64,000 bases of DNA from Odiellus spinosus. Lineage: Eukaryota; Arthropoda; Arachnida; Opiliones; Phalangiidae. The notes under the pieces are model-generated. The model worked only from the letters and a program-made list of their open reading frames with translations, was not told the DNA's origin and searched no databases. The stretch covers positions 6,707,851 through 6,771,850 of the forward strand of contig OY987234.1 of assembly GCA_963920705.1 (NCBI GenBank), in the 5' to 3' direction. This document shows, piece after piece, positions 1 to 64,000 of this stretch. Each line of letters begins with the position of its first letter. The first letter of the stretch is position 1. A program made the position numbers and the translations under genes.

Positions 1-21
1 AACGTAGTGAAAAATTCGGGA

Positions 22-296
22 AATGTCTATGAATCGTGCGAAAAATCGAAAACCTCCGACTTACCAATAGACACTCTCCATCAACTTTGGCTTCGTAAAA
101 TATCCACGACATGCGCTATTGTCCGCGTGAAAATAACCAAGAATGAGATTTAGCGCCTTCGAAGAGTGTACAATAGCGCGTGTCGAGGGGAATTTATTAA
201 GACAATGGAACAAGGACATCTTTTGATTAGTCTGAAGTTTTCTTTTTAATTGAATGCCAAAAACAGGAATACTTTCTGTACAATTCGGACAAGAAC
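22..296. mobile_element. Foldback MITE, family 1, copy 1
   Basis: The left end TGTCTATGAATCGTGCGAAAAA is answered in inverted form by TGTACAATTCGGACA at about 278-292. Inside, the arms around ATCAACTTTGGCTTCGTAAA and ACAATGGAACAAGGACATC also mirror each other imperfectly. The same element, in the same order, recurs at 8942-9248 with clear base similarity along its length. No coding capacity, so a non-autonomous DNA transposon is likely; the target duplication is not clear. Confidence 0.6.
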
Positions 297-1608
297 ACTA
301 CTTGAATGTGTTTCTACGCAAACGTCTCTTAATTTTTTGAATCAGAATCAATGAAAAAAAAAAATCTCTTCAGTTTCCTTTTCATCCTTTCTTTAAAAGC
401 CGTTAATTGTGTAAAACTAAATCGCGATTTATTTGGACCTAAAAAGTTTCAAAAATTATTACATCGGCTTTTTAGTAGTTACTAAAGTATTTCTCGTTTG
501 AAATAGTGTAAATTATAATAGTCTATAAATTATATACTTTTATTCAATATTAGTTTACATTAATGGCTCGAGCGTGGGCTGATTGATACGCAATATTAAA
601 CCTCGTAGAAAAGAAAGTAGTTCTTGTAAATTTCCTTTTATACCTAGTATATAGTCAATATCGTATTTCAATTCTTTTGAATTTTTTTTGGTCCAAAATA
701 AGAATCGTAGAAAGTAAGACAAAAACCACGAAATTTATTTCGGTATAATATATATTACCTTATATTTTTATAAATTTCCTAAAATAAATCTTTGTTGAAC
801 TGGCCAATTTTGTTCCCGAGAGTGTATAGTTGTTTATTAAGAGCGACCGGTTTCTATATTCTGGATTAGAGTAATCTTGTAATCTTTGGCGATCATAAAT
901 CCTTAAATTCGTATAGATCGCGGGCGTTTGAGGAAATAGACGTATCTAAGCGATGTTAGGTAAAGAGAAAAAAATGGGAGAGTAGGCGCCAGTGTAATAA
1001 ACGAGTAAAAAACAGCTTTGAAACGAGTTACTTGAAATAATTCGAATAATAATTCTTTCTTCAAAAGAGGAAAAAAAAAGGATATTGATTCCTTTATTTT
1101 TTTTTCCCCATAGTTTCTTTTTGTATACGCGAGAACAAGCTTGATATATTTCAGGTCTTTCTCTTAAAAATCTAGGGTTTAGTTAGAATTTTCTTCACCG
1201 TTTGAACTCGAATTCTCGTACAACCGACTCTTACACAACACCAATTTAATCATTTTTACGGTGGAAATTTTCTCTGATCTATTTCCATACGGATTTTAAT
1301 AAGGTTGCTTTGAGATTAACGATTGAATTATTCCCATAGTTAATCTCAAAATTGTTATAATTTTAAAAAGGATCGTTAACCCCCTTCCCCCATGAGAACT
1401 TCTACCTGGACGAGGTCGAACATGCAATTATATTTGGGTAGCCTAAAAGTTTCGAAATTTCAGTGATATTTTACATTAATATTAAATATTTATTCAAAAG
1501 TAACTAGTATTTATACTAATTATTAACGAAGCTATTGAAATATTCTAGTTCTGATAATTACGGTAATAATTTTATTTAGTAATGGTATTTACTAGAAATA
1601 TTTTGTAT

Positions 1609-2148
1609 TTCTCTTAATTACCATTAATAAATCAAATATATCTCATAATTACCATTAATAAATCAAATATCTCATAATTACCATTAATAAATCAAATATA
1701 TCTCTTAATTACCATTAATAAATCAAATATATCTCTTAATTACCATTAATAAATCAAATATATCTCTTAATTACCATTAATAAATCAAATATATCTCTTA
1801 ATTACCATTAATAAATCAAATATATCTCTTAATTACCATTAATAAATCAAATATCTCTTAATTACCATTAATAAATCAAATATCTCTTAATTACCATTAA
1901 TAAATCAAATATATCTCTTAATTACCATTAATAAAAAATGTTTCTCTTAATTACCATTAATAAAAATATTTCTCTTAATTACCATTAATAAATCAAATAT
2001 TTTTCTTAAATACCATTAATAAATCAAATATTTTTCTTAAATACCATTAATAAATCAAAAATTTCTCTTAAATACCATTAATAAATCAAATATTTCTCTT
2101 AAATACCATTAATAAATCAAATGTTTCTCTTAATTACCATTAATAAAC
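1609..2148. repeat. AT-rich minisatellite, 18 units of about 29-31 bp
   Basis: Each unit carries CTTAATTACCATTAATAAAT followed by CAAATAT or a variant. Eighteen copies of the core CCATTAATAAA can be counted. Units near the left are nearly identical; those after 1930 diverge and shorten. Just after the array an inverted match, TAATGGTAATTAC, could pair with the last unit. Confidence 0.93.
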
Positions 2149-5100
2149 TTTATTTGTTAATGGTAATTACAAGAAGTGAAGTTGGCGATGAAAAGTTTTG
2201 AATATATTTGCTCCCACGATATTAGATGCATAAATGAGTTTTTGTTAATAATTATTATAGTAATAATAATTTTATTTAGTAAAGATCGAGGCTAATAAAT
2301 TATTATATTAAACCTTATTCCTTGGCTCAAAATAAAAGAATACTAATTTAAAATTCCCACTACGTTACAGATTAGATCCGATTCTAAAAAAAAGGTGTAA
2401 TATGGGTATAGTTGTAATAATATTGTTAAAAAATGCCTCCGTTAATATTGCGAGGATTAGAAAAATTTGAATATATATACGGTTAGAGTAAGGCGTCTGA
2501 GAAAGTGTTTTATAAATTGAAAGGGCTTCTTATTTTTCAGTTGACACTGTCAAGCTTTTTTGGTCCGTATAACTCCCTCGAAATTCAAAACACGCGGAGT
2601 TGAAAGAGGAGAAGGTCTTTTCCAAAAACTTGTAAAAATCCTCGGGTAACCTTAAACCTTCAGAAACGGGTGTTATTTGGCGGGAATAAAAAAGAGCCCT
2701 TCTATTTTTGAATCGTTTGAGATGTAAAAATATGTGCCACTTCCATTGGTTGTCGCTCAAGGGCCGCTCGCTCGCGCTAGCGTTTTTCTCCCCTTTCGCT
2801 AAACTTCTTTTTAAATCCGAGAACCCTCTCCTTCCTCCGACGATCTCCTCGAAACCCACTGACGAAAATCTAACGCCCTCTTTCAATATATACATTGGAG
2901 TTTCATTCCGTTTCTCGAATACGACGGATATAGAGAAGAAAAAAAAATCATCTTCATCTTCTCGATTTTGCGAAAACCGTAAAGAGTTTGGAGAGTCTGA
3001 AGTTCCCAATACTTCCAAACTCGCGGAAACGTCTCGAAACGGTCTGCGAAAAATATCTTCAAAAACTCTTTTAGCAAACGTTAAAGGGTATATGAAATGA
3101 CAAAACATGTTCTAGCAATATTATCCTAGCGAGTACATCGAGTAAAACTCATCAAAGGTTGAGCGGTAAATGAAAAAGTTTTAAAATTCAACCCTTTTAG
3201 CGCCTAATTTTGGTTTAAAATTGAACCTTTTGAGACAGTTTTAGCATAGAAATTATATATCGTAAAAGGAATAGAAACTTGAGTTAGTATAGATGTTACA
3301 ATTCAATCTTGTGTATTCAACTTCCGGAAATCAGAGCAGCGTTATATTTTTCGTTCATCAAAGACTAAAAACGCCGAGTCTATTATTTAGTCTTTACTAT
3401 TATTATCGAGTGCTCAATGCCTGCTTGATCACTCGGCACCAATAAGAGAGCTACCGCAAGTAGTGATGCCCCCAGTTTTAGCTCGACTAAACCCATTCCC
3501 CAAAAGGTTGTACAGGTAATTCTGATGCGTCTTTATTTTATATGGTTTAACATTGAACACGAATTAATTGAACTTGTTATTTTTTTTTAATTAACCTTTA
3601 CTGAACCCCTGATCGTAGACCCTTTTTCATTTGCAGAGAATTTTATTGTTAATCATTAAAGTCGCCGTCTGAGTTCCCTATGCCTAAATATCGGTGAAAC
3701 CATTTTTGAATGAAAATTTTCGATAAAACGGAATTTCCGATGCCAATGGAATAAACAATTCAACTTTATATCGCGCTAGGCTATTTTTAAACCACACCCT
3801 CCCTTGATTTGCTTTAAGGGACGATGTTTATACGAACTCTAATTATTAATTATTATATATTAAATACGTACACGAGAATTATAAAGCGTAGCAAAGTTTA
3901 AAATTAATCAATTGAATATTTAAAGCTATTTTATTTTTCTATAAATATGTCTTATATGGTAAGAATAGTTTCATTTCCATGACCATTCGCAGTATATCAT
4001 TATTCAAAATATAAGACCATAATTTAAAAATAAATTATGCAAAGTATTCGGTGAATAAATTGGCCTTTTCGGGCTCCCTTTAAGGTGGCATAAAATACCT
4101 CCGAAGAACCCAGGCTAAAGAAAAGTGAGAGAAGATTTTTTTTCTTTCGAGTGATCGATTAGAATTCGAAACCTAGTTTTCCACTTTGGGTTTTCCCCAT
4201 TTACCATTTCCCTCCCCCCTTTTCTTTTACTCCGGCGTTGCACGCGTCTCTTCCAGCTTCTATGTTCTTTCTTCCATATAGGTTAGGGTATAGTTTATCC
4301 TAAGATATCAATACGGATAAACCTATCTCCAACTTTCTCCCCGATACTTAGAGTTCCAATTCACTGAAAATACAGACAAATTCCGACCGTAGTTTAACCA
4401 GGGTTAATTCATTCGTACTTTTCAATATTATTTTAAATATTTTATACGTGAATGATATTAACAGTGGACACCTACATTAATAGTCACAGATAATTAACAA
4501 ATCCTGACGTTTATAAGGATAATAATGATATTTATTTCGCTACTACGTTGCAGGCAACCACGGAGGCATAACACGTGGTTGACGCTACTATACACAGTAC
4601 ATAAAAATTAAAATATTAATCGTAACATGAACGTGTCGATTCAAAATATGGTACATATTAGTTAAATTTACGCAGGGAAGTCGTCTTTATGAAAGAAAGA
4701 TTTTTACGTGGTGGCTGACATTGTAATTCGTGAAGTAGTCGAGACCGTAAGAACCTGGACCTACGAAGAATCCTTACATGGAGTCAAAGTAATTGGGCTT
4801 CGAATTCTTCCGAGTTGGCTCGTATACTTGTGGTCAAAGAACGAATTGGTCCCTTCATCTATATACCAGTTTTTTTTGTGATCGTAAAAGTCAATGTAGT
4901 CGATGGAACAAGTTTTCCAAAGAGTTTTAGATATTATGTAGAAATTTTGAACATCTTGGAGACTATACTGAGCTAATATGGTAAATAAATGGTAGAAAAG
5001 TCCACGAAATTTTAATAAATAGCTAAATTTTCGCTAAGCCTAATTTTAAGTTTGATTAACTATTTGTCATGAGCGCGAGCTTCCCTTACTTCCTTTCAAG

Positions 5101-6130
5101 TGCCTAACGTCTCAAACAGTGCTGAATTAACAAACCCACTCGCGTGGCTGTCATGGCAGATGCCCAAATGTTTTTCTTAGTTCATTCTTTTGCCCGCAGT
5201 GTTTTCCGTTAGAAGACCTAGATCTGATCTTACGCGTTACGCTAGCAAGTAATGGTCAAGTAAATGATTAGGTCATCCTTTGGCCACGATTAAAGTCAAA
5301 GTACGAACTTCGTTTAACCCATTCCGAATTTTCATCGCTAACGAAACTGCGATTCACATTTATTTATACGGAGTTTATTTTAGGCGAAGGCGAAATAGCC
5401 TCTAGGTTTCTCGGGCGGTTAGACCTTAGTCTTACTGCCTTAGGTTCTCTTTTTGTTCGAGCCTGAATAATTCTGAGGTAAAATAGACCCCTCCTGGGTT
5501 TCGGGTTCTCCTATTTTTTATTTTTTTTCCTCGCGGCGCCTGAACCGAGTTTGGGGTATGATTGGTAGGAGAGAGTCTGAGCAATAGAGCCGAGGCTTAG
5601 CGCGAAAAATCTTAGAGCCTCAATTTTATTCAAGCTCTCTTATTTTCTTCCGTTTTTTTTTTTTTTCTCCCTCTCTTACTACTTTTATTTTTCCATCGGA
5701 TGAACTTGTAGAGGAAAGTAATGAGGTTTTTCTTCTACTTTTAGAAAAAAAAATAAAAACCAGAACTTCTCTCCTCTCTCCCTCTATCTCTCTTTTTCTT
5801 CATCGGATCGCGGAGGAAAAGAAAAAGTCCATTGGGAATTTTCTTGTTTTTTATCCCAAAGATAACTCGATGATAGCTCCCGTATAAGATCTCGCTCGTA
5901 TTAAATCGGCCGCCTATAATGGAACCATTCCCTCTCCTGGCCTTTCCTCTTTCCCAAAGACTAAAAAGCTTAAGCTATTCAATCTGATTTCAAAGTTTTA
6001 AATTCGGAAACGAGTTCTTTTTTATAGCGCCATCTGTATTGTATTTTTGAATTATATGGGTCATTGTTTTATTTTATCGTACGCGTCTTAAGTTTAGTTT
6101 CCACTAGCGATCGTAGCATCGCTTTAATCC

Positions 6131-6425
6131 TTAAGCCCCGTTTTCAATCAAGATTTTTGGCTAAAAAAGTAATTTGTTTCACCCTAACTATAGAAATTTA
6201 CCTTAGTTATGACGAAAAGGTTATTGACCACAAACATTTTGATTGAAACCGCGCCTTTAAGCCCCGCTTTCAATCAACGTTTTTAAAGCTTTTGCTTTAG
6301 CTTTTCCAAGAGAAGCTTATATCAAAATCATTTAGATATCCGCTTTTCTGTCACTTGAAGCCTGATAACGTTAAGGCTCAATTTTGATTGGACGCAAAAC
6401 AAATCTTGATTGAAAACGCGCCTTT
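6131..6425. mobile_element. Two tandem foldback elements sharing a TTAA junction
   Basis: Element one opens TTAAGCCCCGTTTTCAATCA and closes GATTGAAACCGCGCCTTTAA. Element two opens at that same TTAA with GCCCCGCTTTCAATCA and closes GATTGAAAACGCGCCTTTAC. The end sequences are inverted matches of one another and both elements are short and non-coding. TTAA at the boundaries points to a piggyBac- or Kolobok-type target; the superfamily is not proven. Confidence 0.6.
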
Positions 6426-6694
6426 ACAGACGTAGTCCGTGATGTGGTAATTAGCGAAAAATATTTTTCTTCTCCATTATTTCGATAAATACGCTTTATG
6501 GCATACATTTAATTATTGTACTTAGATTATAATGTCAATTAAATAGCAAATCACCCTTTTATTTCGCATTCCAGACGCGAGTTTGATGTTGTTTCGACAT
6601 TTTTCAAACGACCTTTATATAACCGTCGTCTAGTATACGTTTCGTTGACCATATAATAATAGTTATAATATTTGTTGGTTTTTTTCTCGTTTAG

Positions 6695-6886
6695 ATCGAA
6701 GGTGGTGACAGCGTGGTCAGTATCGCTGCGGAATTGGCGCAATTAAGTCGTACGAAAGCTCTACACGGCGGTGACGTTTTAAAAACGAGCGACATGTTGA
6801 ACCATATTGTCAGCAAGATGACCGAAAAGTTACAGGATTTCAACGACGAAATACAAAGACATAAAGTCGTCCAAGAACTACTCGAG
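6695..6886 (+). CDS. Cirl: Latrophilin exon 1 of window: GAIN domain subdomain A
   Basis: The exon encodes 64 residues starting IEGGDSVVSIAAELAQL and ending QRHKVVQELLE. It aligns by eye with the vertebrate latrophilin stretch where 'NAASLANELA' is followed by 'FAGDVSSSVRLMEQLVDIL'; here that region reads HGGDVLKTSDMLNHIVSKM. These are helices of the GAIN domain that pack against the autoproteolytic part. A pyrimidine-rich tract ending TCGTTTAG precedes the exon and GTAAGA follows it. Both ends are phase 0. The next recognised exon starts with the last base of a split codon, so the two do not join directly: a small exon of about 20 nt is expected between them. Upstream exons were not found in this window. 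Confidence 0.8.
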
Positions 6887-9800
6887 GTAAGAGGTTGCCA
6901 CTTAAAAATCCCGGTCCTATATAATCAGTGCAGTACCCTCTACACGGACTATACAGCCGTACGACTCGATTATAGCTGATGGCCACGCATTAAGGGGGTC
7001 GAAAGAAATATAAGCTGTAATAATAACAAGTGGCCTTTACAAAAACGATAAATCATTTTTTTCTTTCGAACGTAACGTGTCCTTCCTAGAGAAATATCCG
7101 TTGACAAGATTGCAGGGAGAATATGTCCGGTCTTCGAGTTGCAAACATTTTTACAGTTGTTTCAGTGTGGTATTATTATATCGGGGCCGTCTAAAGAATA
7201 TAAGATTCTCTATTTCGGAAAGTTTCGGGTTCAAGAGATCTACTAGAATTATGGTTATTAAATTGTACTCTTACATTCACGCGTATTATTACCAAACTAA
7301 AATGGGGGGAAACTATCGAAGAAAAATAATAAAACCAAAGACTGTTGTGTTTTTTAACAGTCGCTATAGATGTGGTTTTTCTTCGTGACTCTTTAGACAA
7401 TCTGCCCAAAGAATTAAAACTAAATTCCTTATTCAAATCCCTTTAATTCTAAAGGTATCCACTTTTAGTCGAAGCATATTCGAATTAATTACGAATTTTT
7501 ATCGCATCGATATTATTAGGAATAATTAAGGTTAATTAATTACTACGTGTTTGTTAAAATCACCACTTTTATAACACTCAAAATTAGTTCTTTAGTTTAC
7601 ACGGAATATATGGTTCACTTAAACAAAATTGGCTATTTCGATTTCAGAATAATTGTTGAAATTGAAATATTAAATTATTTTACAAGACCGCTGCTTCACG
7701 GTAATTAATTAAATAAATAGATTTAAAAGGAACTTCAAAAGCTCGCCTTATTTAACGTTTATTTAACCACGAAGAAGAAGTTTCGTAAATAAATTTAATT
7801 ATATTTTAATTTAATCATCATGGTTTGAAATGGTTTCTCGGTAATATTAATGAACTCTGAAATCGCAGTTATTCTAGTCTTAGATATCTCATTAATTTAA
7901 CCTTTAAATGACTTATTTGGACCATAAATCTATAGCAAAAACCCGGGGTGAATTTGTAGTTTAATTCGAAACGGTTTCCCGTTTCCTGACGATTTAAAAA
8001 AAATGATAAACTGGAAAAAAATCTCTCGTGACGCTCTTTAGTTTCAACTTTCGTGAATCTCAATTTATCCGTCCAATTTTGATCCTGGCAAAAAGATGAA
8101 TTCTTTTTATATAATTATAACTGTTTGGGAACGAGTTTTCGTAACGTCCGAAGCCTACGAAGATAGGAGGCGAGCCTGACCTTGGAAGCGCCGATAGCTT
8201 CGATTTAACCCGACACGACGTTAGTGCTTTTTTGGAAAGACATACGGCGTACACCGCGGGCGAATTTGCCGCTCTTTAAATTTTAATTTGAGCTGGAAAT
8301 GACGGGAAAGTTCACGTGACCGCGATTATTTTTAGCTATCGACGAAACTCGTGTACGAACGATTAAGCTAGAATTATACCCGAGAACCGACGACCTCGTA
8401 TTCCACCGAGCTCCTTCCTTCCAAAAAGCCAAATGAGAAAAAAAAAAAAAACAAGAAAACAGCATCTTAATTCCACAACGAAGTATGTAGAAAAACTCGT
8501 TAGAATTGGAGTGACAAAACGATAGAGTTAATCTTGAATATGAATTTATATTAATTGAGTATAAGAATACATGTTTGAAGTGGATCAACAAATTGCCTCT
8601 AGTTACCACCATGGTGCTTAGGATGGCTCTGGTTATCCATTTGACGATCCCGTGTTTGTTTTTAAATATATTTACAAGGAGAAAACATTTTTTTATTCAG
8701 CATTGTTCAATGGTACTTTAGTAACCCACGTGTTTCTATGTTAGTTCCTTTAATGTTGGAGCTCTTCAAGTAGCTTACGGGTTGCCCTAGTATCATTTAT
8801 TAATCTTAATCATATTTCGAGTGGATAAACCACAACCAAAATAATCAAAAGTTTGATTAAATGAATTGTGAAGCAGAAAGTTAATTATTTTTATTGATTC
8901 TGTTTCTAAAAATAAGACAGGTTAGAAAAAGCATTCAGGGAGTGTCTCTGAATTGCGCAAAAAAATCTGAAATCTTTTAATTTTGGTATTTAATTAAAAT
9001 GAAAACCTCGGACTAATCAAAAGACGCCCCTCTACCTTTGGTTTAATAATATCCCCTCGACACACGCTGCGGCACTCGCTCTTTGAATGGATTATTTCAA
9101 AGCGCACAATCGCGCGTACAACAGCGCGGGTCGCGGATATTTTACAGGAAGAGATCAAAGGTACAGGAGGAGTCTTTTGATTACTCGAAGATTCTCCTTC
9201 TAATACCAAAGTTTAAATATTTCCCAATTTTTTGCACAATTCAGACAAGTAAATAATAATAAAGAATCAATAAAAAAACCTTAATTTTTCTTTTCACTTT
9301 CCCTTTAAAGATAGTATCTCTAGTTACGTTCATTTTGTAATTCAAAGATAAACTTTTGAAGAAAAAAAAAATTGGATTGATAAAGGCTTACGTCCAATTT
9401 TTGGTCGGTCGCCGAAATAATCGTTCTTTCTGTTAGCCCCGCACCGCTTTCGCCTAATTGGAAAGAATCGTATATCGGAGGACAGCCAAATTACTATCCA
9501 AAAAATGGGAAGCCCATTTCCCCCAATCCACCTCCTTTTCCCCTCGTCGAAAGCTTCCTTCCAGAAGGATAAAGAGAGCCCAAGGTTTAAGGTTGGGGTT
9601 GAATGGGGAGGAGGGAATCAAACTCGCTCGATTTGATATTCAACGACCCAACCGTAATCTAGAAAAACCTAGTTTCGTAATGAAAGAAACGACCGCTAGT
9701 TTTCCGAGAGAAAGCTTAACCAACGACTTTACTCGAAATGCAGTCGCGACTCGCTAAAGCCAAACTATTCCTGGCTACCGTCTATCTCTTACGATTTGGT

Positions 9801-12800
9801 TTCTATAGAAGCCAATTGCTTATTATCTTTCAACTCGCTGAAAACTAGAACTACTTCGAACCGAACTTTTGGCGTCATATTTACGACTGAACCAACTTCT
9901 TACGAGGTGTATCATTTTTGGCCCCAAAATTCTTTACTTTTAAAGGAAAGATGAGAAGGAAAATCCAATAATTATTACGAATACTTCGCAACAATAGATA
10001 TTTGTAGCTCAATCCCTCGCGTCACGATGACGTCAATTTAGGGGAACCAATTAGATACTGATTATGTTCTAGCTTCGAGATGTTAATTTGGATTAAAATA
10101 CGCGTAGAGACTCGAGTTTCAAATTTTCTTATCGGCTAATGAATTACTCGTATAACAATGAGTATGTGAATAAAAGGTTTGCCTTACATTCAAATTCCTC
10201 TCGAATAAGAAATGAATATGTTTTCGCGAACGAATTATATCTGATTAACATTCACGATAGTCTTATTCAATTAACAAAGTTATACTAATTCCGAGCTCTA
10301 TAGGTCAGTGTACTAGATAAAGGGATTGAATTTAAAATTTTTGGTTTAAAATAAATCGGTGAAGGTCATTAATAGTTTATATTTTCGTGACTCGATAAAC
10401 ATTTTATCCTCTCTTCATACGATTTTTTTTTTTTTTTTTTTTTTTTTTGGGATGATTCTTCGCGCGGGTGAGATAGGGGGAGTTTAAGTAGAGGTGGATA
10501 AAAGGATGAGTTTGTAAGTTAAGCGAATTTACTCTTTCCTCCTGTAATCATTTTTCCCTTTTAGTCGTACACGCGTCGATTCTCTCCATCCTGAGCCTCC
10601 TATTCTCCGTCTCTATAGTTTTAAGTTTGATTCGCTTCGTTTGCTAACAAAACTCGGTCCATTCGGCGAGTGTTTAAATCTTCATTTTCTCTTTCCTCCT
10701 TAGTCGAGCGAATTTCCCAAAAGCTAGCGACACTTATTTCATTTTAAACTTAGTTTCGTCCCACTGATTTTTTTCCCCCCAAAAACATAAATATTTCTGG
10801 GATTTTCATTTTCTTTAAACGTATTGAAAGCCGCAATTTTACGAGAAAAACCTCGCGATTTAACAAATGTATTTTTCTTCTCTCGGAACCACGGCCGCCA
10901 GCTAAATTAGATTAAACTGAAATTGATATTAATAGTATCCTATATGTGTACGCGCCATCCAATTTCATTCCCAGACCACGTTAACGTGGGAAAGAATCGA
11001 AAAAAAAAAAAATCTACTCAACGCTTCTAACTTAATTTGCAGCTCGGGGCTGAACTAAGCTACCGTTATTTCTAAGTAATCTAATAGTAGTGATAACTGG
11101 TAGCGTAACTTTCGACGCGCTAATGATTCCGAGCGAAATCGAGTATATAATGTACAGACTCTATGGTACTGCAATTTCAGAATAAAGACCGTAACATTTG
11201 TACGAGTATTCCAGACCGTATTTTAATTTATATAAAAAAGGCCTAGACAAGCGCTAGTTTTTTTTCATATAAGTTGACGAATTTCAATTTAAAAGTGTTT
11301 TTTATTTAAATACCTATTTGCCAAAAAATAAAAAAAGGTGGCTCTCGAGATAAGTTTAGATTATTTTTCCGGTAACTTTCCGAAATACCTAAAAAATATT
11401 TGTTGGAAAATTTGAGTTATATTTTAATGAATTCAAGGTACTAATATTTCTAGGTATTTTAAAATCATATCCATAATTTTAGAGTATTAATTCGCAATCT
11501 TTATTTTACCGGGAAATTTCCCGCATTTTACAATTCCGAAAAATAATGACACTGAAGAAAATTACTCTTGTCATTTGACTATAGTGTAAACAGATTTCTA
11601 ATGAACCTAAATGTATTTTTTTATCGTTTTATCGTAGTCGGTTCTTCACGTTTGCAGCAACGTCCTGGACGAGGCGCAGTATCAAGCTTGGTTGGATTTA
11701 CCCCGCGGAAGACAGCGCGCTGTGGCGTCGGGCCTCCTGGAAGGTCTCGAAAGAAGCAGTTGGCTGGTGGCCAGTAGTCAACACAATAGATACCACTTTA
11801 GCCGAGCTCTCGGCAACGTTCGTAAGTCTATTTATTTTGGAACAATTACTTTCCTTCACTACTTCTTCTCCGCGGTGATCGAGTCGCCGCAGCCAACCGG
11901 GTAAACAATGAAAGCCTACGACTATTTTTAGACCTTCTCCCAGACTTAAGTTCGAATTCTTTTTTAAAGTTCAAACTTCCCGCTTCTCCGAGCTATAGTT
12001 TAGAAACGAGAGCTATTATCGGCCGCGCCTAAATACCTTCCGAGTTTCCGTACGAAATTAAAACTTCCAGTTAAAACATTTCGTTAAATTCCTTCATTCG
12101 AGGAATACTTTCTTTCATTCGCGAGGTTAAGTATGGTCATATACCGACTTTACGAGAGTTTTCGAACTGTAGAAACAATGTAAATCGCAAGTTATAAAAT
12201 ATTAAACCGTCAATTTTATACGCTTTTAATAGGAAATTACGAATTTTCGTTTAAAACGAATCGAATTTGATTCTAAAATTTTTTAAGTACTTCAAATTCG
12301 TCGTAGCCGACTGTTTTTAACCGGCTATCGTTGAATCACTTAAAATATGGTCTGTTCTTCCGTAAAAGATATTTCGAGTAAAAATTAGACGCTCGGGTGG
12401 TTTTGTTTGTTCCTACTTTTACAAGTGTTTTCCGTTAGAGGACGCTTATGAACGCCAAATTTTACTCTTCAACATTATTAATAGATTTTATTACACGAAT
12501 GAAAAGATATTATCGGTTATTTTAACGCTACTCCCAAATTTCCCAGCAAACATAGAATTGGCGCGTATGGCGGTGTAAAAAAAGATCAGATTTTTATCTG
12601 ATAGTGGATAGCGTAATCCGGACGGATATCTGGGTCTGATGTTTACCACATTCGTTATCAACAATCGTATAGGCGTCATCCCTTTGAATCCGCGCTTTTT
12701 TGATTGATGGGCCAGAACGCGAGGCCCGCCAGCTCTCTCTTCTTAAAATCCCTTAGATCGTTCCTACAGTAGAAAACCCCGTTGTTGGATGTACTGTTCC

Positions 12801-15800
12801 TTATATTCATACTCCATAAATCCATCTCTTTCTCTAGACTCGTTCGCACCGTAATCTTAAAATTCATTTTTAAAAGTAAGGTTTTTTAAAACTGGCCCCC
12901 CATTTCGAAGTTGGTTTCGCGAACGGAGATGTATTTCTCTCTCCGTCTCTCACGTTTAAAAGAAGCGCTCGGAATAATTTTCTTTTAAGAAATCGTTTAA
13001 GTCTTCTTTCGTTCTTGGCATCTCTAGGATATTTATCCCCGTAACCTTTCTTCTTCCTGACTAGAACCCCGAGTCGCTTTCTCTCTCGCGCGCGGGATGC
13101 GCGTCACGCCATTTCTAGCCGCTCTTGATCTTCTCACGCGGAAAGCATCATCTCTTTCGATCCCGGGATGATAGAGGCTGAGAGACGCCCGAAGGAATGG
13201 GATATCTTAGTTAGTGAACCCCTCGCGCCCGCTAAGACGTTTTAAACCGCTATTTCGGGAGCAACTATGACGCGGGCAGCATCGCACCCCTCCAATTTTC
13301 GTTTTCCTTCGGGTCGGGACTAGTTTTTTACGTAATCCTTAAGTTTTAATATAATGGAACGCGCTTCCTGGAAAACAAAAGTTTATTTATCTAGAAACAA
13401 TTCGTTTAAAGTCAGAGCAATACTAAGTATACGAGTACGACTCGTATAGTATATTCTTTCCTCCTTTCACTCTATCGCTGCGTTATCAGAATTAACTATT
13501 ACGATGATTTACGTTTTCAAATTAACGGGGTGTTAGATTACGGGTGGAATCATCTTTTTCACGTGTGCGTACATAGTAATATCTATCGGTTCCTAGCCAC
13601 CCCGTTAATTTAGCTAGCTTAGTCATCAATTGGAAAGGTCTCCTTATAACGGCACAAAACCCCAACTTATCTTTATCACGGAGGTCTTCGAACCTTAACT
13701 AACATTGCCTCGACACTCGCGGTGGCCACGGTACAACTCGGGTGGTAGACTGAGCATTCCGTAAGCGACTGACAGACTGATAGTCACTTTAGAATTGGTT
13801 TTGCAGACTGCAGTTTGGTTTCGATACGTGCCTTCGATTAGTTCTGTGGTGTAAATTGGTTTTAATTAATATATCTAAAAAAATATCAAGAGCTTCTTTC
13901 TTTCGCTATATCAAGTAACGGTGGTTTTAATATATTTTTTCTCAACGTTACGCGTAAGACTTGTCAAAAAACGAACGGAAAGGGACATCTGGATGTCAGC
14001 GCTTTCAAAAAGTGGCGACGTATGTTAGATGTCTATTCGTAATACCCTTACGAATACTGTTTAAAGCCGCTAAAGAAAATTTGCTTTCTAAAACCAAGAT
14101 GCCTCGTTCTTCCCATTTTTCCATCCCTTTCTTCCTCTTCTTCATTCGGTCCAATTACTGGTACTTACGCGCTATCATCTTGGCGCTAAGTTTCCGGAAA
14201 CGTCCATCTCGAGGCACAAAAGACGTCAAGAGCTAGCTAGATAGTCTCCCAGAGACTCGTGGTATAGAGAAATGTTTCTTAGAAATATCTGGCGTTGTTA
14301 GGTTCGAGCTCTTTTTCCCTTCTTTCCCCCTCGCAGTCAGAAACGGTTTAACTTTACACCACTTACGAAGGCTTAGTTTCCCTCGTGTCCCATTGTCACG
14401 GTTTAAAAGAGACGAGCGCTACGGACTGGGTTCGTCTCTGACGTAAACCCGAAAGCGTTTCTTTTTCACTCGCTGGCGTAATTAAGCGACGTTTCTCAGT
14501 CGAGCATCGGAATTCGGAACGAGCTCGGAATTTCGATTCCGTACAACAAATACCGTTCAACCTATTTGAACGATTAAGTCCGTCTCTTAGGTAAGGGACT
14601 CGGAGAATGGTAGGGATTTATCATCCTTTATGGGCATCGTACCCGTTATTTCGTTTTACTCGAACGTTGCTCGGTAATTCTTCTCGTCTTTCTCGACTAT
14701 AGTTCTCGCGGAACTATTAAGAATTTCCGTCGACATCCTATTGTATTGTTTCTTCTTCTGGTTGGCGACTCGGGAGTATAATGACATTTCCCCCCTCCGA
14801 CTTGGGGTTTCTTTCATTTTTAGTTTCAGTTACAATTTGCGGCTCGTTTAAAGCTTACTACTAACTTAGTTCTCGTTTAAGGAACCAATCCGTACGTAGT
14901 CGTATTGGGATGTCTACGAGCTTCCTGATATATTTCTTAGCTATATTCGTTGAGAAATTGAAAGAAATCTAAATTTATCCGCGCTATACGGGCGCCTTCG
15001 AGGTCTTTCTCGAGCCGCGGATTTCTTAATTAGCCCGTTGGCTTTCCCGCCCTATAAGCTTTCAGCGAGTTTTCCAACTCGACAGGGATGATTTATTCGA
15101 GAAAGAGAGAGAGAGAGAGAAAGAGAGAAACAAAAAGAGAGATGTCTGGATGCGTCGGAGCTACAGTAGTTACTCGTCCGTTTGAAACAAAAACATCTCC
15201 GCAGAAATGATTTCTTTCCATTTCCCGCACTCAGTATTTTTCCTCGACTCTATACATTGTAACCCTCCGAGTGATTCTTTTTGTCGAAACCAACTATTTT
15301 CGCCTCTTAATAATTATTCAATTCGGAGTTTCTCCTCCCGACGCGAAACATTCCCTCACTTCGTAAATTCATTCATCTTTTCATTTTATCTTTTTTTGGG
15401 GGGAAATTATATACAGAATAATACATAAATAGACCTATTCTGTTTCGAATAAACTACGGATAATTTTAAATAAGACGACATTAACAAAATATAAATAAAA
15501 TAACAAAAAGTTTAGGAAAAGACCAGTACCCATGCCTCTGTCTGTAGAAAAACTTTCTTAAAGACACGTGATATAGCCAACTTCGATGAGGTAATCTTTC
15601 CCCGGGAATATTTCGAGTCTGAAGCCTCACGGTCTAGCGTATAGCGTAAGTTGAATGAGGAAAAACTTGTTCTCGTCTCTCCACGCCCGTAGGCATGAAT
15701 TATTATGTAGCGGCTCTCAGTACTAAGTTATCTTCAGGTGAATAAGGTGAATAGCTGCAAGGGGGATGGAAATAAATTTCCGAAATGTTTTTTACCTCAT

Positions 15801-18800
15801 CTGTGGTCATGCCCTTGACTATTTGTTATTTTGTCTAATTTTGTTTTATCTAGTCTTAACTATGAAGGTTACCTTTGATAACCGATGTAGAGCCTTATCC
15901 TATCAATAGTTAAAATATTGCCAGTTTTTGAAATTGACAAATTAATTATTAAATCCGCCTATTCAGTTGTATCAGTTCGTCTTTTGGAAGCGTGGGCCGT
16001 GTCCGAAGTCTCGTTTCCGGTTCCCGAAGATACCAACGGCACATCATGGACCAGAATGGAAGATTCTTTGGTCCTTCCCGCTCAAGCCGCTTTGGGATCC
16101 TCTTCAGACGGTATATTTATATTATTAAATTTAACGACCATTAATTTCACGACATTGTCTAATCGCCTTTAATGTCTCGGTGATCGAAGGCGTCGTGAAA
16201 GTTGTGTTCATGGCGTTCAATAAGATCCACGACTTCCTCGGTTACCACGGTCACTTGGACGGAGGTCCCTTTCAAACTGGTCGTAGCGGAAGCGACCCCG
16301 ATGGCCTGGCCAACGCTACTTTCATAGTCAACTCGAGAGTGTTGTCGGCTTCCGTCAACGGATACCACGTCGTCAGGTTATTGGAGCCGGTCATTGTCAC
16401 CTTGAGGCATCTTCAAGTAAGAAACAATTAACACTGATAATTAACGAGGAATTAAAATAATAATAATATTAATAAAGGAGGAAACCCTAATGTTGTAATT
16501 AATTGAATATAATTTATTTATTTCGTAGGAGGACAATGTTTCGAGTCCGCAGTGCGTGTTTTGGGATATTAACGCCAGGTAATTATCGAACACATTTTTA
16601 TAGTTGAGCCTTGTTCACTATTTACGAGATATCATTTCGTTAACGGTTTTTCTTTTGGTCGCAGGAGTTGGTCTGGCAGCGGTTGTTGGGTTCGAGGGTT
16701 CAACGTCACGCACACAACGTGCGCTTGCAACCATTTAACCAATTTCGCTTTAGTCATGGAAGTCTCAGCCACCCGGGTAAGTTCATTTTCTCTCGCGTAA
16801 TTCCTTAAAATATAATCTTCAAACGGAGTCTGAAAAAGAAAAATCAAGGTAGCTCAATCAATTCAAAGTTGGAACCTAGGAATGATCGTATATTTCAAAG
16901 GAAAATTGACTTTTCCATTTCATACTCCCTTTTTCAATTATACGCTAATTATTTTCCCCGTCAAAATCGTGAGAATTATTTATTTCAAAGTTACATAACT
17001 TATCCCTTTTAACCTGAGTGTAAAATATTGTCCGTTACTCAAACTATCAAATCACTCGGGACCAATGTCAACAGGTGGTTTTTCCCGCCTTTATTAATAC
17101 TATTAAAGTACTTTGCATCTCGTTATCTTACGATCGTTTCATACAATCACGCGATGATGCCAAAAAATATATTTTTGGTCTTTAAAAAAAAAAAGATGTC
17201 TTGTTTAAGACTAACAAACCGAAACCGACTTGGTTTTTCGATTATACCGAAGCGAAAAAAAAACATCGTGAGAGCGCCAAAAATATTTTATTTAGGCCCG
17301 CGGGATTTTAAAAACTTTAAAAGAACACGTGTTCTTCGAAAGTTCTTAAAATGAACGCGTAACGTATTCGAAAATAGATGACGCCGGTAAACGGATTTGA
17401 CGTTTAGGAGTTGCGCGTTCGAGCTAGGTCAAGTGGGAACGCGTAGTACGCGAACCTATAGACTTCCTTTAATCTTAAAACTCGGAATTTGCGAGTCTCG
17501 ACTATAATTTTCGAGAATTATAAACAAATCTTTTGGTGGGGGTAGCGATTCGCTACCGTCGCACCGTGTAGATGTTTACGTTTTAAATTCTGGCTCGAGG
17601 GCATATTTTTTAGTATTTTTGTCCCACATAATCATCAAGCCAAGTTTTAATATAGCTCTGTGACGCTATAGCTACACTCATTCCTTAAGGTCGATGTAAT
17701 TAATCCTTAGGGAAACATTTAAAGGTTCAATCTCGCAGCAATTAAAAAATTGTTTAAAAAACTGAAATCTTACATCGATGGTAAATAGACCTTTAAAAAA
17801 ATAGCCTAAAGGGTGCTTTCCAGTATAGTATAGATTTTTCAAGCTGTGAGAAAGTGGGGTAACGGTAGAAATGGCGTCTTAAGTTTGGCACTTTTAAAAG
17901 TTTTTATATCGGGAGCAGTCGTCTTTATCAATTTCAAACCGTTTCACTAACTACATAGAAATAATTTTAAAATTAAACGGTACGTTGCCTTTTTTTATAT
18001 TGCAAAATTAATATTAAATTTCAAGTCCTGAATGAAATACTACTATCATCCAAAACTACAGAATGCTAAAGCTGCCTAGATTAACTGTAGTCCAAAAGTA
18101 AAAATAATGTTGATATACTTTTAACTAATTTTTTAACTACTTTTTTAACTGGTTTAAAAGTATGGCAACTCCATTTTAATTTGTTACTTCCGACAAAAAC
18201 GGTATTTTCTAATGAAATTTTATAGTTTAAGCTGCCCAAAAATTTGACCAATCATTTAAGAAAACACTTTTGTAACTTGTGGGAGGAAGTTTAACCGAAA
18301 AGAAAACATGTAGGGTATTTTTTTAGGGGTCGTTTCACTTTTATACTTTTGAATTCCATTTTTGCATTACTACATTTAATATAATGTAGTAGACTGATTA
18401 AGAAACGCCTACTCACCACCGTGAAGACCTCTTGAGTAGGAATACGTGTTGGGTTATTTTATTAGCGGCCTCAACTCTGTAAGAAGCAACCAATAGGAAC
18501 GATCCCTTTATTAAAGCGTCACCTATAATCTACATCTTATCAATGTCTAAAAGAGCAATTTTGTGGCCATTAGGGAGAGTCGTACTTTGAGTATAAAGGC
18601 GGAACTGTTTGCCAAGTTCAGGCTTCTCAAATTACGTCATGGCGCGCGACATCACTCGTAACGCCTGGCCCTAAGGAATTCGAATAGATCCTATACGCGT
18701 AAATAGCGGAACCTACTTTTTTCCTTCTTCTTCCAACCCGAATGGCCGCCCAACGCTAATAATAATTATTTGATCCGCATCCTTGAGATTACTTTGCCGC

Positions 18801-21800
18801 GTCTTTCCAGACTAAATTATCTTTCGTCTGTAATAATTTTTTTTGTTTTTGTTTTGACAGGTTAAGAACCCGATGTTGGTGACCCTTCACCTGGTGACCA
18901 CTGTGGGATGCGCCATCGCCATTGTTTTCCTTCTCTTGACCGCCCTTGTACTTCTTCTTTGCAGGTAAACAATTATGAACTTTCTTTCAAATTTGGCACT
19001 GCCATATAAGCAACCCGAGCTTCTATGCGAAAATAGATCTCTCGTAGGCTGCTTAAAGTTAAAGGGAGAATGCAACCTAATAACCTAATCCATCAGTAAA
19101 CAAATATTAAACTAGAAATAAATTTAAAACTTGCCCTGAAAATAGGCTTAGCTACATTCATGGAGATTCTGAATTTCATCGCATTGATGTGTCGACGACT
19201 TTTAATAACATTCGTTTCATAGCTGACCCTTCAATGCGAAGAAATTCAGGATTTCCATGAATCTCGTTAAGCCTATTTTCGGGGTTAGTTTTAAATTGAT
19301 TTCTAGTTTAATATTTGTTTGAAAATTTTTTTACTGGTAGATTAGGCATATTTAGACGATGTGGGATCGATGAAAAAATACTTATTAGGTTGCATTCTCC
19401 CTTTAAGAGGTTTCATTTTAGTTTTAAATATCCATAAGGTAGGCATAGATTACGCTTTTTCGAATGCCCCCTTAATTGCTCGGTATTTTGTCCGCGTGAT
19501 ACTCTCTCTCTTTTTGGAAATGGTCAACACCCGCCTTAATAACGTAGTCACGGATCGCGTTTCAAAAATTTGCACGCTCGCCAGACCTCGACGATCAGAG
19601 CCAGGATTTGAAGGCGTTTATAGCGATAGGGATGCAGCGGGGATCAACAGGGGGGAAGGTTATATTCTAGCTTTCATTCCATTTCCCTCCACACACACAC
19701 ACACACACACACTTTTCTTTTAAGACTCGTGGATTTGATGGATTCCACATTATGCAAAAGCGGCAACGGTCGCGCGTGCTTGGAATCGTGCCCTCAAAAA
19801 TAAATGGACCCCCGAATTTTAAAAGAGGGGGAAAAAAAAAAAAAAATTAAAACACCATGGAATTATAAAGCCTGTCGCTCACAACCGAAACACTATATTC
19901 TTAAGCGGGGTCAAATTAGTCGAGTCGTACTGTAAAACATCTTTATATCCGTATTTCGTTATAACTAAGAAATTTCTAGGACTTGGCTTTGCAGACGACA
20001 AAGTATTTGGTCAAGGTTATTGGTTATAACGAAAAAGCTAACTTCTTCGTTAGAGCAAGGCATCGTCCGCTAATTCTAGGCCTGAAAATTTCCATTCGCT
20101 TAAAAAGGCCGCCTGAAATAAACCAAACCTGAATTCCTCAAAAGGGCCGGGCCAAAAAGTTCGCCACCATTGGTTCACTTTGGTTGAATTCAAATTTAAT
20201 TTTAAAATCAATTTCATTGTACGATAAGTAGACTAGCCTTTTTTACGTTTGACCCGGTCATTAGCTTCGTTCGATTATCGCGTTATTGATGACCTTCCTG
20301 ACCTTAAACTGGACACGGCTGGCTCTGATTTAAACCATTGTAATTAATTTTGGTTTCTGTGCGCGATGGGTTTTATCAATTATAGATGATGGGCAAAAAT
20401 AATCCTTGCCAATTAAATTTAATTACAGCCCCCCTTCTTTGAATCAACACGAATTTAACCCCATCCCACTCATTTAAACCTTAATTAATTTGATTTTTCA
20501 GACTTACATTTTTAATTTTTGTGTTTGGGGAATTTTTTTGTGAAAATCATTAGTCTAGAATTTGAATTCCGGGTTCAGTCTCTTAAGGGTATAATAATTG
20601 GCCTTAACTCGAGTTCGCTCGCGTTTGTTCCGTTTGTTCCGCTTTTAGAAATAGCTAAATGTAAGCCTCGTTCACACTAGACTCTGCAATGACGGAAATA
20701 AGATTAGTTTCGAATTGGAAAATTGTCCAGTACCCCTTTACACAAATTTAAGGCTATCGGACATTTTCAAAAAATTATCAGCCATTGACAGATTTCCTGT
20801 AAAAGAAAATGATTTTTCTTATTGGACAAATGTCCATTGACCCTTTCTAGAAAATGAAAAGTAATGATATATTTGGAAAATTTATCTTATGATGTCCAGT
20901 CACCCTGTACTAGACTTTGAAACCGCGATTTAAAACGTTATGGAAAGGTCAAATGGTAAAATTTTGCGGTCAACTGTACTTATAATTTCCCAATAAACTA
21001 AATTATTACCCCAAAAAGTTGAGGTGATTTGTATATTCAAAACAGTTTGAAAATAGTTTCAAAGTACCTTGTGTGAACGAAGCTATTTTGGTTTGTAAGT
21101 CGGGTTCAAAGACATTCCCGAGGGCCACTGCAACCGTGACCTACGTGAGACGGGGCGTTTTTTTGATGTGACAAGCGAAACCGTGCGGGGTAATTCCGAG
21201 GTTAAGGTATAATACACCCCAATGTTTTATGGGAACCAAGCGTAGCAACGAAACATATTATTCTAGGAAACTTGTTTAATAATTATTATTAGATAGACTA
21301 CCTTAAGAAATGGGACTTTTGTCGTTTTGCCTTTGCAGATCAGTCATGACTGAAGTCGTATAATGTCAAATCTGGTAAAACTATTCTTCACATGAATTCA
21401 ATCGCGTGATTTTTCACACCCAAATTAATTCATATATAATCTTGGACCTTCTTGGTTACGGGACCCCAAATCATTTATTACTAGAGATACAAAACGCGTG
21501 TGTTTATTTAAAAACTAAATATGTCCCGGTATTAAAAGGCAAACTACACATTGTACAACCAGTTTCGAAGAACTTAATATTGCGACATTAATGTATTGAA
21601 AAAATCATTTTTAATATTCTAAATTACAATTTTGGTTAGACTTTAAATCCATTTTCAAAATATTTAAGAAAATGAAAGGCCCATTTTTTAATATCAACTA
21701 GGATCAATCCATTAATCGTTAGAAAAAATCCTTTATCCTTATTTACTTAGTGGTCCTTAATTTTTTTAGTATATAGGCTATCAATATATATACGTTTAAA

Positions 21801-24800
21801 AAAATGAGTACCATGCTTAAATAATGATTTCATTAAATGACCTTTTTGGTGTATGTTAGGGGACCACATTATGGCCATTTCTGGGTCTCGCATTTTGGTC
21901 CCAAGTGAAAATAAAAGTGGATTTGACTTCCTCTGGCCTCGCCACTCATTTCAAATGTAGTGGGACCGTAAAATTAAACTTCGGGATAGGGCCACCAATT
22001 CCAATAAATTTCCTCATGCCCGCGTCGCGATCTACCTTAAATCAACTCGACTGTCCATATAGTAAACATCTCGCGACGGAATCCCTAAGCCTCGGCCCAG
22101 TATAATTCTTTCGGGAATTAATGGCGATCCCGTATACGGATCCAAGTTCACGAGTTTCTTATAAATGGAATAAATAGATTTTCTTAATTAGTTTTCGCGG
22201 TTTTTCTTGGCGAAGCTAAAAAGACGAAATTCCGTGACGTTGATTTGGTCTTAGTGGTTGAGGCTTTCGTCGAGGTCTCTCCGCTTGTATTTGGACTAAC
22301 GGGAGTGGATAGGTCCTTGATGGAACGACTTGGGGGAAATGTTATTTATTCCCTCGGATTCTCTTTAGCCTTCGTCAGCGGTTTAACAATATATAGAAAA
22401 GACTTGGCAAGCCGAGCTGAGAGAAGCGCTAGCTAGCTATAGCTTTATAGCCCCGGACCGCGAAAAGAAAGAAACTCTGGAAGAGTTAACTCCCGCTAGA
22501 GTTTCAATTCCCATCCTGGGATACGTTACGACCATCGATCTTCAGCCGCCAGAAAGTTACCTAACCAAGCTATAGAGAGACCAGGCCATGTCCATCTATA
22601 TATTTATACGAATCGCTGGGACTATTTTTATCCGGGTCGAACGTCTGTCACGTTGCAAACTGTTTTCGATCTAGATATAGAGTATATAGTAAATTGGTGA
22701 GCTTAGTATAGCGACTCTTTTCAGGTATAGCATTTTAGAAGTTGGTGAAAAAGACACGCGGTTCAAAGGTTGGCATTAACAGCAATAACTGTATAACGAC
22801 CATGGAACTAAATTAAGGACGGTTCTCCGGCATATAGTTTACGCTACACTCTCTGAAGAACCTTCCTTAACAAATCCTTCTTAATTTCAAACGCCCACAC
22901 CAAAATTTGTTGATTAAAAACGGAAACCGTTACGCTCTTAACGCTACTTACTACTAGGAAAATTGAATCGGTACTATTTCGTGGTTGCAACGAAATCCCG
23001 CTAGGGGAGTTGCCAACGAAGGTATTTTTCAGATTTTCTTGTCCGCGAACTGTTCCTAAATTAGTTTCATGTAGCGGTTCTATCCGTAGATCAAATATAG
23101 GTTTAGCTAGATTTAAATTGGCGATACTTTCATAGATATTACGACGCGACATCTATGGGCCCTAGTTGAAAGGAGCATGGGCGTCGGTTGGATTTTCAAA
23201 TCGGGAGGGGGCGATCGGGGCACTAATCAGGGGAGGAAACCCATGTATTTTGTAAAAAAAAAAAAGAATTGAGAGAGGGGTAGTTTTGAATTGGGGGGGG
23301 GGGGCACAGTCCCTCCCAACCCCTGTAAACGAGAAGTTTGGTAAATTGGGATATCAATTTCGTTTCTTTATTTGATGATATATATTTTTATTTCATCTTG
23401 ATTTGACATCGCTAAGAGATAAAGGTGATATAATTTAAACCCAATTGTAATATATTACGTAATTAAGCAATTGGGAAATCGAAGCCCCCCTCTCTGTTCC
23501 TACCCTAGCGAAGCTACCCTCGTTTTTAAAAAATGAAAATTTTAATGATTTTTATTTTTTATCTATTTGAAACAGAGGCGTGAAAGGTGATCGCGCCACC
23601 ATTCACAAACATTTGGTCGTTTGCTTGTTGCTGGCGGAAGCCGTTTACTTAGCCGGGATCCATCAGACTTCGACTCCGGTGGTATGTTCCGTGGTGGCCG
23701 GCGTCCTACACTACTTATTGACGGTGGTCTTCGCCTGGCTGTTGGCCGAATGCTTCGACTTGTACGCCACCGTCTCGGAACTCTTCCCCATCGAGAAGGA
23801 ACGCGTTCGATGGTACGCTCTCTTGTCCTACAGTGTCCCGGCTGGAATAGTGGCCATCTCGTCCGCCGTTGACCCCACCAGTTACGGCACTCCTACTTAC
23901 TGTTGGATCAACGTCGCCAATTACTACGTTTTCAGCTTCGTTGGACCAGCTATGATGGCCATCTTGGTAAGTCACAAATTGTTTTAGTTAATTTGCTTTT
24001 AAATCTTGATGGAGGTATTTTTAACGAAATTGCGAACAGCCTTCTACACTTAAATTTGTATCTCGGCTTTAAAAAAACGCGAACATTTAGTTCAATATCT
24101 TAGAGTGGTAATTACAGTAGTTCACGCATTTTCTTAGATATTTGCTCATTATTTTTTAATTTCCGCCTCTATTTCTTAATACCGAATGTAAGATTATGTT
24201 TCACCCTTTGACCTCACGATCCACGGACATACGGTGGCTAAATTTGACGCAGTAAGATAGCATTGATCTGGAATGATTTAATTAGTAAGGCGAATCGCGT
24301 AATATTTGATTGTGATTTTTACGACGTGTGGCGATGTTCAATCTATAGCGTCTTTTAGCATCGGGCCATCCCGTAATTAAACCCGGCGCAATATAGCCGT
24401 AGCCTTATTACGACGTGGAAATACCCCGATACTTTAAAGGCTATATATATTCTCATGATGCGATAGATTATATATATATGTATATATATTGAAAATTATC
24501 CAAACCCGCGTTCGCCCCCTAATTTGAATGAAGACACTTCGTGAGCTGCCTTTTAAACCCCCAACTCCCACTGATAAGGCTTAAGATTTCACTAGGCTCA
24601 GAGATAGTCCAATTTAACCTTAAGAAAGCCCGATATTATAAAAGAAAAATTTTACCTAAAATGTAGAGTTATAATAACTGAATGCCGCGATTGATATTGA
24701 GTAGAGTTTGAATCATAGGGAGGTTTCTGTACGTTCTAAGCTAGAACCCCGTCTTTTCTTTAAATTATTTCTTATCGATAAAGATAATGGATAGATTTTT

Positions 24801-27800
24801 CAGGCTTGAAGTATCCGCTTGAAATTGTTTTTGTAGAGAAAGACCTGTCGGTTCAACTTTTATTAGTGATAGTTTAAAATTTAAACCAATTTATTGATAT
24901 GAAAAGGGAAGAAAACGATGCGCTCGGTGTTTTCCATATTTTTAGCTTTAATCTTATTAGTTTTGTCTAGCTGGACAGACTTAACTCGGTAGCTCTTCGA
25001 CTTCTTGACTTTTCAATTTTTAAAAAATATTTTTTTTTTTTTGGTTGGGAATCGTGACGGTGTCTTTAATTCTGGCGTAGCTAGTACTCGTATCCCGTCA
25101 TTGTGTTACGTGTGTGTTTTATGTTAGGACTATGGCACTCGTTGTTAAATATACGTGGATTATTACAAAGCCGAGGCTTAGTCGCGCCATCATCGCACTA
25201 CTGACGAGGAAAATGCCATGGCAATTTTTTAACGTTTCCCGCCTCTTCTGTTATTTAATAAGCTATATTTTTGGTCGGAATTTTTAAGCGAGTACTCGGT
25301 GTGGCTATTAGGATTACAAAAAAGTTGTAGTAGTAATAACGGTAGTTAATTCCTTGGTAGTTCTTTATAAATTAAATAGACTTGATATTCGTATAAACTA
25401 GGGGAGCTATTTCTTCCGCGTCCTTAAAAAAAGGTATAGGCGTCTCTTCGCGGTCATTGTAGGCATTACATTCCGAGAGAAAGAAAATAAAACCCCTCAA
25501 CATCCAGAGAAATAAGGCGGTTGCATATGGCAAATGAGCACTTTAAAAAAATTTCGTGGTCCATTTTTAAAAATTAAACCAGAGGGGTGCATGTGGTCAA
25601 GGATTATTCGAAATGTTTATTGATTCTTGTATATTTGGAAGTTTAAGTTTAGAACTACAATTTTTGTAGCCTGTAGGTCGAGGCATTGAGAGCCAATTTA
25701 TTAGTCTTTGTGAAATTGTGACTGTCTGCATTTCAATGAACTTGTTTAGCCTAGCTGACGACGTGCCCTGGTCAGTGGATAGTTTATTTATTTCAGGCCA
25801 GGGGGTTAAACTTTTCTCACCCTGGTATATACCCAATGGAGAAGAGACGTCACTTGATATTACATCGCACTATCTAGAATGTTTCTCGAGATAAATGATA
25901 GGAGTTAAACGCCTTGGTCCATACAGAGCTTAACCGAGTTAAACGTTCAATCCACCTGGTGAAAAACAGAACTAAAACATAGTGATGACCAAAGATCTTA
26001 AAACGCTGCACTAAGAGATATGCCTCTTTCCTTACTGGTCTGCAGATGGCGCCACCTGTCTCTAGAAGTCACTTTTTATATAAGAGGCGTATCTCTATAG
26101 CGCAATTTTTTAGGATCTCTGGTGATGACGTAATCCTATCACTTGGTTCTGTTCACCACTCGCCGTATGTATTTCAATCTGGTTTTTACTAAATTCGTAA
26201 CTAACCATCTTGTTTCTCGGGATCACCCAGGCAGGGGGGCGCTTGTTCCTATATATTTCGGTACCGTCTGCTCATTTTCTTTTGAAAATAGTAATTTTTC
26301 GTAACGTTACGGACTGATAAGCTGCAACCGAAATTACACCATCAATCAAAAAAACAATGTTTTTTTTTCTTCCCATGTTTTTCGAGGAATAAACCTTCGT
26401 AAGTCGTTTAGAAGTTATCCCTGTATATACTACTAATAGTGTATATAGTAATGGGTTGTAGAATTTAATCGCGTCTCGAGACGAATAATTATGATTGAAA
26501 AGCGTAGATCCAGACGAGAAATACTTATTATTGCTTCTAAAGTTTACGCAGTACAATTTAATAAGGTTAATTCAATTGGATTTAAGATTGAATCAACGCG
26601 TCTTTTCATAAGCAATTTAATAGAAATAAGTAAGGATATTTATGGTTATTTAATTATTAAATTAGAAATTAATACGGATAGTGGAAAGTTTGAAAGCCCG
26701 CATCCGATTGTAGTATTAGAGCAACGAATCCCACACAGTCTTAAAAAGTCAATCACTTTACCTTTGCTAGCATAGTCAAATTCAAGAAAAAACCTTAGAT
26801 TTTTTGCGTGGCTCTTACTAAATGATGGTTAACCAAATTTATATATTAAATATAGGGTTTATTATTTAAAATAAAAGTAACCAATTACGCCCTTTTCTAT
26901 CAAGGTGGCTCATCACAATGGTGAGAGCTTTACAATTAAAAATAGTCTTAAATTTAAAAAGTCGAAGTGCAATTTCAGAAATATGAAAATTTAATCTCTA
27001 GTATAGCATCAAACATATTATAACTTTACAAATTCTAATGAACGCTCTAAGTGCGCTACACCTATTTTACATTAAATTTTATCTAAGATTTGTTTACGAA
27101 ACTATCACTTACTATGAAGTTAAATAATACGTATCAATGCGCCCCAAGTATGCTAATGCTGAATTATGTACTCTTGGAGAAAAAAAAAGTGAACTTTGAG
27201 CTGATAATTCAGCCCCACTTTCTAAAAAGAGCCACTTTTAATTTTTACCACGAAAAAAAAAAAGTTTCAAATTCGAAAAAATTCATAATTTAGCTTAGAC
27301 TTAAAAAGAAAATGAGGGGGATTTCTAGCGAGTTAGCGCGCTGTTAAAGGGCAGAGTTTTTTATTTCACAAAATGAACGAAGGAAAGGGGGTGAGCGTTA
27401 TTTAAATCCGCCGTCTGCTACAGACATTGCGGTTCATTAAAAATAGTGGAAGCGAAGCGAAAACAGCCCTGAGAGTAAGAGAGTGAGACGGGGGAGAGAG
27501 ATCGCTTTTAGCATTACGAGGAACCGAGGCCCGAAAAAAATATATAAATAAGCTGGTTGAAATGAAGCTAGAACTTACGATCTATCGTAAATTTCTCTGG
27601 CGCTCCGTAACGCTACAATTCCGCAAAAAGCAATTTTGTACTTTCAGAAAATACGAGCCAGAACCGCCCCGAGCGCCCTCTAGCCTCTTTACACCACTCT
27701 TTTTTTTACTCCGAACAAGTTCTAGACTTTCCACCGAGTTTTAATATTAAGAAAACCGAGTTTTTTTTCTTTTGGTCCGAAAAAAAAAAAAAAAAGGATA

Positions 27801-27883
27801 TTACTCAGAAATAGTTGAGAATATTAGAAGAGCTGGCGACAGGGACCATTTCACCATCTTTCTAAGTTGTATGTGTAGTTCAT

Positions 27884-27927
<44 letters not shown>

Positions 27928-30900
27928 CACGGAGAAGATAGCCAAGGAAAGGTTGGTCACTGACTGTACGCAGTTTCAACCTTAAGGTTTTCTTCGGTCA
28001 AAATCAATTGGAATTGAGGGCTGTGCGGCCAATTGTTACGTGTTGAGAATTCTAGATGATTTGTATTTTAGACCTTGAATTAATTCAGATAACTCGTTGA
28101 GGTAATTTTGAGGCGGATTCAAACTCATTGGTAAAAAAGTAGTCCGGCACAATTTCTCGAGTACGAGAATATGAACTATATCTTAGTCTAGCAGTATACA
28201 ACTTTTCTTAAGCCTAGTTCATCACATACACCAAAACCGCTTTGTTGCTATTCGATTTCGATAACTGGTTATGAAACGATTGTGAGAAATCGGTCAGTGT
28301 TGGTTGGGGAAGTAATTAGTAAAACCAAGTCGCTTTGATTCAAACTGCCAAGAAAATAACGAGGCGGGGAAACAGATTTACTATTAAATCTTAAAATAAC
28401 ACGATTGAAATCATAATTTCTGTCTTTCAAACACGATTAACTAATTAGTGTGGTATAATTATTTGTAATTTTTAAAACGACTCTAAGCAATTTGAACTAT
28501 AACCTTTGGGGCGAATCGAGTTATCAACGTGAACCACATATAAAATTTAAAAACACCACTACTACTGGTTTTGGAATCTATTTTGCCCTCAACTATGAAC
28601 TTTAAGAAAGTATAGAATAAATATTTTAAATAGAGAGTTGGTTGTTTCCATGGTAAATTTCACTCTTTGAAAACAAAATAGTGGAGAAATATTAAACTCC
28701 CTATTCTTATTGAAGGTTTGAGACATTATTATTAAATTAATTAGGACACACGGCACTTCCAAATATTAAACATATTTATCTTTTGTGTAGTGCAGTGTGT
28801 CCTTGTGAATTTAATTAAAAAGTATTGTGGGGAAATATTATCAATCTTATCATTGCGTGTTAGTCCGCCGCGTACTCAACTCCATTGTATGTTCTCTTAC
28901 CTATCCCGGTACGCATTTAGATGAACACAATAAAATATGTACGAGTATGCGAGCTATTATAAATTCGTTCGTGGACGTCAAATATTTAAATGGTTTTTTG
29001 AAGTCCTTACTGTCGCTTTTATCTTAAATGGTTCCGGGCATTTTTCTCTCAAGTTTCTCTCTCTTGAAAAATCTAATTTTGTATCTTCTATATCTTGGAG
29101 AGTCCGGGGAAGGATGGTGGGGTAGTGTAGAAGGGGGCGTTATATTTTAATAATATAGTTCTGACCCTTTTCTTAAAGCAGTCGCTTTATTTCTTATATA
29201 TATATATGGGCGACTTTACCATTTTTAAGATTCCTTCTCGTTTTTGAAGAATTTTTCCATTTTAAATTGAACTTCTGTTTTATTCATCTCGAAAGCGAAA
29301 GCGCCATTTAAATATACGTGCCCGAATTTACTATTCGAGCTTATATATAAAATTTAAATTTTGCAAATTTAAAAATAAAAAAAAATATATTTTTAAAGTA
29401 GGAAATTTAATTACGAAAAAATAATCAGTTTCAATTCCAGATTCAATTACTTAAAATTCGTTTTAAGTTAATAACATTTTAAAATGACGTTTCTGATTTA
29501 AATTTTTAAGGAATATATAAATCCAATTATATATTTTTGAAATACAATTTCAATTTAATTATACGGAATTTTGTTTACTAAAACTGGGACATTTTTATAT
29601 TTTAAATAATTTAAATCGTAACCATTAATATCTAATTTAAATTTTGAATTTTAAATTATCATTTTTTTGCTCGTTATATTTGCTCGTCTCTCCTCCATAC
29701 ACCTAAATATAATTTATTTATAGTTTTAGTATCGGTAATTCATAAATATTGCAAGCTTTAGTGAATTAGCCACGTAGTCCACGACCTACTTCTAGTTTTG
29801 TGATGTCGGTAGGAAAGAGAAGGCGAGTCTTAAGCCTCGTTCATACACATTCACACGAAAACGCTTCGTTGCGATTCTATTTCTATAACTGGTTATAAAA
29901 CCAATGTAAGAAATCAATTCGTGTTGGTTCGGGAAGCAATTTGGTCAAGTTGCTTCTTCGGTTCAAAGAGGCAAGAAAACTAGGGGTAAGACACTCTTGA
30001 ATTCGCTGTTCACCTGAGTTCACTGATTCCAGCTTTGACAGTGCATTGAGTTCGAACTCTTATGAACTCTGAGTTCAGCTTTGATAGTGCAAAGAGTACA
30101 AAAATTTGTACACCTGAGTTCGCGAGTGTCTGTCCCCTCGCAAGAAAATAACGAGATGGGGAGACATATTTGCTGACAAATCTTAAAATAACACGATTAA
30201 AATTATATTTTCTGTCAAAAATAATTAAGCAACGAGCTACAAACACGACTAACTAATTAAGTTGAGATAATTATTTAATATTTTTAAATTCTGGGAATTA
30301 TTTAAAACGACGCTAAGCCTTAGCTTAACGTCTGGTCAGCGTGTGAACCAGGGACAAATGGAAAACGCCGAGTATCGGTTTCGAAACCGATTTTGCTCTC
30401 AAGTATGAACGAGGCTTCATTTTCCTTAGGCCAAACTGGGTCGTAACCAGAGCAACCAATGTTTTTTTATTGGTGCTCTGTTTTTTGCTTGGGCTATGAG
30501 TCGGAATGCAGTAAATAGCATTGTTTTTAAATCAAATGTTTATTACCCAATCTTATCCTTTTTATATTTACACAAAATTCGATGCTCTAGAACTGATTAA
30601 TTATAGTACGTTTACGAATTTCACTTTAATTTGGCAGCACGCCTAAGCTCTAGACGGTCTTCCATTAAAGCGAACTTCTATTTTAGAGATATTAGGTATA
30701 ACCTTTACTTTCGAACGCGCTACGAGGTTAACCTGACGCGGATTAATTTCCATCTAAATATAATTTAAGCGCGTTTTGAGTCTCGTCAAAATTTACTTCC
30801 GAAAAAAGTAGGATCAAAAACTTTCCAAATTCACATTGCAAACACGGCTAACCCTAATATCCTTCCTCTCTATATAAGAAATCCAACCATAGTCGATAGC

Positions 30901-33900
30901 TTTGAATGTGTTGAAAATTCAAATTGATACTGACAATATTTATCCGTTCGCGCGCGTTTTAGGAAACTACTTCTATCCTCTATGAAGAATATTGTGTATT
31001 ACTCCGCCTTCGTTTTTGACTGTATTTTAACACTCCCCGCGATCTTGTATTACGTGGGAAAAAAAGGTTTAGGGACATAAAAATGAAGGTTTCATTTCCC
31101 AGTCTCCAGAAATATTCTAATTAAACATCAGTAGGGGAGGGCTACGCGCTGAGCCGGGCTAAGCTTTTAATTAATAGAAATGTTTCCTCACGCCCTTTTT
31201 TTCCCCGCCCGTTTCACTTGTAAAAGATCTCTCAAAACCTCCCACCAACCGCCCTGCAGCTAGGCTACTGTAGTGTACTATTTAATCCCTTTTCTAGGGG
31301 TTTTTGTATTTTTTTTTTCTGTTTTTTTAATTTAGTAACGGGAAACCAGTAATTTTCAGTAAAGTATATTGTTTAACGTCTTTAAAGCAACGAATAAGAC
31401 GCTGAAGGCTTAGAATTAGCCCTATACTATTTATTAATTCGGAAACGTTGCGTTTGTGCATGTTCCAAAAATGTTTTATGTTGATGGAGATTTTGAAACT
31501 TGATTTTCTCGGTGTAATAAGGATAACGTTAGAGATTGTACATTTTATACTTCGAACTAATTCCTACAATATTTCTTTACTTCCACTAATATTTCACTAT
31601 TAAATGGAATAAGACGAACTGAACAATTATTCTTATATGGGTTTCTTTCTCCTGTCCAAGCAAAGCGAAAATTAGAAAATCTTTAAACTTTCCTTTTTTG
31701 TTTCAAAATCTCTGGCGACTATAAAGACACGCGATCGCCCTGTTTACCTACCTATGAGAGACCCCACTTTTTAAGTTTAAAGATTTCAGTTTAATAGCTC
31801 TTCGATCCGAGTTTGCGTAAGTGGCAGCGTGGGATTTTCATTAATTTTTCAAATATTTATTCTTGGTAGCCTACTTTAAATTTACGAGATTCTTATAAAA
31901 TTTAATTGAAAATCTTTTATTTTTACGCCGAAAGAGATTAAAATTTGAGAGTTCGTATTACGTAACGCCATTGTCCTATCGTTATTTAATTGTAAACTTA
32001 CCGTAGGGTTTACATCTTGTATATCCTGTATATTATGTACTCTCTCCAGATTGTTCGTACAGGGTGTGTGTGATAGTTTGATCAAGGGTCAATTGGAACA
32101 ATTTAAAGCGACTCTTATATTTTTCTGTTGTAATTATTATGCCATGTTTTTAACGGTCTTTCCGAAAATTATACTTATATTCTATTTGGGGGGTGCGGAA
32201 CATTGACTAAATAGCGAAGGTTATGGATTAGTTATAAACCAGGGATTTAAAAAAAATCTACCAGAGAAATTTTCAAATCTCAGTGTTATAATCCCTAAGG
32301 TTAGCTTAGGTTGGGTTCCAGGCTGGGAAATAAGGCGGTTTTACTGGACAAAAGTCCAGTTTAAAAATTAGCTGGGCCAGTTTAAAAATTAAATGCTTGG
32401 GGGTCTACTGGCCACAAGGCCAGTTAATTAATTCCAAAATTTAGTTTTGTTTCTTAGCCTACGTCATAGTCCTACGTCATAATGACAGATTGTCAAGCTC
32501 GTGAAAATTGTAACTGGCCAATGTCCAGTTTTTTTAATTAAACTGCTTGGGCTCTACTGGCCACAAGTCCAGTTTAAAAATTATCCTTATTTCCCAGCCT
32601 GTTGGGTTCGATTACGCTAGGTACTCCACGGAATTTTAATATGGAAATTTGTTCTGAAATTTCTGCTGGTCGGTGATTTTGTTTAGTATTTTTCTACTGA
32701 ACTCACTGGGTCCGAATTAGTTTAATACTAGAGTTATATGAAGGGGGGGGGGGGGGGTACGATTATGGTCATCGTGCACATTTGAGTCTCGTAATTTTAA
32801 GAATTATTCAATTCCTTTACAAATATATAATTATTAGTTCAACCAAAATACAATAAAACTCCAGTAGAAACTAGGTTACATAATGCAAATCTCGATTGTA
32901 AAATTTGATTTTAAATTCCGAGCCTAACTTTGATGAATGGCTCGTTCGGGGGACCCCCTAGTCATCGCACGCACACATACACCCTGTACACGTCCTGTTC
33001 ATACGTTATTGCTCTTTTAAAGGCGGAACATTTTTTTCCTGGACAAGGCTTAAGTCTAGCTTCGTATAATATAGAGCGGCGAGCTTGAATTTATTTTTTA
33101 TTCGTTCGGGAACTCTTTCTTCGACGCTCGGTATTTCGCGTTAAAAATTTACGACGGTGATAACTTTCGGTTTTTACGACCCCTCCTCCCCTCGTTTTAT
33201 TTTCCGCCTTTTCCAAGCAACTCGGGTCTAAGTTCCTTTAGAATCTAAGCCTTGGCCGAAAGAAAAATTTCCATATACACCGAAAAAAATTCACGTATAA
33301 AAACTATCAGAAATATTCCGCTTTAAGTTTACACCGATTTCAAGCTCTAGACCCTATAACCCTTTGCTTCTAACTCGGTTTGCAAGAGATTCGAGGTGGC
33401 TAAGCCTTCGTCAGCGTAGTCATCTAAAGGCGGAATAGAATGTAAAGAAAGAGTCGCGCGAGCGGTGGCGCGGTAATAAGGTAGTCTCCGGGAATAAAAT
33501 CTAAATTTATCGGCGATTTCGGAGATGGATAGTTATTAAGCCCCCCCCCCCCTCCCAGCAGCGCCGCCAAGAGAGAGAAATTCTCTTCTTCCAAATTGGT
33601 TTATCAAACATTAACGCGAATAACCCGACGGCACCAGCGATTGCCTTTTTCGACCCGGGTAGAATATTTTGGGTGTTGATCCGGTTCCCAGACTATCCAG
33701 TCAGTTACGAATTAGTTCAAACCCCGAAGATGCTCTTTAAAAGGGCTAACGAGAGGCATTAAACCTAACTTTAAAACTTAACAATTAGTAAGGAAAAGAA
33801 AAAAAGCGAGATCAGACACGTTGGTTCAGTTATTTTGTAGTAATTTAATGACTTATTATTTTTATCAAACCCAACAATTTCTTCCCCATAGATAATGATA

Positions 33901-36900
33901 GGACTCCTATTGGGTTGAAAGTTTCTGCGCATAGGTTTTCTCCTATATCATAAACCAAATTCTGGCGCTATTTTTCTCTGAGTTAAATCTAAATCGTCTG
34001 ACTATTGACGAATTCGGAATATCCATTCGCATAAACCAACTTCCAGAAGCTACGGCCATTGGGGTACAAATATTATGATGATACATCATAGCGGGTGTCG
34101 TTACCAAGCTAATAATATTAATAACGTAATAAATTATTAAAGTATACAAACAAATATTGGGCCCCGAAACGATAAAAAATAAATATACATAAAATTAATC
34201 AAGAATTTATATTAAAATGTGATATAGAATGGTGAATAGATGGCGCGCCTGCACCTCTATCTCTCTCTGGTATAGTGAAAATACAAGAATTTCTATAGAT
34301 ATGTACACCCGTTGCTATGGGAAACGAGTTGAGCCTAGAAGGGGCAAAATAGCGAGGTGGGAGTTATCGCCGAGTTTCTCTCTCGTCATAGCAAATCAGA
34401 ATGGAACTAGAAAAGCGCCACATCTTAACAGATCCGCGCATAAAGATGTACCCCAATGGCACCCTGCCCCTGGAAGTTACTCTTCAATTCCGAATTCATC
34501 TATATTAACACTGAAGAAGGGCCTCGTCTCGAAACGTATATATATAAATGTCAAGTACCATGTTAAATAATAAGCTTCATGTATATATTTTCGTAATCTC
34601 GTATATTCATTAAGATAAATACGCTATCGAACGAAATCATCATCGTCACTAAAGCCTGGTTCTTCCTTTAAATTATTAATATATTATCCTGAACTTTCCA
34701 ATTCGTTTTTAATTTTTAATTTTCAAGTTTTAAGGGGTTTAATATTTAAAATTTTATTAAATTAGAAAATATATGTTTACTTCCGTTATATGTTGATTCG
34801 TTTTCCATCTTGGAAATATTTTAATTCGCTTCAGGCTCTCTATATTTTATAGGAATTGTTAAAGCATTTTCTTCTTTCATGGTGTGAATTATTAATTTCT
34901 TAATTTTCATGGAAATTAAATTCAGTAACTAGGTTCGTATGTTTTAAAACGTATTCCTTATACGTAGTTCTTTTCGCGGGGGTGTAGGAGGTAAAACCCC
35001 TCGAGGGTATATTCGTATTAATGTATGTATATTTTAAGAAGAGAAATAGCGAAGACTACTTTAGGAAGCCTGGTTGGTTGGATTGAGTGGGGGTGGGCGG
35101 AAAGGAGGTTTCGGGACTTAATTCAACTCATTAAAACTTTAGGTTAACTTCGTTTCTTTTCACGTCTTTATTTTCTCATTGGTCCTTTTTCGTTTTAACG
35201 TAAATATCTGGAATCTCGACTAATACCGAGACCAGGACTAGGCTGGAAAATCTTTTTCACGACTTTTTCTTAAGCCCTACTCGCACGATACGACTGCGTA
35301 TTTAACTTTGTTAGATGAATTAAATTTCATTAGTTTAATCGTGGTTTTAAAATTAAACATTGTTTCGTTGACGCAACTTGCTTTAATCAAATTAATTCTT
35401 AACGGGAGAATGCAACCTTAAAACAAGTCTTTTTTTATCGATTCCTTATTGTTTATAATAAGCCTAATCCACCAGTAAAAAATTTTAAAAACAAATATTA
35501 AACTAGTAATAAAAAAACTTACCATCAAAATAGGCTGGGAAATAAGCTTAGCTGAATTCATGGAGATCACCAACTCCCCACATAAGGACTACCGACCAAT
35601 GGCATTGATCGATGTCTCTTATGTGGGGAATACTGTGTCTCCATGATCAATGTCATTGGTGGCTAGTCCTTATACGGGGAGATATATCCATGATTCCAGC
35701 TAAGCTTACTTAAGAATAGAAATGTCATCACGCAACTCAGATGGCGTTCTAAGCCTCTAGTTAGAAGCCACAGTTGGCGTCTAGCTCCACCTGGAGTTGC
35801 CTGTTGATATTTTTTTATTTTTACCCAACGATCTTACGATGGTCAGCCCGTGCCCCTTCTCTGTAAGCAATTTATGAATCCGTCTAAGTTTATGAATTTT
35901 CTTTACCCCAGGTTTATAATTGTGTTTGGACACCTTTCCTTGAATCATTTGGTTCACACCCTGTACTTTCTCGACGTATTTCGTTTGGCTTTAGGAGTAT
36001 GGCAACTGCGGCTAGGGTTTCGGGTACGGGGGTAACCAATAATTCCTTTATCATGCACCTGGGAATTTTATAAAAGCTCCTGTTTAGAAAAAGAAGCTCA
36101 GTAAAAATCTCTTTCTCCGAACCGAAAAATTTAAAATTTAAATTCTTTTTGGCCCCATATTTCATAGTTGCGCGTCCACTATTCTCTTTTACCCGCCCAC
36201 CCCCTGTCTTTATACTTGTAATTCGCTTTTAACGACCAAGTTTACGATCTTTATTACCTCTCTTCCGCCCCCCCCCCCCTGAATCCTTCACCCGAGTTAT
36301 TTAAGCTTAAAAACCTTTGTATACTGTTATAGCGGTATTATATATAGCTCTTTTTATTTCGAAGCCAGTAATTTTACTTTTAACGCAATGCGGGTAACTT
36401 CATTTCGCACCGGTTTTTATTTAAAATTTATTTCGGTACCGGTATTCGATAATGAAAAATCAAAAAGATGGAAGTTGCCAAACTTTGACCGTAGTTCTAA
36501 ATTTCGTAGGAAAAAATACATTACCGGTCGCAGTTTTTAGTCTGTAAATATGAAAATAATAAATAATTTAGACCCTTAAAGGGAGAATGCAATCTAACAT
36601 TTATTCCATATAGTTTAAATAGGCCTAATCTACTAGTAAAAAAATTTAACAACACAAATATTAAACTAGAAACAAATTTAAAACTTACCCGGAAAATAGG
36701 CTTAGCTGGATTCTAACGGCGAGATCTTAGTGAAGCTTCCCAAAACATTCTATTGGTTTCGATTAAAATTCAACCTATAATGAGTGCGTCCCTGAAAAAG
36801 GTTTCCCGCCTACTGTAGTGTTATCATAAAAAACACTATGCCTAAAAAATGGTTTTAATAACGCGCTCGCACTTTAGTAGGCGAGATAAGAATTTAATAA

Positions 36901-39900
36901 ATAAACATAAGAGGTTTCATCTATTCTTTTATCTGTAATAGTTAGCAGAGTAAATCATGTGCTTGAACAATAAACTTAGTAAACCCAGCGTGCGTTGTAG
37001 TATTTATTTAACATAGTCTTAGCTAAGTACGGAAAGCCTAAGAACAATACATGGTGTCAGAAGTGGGATTCGAACCCACGCCCTCATACTAAGCCTAAGA
37101 ACAATACACCTACTTCACAAATGAATATATTAGCATTATTCAGAACTGGAAGAGGGTAGTCAAAATTGAAAATATCATTTCTCCGAATAACAGAGGGCGC
37201 TTTTTATCGTATCTCGGAAAACTCTGTAACGAGATGATCCCGCATTATGTTTCTGGTTAACATGTAGCTTCATTTTCATTTCCAAGTTGGAAGTTTTTCC
37301 CTCAAAATAGGTGCATTAAATGAAAGATGAAGGGCTATTTTGATATTACGTAAGGCGACGTATTTATGTTTTATACTCTCTTTTGCATTCGTAAACGATC
37401 CTAATGTTTTTTCAAGGTTTTTTTCGTTATCTCGAATTCGCGTGCGGCCCCGAAAACATCTTTGTTTTATTTCTAGTCTCGCTTAATTTTTTACGGGTTT
37501 TTATACCCATCTTCTTGTTATATATCATTCGGAAAATATGGAAACGTCTAGCGTTCATCGTATTGAAAACTATAGATAGAAAGGCAGAGAATGAGAGATA
37601 TCTACACTATCTCCGTACCTTTTACTCTATCGCTTCCTTATAACAGTTGATGGAATATAATCTTGATCATCTTGAATTTTCAACGAATTCCAAGTTATGG
37701 TTCACGCGTTATTACTGTATGATTTTGGTTTCTTCGATGTTCTAGAGAGGGAGATAGGATTGTGTTAAATGACGTGATAAGAGAGCCCGTTTCTACCCTT
37801 CAAGGCGGTTATATTCATTTTTTTCATGGGTGTATTGGGGTTGAACTCCCAAAAAATAGGTTTACATTAGAACAGTAGTAAAAATAACCTTTTTACCTTG
37901 GGTTTTCTCGGGTTTTCGTTTTTCTTTCGGTAAACATCAGCCCGGTAATAGTCCGATGCTTTTATAGTGCTATTAAAAGTTCGTATAAAAGCATCGTATA
38001 TTATTATTTTTGAAATGAAATTTCTATTCCAAGCCTATATCACCTTTGGTTCGTGTAAACTGTTGTTTCAATGGTAGTTCACAATTATATGTATATAGGT
38101 ATATATGAATGGATGAATATTTATTAACCCTTGCGTTCCCTTTTAAATCAGGGAGGACCTATAAAGGTCGCGAGTAATACAAAAATAGATAAATACCAAG
38201 TCTACCTTGGACAGTAAGCGGCACTACTAGTTTATACATGCACAAAACAAAATAAAACAAAAATGAATTACAATAAAACCAAGACACAACACGTTTACCC
38301 ACAACTGATGGATGCTTTACTAAGTACGCTGGTGGACGTGCAGTCTCCCCCACAAACAGCGCTAGGCAAAACAGCTAGGAAAGGGTGTTTTGGTAAGGAT
38401 AGAAACCGTTTGTTTTGAGAAACTTATTTTTAAGAATTGTGGTTTTGAAAACCACTGACCTACCCCATATCGTGTACAATATCTACCATCGCTGCGAATA
38501 TTTGGCTAATTGATAAATGATGTTAATTCTCGTATTTAGTAAGGCAGAAAATTGTTCATTGAACCTGATTCCGGAGAATACATGAAATTGTTAATATTTT
38601 CTATTTTAAAGGGAAACTTAGATCTAAAAATTAAACAGCTTTTGAATTTATTTTCGGTGTCACAAAATCAAAAAAAAAAAAAAAAAAAAAAAAAAACGTA
38701 TTCGATAATTTCCAGACAAGTATTAGACACGTTTTTACTGTTAAATTAGTTTTTAAAATTAAGAAAAGTTTGAATTTTAGTAAATATAAATTCGGGCCAA
38801 TCATAGTATTTCAGTCTTCAATAGCGCTTGTAATGTCCTAACATTAAGAGAATAGGCAGGCATGTTTTGGCATGGTGATTCCGAAAATAAATTAAAAAGC
38901 CGTTCCCTTTTTAGCTCCAAGTTCCCCTTTAATATAATGGTATATTTTCGTATTCCAAGTTAATAGCCATATATTTTACTGCGACAAGTAATTACTCGAG
39001 TTAATTGTTAACCGAAGTTCACGCGACTTTATCGGTACTTTATTCGAAACTCAATTTGAGTTGCGAATTATTAAACTGCCTTTAGAATTTGCTAATTTAA
39101 TACCGCGACAGTTAAAGTTCTACATAAATAAATCTTTATCGCTGTTGAATAAATGTTAACGCGTAGTAAATTCATGGTAAATAAATAAAGAGCCCCTTGT
39201 TTCGTAATAAAATTTGTGTAAATATTTTTCCGGCGAATCCGTGAAGATTATGGTCGTGTAAAAGATAGATTAAAAATAGAATCTGAGAGAGTATCGGTGT
39301 CAGTGTTTACTTAGACATTCGCGTAACCCTCGGTTCCGCTTCCGTTAAAGCGTATCCCACTTTGACACCATCCCCGAGTGACGTGGCTTTCCAAGATCTA
39401 AAACCTAGAATAATTTCGAATCTCTCTTCTCTCCGACGGTACCATCCTCGTCAAACGCTGACTTGAAAATATAGGGAATCGGCAACATCCTTCCTTTGAT
39501 CGAAATCATTTGAATATGGAAATAACACGGTGTGCCGACTCCCTATAAGTTATCGTCGTTCGAAAGGAGTGAACTAAGTAACGAAACTTGAGGTTTATTA
39601 ATACACCTTGTTGAAGGTAATAGGCTAAGAAAGTAGTTAACCCTAACCTATCGCGAACATCCGTAGGGATATTGCTAGATAAAACGTTTTAGAGAGAGAT
39701 CCGACCTCTATCGCGATTTAGACGAACTACGGTACGAAAGGAACGTCAATTTCAATTTAAAAACTAGCGAATGAAATGATGCGGTTTGCGAATTCCTGCG
39801 TAACTCTAAACAATGCCACGGAGTTTAAAAAAAGAATTTGTTCGTTTCGCAACGTCGCTCGTTATACAGATGGCACCTAATTCCGCTCCTCCCTTTTTTC

Positions 39901-42900
39901 TTTGTTATTTCTTTGTCAACTTGACGGCTTTATTTCGGTCGATGGAGATTCGCTTCTTCGTGTTTAACTTGGAAAGAAATTTTAGCCAACATCATTATTA
40001 TTTATTTGGAATTAGACAGTTTAAAGGGGGACTGCGACAGGCGGAAACGAATATTTTTATATCTCTTCCTCGTGCACCATGAGTCCAATTGGTTACTTAC
40101 AAATAGTTAACCTATATAGAAATCGATTTTAACTTGCTACAGCCTACATGTTATCTATATTTAACCCTCCAAATTTTCCTTCTTGACCATTCCAAATTTT
40201 CGAGTTAAAAATTTAAATTTCAGAAAAGGAGGGGCCAACTTATGGCAGTTTATAGTGCGGCGATTACCTTTAAAATGACCTATATTTTAAAAATAAACTG
40301 TCGCCAGATTAAATAAATTATCAGGAAAATGAAACAAAACAAAGTCAGGTTCCAATCTCTCTCGGTATATCTACCTCATCCTGTAAGGTAGCTTTATCTC
40401 GCGCACACTCGCAAAGCGGATGGAACACTTTTACAGGCGTTTAATGAACATTTTCCACTAAATCGCCAGAATTTCATTTGCAAATTAATTATGTGCAAAC
40501 ATAAATTGAAGAATATTTCATTAATAATCCTTAAACGTAATTCAGTCTCAATTAAGTAGTTTAAGCTCTAATTCATTTAATATTTCAAGTAATACACTTG
40601 CACTTATATATAACCCCATTGATTTCACTTCCCATTTGATCTTCGGTGATATTCTCGAGGAAGAGGGCTATTTCTATATGGTCAATAGGAGCTAATCCAT
40701 TATTTTTGTTCCCAACTTTTTCTTTTGACGGAATTTTGGCCGTGCTGAGCTGTCTCACGTATTTTCTCTTTATTTTTTTTTTTTTTTTCTTTCCTCCTCC
40801 GGTTGTTGGGAGGCATCAGAGCTCGGAAGCGGCGTATTCTGCCAGGTGTTTTTGATCCCTCCCCCGATAGAAATGATTAGGAATCACCGGGCGTTTATTC
40901 CATCCTACCTATAATATCCGCATCCCCCTTATCACCATCCCAACTCGTCTCTCTCATTCCATCAACACACATTCACGCGGCCATCTCCCTCCACTCTTCC
41001 ACTTTACTCCCTCTACTATTTTCCAACCTCAGGCCCAGTTCGCGCTGTTTCATTAAACCTTATTTGGTTTTTATTCAATAATGCTGTTCAACATATAAGC
41101 TCCAGAACCATATAAGTATTTTCCACTTTGGAAAAGGCTTAAAAAATAGATGTTAAATTGGAATAGACAAAGTATTTAAAAAAAAAATATAGCTCAAAAA
41201 ATATCGAGATTTAGTTTAAATATATTTGAATGTGTAGACTTTGGCAATACTCAGTTCTTAACTATAATTACCAAATATAGTTACGGAAAATCCACCGGCT
41301 GTTCTAACCAATCTAACATTGTCTAACGTCAAAACTGGGTTACGCTATAAAATTGAATAGGCTCGCTGGCTCAATTGGTTAGAATTAGTGGGAAGGTAAC
41401 ACAGAGATATTTGGTTCAATTGTACCCTGAGACTATTGACATTTTTTTCGCCTCGGGAGCTGGCATGGAATAATAATTTCAGTTCTAACAAAACATTGAT
41501 ATAATTTGAAAATCCGTCTGGTTATCGTACGTTACGAATGATAATTTACAATTCTTTGCGATACGGTCAGCCAATTCACAAAACCGCTGTTTCTCTAAAC
41601 ATAATCTAACCTAACCAAAAACGCGGTTGTGTTTTAGGAAACTTAGATTTCAGTTTCATACATTGTAAAGATTACTTTTGAAATTACGAGAAATAACCTG
41701 GCCAGAAAATTTCCAACAAACTTCCTGTAAAGTTAAGAGCATTTTCAGCTTTTGACCATTTTTCTTTTATTGTAAAATTAGTTTATTTGACGGGAAACGT
41801 GTTTACGCAAAGAAAAACTGCAATTATTTTGTAACTGCGCTATTGAGCGTGCGAACTGGTCTTAAATTTCTCCCGGTTTCCGTCTGTCGATTCTCTCTCG
41901 GTTATAAGATGAGCCTCGATCCCCCCTCTACTCTTTAAGGAGGAGAATCCCTTTTCTCTTCTCAGAGTCGGTGGCCCCATACTTTTTCCAAGCTCTCAGG
42001 ACTATTTTTTCTAAAGATTATTTTCCTTCTCCGTGGCGAGCTATCCCTGGCTCGAATTTCTCTTTTTCTCTGTTGGGAGCGTGTGGAACCTGTTGCTACG
42101 ATACTACTCGTGAATCGGGTTGGATCCCGCGAGCTTCCTTTTCCTTTTCGTCTTCTTCTTTCTCTTTAAGAATGTATGGCCCTAGGATCTTTATTTCTCC
42201 AATGGGTACACCGTGATGGGTTCGCTCTCTCGATGCCTTCAATCTTTTCCAGACTTTTATACCCGCTCGTTTTCCACGCTTCAATTTCTTCTCTTCTAGC
42301 TCGCCTCGAGCCGATTTTGTTCTTCGTATTCTGAAGTTAGAAAATAGAAATAACCCATTGTAGAAGAATTTCCCAGAATCATATCAATTTGCTAAATTAA
42401 GAATATTTAATTTAGTCTCATACTATATACCTCTATTCGAGAGAATTTTTGGTAATGATGAATGCTTGACGCGGATTGATACGCATTTTTAAACTAAATT
42501 GAAAAGAAGTAGGCCCACCTTAGTCGTTGCAAAATCAATGCGATTTTACTTCAAACATGTTTTATTATTAGAAAAAGAAAAAAGATTGAAAAACTTTTAT
42601 TTAGTCCTGGTTAAAGTGAAACTTAGGAGCTAAAAATGAAACAGCTTGGACGTTAAAGGGCTGCCAATTCTTTTCATGTTAGGACATTACTAGCGCTGTT
42701 GAAAACTGAAAACTGAAATAATTTTTTACCCAACTTTAGTATTAAATTAAACACCAAAAACATGTCTAAAATGGTTTTAAAAATTCTCCAATACCTTTTA
42801 TGGCAAGGTGATTCCGAAAATAAATTAAATTTCCCTTTAAGCTCAATTAAAATCGCCTAAATTGTAACGAATAAAAAAAAATTTAAAATTTCTACGAATT

Positions 42901-45900
42901 CAGCCATAAATAGTAAAAAACAAATAATGCAAAATTTAATAGAATTTCTTTAGCTATATATATAGTCAGTAAATTTTTGTCCTTTTAGATGGTTCCTTTT
43001 TTTGTTTACTGTCACTATCCCCAACTCCGTCTTATTGGAAAAATATACAAAATTAAACCCATCGAAAATTGGTAATCAATTTTTTTGGCGCTTATAAAGA
43101 AATTAAATAAAATTGATTTTCTTCGCTTCAGTAAATTATTCGAAGCCATCTTTTCTTTACTATCGGATTTTTCTAAAAAAGGTTTAATCGAGGATATTGT
43201 TCGTCCAAGGGTTCAGAAGCTACGCCGTGAAAAGCGTACCGAAAGATGTCGAGGGTAAAGACCCAGGCAGACGTTAATTTTCAGTATATAGTTTCTAAAC
43301 CCAAATTAAAAAAAAAAAATGCAATTTCGTTAAAGATGCTTTTAAATAGATTTTTAATCTTGTTTTTTTTATATAAGTGAAATTTGCCGTTGATTAACCA
43401 TTTGTTGTCGCTTGTCAATTTCAGGCGAGTCTGTTTTTGCTGCTGCTAACGCTCTGTCGAACTTGCTGTCAACCGAACGTCGTCAACAAAGCTCAAGCCA
43501 AATTAAAAACGGCCAAGTAAGCTCGCTTTTTCTTCCTTCGTAGAAGTTTGCTACAAGCGAAACTAATTAACCCTTTTTTAAACGTAACCGGCTTTGGAAG
43601 AGAAAAGGAGAGAGTAGGGAGATGTAATGTAATTAAACTCGCGTCAAGAAATTCCTTTCTTTCTTGTTTATATCGACCTGTAGTCTTTTCTTAACCTTTT
43701 TGAGTTGAGTGATCGGAGGATGGCAACAGACTGCGCCGTCTAAGAATTAAGCCATGCGCTTCATCAAAAAACCCCAAAAACTTAATATTATAGGAACCCG
43801 ATGTTGCGTCACAATGTTTGGATAGATTGGATATATAAATTATCCTTCAAATAACGGATATTTAGGCTAGAAGTTTTCTTTCCCAAAACATCGCGTGACA
43901 AGCCTAAAAAGCTTTCGCTTCTATGCTTAGTTTTGAATCGAATTAATCTTATAACCTTAGTACGTCGACTTAATATTTTGCACTAATTTGAACGAAGGAT
44001 GTTTCTTTAATAAAATAGAACAGGTAGTTTGCGATCTAACCAAACAAGAGGCATTTAAATTCACCATGTTAAACGTCGTAGTTAGTTTGCTCAATTTGAA
44101 AGTAAAATAATATTTCAGTTTTAACTCGCGTATATCTAAGTTAATTCTACCAGGAATTCATAAATTAACATAGAAAGGAATATTTGTCTTATAGCCCTGC
44201 TTGATTATGTTTCTTATCATAAGTAAGAGCTCTACCCCAACGCATATCAAACATTTATAAATATCTTATTGGCTATCTTGAACTGGCGCTGCTGACGGGA
44301 GTGGCCAAAAAAATATAAATTTGGCTGTCCTGGTTACAACCCAGGTTTTTCCTCTTAAATAAAAGGCCGTCGTTGACTTTGATTCACACTCACTAAAGCC
44401 AAACAAATATTCCTTTATTATGAATTCCTAATTTTACTAATCCCATGAATATATTTCTACATTTACGTTAGCCTCATCTTAATTTATGATATTAGACTAG
44501 TTCAAAATATTATTTTACACTTATTGTTCGCCTATGTAAATATTTCGCATGAGAAATATGATTGTATTAGATGCGAATGAGGCTTGAATTGAGAGCGATC
44601 TCATTTTCTAGGTTTGCCTTCTAAAGGGAAAGGTTCAAAGTGACCCGGGGTGGAGGAGGGCGGAAGGATCTAACCAGGGTGAATAAGGTGAGGCTAGGGA
44701 AGGGGTGGGTGGGTACGGCGTGGGCGCGGGTGCAATCTGATATCGATGCAAATTTATGGAAATCAGGCCGCCGGAGAAATAAGATTCCAGCTCTAGCTTC
44801 TCCTTCCGAACTGTACCTAAAATTTATAAATTTTCCCTTCTCTCTTTTCCGGGGCAAAAGGGCTGTTGGGGGACTCTCTTTAATACGTCGGATTGTATAT
44901 AGGAATTTTCTCTCGTTTCTAACCTACGATTTCTATTGGTTCTTGAGAAGCGCGAAATTTCGCACCAAATCTCTCGCTGACTTCTCCATTCCCGCGAGAG
45001 AATTCTAAATTAGTTCTAAGATATATCGCTCGCGAAATGCGATCTTAGGAATGACCTATTTTTTTCATTACCAGAACCTGTTTTATTACGGCTTATTTTG
45101 GTCATTTTAAGGTGTAAACTACTATACCTATAAAATTGTCTAAAAATTAAACCCGTATGATGCGAATACCGAAAGATAGACAAAAATAGAATTTGTTTTT
45201 GGGTAATCTTGAAAGATTTTTATTAACTAGAATTGTTGAATTATTTTCAAATTCACAGAACATAGTAAGGAAAAAGACACCCTTGACGTAATTTTGATTT
45301 ATAATGACATTAGGACCAATGGTAAATTTTACTTAGGACTATTAACTATGGCTTTCATAAGCGTCCTCTGACGGCCAAAACAGTTCTGGCTAAATTAGAA
45401 AAACTAACAAAACCACCGTATTCCTTATACAAATCAGCCATGTACCAGATTTTGTAGGTTCATACTTTTGCCTGTACTGTTTGGGCCGTTAGAGGAAGCT
45501 TAGGAACTCAAAGTTGTGTTATTCATCTTTATCTATTAAAGATAGATGTCCATCGTTAATAATCCTAGATCCCACTACGGGTGATGTTCTTCGTTCGGTA
45601 TTTAAATCAAGGCGTTGTTGAAAGAGCTATTTCAAAACTCGAATAGCCCCTGTAAAAGTGTTCCAACCTTGGTGCACCCTTGTTCAGGATGAAGCCGAAT
45701 TACGGGATTTATTTATTTTTCTAAACATTACCGAAATCAAACTGGAATATATTCAATCCAAGTTTCATAAGATACTGTGGGAAGATTTGGTTTTACCCGT
45801 CCAACTTCTTAGCCTCCACCTCCTTCCCTTAACATTTCTTCGGAATCATCTCCTAGTTGAATTCGAGTTCCGTATGAATTTACCGTATTTGCCTGGTAAA

Positions 45901-46714
45901 TTCGAGAAAGCTTTGGATTCGGAGTATCTGAAACCACGGGCGTCCCTCCATGCCATATTTAAATATCCTTTCCCTTTAAACTCAGTTTGGGGTTATTTTT
46001 TTTTTCATTTCCCAGGATAGGAATGCTCGCTAAAAAAGACGTCTTATAGCGTTTTACGTTTATTTGGCCACGCGAGTCGAGGAAAGGGAGCTTGTCTCGA
46101 AAAATAAAACCCAATCACTCAAGAAAGCTTTCCCTCTTCTAGTCTTAAAAGTTCTCGCTTCCCGCGCTTTTTTTCGCGGGTTTTCCTTCTATACTCCGGA
46201 AACTGTAGAAGGTGAAAAATGGCCTGACATTTATTTTATTTTTTTCTAGTCGCTTTTAACCCGAATGCGAAAAGCGTTGCGAGCAAATATAAGACCCTCG
46301 AAGCTTCGAGCCGCGGGGCCACCGATTGCACGAAGGGAGACTAAGAAAGACTAAGGGAAATTTATAAGAAAAAATGCAATTAATATTCATCCTAGGACTA
46401 TTAACTACTTGACACCTATTTTAATAGATAAATATGAATATCTAAATCTGGTTACCGTTCATAAGCGTCCTCTAACGGCCGAAACAGTGCAGGAAAACGT
46501 CTGAACTAACAAAACCCACACGCTTGACTGCCTATTCTTTATCCTTAACCGAGAGTCACGAGGTTTTGTTTATTCCTATTTTCCCCACACTGTATTGGCC
46601 GTTTGAGGACGCTGATGTAAACCACTTTTTGTTATTCTTTTATCTATTAATATACGTGCCCATTTTTAAAGGGAGTATAAATCTTTACAAAATCGGCTCG
46701 AGTTACGTTGAGAA

Positions 46715-46763
<49 letters not shown>

Positions 46764-48758
46764 GTGCGTGGCTCAAGCGTAGTTGGCTCGGACTTTTTTC
46801 TTTGCTGTTATCTTTAACATTGCGTATCAACCCGCTTTAGATTTTATCAATACGCCCAGACCTCAACGGAAGTATATAAAATGAGTGCATGGTATTTTAA
46901 ATTTTTTTCCATCCATCCTTTAAGGTTTTTTTTTTTTTTTTCTTTCGATTCTTTCGAACTGGCGTGTATATTATCGTATACGTATGGAAGTTGAATTTAT
47001 TCGAGCAAGGGGCCAAAAAGAGTGGATATTTACACTAACGCCTTAATGCCGAGGAAATTCGGATATACATCCGATATTTATTAAAGAGATCTACGTTTTT
47101 CGGGACTGTTTTTTTTTTATTTTTTTTTATGAAAAGCAATTTCCTTTTGGCCACGATTCACCTTACAATATCCCGGAGCGTTATTACGATTTTATTTGGG
47201 AATATTCGTGACCTTTATAACCGAGGCTTAACCCTAGAGATTAAGTACTCTAAACGTACATTAACTTTTGTTTTTTTTTTGTGAGGAAGAAATGAACCAA
47301 AGTATTATTTCTAAAAATAAACCCAAAATATGGTTAAGATAAGAGTTTTTTTTACATCATTAAACGGACCTTACCTTGGTGATCTAGAAGAACTAATTTG
47401 CTCATCATTTTATCTCGATCGTCATTAAACGCGACCTAAGCTAGCACGCGGATGATACATGTTTTTTATTTTCCTATTTACAGATCTTGGAGTAGAAGAT
47501 CGGCGCTGGGTCTGATTGTGTGTTGCGGTTGTTGGGCCAGCGCCCTACTGTACGTCAATGACGAGTCGAACTCTCTCTTAGCCTACTTATTCACGGCGGC
47601 CAACGTTCTTCAAGGAATCGCCTTCTTCGTCATTTTATGCGTAAAAAACGAAAAAGTAACGATACGCTTTCAAAGGGAGGATGAAGAAGGAAACGGACTT
47701 CATTTCCTCTTCCTCTTCATCCGCCCTTTAAAAAACTTACGTCGTTACTAACCAATTTTGTCTTTCGTGTTCTATCAGGTTCGAAAGTCATTCGAGAAAA
47801 CGCTTCGAAGAGCCGACTGGGTTCCTGAGTGTTTGAAACCGAGCAAGACAGAAGGAGTTGGCCGAGATTCGAGTCGAGGTCGGCCCAGTTTGTACGCCCA
47901 CGCTAATGGGCTAGTCACGATGCCGAGCGGGGCACCCTTGGGTAGCGGCGCCGTCACTGGTGGTCCGGTCCTTCCGCATCATAGTGTGGGTAACTCCTGC
48001 CTTCAAAACCCGTCAGTTGTCTCCTCTTTCACCACAGGTATTGAGCCCGCGATAAACAAAAACGACCGCAGATTTTTCCCCCCCAAAACGACGCGTCTCA
48101 CGAAACGCATCCATCCTTTTTCCAAATCCTTAAATCTTTTTTAACGCTCTATGACGGATTTGGTTTCGGTACTTTTTTTTGCACGTTTGACTGTCAGCTC
48201 GTACATTTTCCTCCTTAAATTTTTAACGTTTTTAATACTGTATATTCTAAATCTTTATTTTCACCCCAATTTGAATATTATCATTATTATTCATTATTAT
48301 ACTCCTACAAGTATGACACGATTTAATTAGATTAGAACTATCTCCTATCGAAAATAATAGGTGCGAACAGAGTCGCAAATTAAATAGCCGTTTCTAGCGG
48401 TGCCTTGCGTACAAAAGCCGCCAAAATCAATAATTATTTAATTTTTTAGCCGCTGGCACTTTGGACTACCTGTAAAAATAAGCCTATATAGATTACTCGC
48501 CATTATTATCCAATGGGGAAACGGAAATGCTTTAAACTAAAATCGCGGGGATGGACACTGTACAATAAATTTCCCAAAATGTCCGTTAGTTTTAATTTTC
48601 GAGAGGGGGTGAGGTCACAGGTCATTTGACTGATAAAAGTATGCACTGCAAAAGAGAAATCTGGCAATAATTGTTTATAATGTCCAATAACTTTGAATTT
48701 GTGAAATGGGGATTAATGGACAATTGTCAATAAGAAAATAATAATTTCTGACCCTTGG

Positions 48759-48796
<38 letters not shown>

Positions 48797-51706
48797 ATGA
48801 AGTGGGCCTGTTAATTTGTTGGAAAATAGAACAAATGTTCGGGGAAAAAAGTTTTAAAATCTTGAAAAAATGTTGGGGTTTCAGGAAAATCAAAATCGAG
48901 ACCAATTTGTGAAATTAAAAGTTATTTCTAACGTCATACTTGTGTGAAGTATTCTAACTTAAGTCTTCATCGCGTGGAATGTAAAAAATCCTTTTTCGTT
49001 TGTTGTTGCCGTTTTCTATTAGGTTTGTTGACTTTTTTCTTTGTATATCTTCGGTATTCCCATGTAATTGCGCGTACGCGCGTGGTATTTGGCGTCTTTT
49101 CCGGCTTTTGGTCCTCCGCTTTAAGAGAGTCGCGAACTGGTGGGTTGAAGGCAGGTTTTTATCATCGTCTTAACCTTTTTCTCTCAAACCTCTTAACCGT
49201 TTCAATCGAAATTCCCGTTTTCCCCTCGATACACCTGTACTTATACTTTCGTCTATATCCTTTATCAGTGGTCCCAACCCACGTGGACATCGTGTCAACA
49301 GTACCCGCCAAACTCCACCACAAACCAGATGTCTGTAACACCAGGTATTTGAAGAATATCCACTTTAACCGAAAAACCTTTCACACTAGACACTTTAAAA
49401 CTGTTTTGAATGTACATTTTACGGAAAAATATTACTATAATAGACCCTGAAATAAATTTTTAATTGATCTTTTTAAACGCTGAAAAATGATTATCAAAGT
49501 CTCTAGTGTGAACGCGCCTTTCGCGAACCCTTGGTTATTAAAAAAATGGTTTTGATTGAGGCCAGGAGGTCCAAGAGACTATGATATAACAAAGCCACGC
49601 ACGCATTTGTTTAAAGATGCATTGTCACGTAGGTAGGAACGACAACCGTGTCCCATCTTCGTTGCCATTGCCGCGTATGTTTAAAATAATTAGAATGTGC
49701 GCTATAGCATCAGTAAATTAGAGGGAAGTAAGCCACCTTATAACTAATGGGAGCCGTCCCTTGAACCAAAAATCAAAGTTTGAATCTAGCTTATAAAAGA
49801 GAGGCAGCTGTTTGATGCCGATTTTCTTAGACGTGCCACCACAAGGCCTTAACTCGAACTATAAAGTGAGGTGAAAATGTTCTGTCAAGTTTGATTTTGG
49901 CATTCTGCATTTGCATTTTACTTTTAACAACTTAATCAGCTTAAGAGAAGTTTGCGTAGTGTAGTGGAACTTAATCGAGAAATAACTGATAAAAATTTTA
50001 AAGCAAACTTTAAAGGTAAAAGTGAAAGGATTCAAGTCATCATTCAGGTCTTGGCCACGCTAGCATTAAAGAAACAGTTACAGAGATCAGATAAACAAAG
50101 ACTAAAATGTTAATAGTTATGACAAGAAAGAGGTTAGAAATACCCTAAAGGCGGATGCACACAGACCTATTTTCAGGCGTTTCGAGCTCATGCGCCAGTA
50201 TTAAATCATGGACCGTTGATATATCAACGGTCCATGATTAAATCAAAGGGCGCACGAGCTCGAAACGAAAAAGAGGTCTGTTAGAATCCGGTTTAAATCT
50301 CAAACCAGTCTGGGGATTTCGTGTATTCATCCGCGATTTCCTTCCAAAACCGCCTATGTTTAAAGGCTTCAAAAAAGTGACGCCTCCCCAAATGAGCAAG
50401 GATACCTACTTCTATTTACTTTGGTTATAATTGTTAAGGGGAACAGAAGTGATCTTGTTATCTAGTATTGTAGTCTGCTTGTTTGGAACCCCATATTATA
50501 GGCGGATATTTAGAATGGGATGGTTGTTGTTTCTAGACAGATGACATCGCTAACAAGGAAATACTGAGTTCCAAATGGTGCGAAATTAATTCGTATTTCA
50601 CGTGCGAATTAGAATATATTGAGGGTGTTTTTTAACAACTAACGCGATCGAGCGGATTGACGTAATCGTTTTCTGGGCCCCACGGCAAAACCTGTTATTT
50701 TGGTAACCTATTCTCCAACTCCTCCTTTGGATGTTAGTTTTTCTAATCTTGGTCCCGCGTATTTTGCTCAGCAGGTCTCCCATCTACAACCAACAATCTA
50801 GCGTTAGCTGAAGAGTGTCCTCTTCAAAATTGGCTGCCAAATTCCGCGTATAATCTTCAAAATCGTCTCGACAACAACGTCTTAGCGTCGTCACCACCAC
50901 CGCGTCTCTCCGAATTCGGCGTCTTATCGGCGTCGTCATATCCCGACGAAGTTAATAATTTCGACCAACAAAGTCGCGGCGGGCGTTCGCGAACGGGAAC
51001 GCGTACGTCGCTCGATACGGTGGCTCAAAATATTCCCGCCTCGCGTACGCGACTTTCGGAAATTTCGCCGTACACCGCCGAACACGGTAAGAGACGCAAA
51101 CTTCAAGAACATATTTACGAAGTTGTTGACGACGAAGACGTCGAATCGGGGGGTCGCGGTCTCCCGTGCAGCGCCAGTCAGCGAGTCTCTAGTAACCGCG
51201 GAGTTCCCGTTTTTGATCCGCGTACCAACTGGGAACGTCGTTCTTTGGGACATTCGTCGGCGTCGGAGAACGCCAAACTTTTCGCGTCATTGAGCGCCGT
51301 TTTTAGCGGATCTCCTCGTGGGCGTCACTTGGCCCTGTTACGGGAAGGTTGTTTCCGGTCGCCGTCTCGCGCCGCTTATAGCGGGGTCCCCAGTTCCACC
51401 GATTCCGAACGTTCCTCGAGTTCCTTGATGGTAGATCGCAGCAGTTCTTCGCCTTCGACGGATTCCCGGGACGTTCCCCGTTGCCCCGAGGGTTTCCGCG
51501 ACTCTCAACGACGGACGGACGATGACGGCGGCGGTTGTGACGACGACGCCTTGGCGGACGACCCGATTTTAGGGGGTCCCGCCCAATATCCGCGGAGTAT
51601 GCCCGATTTACAATCTCAACCACCGCCTCCCGAACTGGTGACCTTTTCCAACAACGTACTTAAGTATCCTAGCGCCGATTCGAATATCAGTTTGAAAGTG
51701 GCGTGA
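6695..51706 (+). CDS. Cirl: Latrophilin/Cirl adhesion GPCR gene, 3' part (12 coding exons; span includes introns)
   Basis: This is the overall gene model; each exon has its own entry. Adhesion GPCRs of the latrophilin family sit in the plasma membrane, cleave themselves at the GPS motif inside the GAIN domain, and signal through a tethered peptide. In flies Cirl tunes mechanosensory neurons. The order seen here is the GAIN domain C-terminal half, GPS (CACNHLTNFAL), seven membrane helices and a long tail. The loop and TM7 text YVNDESNSLLAYLFTAANVL and the tail start NEKVRKSFEK match latrophilins. SYSVPAGIVAISSAVDPTSY matches insect Cirl. Exons 2 to 12 join in frame and encode about 881 residues; exon 1 adds 64. 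The lectin and hormone-receptor domains and the promoter are not in view. Flamingo/CELSR was considered, but its TM loops and tail fit worse. Confidence 0.93.
6887..11657 (+). other. Intron, 4.8 kb
   Basis: It lies between the first two recognised exons. A microexon of about 20 nt is expected somewhere in it, because the flanking phases do not match and about seven GAIN residues are missing; I could not place it. It contains a family 1 foldback element and a poly-T run of about 26 at 10,423. Otherwise AT-rich with nothing coding seen. Confidence 0.7.
8942..9248. mobile_element. Foldback MITE, family 1, copy 2
   Basis: The left end TGTCTCTGAATTGCGCAAAA is inverted at the right end as TTTTTTGCACAATTCAGACA. 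The inner arms AATCAAAAGACGCCCCTCTA and the inverted GGAGGAGTCTTTTGATTACT continue the palindrome. Its order and much of its sequence match the element at 22-296. Non-coding. Confidence 0.68.
11658..11821 (+). CDS. Cirl: Latrophilin exon 2 of window: GAIN domain helices
   Basis: The exon encodes NVLDEAQYQAWLDLPRGRQR followed by AVASGLLEGLERSSWLVASS and a short end, RYHFSRALGNV. It corresponds to the latrophilin segment 'NLLRPEALESW...ATMLLDVLEEGAFLLADN'. The acceptor is TTTGCAG and the donor GTAAGT. It begins with one base that completes a codon from the previous exon and ends in phase 1, with C as the first base of a leucine codon completed by the next exon. The run of LLEGLE is the conserved helix preceding the GAIN beta sandwich. 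The reading frame is open and has clearly higher GC than the surrounding intron. Confidence 0.86.
11822..15966 (+). other. Intron, 4.1 kb
   Basis: No coding sequence recognised. A likely half copy of the 'CGTCCTCTAACGGCC' repeat family (here CCGTTAGAGGACGCTTATGA) lies near 12,432, a short hairpin TATACGAGTACGACTCGTATA near 13,428, and a GA-rich microsatellite at 15,098-15,141. Confidence 0.7.
15098..15141. repeat. GA-rich microsatellite
   Basis: A run of GAGAGA with interspersed AAA, imperfect, about 44 bp. Confidence 0.85.
15967..16110 (+). CDS. Cirl: Latrophilin exon 3 of window: GAIN beta-sandwich start
   Basis: The exon encodes LVSVRLLEAWAVSEVSFPVP, then a linker with a possible N-glycosylation site (NGTSW), then SLVLPAQAALGSSSDG. 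It matches the latrophilin pattern 'VLEVARLSTEGNLEDLKFPE...IQLSANTL', the first strands of the GAIN beta sandwich. The acceptor is CCTATTCAG; the two bases TT complete the leucine codon begun in the preceding exon. The donor is GTATAT in phase 1. An open frame runs upstream of the acceptor, but its residues have no family match, and only this acceptor restores the frame. Confidence 0.87.
16111..16189 (+). other. Short intron, 79 nt
   Basis: GTATAT donor and GATCGAAG acceptor. Only removal of this stretch joins the two GAIN exons in frame through a G|GC glycine codon. Retention would stop translation within it. Confidence 0.9.
16190..16416 (+). CDS. Cirl: Latrophilin exon 4 of window: GAIN beta sandwich
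   Basis: The exon encodes VVKVVFMAFNKIHDFLGYHG, later LANATFIVNSRVLSASVNGY and LEPVIVTLRHLQ. It is the counterpart of latrophilin 'IRVAFVLYNNLGPYLST...SVIVNSPVITAAI...DPVVFTVKHIK'. NATF is a potential N-glycosylation site. The intron before it is only 79 nt and ends GATCGAAG; splicing there makes the glycine codon G|GC and keeps the frame. Without splicing the previous frame stops within the intron. The donor is GTAAGA, phase 0. Confidence 0.92.
16529..16578 (+). CDS. Cirl: Latrophilin exon 5 of window: start of GPS motif
   Basis: This 50-nt exon encodes EDNVSSPQCVFWDINA plus a split arginine codon. The pattern C-x-F/Y-W, here QCVFWD, is the first conserved cysteine and tryptophan of the GPS motif, matching latrophilin 'NCSFWSY' and fly Cirl 'KCVWWDF'. 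The acceptor is TTTCGTAG and the donor GTAATT. It ends in phase 2. Short introns of 112 nt and 86 nt flank it. Confidence 0.92.
16665..16776 (+). CDS. Cirl: Latrophilin exon 6 of window: GPS cleavage site and tethered agonist
   Basis: The exon encodes SWSGSGCWVRGFNVTHTTCA followed by CNHLTNFALVMEVSATR. It holds the remaining GPS cysteines, the tryptophan, and the catalytic His-Leu|Thr triad. In this family cleavage falls between Leu and Thr, here between positions 16737 and 16738, and TNFALVMEV would be the tethered agonist (Stachel). NVTHT is a glycosylation site conserved with vertebrate 'NKTHT'. All residues needed for autoproteolysis are present. The acceptor is GGTCGCAG and the donor GTAAGT, phase 0. 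Confidence 0.96.
16777..18860 (+). other. Intron, 2.1 kb
   Basis: AT-rich, between the GPS exon and the TM1 exon. I see no gene, RNA or clear repeat in it. Confidence 0.75.
18861..18964 (+). CDS. Cirl: Latrophilin exon 7 of window: first transmembrane helix
   Basis: The exon encodes VKNPMLVTLHLVTTVGCAIA followed by IVFLLLTALVLLLC and a split arginine codon. About 26 uninterrupted hydrophobic residues form TM1, and the short piece before it links to the tethered agonist. The acceptor is TTTTGACAG after a T-rich tract, and the donor is GTAAAC in phase 2. Its position after the GPS exon and before the IHKHL exon is that of TM1 in latrophilins. Confidence 0.92.
19059..19406. mobile_element. TTAA-flanked foldback MITE, family 2, complete copy
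   Basis: It begins TTAAAGGGAGAATGCAACCT and ends with the exact inverse, AGGTTGCATTCTCCCTTTAA. The arms extend over 100 bp each: CAAATATTAAACTAGAAAT and TAGGCTTAGCTACATTCATG on the left have inverted partners on the right (CATGAATCTCGTTAAGCCTA). Non-coding, about 350 bp. TTAA at both outer ends fits a piggyBac or Kolobok target duplication. Partial relatives are at 35,403 and 36,576. Confidence 0.82.
19691..19713. repeat. CA microsatellite
   Basis: About eleven CA repeats in a row. Confidence 0.95.
20663..21084. mobile_element. Element with AAGCCTCGTTCACAC inverted ends, family 3
   Basis: The left end AAGCCTCGTTCACAC is mirrored by GTGTGAACGAAGCT at the right. The interior is AT-rich and non-coding. 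The ends match those of the 29,832 element (AAGCCTCGTTCATAC), but the interiors look unlike, so this may be a related subfamily. No clear target duplication. Confidence 0.55.
23576..23966 (+). CDS. Cirl: Latrophilin exon 8 of window: TM2 to the first half of TM5
   Basis: This is the largest helix-coding exon, 130 residues. It starts GVKGDRATIHKHLVVCLLLA, matching latrophilin 'RNTIHKNLCISLFVAEL' (TM2). TM3 has the conserved cysteine (PVVCSVVAGVLHYLL) and runs into FAWLLAECFDLYATVSELF. TM4 is YALLSYSVPAGIVAISSAVD. Extracellular loop 2 carries the partner cysteine in PTYCWINV, and TM5 begins YVFSFVGPAMMAIL. The acceptor after AACAG gives AG|A, an arginine codon. The donor is GTAAGT, phase 0. No stop or frameshift was seen. 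Confidence 0.97.
25990..26121. mobile_element. hAT-type foldback MITE, 132 bp, with 8 bp target duplication
   Basis: The left end is CAAAGATCTTAAAACGCTGC and the right end is TTTTTTAGGATCTCTG, which reads CAGAGATCCTAAAAAA on the other strand. GTGATGAC occurs directly outside both ends, at 25982-25989 and 26122-26129. The inner arms continue with AGAGATATGCCTCTT against an inverted AGAGATACGCCTCTT. CA...TG ends with an 8 bp duplication are typical of hAT elements. Non-coding. Confidence 0.85.
27886..27922. repeat. TA microsatellite
   Basis: About eighteen TA repeats. Confidence 0.95.
28210..28603. mobile_element. Family 3 element, degenerate copy (empty site for the nested MITE)
   Basis: It shares long stretches with the element at 29,832: TAACTGGTTATGAAACGA, CAAGAAAATAACGAGGCGGG, TCTTAAAATAACACGATT, and a right end close to CTCAACTATGAAC. 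Its ends are decayed (AAGCCTAGTTCATCAC). At the place where the other copy holds a 161 bp insert, this one has an uninterrupted CCAAGAAAATAACG. Confidence 0.72.
29832..30417. mobile_element. Family 3 element, with a nested insertion
   Basis: It has perfect 15 bp inverted ends, AAGCCTCGTTCATAC and GTATGAACGAGGCTT. The interior matches the 28,210 copy over most of its length apart from the nested insert at 29,980-30,140. Non-coding. A target duplication is not evident. Confidence 0.8.
29980..30140. mobile_element. Nested hAT-type MITE, 161 bp, inside a family 3 element
   Basis: The left end CTAGGGGTAAGACACTC is mirrored at the right by GAGTGTCTGTCCCCTCG. CAAGAAAA flanks both sides (29972-29979 and 30141-30148) and is single in the related copy at 28,210. 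The interior has two partial copies of a block containing CAGCTTTGACAGTGCA. Non-coding. Confidence 0.85.
32319..32601. mobile_element. hAT-type MITE, 283 bp, with 8 bp target duplication and subterminal repeats
   Basis: The left end CAGGCTGGGAAATAAGG is exactly mirrored by CCTTATTTCCCAGCCTG. TTGGGTTC lies immediately outside both ends (32311-32318 and 32602-32609). Inside, five variants of a motif like ACTGG-CCA-CAAG-CCAGTTT followed by AAAAATTA occur near the ends, as expected of transposase-binding subterminal repeats. Non-coding. Confidence 0.9.
33990..34515. repeat. Imperfect inverted repeat pair, transposon relic
   Basis: The left arm, read on the minus strand, has TGTACCCCAATGGCCG, CTGGAAGTTGG and ATTCCGAATTCGTC. 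The right arm on the plus strand has TGTACCCCAATGGCAC, CTGGAAGTTAC and ATTCCGAATTCATC in the same order. The middle is AT-rich and non-coding. Element borders are unclear. Confidence 0.5.
35403..35710. mobile_element. Family 2 element, partial, with a new palindromic core
   Basis: It starts CGGGAGAATGCAACCTTAAA like family 2, then carries the family block CAAATATTAAACTAG and TAGCTGAATTCATGG. The core around CCCCACATAAGGACTACC and its inverse CTAGTCCTTATACGGGGA is not in the other copies. The right arm stops after AGCTAAGCTTA, so the right terminal repeat is missing. Confidence 0.65.
36576..36740. mobile_element. Family 2 element, left end only
   Basis: TTAAAGGGAGAATGCAATCT is followed by the family block ACAAATATTAAACTAGAAAC and AATAGGCTTAGCTGGATTC. 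No matching right end was found downstream, so this is a truncated copy. Confidence 0.65.
37034..37108. repeat. 18 bp direct repeats flanking the tRNA-Leu fragment
   Basis: AAGCCTAAGAACAATACA is present at 37034-37051 and again at 37091-37108, exactly bordering the tRNA-derived insert. It looks like a target-site duplication made by retroposition. Confidence 0.9.
37052..37090 (-). pseudogene. 3' fragment of mature tRNA-Leu, retroposed
   Basis: On the minus strand this reads a variable arm (GTATGAGGGC), then GTGGGTTCGAATCCCAC, a complete T arm with 5 bp stem and TTCGAAT loop, then TTCTGACA and CCA. This is the 3' end of a eukaryotic tRNA-Leu. Animal tRNA genes do not encode CCA, so its presence points to a copy of mature tRNA. 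There is no 5' half nearby. It is not a functional tRNA gene. Confidence 0.87.
38671..38696. repeat. Poly-A run
   Basis: About 26 A in a row. Confidence 0.9.
38809..38932. mobile_element. Family 4 element, partial (one TTAA end)
   Basis: On the minus strand it starts TTAAAGGGGAACTTGGAGCT, then TTTATTTTCGGAATCACCAT, ATGTTAGGACATTACAAGCG and GACTGAAATA. The same blocks occur in the copy at 42,611, partly on the opposite arm. Only one end is preserved. Confidence 0.6.
41360..41434 (+). pseudogene. tRNA-like sequence (pseudogene or SINE head)
   Basis: GGCTCGCTGGCTCAATTGGT resembles a tRNA 5' end with an A box, and GGTTCAATTGT about 50 nt later resembles a degraded B box. The acceptor and anticodon stems do not pair properly, so it is not a working tRNA. 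No A-tail or target duplication was found to prove a SINE. Confidence 0.5.
42611..42840. mobile_element. Family 4 foldback element with TTAA at both ends
   Basis: It opens TTAAAGTGAAACTTAGGAGC and closes AAATTTCCCTTTAA. It shares ATGTTAGGACATTACTAGCG and GGTGATTCCGAAAATAAATT with the copy at 38,809. Non-coding, about 230 bp. The TTAA ends suggest the same kind of transposase as family 2. Confidence 0.62.
43425..43516 (+). CDS. Cirl: Latrophilin exon 9 of window: rest of TM5 and third intracellular loop
   Basis: The exon encodes ASLFLLLLTLCRTCCQPNVV then NKAQAKLKTA and a split lysine codon. The hydrophobic start completes TM5, and the Cys- and Lys-containing remainder is intracellular loop 3. 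The acceptor is GTCAATTTCAG and the donor GTAAGC in phase 2, which joins exactly to the next exon. It is isolated by a 19.5 kb intron upstream and a 4 kb intron downstream, so identification relies on splice sites, frame and position rather than strong residue identity. Confidence 0.87.
45354..45510. mobile_element. Family 5 foldback element, copy A
   Basis: TTCATAAGCGTCCTCTGACG on the left is mirrored by CCGTTAGAGGAAGCTTAGGA on the right, with GGCCAAAACAGT against ACTGTTTGGGCC inside. The true ends may lie further out. Related copies are at 46,450 and, as a half, near 12,432. Confidence 0.6.
46419..46655. mobile_element. Family 5 foldback element, copy B
   Basis: TTCATAAGCGTCCTCTAACG and GGCCGAAACAGTGC on the left are mirrored by CACTGTATTGGCCGTTTGAG and GACGCTGATG on the right. 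Outside these, TTAATAGATAAA pairs with TTTATCTATTAA. Non-coding. Confidence 0.65.
46717..46762. repeat. Poly-T run of about 46
   Basis: Uninterrupted T tract. Length may be affected by sequencing. Confidence 0.9.
47484..47655 (+). CDS. Cirl: Latrophilin exon 10 of window: TM6 and TM7
   Basis: The exon encodes SWSRRSALGLIVCCGCWASA (TM6), the short loop LLYVNDESNSLLAYLF, and TM7 with TAANVLQGIAFFVILCVKNE. The loop and TM7 closely match latrophilin 'YINESTVIMAYLFTIFNSLQG', the clearest family marker in the window. The acceptor is TTTACAG and the donor GTAACG, phase 0. Only 123 nt separate it from the next exon. Confidence 0.96.
47656..47778 (+). other. Short intron, 123 nt
   Basis: GTAACG donor and TTCTATCAG acceptor, phase 0. 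The open frame runs into the intron and stops before the acceptor. Confidence 0.9.
47779..48037 (+). CDS. Cirl: Latrophilin exon 11 of window: proximal cytoplasmic tail
   Basis: The exon encodes VRKSFEKTLRRADWVPECLK followed by PSKTEGVGRDSSRGR and a Gly/Ser/Pro-rich stretch ending NPSVVSSFTT. Joined to the previous exon it reads NEKVRKSFEK..WVPECLKPSKT, the same layout as fly Cirl 'NEKIRREYRK..WLPKCLRCSKT', that is, helix 8 and a conserved Cys/Lys patch. The acceptor is TTCTATCAG and the donor GTATTG in phase 1. A GTATTG donor is acceptable but weaker than the others. Confidence 0.92.
48038..50774 (+). other. Last intron, 2.7 kb
   Basis: It precedes the terminal exon. It contains a poly-T run at 48,763-48,795, a GC-richer 76 nt block with splice-like borders at 49,269, an inverted repeat near 49,380-49,516 (TTCACACTAGACACTT against AAGTCTCTAGTGTGAA), and a foldback element at 50,152. 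Confidence 0.75.
50152..50290. mobile_element. Foldback element with a perfect 36 bp palindromic centre
   Basis: The centre 50204-50239 is a perfect palindrome built on ATCATGGACCGTTGATA and its inverse. Outward, GTTTCGAGCTCATGCGCC pairs with GGGCGCACGAGCTCGAAAC, and CAGACCT pairs with AGGTCTG. The outer ends near GGATGC and GAATCC are less clear. Non-coding; a MITE is likely. Confidence 0.75.
50775..51706 (+). CDS. Cirl: Latrophilin exon 12 of window: terminal exon, distal cytoplasmic tail and stop
   Basis: This terminal exon encodes 309 residues. It starts LPSTTNLALAEECPLQNWLP, continues as a polar tail with serine runs (SERSSSSLMVDRSSSSPSTD) and an acidic patch (DDDGGGCDDDALADDP), and ends SMPDLQSQPPPPELVTF..SLKVA with stop TGA at 51704-51706. 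SMPDL recalls the 'SMPNL' motif of vertebrate latrophilin tails. The acceptor TTGCTCAGCAG joins in phase 1 and completes a glycine codon. The C-terminus does not end in the PDZ-binding VTSL-type motif of vertebrate family members. GC content is clearly higher than in the flanks. An antisense open frame over it is a shadow. Confidence 0.9.
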
Positions 51707-52690
51707 AATTTTAGTAACTCTCAAAATTAATTCGTTTATATACTTTTTTAATCGTAATTAAAATAATTATGCGAAAATGCGCGTCGGGCGTGCGACCTAG
51801 TCAAATCAGCGTGGTCGAACGACAGAACGAACTTAAATTTTGGCTCATTTTACACTCCTCAGACGTGAGTAAGAGAGGACCCGCGTATCCCTTAATCGTA
51901 ACGTAAAGCCAAACAAAAAATGAACTATTTTCCCCGAAGGTAAATTATTTCCCCAAAATCGTATTTATTAAACGTTTTCCGTTCTAAATATCGCGCGAAA
52001 AAGCGGTTCTTTATAAAAGAAATATCGTCTAACGGTGTCCTATAATTAATAAAAACGGATAATTGTAAAAAAATTTACGCTCGAAAATTTCGAAAGACGA
52101 AAAATTGAAGTTGTTTTAATTTATATTGAAATTGCGGAAGAAAATGAATTTCGCGACGGAATTATTTTGTTAAAGAGCGATTTAAATTATCACGCGCGCG
52201 AAAAAAAAAACAAACACGATATATACTATTTTGTACGTCACCTAGTGGTTAGATATCGCCGAAAAAAGTATTCGGAAGATGAAAAAAAGTCGGAGCGTTT
52301 ATATTTTGTAAAAGTTTCCGGTACACGGACGTACGTTCGCGTCAAGATGTAATTTATATCAACGCAGCGAAAAAAAGAACGTTTTTAAATTTAAATAATA
52401 AAAAAAAAACATTCTATAGATATTAAATCCCCACGTATCCTGCAGTCGACGAAGAAAACAGTTGTTTTTATAATGAGGGAAAGAAAAAAAAAAACAAAAA
52501 ATGTATCCTTCCTTTCCTAACAAGCGAGTCTATGATTAGTGTCGTTTTTCGTTTCAAATTCAATTTGTAGTTTCGAATACAGAATTTCCCGTAATCAACA
52601 CAAATACCCAGTCCGCGTTCTTGGTTTTAGTAAAAGCCGGTGCCTTGTAATATGTATAAAGAATAAAGTGTACTCGAAACGTAAAACCTT
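51707..52690 (+). other. Probable 3' untranslated region of the latrophilin gene
   Basis: AT-rich sequence with many A and T runs follows the TGA stop. No coding pattern was seen. The first good polyadenylation signal is near the end of this stretch, giving a UTR of just under 1 kb. The exact cleavage point is an estimate. Confidence 0.6.
52662..52667 (+). promoter_or_regulatory. Polyadenylation signal AATAAA
   Basis: A canonical AATAAA lies about 955 nt after the stop codon and is followed within 30 nt by T/GT-rich sequence (TTACAGTTATTTGTATATT). It would end the latrophilin transcript. Confidence 0.6.
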
Positions 52691-52740
52691 ACAGTTATTT
52701 GTATATTATTAAATAATTTAAATTTACAACTTAATGAAGC

Positions 52741-52983
52741 CATAGAGGTTAGAAAGAAGAGGAGTAGAAGGCCTGCCTTTGGCAAGGCAATTTTAGTGTT
52801 CTCGCTTTTTTTGTGTTATTTGAAAAATTTGTCTTTCTACTTCCGGTCCATCACCAATGAACCAATCAGAGCCTATATGATATAATAGAAAAAGTCGTGC
52901 GCATACCTGAAGTTGAGATGCAAATTGTCAAGCGAGAACACTCCAAGCCAAGCCTTCTACTCCTCTTCTTTCTACCCTCAATG
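52741..52983. mobile_element. hAT-type foldback MITE downstream of the 3' UTR
   Basis: The left arm AGAAAGAAGAGGAGTAGAAG is mirrored by CTTCTACTCCTCTTCTTTCT on the right, and GTGTTCTCGCTT by AAGCGAGAACAC further in. The ends read CATAGAGG and, inverted, CATTGAGG. ATGAAGCC lies at 52734-52741 and again at 52984-52991, a probable 7-8 bp target duplication. Non-coding, about 240 bp. Confidence 0.8.
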
Positions 52984-53600
52984 ATGAAGCCGACTCTGTT
53001 GGTAAGCGGACGACGCTTCAGACGGTTAGATTTTGTAATGGATTGAACTGAAAATATTCAATACGTAGGTGAGATAAATGTTGAATTCGAGTAATTTTCG
53101 TTTATTATTTGATAAATAGGTGAGGACTTCAGAAGAATCTCGGAAAGTACCATGAATGAATATCTCGCTTAGGCTGACGGAGGTTGAAGGGTTTGGTCTG
53201 AAGGATCAGTAGCCCATTCTCGGAAAATACGAAAAATATACACAAAACAAATTTTTGGGTGGTTCCATGTTTGCGAAATACTATATAACCATTTTTCGAA
53301 ATTTATAGGACATTGTTCAACAATCACGGCTTCTTTCCTTCCATGTTGTGGACGATGCCCTTACTAGAACGTCGTCCGCTCAGTCGTAACGAGTGACGAG
53401 GCTTAATAGTTTGTTTATCGTCATAAGGAGGGGAAGTGGTATGGCAACCTTAAAGTTCTTTAACATTAAATTATTTCCGGTTTAGCATTTATAGTTTTTA
53501 TGGTCTTATTTAAATTAAACTAACCCTTATTTTTACGTGGCCTAGTGTTGAATAAACTGTATCTTCACCGAAGTTAAAAATGGGAAAGAGACGCCACAAT

Positions 53601-53881
53601 CAAGGAGGATCAGAGAAGGAGAGGAAATGTGGGGACGGCGCGGTTCCTACTGCGTCGGCCTAAACTCCCACTCTGGGAGAACGGGGGTAGAGACGTTTCG
53701 TGGTAAAATGTTGTCGCGTGGGTAAAACGAATCCTTTATGAGACGCGCTAGCTAGCGACCACGTGACAACAGTTTACCTCGAGAATTTCCTATCCCCCCT
53801 TTCCACCCGAGTGGGAGGTTGGCTCTTCTCTCTCTAACTCAACGCAGCCCCACATTTCCTCTCCTTCTCTGATCCTCCTTG
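53601..53881. mobile_element. hAT-type foldback MITE with 33 bp perfect terminal repeats
   Basis: AAGGAGGATCAGAGAAGGAG plus 13 further bases at 53602-53634 is repeated in perfect inverse at 53848-53880. GCCACAAT occurs at 53593-53600 and 53881-53888; one G may belong to either the element or the duplication. Inner arms such as ACTCCCACTC against GAGTGGGAGG continue the palindrome. Non-coding. Confidence 0.88.
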
Positions 53882-55174
53882 CCACAATTAAGCATCGACT
53901 CAACCGAAGCTCATTTGAAAATGAACATAAACAAGTTTTAATAATTATGGAATGAATTTAAACAAATGTCTAGTCCCATTAGTTCTTAACAGTTTATCGT
54001 TTTAACTTAACTTTAATATTGACTTCTTACGACCATTGATTACATAACGGGCCAAGGTTATCGCTTCGAAGTATGGTATTTTGTGGTTCTACGAAGAGAT
54101 ACCTTCTTGTTGAATACGAGTGGTTGAATCAGTGTAAGTTTTAACATGGCTCCTATAGTTCAATTAGGCTATAGCTGGTGAGAGAAGTTACGAGTAACGC
54201 TATTTTAAAATGATTTTGAATCAAAACTTAACGTTGATTTAGCTTGGGTTACATTGCTTGAAATGTTAAATGTAACAAAATTCCTGGCTAATTTTTGTAG
54301 TTTAAGATTGTGTGTTCAAAATCCTCCCCAAATCCAAGTTAGGCGTTGGTAGACTTTGAATCCCTTTTTACGTGGGCTACGTTCAGTAACTCTCAATGGG
54401 AAGAATCCAGTTTTTAGAAAATAAGTTTCCATTGAGTATTTTTGGCACAGCTACGTCAGAAGTTGTTGAACGAATTTCTTGATACGTTGTAAAAAGGCAG
54501 TGTCAAGCTCGTGCCAAAGGCTTAAAGAATTCAGAACTCCCCGCCATTTCTAAGTCATCATTCGGTTGCTCAACGAAAAATGAGTTCGTTGACTGCCCGA
54601 TGAACAATGTGACGTTGAAACCGGAAATCCAAAAAAAAAGTTCATTGAAAAATTCGTCTCAGATGAGCTAAGTGTTGAGTCCTTTGAGTGTTATTGAACG
54701 TAGCTTAGGCCTTGCGACCGAGCACTAGAGAATCTTCTGCAGGCTCTATAATAGCCTCACGATAACATACAGTATTGAGGAAACTGTTTTCAGGCCTTTC
54801 ATGAGTATTTTTTAACTCTTGATTCAAAATTTGGGCCACTTTGGCGAGTAGAAGGAAAATGTATGGATGTAATGGTTGCTTTTATCAAAGTTATTTCCTT
54901 ACTCGCTGTTTATCGAGGATTTCTAATAATTTTATTTCATAACAGATAAAATTGGACGGTAAAATAACGATGGAACTATGACGAATAAATAAATGGGGAT
55001 CCAGAATCAGCAACGAGAACTTCTGAAAATGGTAGGAAATTGCTTTCATTTTCGTCTCAGAGCAACGTTAAGCTTTTTTAGAGTTCAGCTAAAGAACCAT
55101 TGAGTTTCTAACTCTTTCCGTAACTTAGTTTTAACCAAAATGAAAAAAATGTCCAATATATTTTTGACATTTTA

Positions 55175-55431
55175 AAAGTCATATATATTCAGTGATAGGC
55201 CTACTCCAATACTCTCTCATTTATCGATATGGATTTAAGTCTACAACACCCTTTTAACGGACTGGTGGCTGGTGTAACGGGATGTGGATAAAGCGTCTTT
55301 GTTGCGAAATTGATTGAGCACAAGGAAATTAGAATTTCGCCCCCGCCCGAACGTATAATTTGGTGTTGTAGACTTAAATCCATATCGATAAATGAGAGAG
55401 TATTGGAGTATCACTGAATATATATGACTTT
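55175..55431. mobile_element. Foldback element enclosing a P-loop gene fragment
   Basis: A 49 bp perfect inverted repeat (55202-55250 and 55362-55410) contains CTCTCTCATTTATCGATATG and its inverse. A further 21 bp pair, AAGTCATATATATTCAGTGA, extends it outward, offset by a 6 bp insert (TAGGCC) in the left arm. The loop between the arms carries a piece of coding-like sequence. No target duplication was identified. Confidence 0.8.
55229..55366 (+). pseudogene. Broken P-loop NTPase fragment
   Basis: Read from the ATG at 55229 the frame gives MDLSLQHPFNGLVAGVTGCG and then a stop (TAA at 55289-55291) exactly where the Walker A lysine codon should be. After the stop it reads SVFVAKLIEHKEIRISPPPE followed by RIIWCC, ending at the second repeat arm. 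GxTGxG plus the phobic context is a Walker A motif, and PPPERIIWC after it resembles uncharacterised ATPase-like ORFs of eukaryotic mobile elements. It is far too short for a full domain and is interrupted, so it is a relic. The parent family cannot be named with confidence. Confidence 0.6.
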
Positions 55432-55857
55432 AAGAATTTAAAAAATACTTACCAGAAGAGAGCTAGTCTAGATGAGTATCGTGAAGATGTAAAATAGTCT
55501 TATCTATACAATGAAGTTAGCTTTTATACCATGAAGATAAGTGACCTTTGATTCAATGACGTGTTGGGTTTTTCCTATATGACTCATATTTCATTTGTTT
55601 CAGTTGTAGTATTGGTTTTAATATTGGTTCGTACACGCATTTAATACGAATTCTAAACATACATAATTGACGAAATTCATAGTTAACCCTATCTTCATAT
55701 GGTATTTTGTAAATGGTAGAGATACCAAAGCTCACAATTTTTCCCATATATTCGCGCCTTAAAATTTAAACTTTCAATCACGTGATATATGAACATAGAA
55801 ATAAGAACCGAGAATATAGATAAGGATGGAAAATAGTTTAAAAGTTGATAAGAGAAG

Positions 55858-55940
55858 ATGGTGTAGTCTGCTAATGCACATACCCCACATACATGGGGTA
55901 CCGGGTTCGAGACCCGGATGAAAAAAAAATATATATATAT
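55858..55940 (+). repeat. tRNA-derived SINE-like sequence with A-tail
   Basis: CCGGGTTCGAGACCCGG is a perfect T arm and B box. Before it TACCCC and GGGGTA form an anticodon-like stem with an 8 nt loop, and GTAGTCTGCTAATGC resembles a D arm. The acceptor stem does not pair. It is directly followed by nine A and a TA repeat, as in a SINE tail. It is not a functional tRNA. It ends about 90 bp before the minisatellite. Confidence 0.6.
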
Positions 55941-56039
55941 TTTGACAAAACATGGCGTCGAAAAATGGCACCATCGAGTACCATCGGTACCGTCGGTACC
56001 GCTGCCGTAGAAATGGTAATTTACTACTACTTCGGTCGT

Positions 56040-58240
56040 TTTTACAGGGGGTGTGTTTATCGATCGGTCGTTTTTACAGGGGGTGTGTTTATCGATCGGT
56101 CGTTTTTACAGGGGGTGTGTTAATCGATCGGTCGTTTTTACAGGGGGTGTGTTAATCGATCGGTCGTTTTTACAGGGGGTGTGTTTATCGATCGGTCGTT
56201 TTTACAGGGGGTGTGTTTATCGATCGGTCGTTTTTACAGGGGGTGTGTTTATCGATCGGTCGTTTTTACAGGGGGTGTGTTTATCCATCGGTCGTTTTTA
56301 CAGGGGATGTGTTTATCGATCGGTCGTTGTTACAGGGGGTGTGTTTATCGATCGGTCGTTTTTACAGGGGGTGTGTTTATCGATCGGTCGTTTTTACAGG
56401 GGGTGTGTTTATCGATCGGTCGTTTTTTCAGGGGGTGTGTTTATCGATCGGTCGTTTTTACAGAGGGTGTGTTTATCGATCGGTCGTTTTTACAGGGGGT
56501 GTGTTTATCGATCGGTCGTTTTTACAGGGGGTGTGTTTATCGATCGGTCGTTTTTACAGGGGGTGTGTTTATCGATCGGTCGTTTTTACAGGGGGTATAT
56601 TTATCGATCGGTCGTTTTTACAGGGGTGTGTTTATCGATCGGTCGCTTTTACAGGGGGTGTGTTTATCGATCGGTCTCTTTTAGAGGGGGTATATTTATC
56701 GATCGGTCGCTTTTACAGGGGGTGTGTTTATCGATCGGTCGCTTTTACAGGGAGTGTGTTTATCGATCGGTCGCTTTTACAGGGGGTGTGTTTATCAATC
56801 GGTCGTTTTTACAGGGGGTGTATTTATCGATCGGTCGTTTTTACAGGGGGTGTATTTATCGATGGGTCGTTTTTACAGGGGGTGTATTTATCGATCGGTC
56901 GTTTTTACAGGGGCTGTATTTATCGATCGGTCGTTTTTACAGGGGGTGTGTTTATCGATCGGTCGCTTTTACAGGGGGTGTATTTATCGATCGGTCGTTT
57001 TTACAGGGGCTGTATTTATCGATCGGTCGTTTTTACAGGGGGTGTGTTTATCGATCGGTCGCTTTTACAGGGGGTGTATTTATCGATCGGTCGTTTTTAC
57101 AGGGGGTGTATTTATCGATCGGTCGTTTTTACAGGGGGCGTATTTATCGATCGGTCGTTTTTAATGGGGTGTATTTATCGATCGGTCGTTTTTACAAGTG
57201 GTGTATTTATCGATCGGTCGTTTTTACAAGGGGTGTATTTATCGATCGGTCGTTTTTACAGGGGGTGTGTTTATCGATCGGTCGTTTTTACAGGGGGTGT
57301 GTTTATCGATCGGTCGTTTTTACAGGGGGTGTGTTTATCGATCGGTCGTTTTTACAGGGGGTGTGTTTATCGATCGGTCGTTTTTACAGGGGGTGTGTTT
57401 ATCGATCGGTCGTTTTTACAGGGGGTGTGTTTATCCATCGGTCGTTTTTACAGGGGGTGTGTTTATCCATCGGTCGTTTTTACAGGGGTAGTGTTTATCG
57501 ATCGGTCGTTTTTACAGGGGGTGTGTTTATCGATCGGTCGTTTTTACAGGGGGTGTGTTTATCGATCGGTCGTTTTTACAGGGGGTGTGTTTATCGATCG
57601 GTCGTTTTTACAGGGGGTGTGTTAATCGATCGGTCGTTTTTACAGGGGGTGTGTTAATCGATCAGTCGTTTTTACAGGGGGTGTGTTTATCGATCGGTCG
57701 TTTTTACAGGGGGTGTGTTTATCGATCGGTCGTTTTTACAGGGGGTGTGTTTATCGATCGGTCGTTTTTACAGGGGGTGTGTTTATCGATCGGTCGTTTT
57801 TACAGGGGGTGTGTTTATCGATCGGTCGTTTTTACAGGGGGTGTGTTTATCGATCGGTCGTTTTTACAGGGGGTGTGTTTATCGATCGGTCGTTTTTACA
57901 TAAGGTGTGTTTATCGATCGGTCGTTTTTACAGGGGGTGTGTTTATCGATCGGTCGTTTTTACAGGGGGTGTGTTTATCGATCGGTCGTTTTTACAGGGG
58001 GTATATTTATCGATCGGTCGTTTTTACAGAGGTGTGTTTATCGATCGGTCGCTTTTACAGGGGGTGTGTTTATCGATCGGTCGCTTTTACAGGGGGTATA
58101 TTTATCGATCGGTCGCTTTTACAGGGGTGTGTTTATCGATCGGTCGCTTTTACAGGGGGTGTGTTTATCGATCGGTCGCTTTTACAGGGGGTGTATTTAT
58201 CGATCGGTCGCTTTTACAGGGGGTGTGTTTATCGATCGGT
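56040..58240. repeat. Higher-order repeat block, copy 1 of the 5.76 kb duplication
   Basis: Rare variants here reappear about 5,759 bp downstream: GGTCGTTGT (56322 and 62081), CGTTTTTTCA (56421 and 62180), TTAATGGGG (57161 and 62920), ATCAGTCG (57661 and 63420), TAAGGTGTG (57901 and 63660). Two markers deviate by exactly one unit (5,727 and 5,791), showing unit gain or loss. Confidence 0.85.
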
Positions 58241-59500
58241 CGCTTTTACAGGGGGTGTGTTTATCGATCGGTCGCTTTTACAGGGGGTGTATTTATCGAT
58301 CGGTCGCTTTTACAGGGGGTGTGTTTATCGATCGGTCGCTTTTACAGGGGGTGTGTTTATCAATCGGTCGTTTTTACAGGGGGTGTATTTATCGATCGGT
58401 CGTTTTTACAGGGGGTGTATTTATCGATCGGTCGTTTTTACAGGGGATGTATTTATCGAACGGTCGCTTTTACAGGGGGTGTATTTATTTATCGATCGGT
58501 CGTTTTTACAGGGGGTGTATTTATCGATCGGTCGTTTTTACAGGGGGTGTATTTATCGATCGGTCGTTTTTACAGGGGGTGTATTTATCGATCGGTCGTT
58601 TTTACAGGGGGTGTGTTAATCGATCGGTCGTTTTTACAGGGGGTGTGTTAATCGATCAGTCGTTTTTACAGGGGGTGTGTTTATCGATCGGTCGTTTTTA
58701 CAGGGGGTGTGTTTATCGATCGGTCGTTTTTACAGGGGGTGTGTTTATCGATCGGTCGTTTTTACAGGGGGTGTGTTTATCGATCGGTCGTTTTTACAGG
58801 GGGTGTGTTTATCGATCGGTCGTTTTTACAGGGGGTGTGTTTATCGATCGGTCGTTTTTACAGGGGGTGTGTTTATCGATCGGTCGTTTTTACAGGGGGT
58901 GTGTTTATCGATCGGTCGTTTTTACAGGGGGTGTGTTTATCGATCGGTCGTTTTTACAGGGGGTGTGTTTATCGATCGGTCGTTTTTACATAAGGTGTGT
59001 TTATCGATCGGTCGTTTTTACAGGGGGTGTGTTTATCGATCGGTCGTTTTTACAGGGGGTGTGTTTATCGATCGGTCGTTTTTACAGGGGGTATATTTAT
59101 CGATCGGTCGTTTTTACAGAGGTGTGTTTATCGATCGGTCGCTTTTACAGGGGGTGTGTTTATCGATCGGTCGCTTTTACAGGGGGTATATTTATCGATC
59201 GGTCGCTTTTACAGGGGGTGTGTTTATCGATCGGTCGCTTTTACAGGGGGTGTGTTTATCGATCGGTCGCTTTTACAGGGGGTGTATTTATCGATCGGTC
59301 GCTTTTACAGGGGGTGTGTTTATCGATCGGTCGCTTTTACAGGGGGTGTGTTTATCAATCGGTCGTTTTTACAGGGGGTGTATTTATCGATCGGTCGTTT
59401 TTACAAGGGGTGTATTTATCGATCGGTCGTTTTTACAGGGGATGTATTTATCGAACGGTCGCTTTTACAGGGGGTGTATTTATTTATCGATCGGTCGTTT
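57650..59500. repeat. Local duplication of about 1 kb inside the minisatellite
   Basis: The series GTTAATCGATCAGTCG, then a TAAGGTGTG unit, then a short CAGAGGTGTG unit, then the 36 bp TATTTATTTATCG unit occurs from 57,655 and again from 58,649. The distance is 994 bp at the first marker and 1,090 bp at the second, so the second copy gained three units. Confidence 0.8.
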
Positions 59501-61798
59501 TTACAGGGGGTGTATTTATCGATCGGTCGTTTTTACAGGGGGTGTATTTATCGATCGGTCGTTTTTACAGGGGCTGTATTTATCGATCGGTCGTTTTTAC
59601 AGGGGGTGTGTTTATCGATCGGTTGCTTTTACAGGGGGTGTATTTATCGATCGGTCGTTTTTACAGGGGGTGTATTTATCGATTGGTCGTTTTTACAGGG
59701 GGTGTATTTATCAATCGGTCGTTTTTACAGGGGGTGTACTTATCGATCGGTCGATTTTACAGGGAGTGTATTTATCGATCGGTCGTTTTTACAGGGGGTG
59801 TATTTATCGATCGGTCGTTTTTACAGGGGGTGTATTTATCGATCGGTCGTTTTTACAAGTGGTGTATTTATCGATCGGTCGTTTTTACAAGGGGTGTATT
59901 TATCGATCGGTCGTTTTTACAGGGGGTGTGTTTATCGATCGGTCGTTTTTACAGGGGGTGTGTTTATCGATCGGTCGTTTTTACAGGGGGTGTGTTTATC
60001 GATCGGTCGTTTTTACAGGGGGTGTGTTTATCGATCGGTCGTTTTTACAGGGGGTGTGTTTATCGATCGGTCGTTTTTACAGGGGGTGTGTTTATCGATC
60101 GGTCGTTTTTACAGGGGGTGTGTTTATCGATCGGTCGTTTTTACAGGGGGTGTGTTTATCGATCGGTCGTTTTTACAGGGGGTGTGTTTATCGATCGGTC
60201 GTTTTTACAGGGGATGTGTTTATCGATCGGTCGCTTTTACAGGGAGTGTGTTTATCGATCGGTCGCTTTTACAGGGGGTATATTTATCGATCAGTCGCTT
60301 TTACAGGGGGTGTGTTTATCGATCGGTCGCTTTTACAGGGGTGTGTTTATCGATCGGTCGCTTTTACAGGGGGTGTATTTATCGATCGATCGCTTTTACA
60401 GGGGGTGTGTTTATCGATCGGTCGCTTTTACAGGGGGTTTGTTTCTCAATCGGTCGTTTTTACAGGGGGTGTGTTTATCGATCGGTCGTTTTTACAGGGG
60501 GTGTGTTTATCGATCGGTCGTTTTTACAGGGGGTGTGTTTATCGATCGGTCGTTTTTACAGGGGGTGTGTTTATCGAACGGTCGCTTTTACAGGGGGTGT
60601 GTTTATCGATCGGTCGTTTTTACAGGGGGTGTGTTTATCGATCGGTCGTTTTTACAGGGGGTGTGTTTATCGATCGGTCGCTTTTACAGGGGGTGTGTTT
60701 CTCAATCGGTCGTTTTTACAGGGGGTGTATTTATCGATCGGTCGTTTTTACCGGGGGTGTATTTATCGATCGGTCGTTTTTACAGGGGATGTATTTATCG
60801 ATCGGTCGCTTTTACAGGGGGTGTATTTATCGATCGGTCGTTTTTACAGGGGGTGTATTTATCGATCTGTCGTTTTTACAGGGGTTGTATTTATCGATCG
60901 GTCGTTTTTACAGGGGGTATATTTAACGATCGATCGTTTTTACAGGGGGTGTATTTATCGATCGGTCGTTTTTACAGGGGTGTATTTATCGATCGGTCGT
61001 TTTTACAGGGGGTGTGTTTATCGATCGGTCGCTTTTACAGGGGGTGTATTTATCGATCGGTCGTTTTTACAGGGGGTGTATTTATCGATCGGTCGTTTTT
61101 ACAGGGGGTGTACTTATCGATCGGTCGATTTTACAGGGTGTGTATTTATCGATCGGTCGTTTTTACAGGGGGTGTATTTATCGATCGGTCGTTTTACAGG
61201 GGGTGTATTTATCGATCGGTCGTTTTTACAAGGGGTGTATTTATCGATCGGTCTTTTTTACAGGGGGTGTGTTTATCCATCGGTCGTTTTTACAGGGGGT
61301 GTGTTTATCCATCGGTCGTTTTTACAGGGGGTGTGTTTATCGATCGGTCGTTTTTACAGGGGGTGTGTTTATCGATCGGTCGTTTTTACAGGGGGTGTGT
61401 TTATCCATCGGTCGTTTTTACAGGGGGTGTGTTTATCGATCGGTCGTTTTTACAGGGGGTGTGTTTATCGATCGGTCGTTTTTACAGGGGGTGTGTTTAT
61501 CGATCGGTCGTTTTTACAGGGGGTGTGTTTATCGATCGGTCGTTTTTACAGGGGGTGTGTTAATCGATCGGTCGTTTTTACAGGGGGTGTGTTTATCGAT
61601 CGGTCGTTTTTACAGGGGGTGTGTTTATCGATCGGTCGTTTTTACAGGGGGTGTGTTTATCGATCGGTCGTTTTTACAGGGGGTGTGTTTATCCATCGGT
61701 CGTTTTTACAGGGGGTGTGTTTATCCATCGGTCGTTTTTACAGGGGGTGTGTTTATCGATAGGTCGTTTTTACAGGGGGTGTGTTTATCGATCGGTCG

Positions 61799-64000
61799 TT
61801 TTTACAGGGGTGTGTTTATCGATCGGTCGTTTTTACAGGGGGTGTGTTTATCGATCGGTCGTTTTTACAGGGGGTGTGTTAATCGATCGGTCGTTTTTAC
61901 AGGGGGTGTGTTTATCGATCGGTCGTTTTTAGAGGGGGTGTGTTTATCGATCGGTCGTTTTTACAGGGGGTGTGTTTGTCGATCGGTCGTTTTTACTGGG
62001 GGTGTGTTTATCGATCGGTCGTTATTACAGGGGGTGTGTTTATCGATCGGTCGTTTTTACAGGGGATGTGTTTATCGATCGGTCGTTGTTACAGGGGGTG
62101 TGTTTATCGATCGGTCGTTTTTACAGGGGGTGTGTTTATCGATCGGTCGTTTTTACAGGGGGTGTGTTTATCGATCGGTCGTTTTTTCAGGGGGTGTGTT
62201 TATCGATCGGTCGTTTTTACAGAGGGTGTGTTTATCGATCGGTCGTTTTTACAGGGGGTGTGTTTATCGATCGGTCGTTTTTACAGGGGGTGTGTTTATC
62301 GATCGGTCGTTTTTACAGGGGGTATATTTATCGATCGGTCGTTTTTACAGGGGTGTGTTTATCGATCGGTCGCTTTTACAGGGGGTGTGTTTATCGATCG
62401 GTCTCTTTTAGAGGGGGTATATTTATCGATCGGTCGCTTTTACAGGGGGTGTGTTTATCGATCGGTCGCTTTTACAGGGGGTGTGTTTATCGATCGGTCG
62501 TTTTTACAGGGTGTGTATTTATCGATCGGTCGCTTTTACAGGGGGTGTGTTTATCGATCGGTCGCTTTTACAGGGGGTGTGTTTATCAATCGGTCGTTTT
62601 TACAGGGGGTGTATTTATCGATCGGTCGTTTTTACAGGGGGTGTATTTATCGATGGGTCGTTTTTACAGGGGGTGTATTTATCGATCGGTCGTTTTTACA
62701 GGGGCTGTATTTATCGATCGGTCGTTTTTACAGGGGGTGTGTTTATCGATCGGTCGCTTTTACAGGGGGTGTATTTATCGATCGGTCGTTTTTACAGGGG
62801 GTGTATTTATCGATCGGTCGTTTTTACAGGGGGTGTACTTATCGATCGGTCGATTTTACAGGGAGTGTATTTATCGATCGGTCGTTTTTACAGGGGGCGT
62901 ATTTATCGATCGGTCGTTTTTAATGGGGTGTATTTATCGATCGGTCGTTTTTACAAGTGGTGTATTTATCGATCGGTCGTTTTTACAAGGGGTGTATTTA
63001 TCGATCGGTCGTTTTTACAGGGGGTGTGTTTATCGATCGGTCGTTTTTACAGGGGGTGTGTTTATCGATCGGTCGTTTTTACAGGGGGTGTGTTTATCGA
63101 TCGGTCGTTTTTACAGGGGGTGTGTTTATCGATCGGTCGTTTTTACAGGGGGTGTGTTTATCGATCGGTCGTTTTTACAGGGGGTGTGTTTATCCATCGG
63201 TCGTTTTTACAGGGGGTGTGTTTATCCATCGGTCGTTTTTACAGGGGGTGTGTTTATCGATCGGTCGTTTTTACAGGGGGTGTGTTTATCGATCGGTCGT
63301 TTTTACAGGGGGTGTGTTTATCGATCGGTCGTTTTTACAGGGGGTGTGTTTATCGATCGGTCGTTTTTACAGGGAGTGTGTTAATCGATCGGTCGTTTTT
63401 ACAGGGGGTGTGTTAATCGATCAGTCGTTTTTACAGGGGGTGTGTTTATCGATCGGTCGTTTTTACAGGGGGTGTGTTTATCGATCGGTCGTTTTTACAG
63501 GGGGTGTGTTTATCGATCGGTCGTTTTTACAGGGGGTATGTTTATCGATCGGTCGTTTTTACAGGGGGTGTGTTTATCGATCGGTCGTTTTTACAGGGGG
63601 TGTGTTTATCGATCGGTCGTTTTTACAGGGGGTGTGTTTATCGATCGGTCGTTTTTACATAAGGTGTGTTTATCGATCGGTCGTTTTTACAGGGGTGTGT
63701 TTATCGATCGGTCATTTTTACAGGGGGTGTGTTTATCGATCGGTCGTTTTTACAGGGGGTATATTTATCGATCGGTCGTTTTTACAGAGGTGTGTTTATC
63801 GATCGGTCGCTTTTACAGGGGGTGTGTTTATCGATCGGTCGCTTTTACAGGGGGTATATTTATCGATCGGTCGCTTTTACAGGGGGTGTGTTTATCGATC
63901 GGTCGCTTTTACAGGGGGTGTGTTTATCGATCGGTCGCTTTTACAGGGGGTGTATTTATCGATCGGTCGCTTTTACAGGGGGTGTGTTTATCGATCGGTC
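61799..64000. repeat. Higher-order repeat block, copy 2 of the 5.76 kb duplication
   Basis: It carries the same ordered set of rare variants as the first 2.2 kb of the array and continues past the window end. Confidence 0.85.

Follow-up and report, generated by a model that had tools for sequence, protein, structure and literature searches.

The window, a 64,000-nucleotide stretch of the Odiellus spinosus genome (assembly GCA_963920705.1, contig OY987234.1, forward strand; C12:6707851-6771850 in the genome as searched, 443 Mb in 286 contigs), carries two identical 18-mers, AAGCCTAAGAACAATACA, at 37034-37051 and 37091-37108, and between them lie 39 bp (37052-37090). A sequence-only reading of the window had recorded these perfect 18-bp direct repeats and, in the 39-bp insert, the 3' part of a tRNA-Leu with its CCA. 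Both observations are borne out, the tRNA accounting for 38 nt and the 39th base, a T, being foreign to it. The locus is made up of the following features.

36809..36813, + strand: left target-site duplication CCTAC, identical to 37109-37113
36814..37051, + strand: long terminal repeat (LTR), 238 bp, TGTAGTG...ACAATACA, with 13 other near-full copies in the genome that have the same ends
37052..37089, - strand: 38-nt copy of the 3' part of the primer tRNA-Leu(CAA) including CCA (TGG at 37052-37054), from comparison with tRNA genes
37090, + strand: single T, neither tRNA nor LTR when compared with tRNA genes and LTR copies
37091..37108, + strand: repeat of the final 18 nt of the LTR (U5 end), which restores a normal ...ACA terminus to the insertion
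37109..37113, + strand: right target-site duplication CCTAC, the same 5 bp as on the left

Since CCTAC stands before the LTR and again after the second 18-mer, the inserted unit is 36814-37108, which consists of the LTR (238 bp), the tRNA copy (38 nt), one T, and the last 18 nt of the LTR repeated; only one complete LTR is present. The 18-bp repeat had been taken for a target duplication, but it is the U5 end copied twice, and the real target duplication is the 5-bp CCTAC, which lies outside both the LTR and the tRNA copy. The T at 37090 is possibly an untemplated addition, and no clear microhomology was seen at the tRNA-to-U5 junction in the window. By our reading of the tRNA structure, the copy stops in the loop of the variable arm.

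The insert is antisense to the 3' part of tRNA-Leu with CCA added, and its minus-strand reading ends ...CCCACTTCTGACACCA. It was compared with the tRNA-Leu genes of the same genome, as the earlier reading had proposed. The 12 tRNA-Leu(CAA) genes listed read ...CCTCGTATGAGGGCGTGGGTTCGAATCCCACTTCTGACA followed by AAT, AAC or ATA, so that none encodes CCA (0/12), and all 12 are identical to the insert over the 35 nt adjoining CCA (35/35), which together with CCA make up the 38 nt. Because CCA is absent from the tRNA-Leu genes, the template was a mature tRNA, and this supports the earlier proposal of reverse transcription from a mature tRNA-Leu ending in CCA, followed by integration. Across the genome, 72 places match the first 26 nt of the insert with at most two mismatches, and the CCA complement TGG is found at the window only; one other place (L010) reads TAG, and the remaining 70 have both mismatches inside the TGG letters (ATG, TAT, TTT, TCT).

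The tRNA-Leu(CAA) genes contain an intron and lie in tandem arrays, with copies 196 or 207 bp (or multiples of these) apart. Tandem arrays of tRNA genes were seen at C1:23.79M, C1:24.06M, C3:0.4M and 0.9M, C11:5.36M, C18:8.96M, C1:15.89M, and C5:9.54M, and their contents are intron-containing tRNA-Leu(CAA), tRNA-Ser, tRNA-Asn/Ile, and tRNA-Lys. ARAGORN predicted no tRNA genes in the window, a silence that is weak evidence since the program also misses the intron-containing tRNA-Leu genes. Rfam at gathering scores gave nothing in the window, and at a loose threshold the T-arm appears as an 18-nt tmRNA fragment (E 0.019). With ARAGORN and Rfam silent and the tRNA-Leu genes lacking CCA, a genomic tRNA gene or pseudogene was rejected as the identity of the insert.

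The left flank of the insert is repeated across the genome, and local alignment bounds the repeat at 36814-37051. Besides the window copy, the genome matches listed comprise 13 near-full copies of this LTR, which are 95.4-97.5% identical and share the ends of the window LTR, and three more distant copies that are partial. Five 5'/3' pairs with TG...CA ends account for ten of the 13 and are spaced about 4.6 kb (four pairs) or about 25 kb (one pair), and the five pairs are flanked by matching 5-bp duplications (GTTAT, CTATG, CAAGA, CGGTA, and CCCTC). Two of the three single LTRs have the duplications GTGAA and CCATA, and the third, L027, has none; 5-bp target duplications thus accompany 7/8 of the other insertions of the window LTR family. 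The widely spaced pair, C7:10438649-10464221, has CTATG on both sides despite its length and probably contains a large nested insertion.

In 5/5 of the 5' LTRs the LTR is directly followed by TGGTGTCAGAA, an 11-nt primer-binding site (PBS) for the same tRNA-Leu, after which the elements run on as TCGTGAACCC, a sequence unrelated to the tRNA; the first 11 nt of the tRNA copy in the window are this PBS. The sequence-only reading had named one finding that would speak against it, a larger repeat family with the fragment and its flanks in common, and this is largely what the genome contains: the flank recurs in the 13 other near-full LTRs, and of the fragment the first 11 nt recur, in five. An integrase is encoded in the final 1.5 kb of one element of the family (Pfam PF17921 and PF00665), and it also matches PFV and Ty3 chains in the PDB. 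The first 1.5 kb of the element contains a frame in which Pfam at 0.001 finds nothing and which is labelled gag-like from its position and from weak protease and zinc-knuckle matches under the Pfam cut-offs. As read at the two 1.5-kb ends, the gag-like frame with its weak protease match comes first and the integrase precedes the 3' LTR. With its paired LTRs, tRNA primer-binding site, rve-type integrase, and short fixed target duplication, the family is probably of the Ty3/gypsy type.

The search for further units used a loose pattern covering the 3' arm of any tRNA with CCA, which matched 49 places in the genome vs 42 for the reversed control, so that the match count alone is no evidence and most matches may be due to chance. 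Sixteen of the 49 places were chosen by eye for tRNA-like text, and the window is the 17th; among the unchosen places six are tRNA-Asn and tRNA-Lys genes, and a T-stem check listed 15 of 30 loci. CCA appears to be genomically encoded at five tRNA-Asn places and one tRNA-Lys place. Some of the 16 form a group with an LTR-like end (often ...ACAA) that leads into a long tRNA-Ser complement, and the sequences upstream are mutually dissimilar except for two duplicated pairs. Genome searches resolved L095, L097 (with its duplicate L098), L099 (with its near-duplicate L100), and L104; L096, L102, L103, L105, L106, L107, L108, L109, and L110, the last of which looks unlike the other chosen places, are candidates only. 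For L101 the genome search gave no clear LTR family. Further partial tRNA-Ser matches that include the CCA letters were noted, e.g. at C7:21719396, C7:16056375, and C6:20714202. A free scan for duplications yields many chance candidates, and only cases in which the start of the LTR is fixed by relatives or by a palindrome were therefore counted.

The LTR of L095 (C2; L095:385-599, 215 bp) has 100% identity to four full-length pairs and to one further LTR for which no partner is listed. Next to it in L095 comes a 53-nt tRNA-Ser copy that runs to ...TTAGCA; tRNA-Ser genes match its first 50 nt, their matches beginning after the CCA. GTTAT stands before the LTR and directly after the tRNA-Ser copy. 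In the 5' LTRs of the pairs of this family the match runs on through 10 nt of PBS only. The full-length elements of the family lie at C3:24173800-24178745, C11:14114355-14119296, C4:20904101-20909044, and C1:33387842-33392788, and because their eight LTRs are 100% identical to the L095 LTR over the matched stretch they are probably very recent copies.

L104 (C14) consists of an LTR, two A's, and a 38-nt tRNA-Ser copy, with ATAAT on both sides, and eight 5' LTRs of its family stop matching after a PBS of 12-13 nt. The LTR start predicted by ATAAT coincides with the start of the match in 11/19 LTR relatives, the other eight starting 1-15 bases earlier. The sequence around this insertion is a high-copy repeat. 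In the 40 best-scoring matches, 19/20 left-flank matches end exactly at the LTR start; on the right flank, 33/39 of the best scored matches start exactly after the tRNA copy and six start 1-5 bases later. When the two flanks are joined with a single ATAAT they are contiguous in 40/41 matches, which are empty sites. The flank breaks and the empty sites together define the insertion as the LTR, two bases, and the 38-nt tRNA copy. Its right end is ..ATG, which differs from the usual CA of an integrase substrate.

L097:370-901 (C11:11277521-11278052) is a palindrome in the order LTR, tRNA-Ser copy, tRNA-Ser, inverted LTR, in which both outer ends are U3 and ATAAC lies on both sides. This is the product that fold-back self-priming by a U3-R-U5-tRNA DNA would be expected to give. 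L098 is a tandem segmental duplicate of L097 about 1.8 kb away, and in the LTR family of L097 the match of one full-length member continues through a PBS of 13 nt.

The copy of the cognate tRNA exceeds the genomic PBS in the window (38 vs 11 nt), in L095 (53 vs 10 nt), and in L104 (38 vs 12-13 nt), and the duplications around the single-LTR units are 5 bp in each case (CCTAC, GTTAT, ATAAT, and ATAAC for the window, L095, L104, and L097, respectively). Since L095 and L104 have no U5 repeat, the window is the only case found of its exact shape. A second tRNA-Leu case, L010 (C1:7982408), is diverged, has TAG for TGG, and contains a copy of about 46-50 nt. It follows an LTR of a different family than that of the window, for which relatives were found, and no convincing 5-bp duplication was seen around it.

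Extended tRNA copies are also found inside longer elements. L099:600-1085 (C113:343084 on) and L100 (C113) are near-identical over 1.2 kb, and in both of them and in C47:1205399-1210007 a second LTR follows 2.6-4.4 kb on and an antisense tRNA-Ser copy of about 50 nt is common to all; the C47 copy matches at 93% straight through the tRNA-derived stretch. The element at C5:23576273-23581106, which belongs to the L104 family, is full-length with an extended tRNA copy of 38-48 nt. Among the full-length copies of the window family, 0/5 have such a copy. In L099 and L100 the only ATGs ahead of the gag-like part of the open frame fall in the tRNA-derived stretch. The first ATG is made of the spacer A and the TGG of the PBS, and about 17 N-terminal codons are antisense tRNA-Ser. 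Residues 54-153 of the L099 frame are 30% identical to the gag-like frame of the window family (E = 2e-10), and it is this similarity that gives the frame its label, Pfam finding nothing in it. A later in-frame stop is present in both L099 and L100. The gag frame of these copies is thus predicted to start inside the tRNA copy, although gag may instead be translated from another start codon or by way of splicing.

One origin to be weighed for the window unit is insertion of a full-length element whose PBS carried an extended tRNA copy, followed by a deletion of its interior that left 18 bp of the 3' LTR. The 5-bp duplication and the normal right end would survive such a deletion, and elements of the required kind exist (the C5 element with 38-48 nt and the C113/C47 lineage with about 50 nt), but the five full-length copies of the window family are not among them. 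It would also have cut the tRNA copy by chance in the variable loop, where L104 stops too, and it is unable to explain L095 and L104, in which the duplication comes directly after the tRNA copy, or the palindrome L097; we regard it as unlikely. Considerably less credible is that the retrotransposon RNA itself encoded the long tRNA stretch, in a lineage with an extended PBS, and that the stretch was not copied from the tRNA in this event. One lineage (C113 twice, C47 once) does have extended tRNA sequence as part of the element, but the five 5' LTRs of the window family continue TGGTGTCAGAA-TCGTGAACCC with no tRNA, and the window copy agrees with the listed tRNA genes in 35/35 nt.

The sequence-only reading had proposed a LINE-type mechanism, that is, retroposition of a tRNA-Leu 3' fragment into what would here be an old solo LTR, with an 18-bp target duplication. 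While the flanks are unknown, a perfect 18-bp repeat and a CCA end do fit that pattern, and it has a parallel in the tailless tRNA retropseudogenes known from therian mammals, which, like the copies described here, are truncated tRNA copies without poly-A and with breakpoints in single-stranded regions (PMC5322556). As described there, these differ in being made by LINE1, in having target duplications around the RNA copy alone, and in having no LTR. In the window the mechanism would need four coincidences: the element's own primer tRNA, the primer orientation, the CCA at the LTR/PBS border, and a duplication that stops just where the LTR does. Every border falls on an LTR or PBS border, and for this reason LINE retroposition was rejected; it is the least credible of the origins considered. 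A LINE-made tailless tRNA retropseudogene was likewise rejected as a candidate, there being no duplication of host DNA around the RNA copy alone and the 18-bp repeat being the LTR terminus. The original observation is sound and its explanation changes: the insert is one of several fossils left in this genome by reverse transcription of retrotransposons.

In our judgement 36814-37108 is probably an aberrant reverse-transcription product of an LTR retrotransposon that was placed by the integrase of such an element, and the best reading, held with the same good but incomplete confidence, is an integrated 'dead-end' plus-strand strong-stop DNA that read into its own tRNA primer. This reading is supported by the LTR family with its PBS, the lack of an encoded CCA in the tRNA-Leu genes, the integrase domains in a relative, the 5-bp duplication outside the whole unit, and the independent cases L095, L104, and L097. 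Against it count the possible later deletion, the lack of clear microhomology at the switch to U5, the missing U5 repeat in L095 and L104, the unusual right end of L104, and the absence of a duplication at L027, of a clear duplication at L010, and of an LTR family at L101. From the structure of the unit we infer the following order of steps. Plus-strand strong-stop DNA (U3-R-U5) would have been extended through the tRNA still on the minus strand, past the usual stop and A58 and up to the variable loop. Synthesis would then have switched to the U5 end of a minus strand already rid of its tRNA; alternatively, a nascent 18-nt minus strand may have switched onto the U3-R-U5-tRNA DNA. The switch to U5 would have given a blunt LTR end usable by integrase. 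Displaced dead-end strong-stop molecules are the likely source of the window unit, and what look like sister outcomes occur in the same genome, with the molecule integrated with its tRNA end or folded back on itself.

We take A58 to be the 19th nucleotide from the tRNA 3' end, and on this count the copies described here ran past it. By our numbering, the copies end in the variable loop (window and L104), at nucleotide 33 (L095), and near 36-38 (L099 and L010). As these ends lie in single-stranded loops, the stops could be set by cleavage of the primer RNA there or by blocking modifications; m3C32 and m1G37 are examples of modifications that might stop copying. In HIV-1, m1A58 is reported to be needed to generate the plus-strand strong stop (PMC11301382).

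According to the Ty3 model presented in PMC5371799, 12 nt of the tRNA are copied into the first plus-strand strong-stop DNA, which is displaced and is an abundant dead-end product. The units described here resemble this dead-end DNA of Ty3 and Ty1, in which U3-R-U5 is joined to a short primer-tRNA copy and which is displaced and takes no part in strand transfer (PMC5371799). The PBS complementarity is of similar length, and the short PBSs of 10, 11, and 13 nt fit the Ty3 pattern. The units differ from the Ty3 and Ty1 products in that the tRNA copies are 38-53 nt long, are integrated, and are accompanied by 5-bp duplications. Moreover, tRNA sequence is not inherited in Ty1/Ty3 in the account given by PMC5371799, whereas the L099 lineage (C113/C47) and the C5 element carry a tRNA copy.

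A cloned episomal MMLV circle with tRNA sequence between the LTRs (Colicelli and Goff 1986, as cited in PMC12220202) is likewise a case of reverse-transcribed tRNA joined to an LTR end; it differs in being episomal, with tRNA-Gly as a spurious primer in the description of PMC12220202, whereas the unit here is an integrated genomic copy. The one direct relative that the open-access search brought up is an HIV provirus in a cell clone, in which a CCA-ended tRNA-Gly lies next to the 3' LTR and for which the authors propose self-primed copying (PMC12220202). There too a CCA-ended tRNA copy stands at the proviral border, but the tRNA-Gly is treated as a spurious primer and the tRNA replaces host DNA outside the LTR (PMC12220202). 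Plus-strand strong-stop DNA with tRNA sequence is known from particles and from Ty1/Ty3 primer-tRNA experiments (PMC5371799). In the open-access literature searched, no account of the genomic fate of such DNA was found and no description of an integrated germ-line LTR-tRNA unit was seen, a weak negative because most subscription journals lay outside the scope of the search.

On the best reading, the window unit preserves a normally discarded copying intermediate as a genomic fossil. It is an evenly balanced question whether tRNA-over-copied displaced strong-stop DNA is in general no dead end here. Such DNA would be made double-stranded via U5 switch-back, fold-back self-priming, or a tRNA-primed second strand, and would integrate as a single-LTR unit, a recombination-free source of solo LTRs; occasionally the tRNA copy would enter a full-length element and become heritable, even giving gag its start and first codons (L099 lineage). 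If genomes were scanned for LTR ends that run into over 18 nt of complement to a CCA-ended tRNA, the hits would form a fossil record of the sites at which reverse transcriptase halts on primer tRNAs, and they would also record the rescue of dead-end cDNA and solo LTRs that never went through LTR-LTR recombination.

Elsewhere in the window, the frame at 23580-23987 resembles an exon of a receptor of the secretin/adhesion type (Pfam 7tm_2, E 1.6e-32), which points to an animal genome. A hairpin-forming sequence, CGGCCTAAACTCCCACTCTGGGAG..., is common to window 53655-53827 and L010:2400-2600; in the window it matches a microRNA weakly, below threshold, and has the look of a mobile inverted repeat. 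Two tandem repeats are present, an AT-rich 31-bp repeat of about 18 copies at 1606-2147 and a 32-bp repeat of about 249 copies at 56032-64000, which has strong GC and AT skew and runs off the window end.
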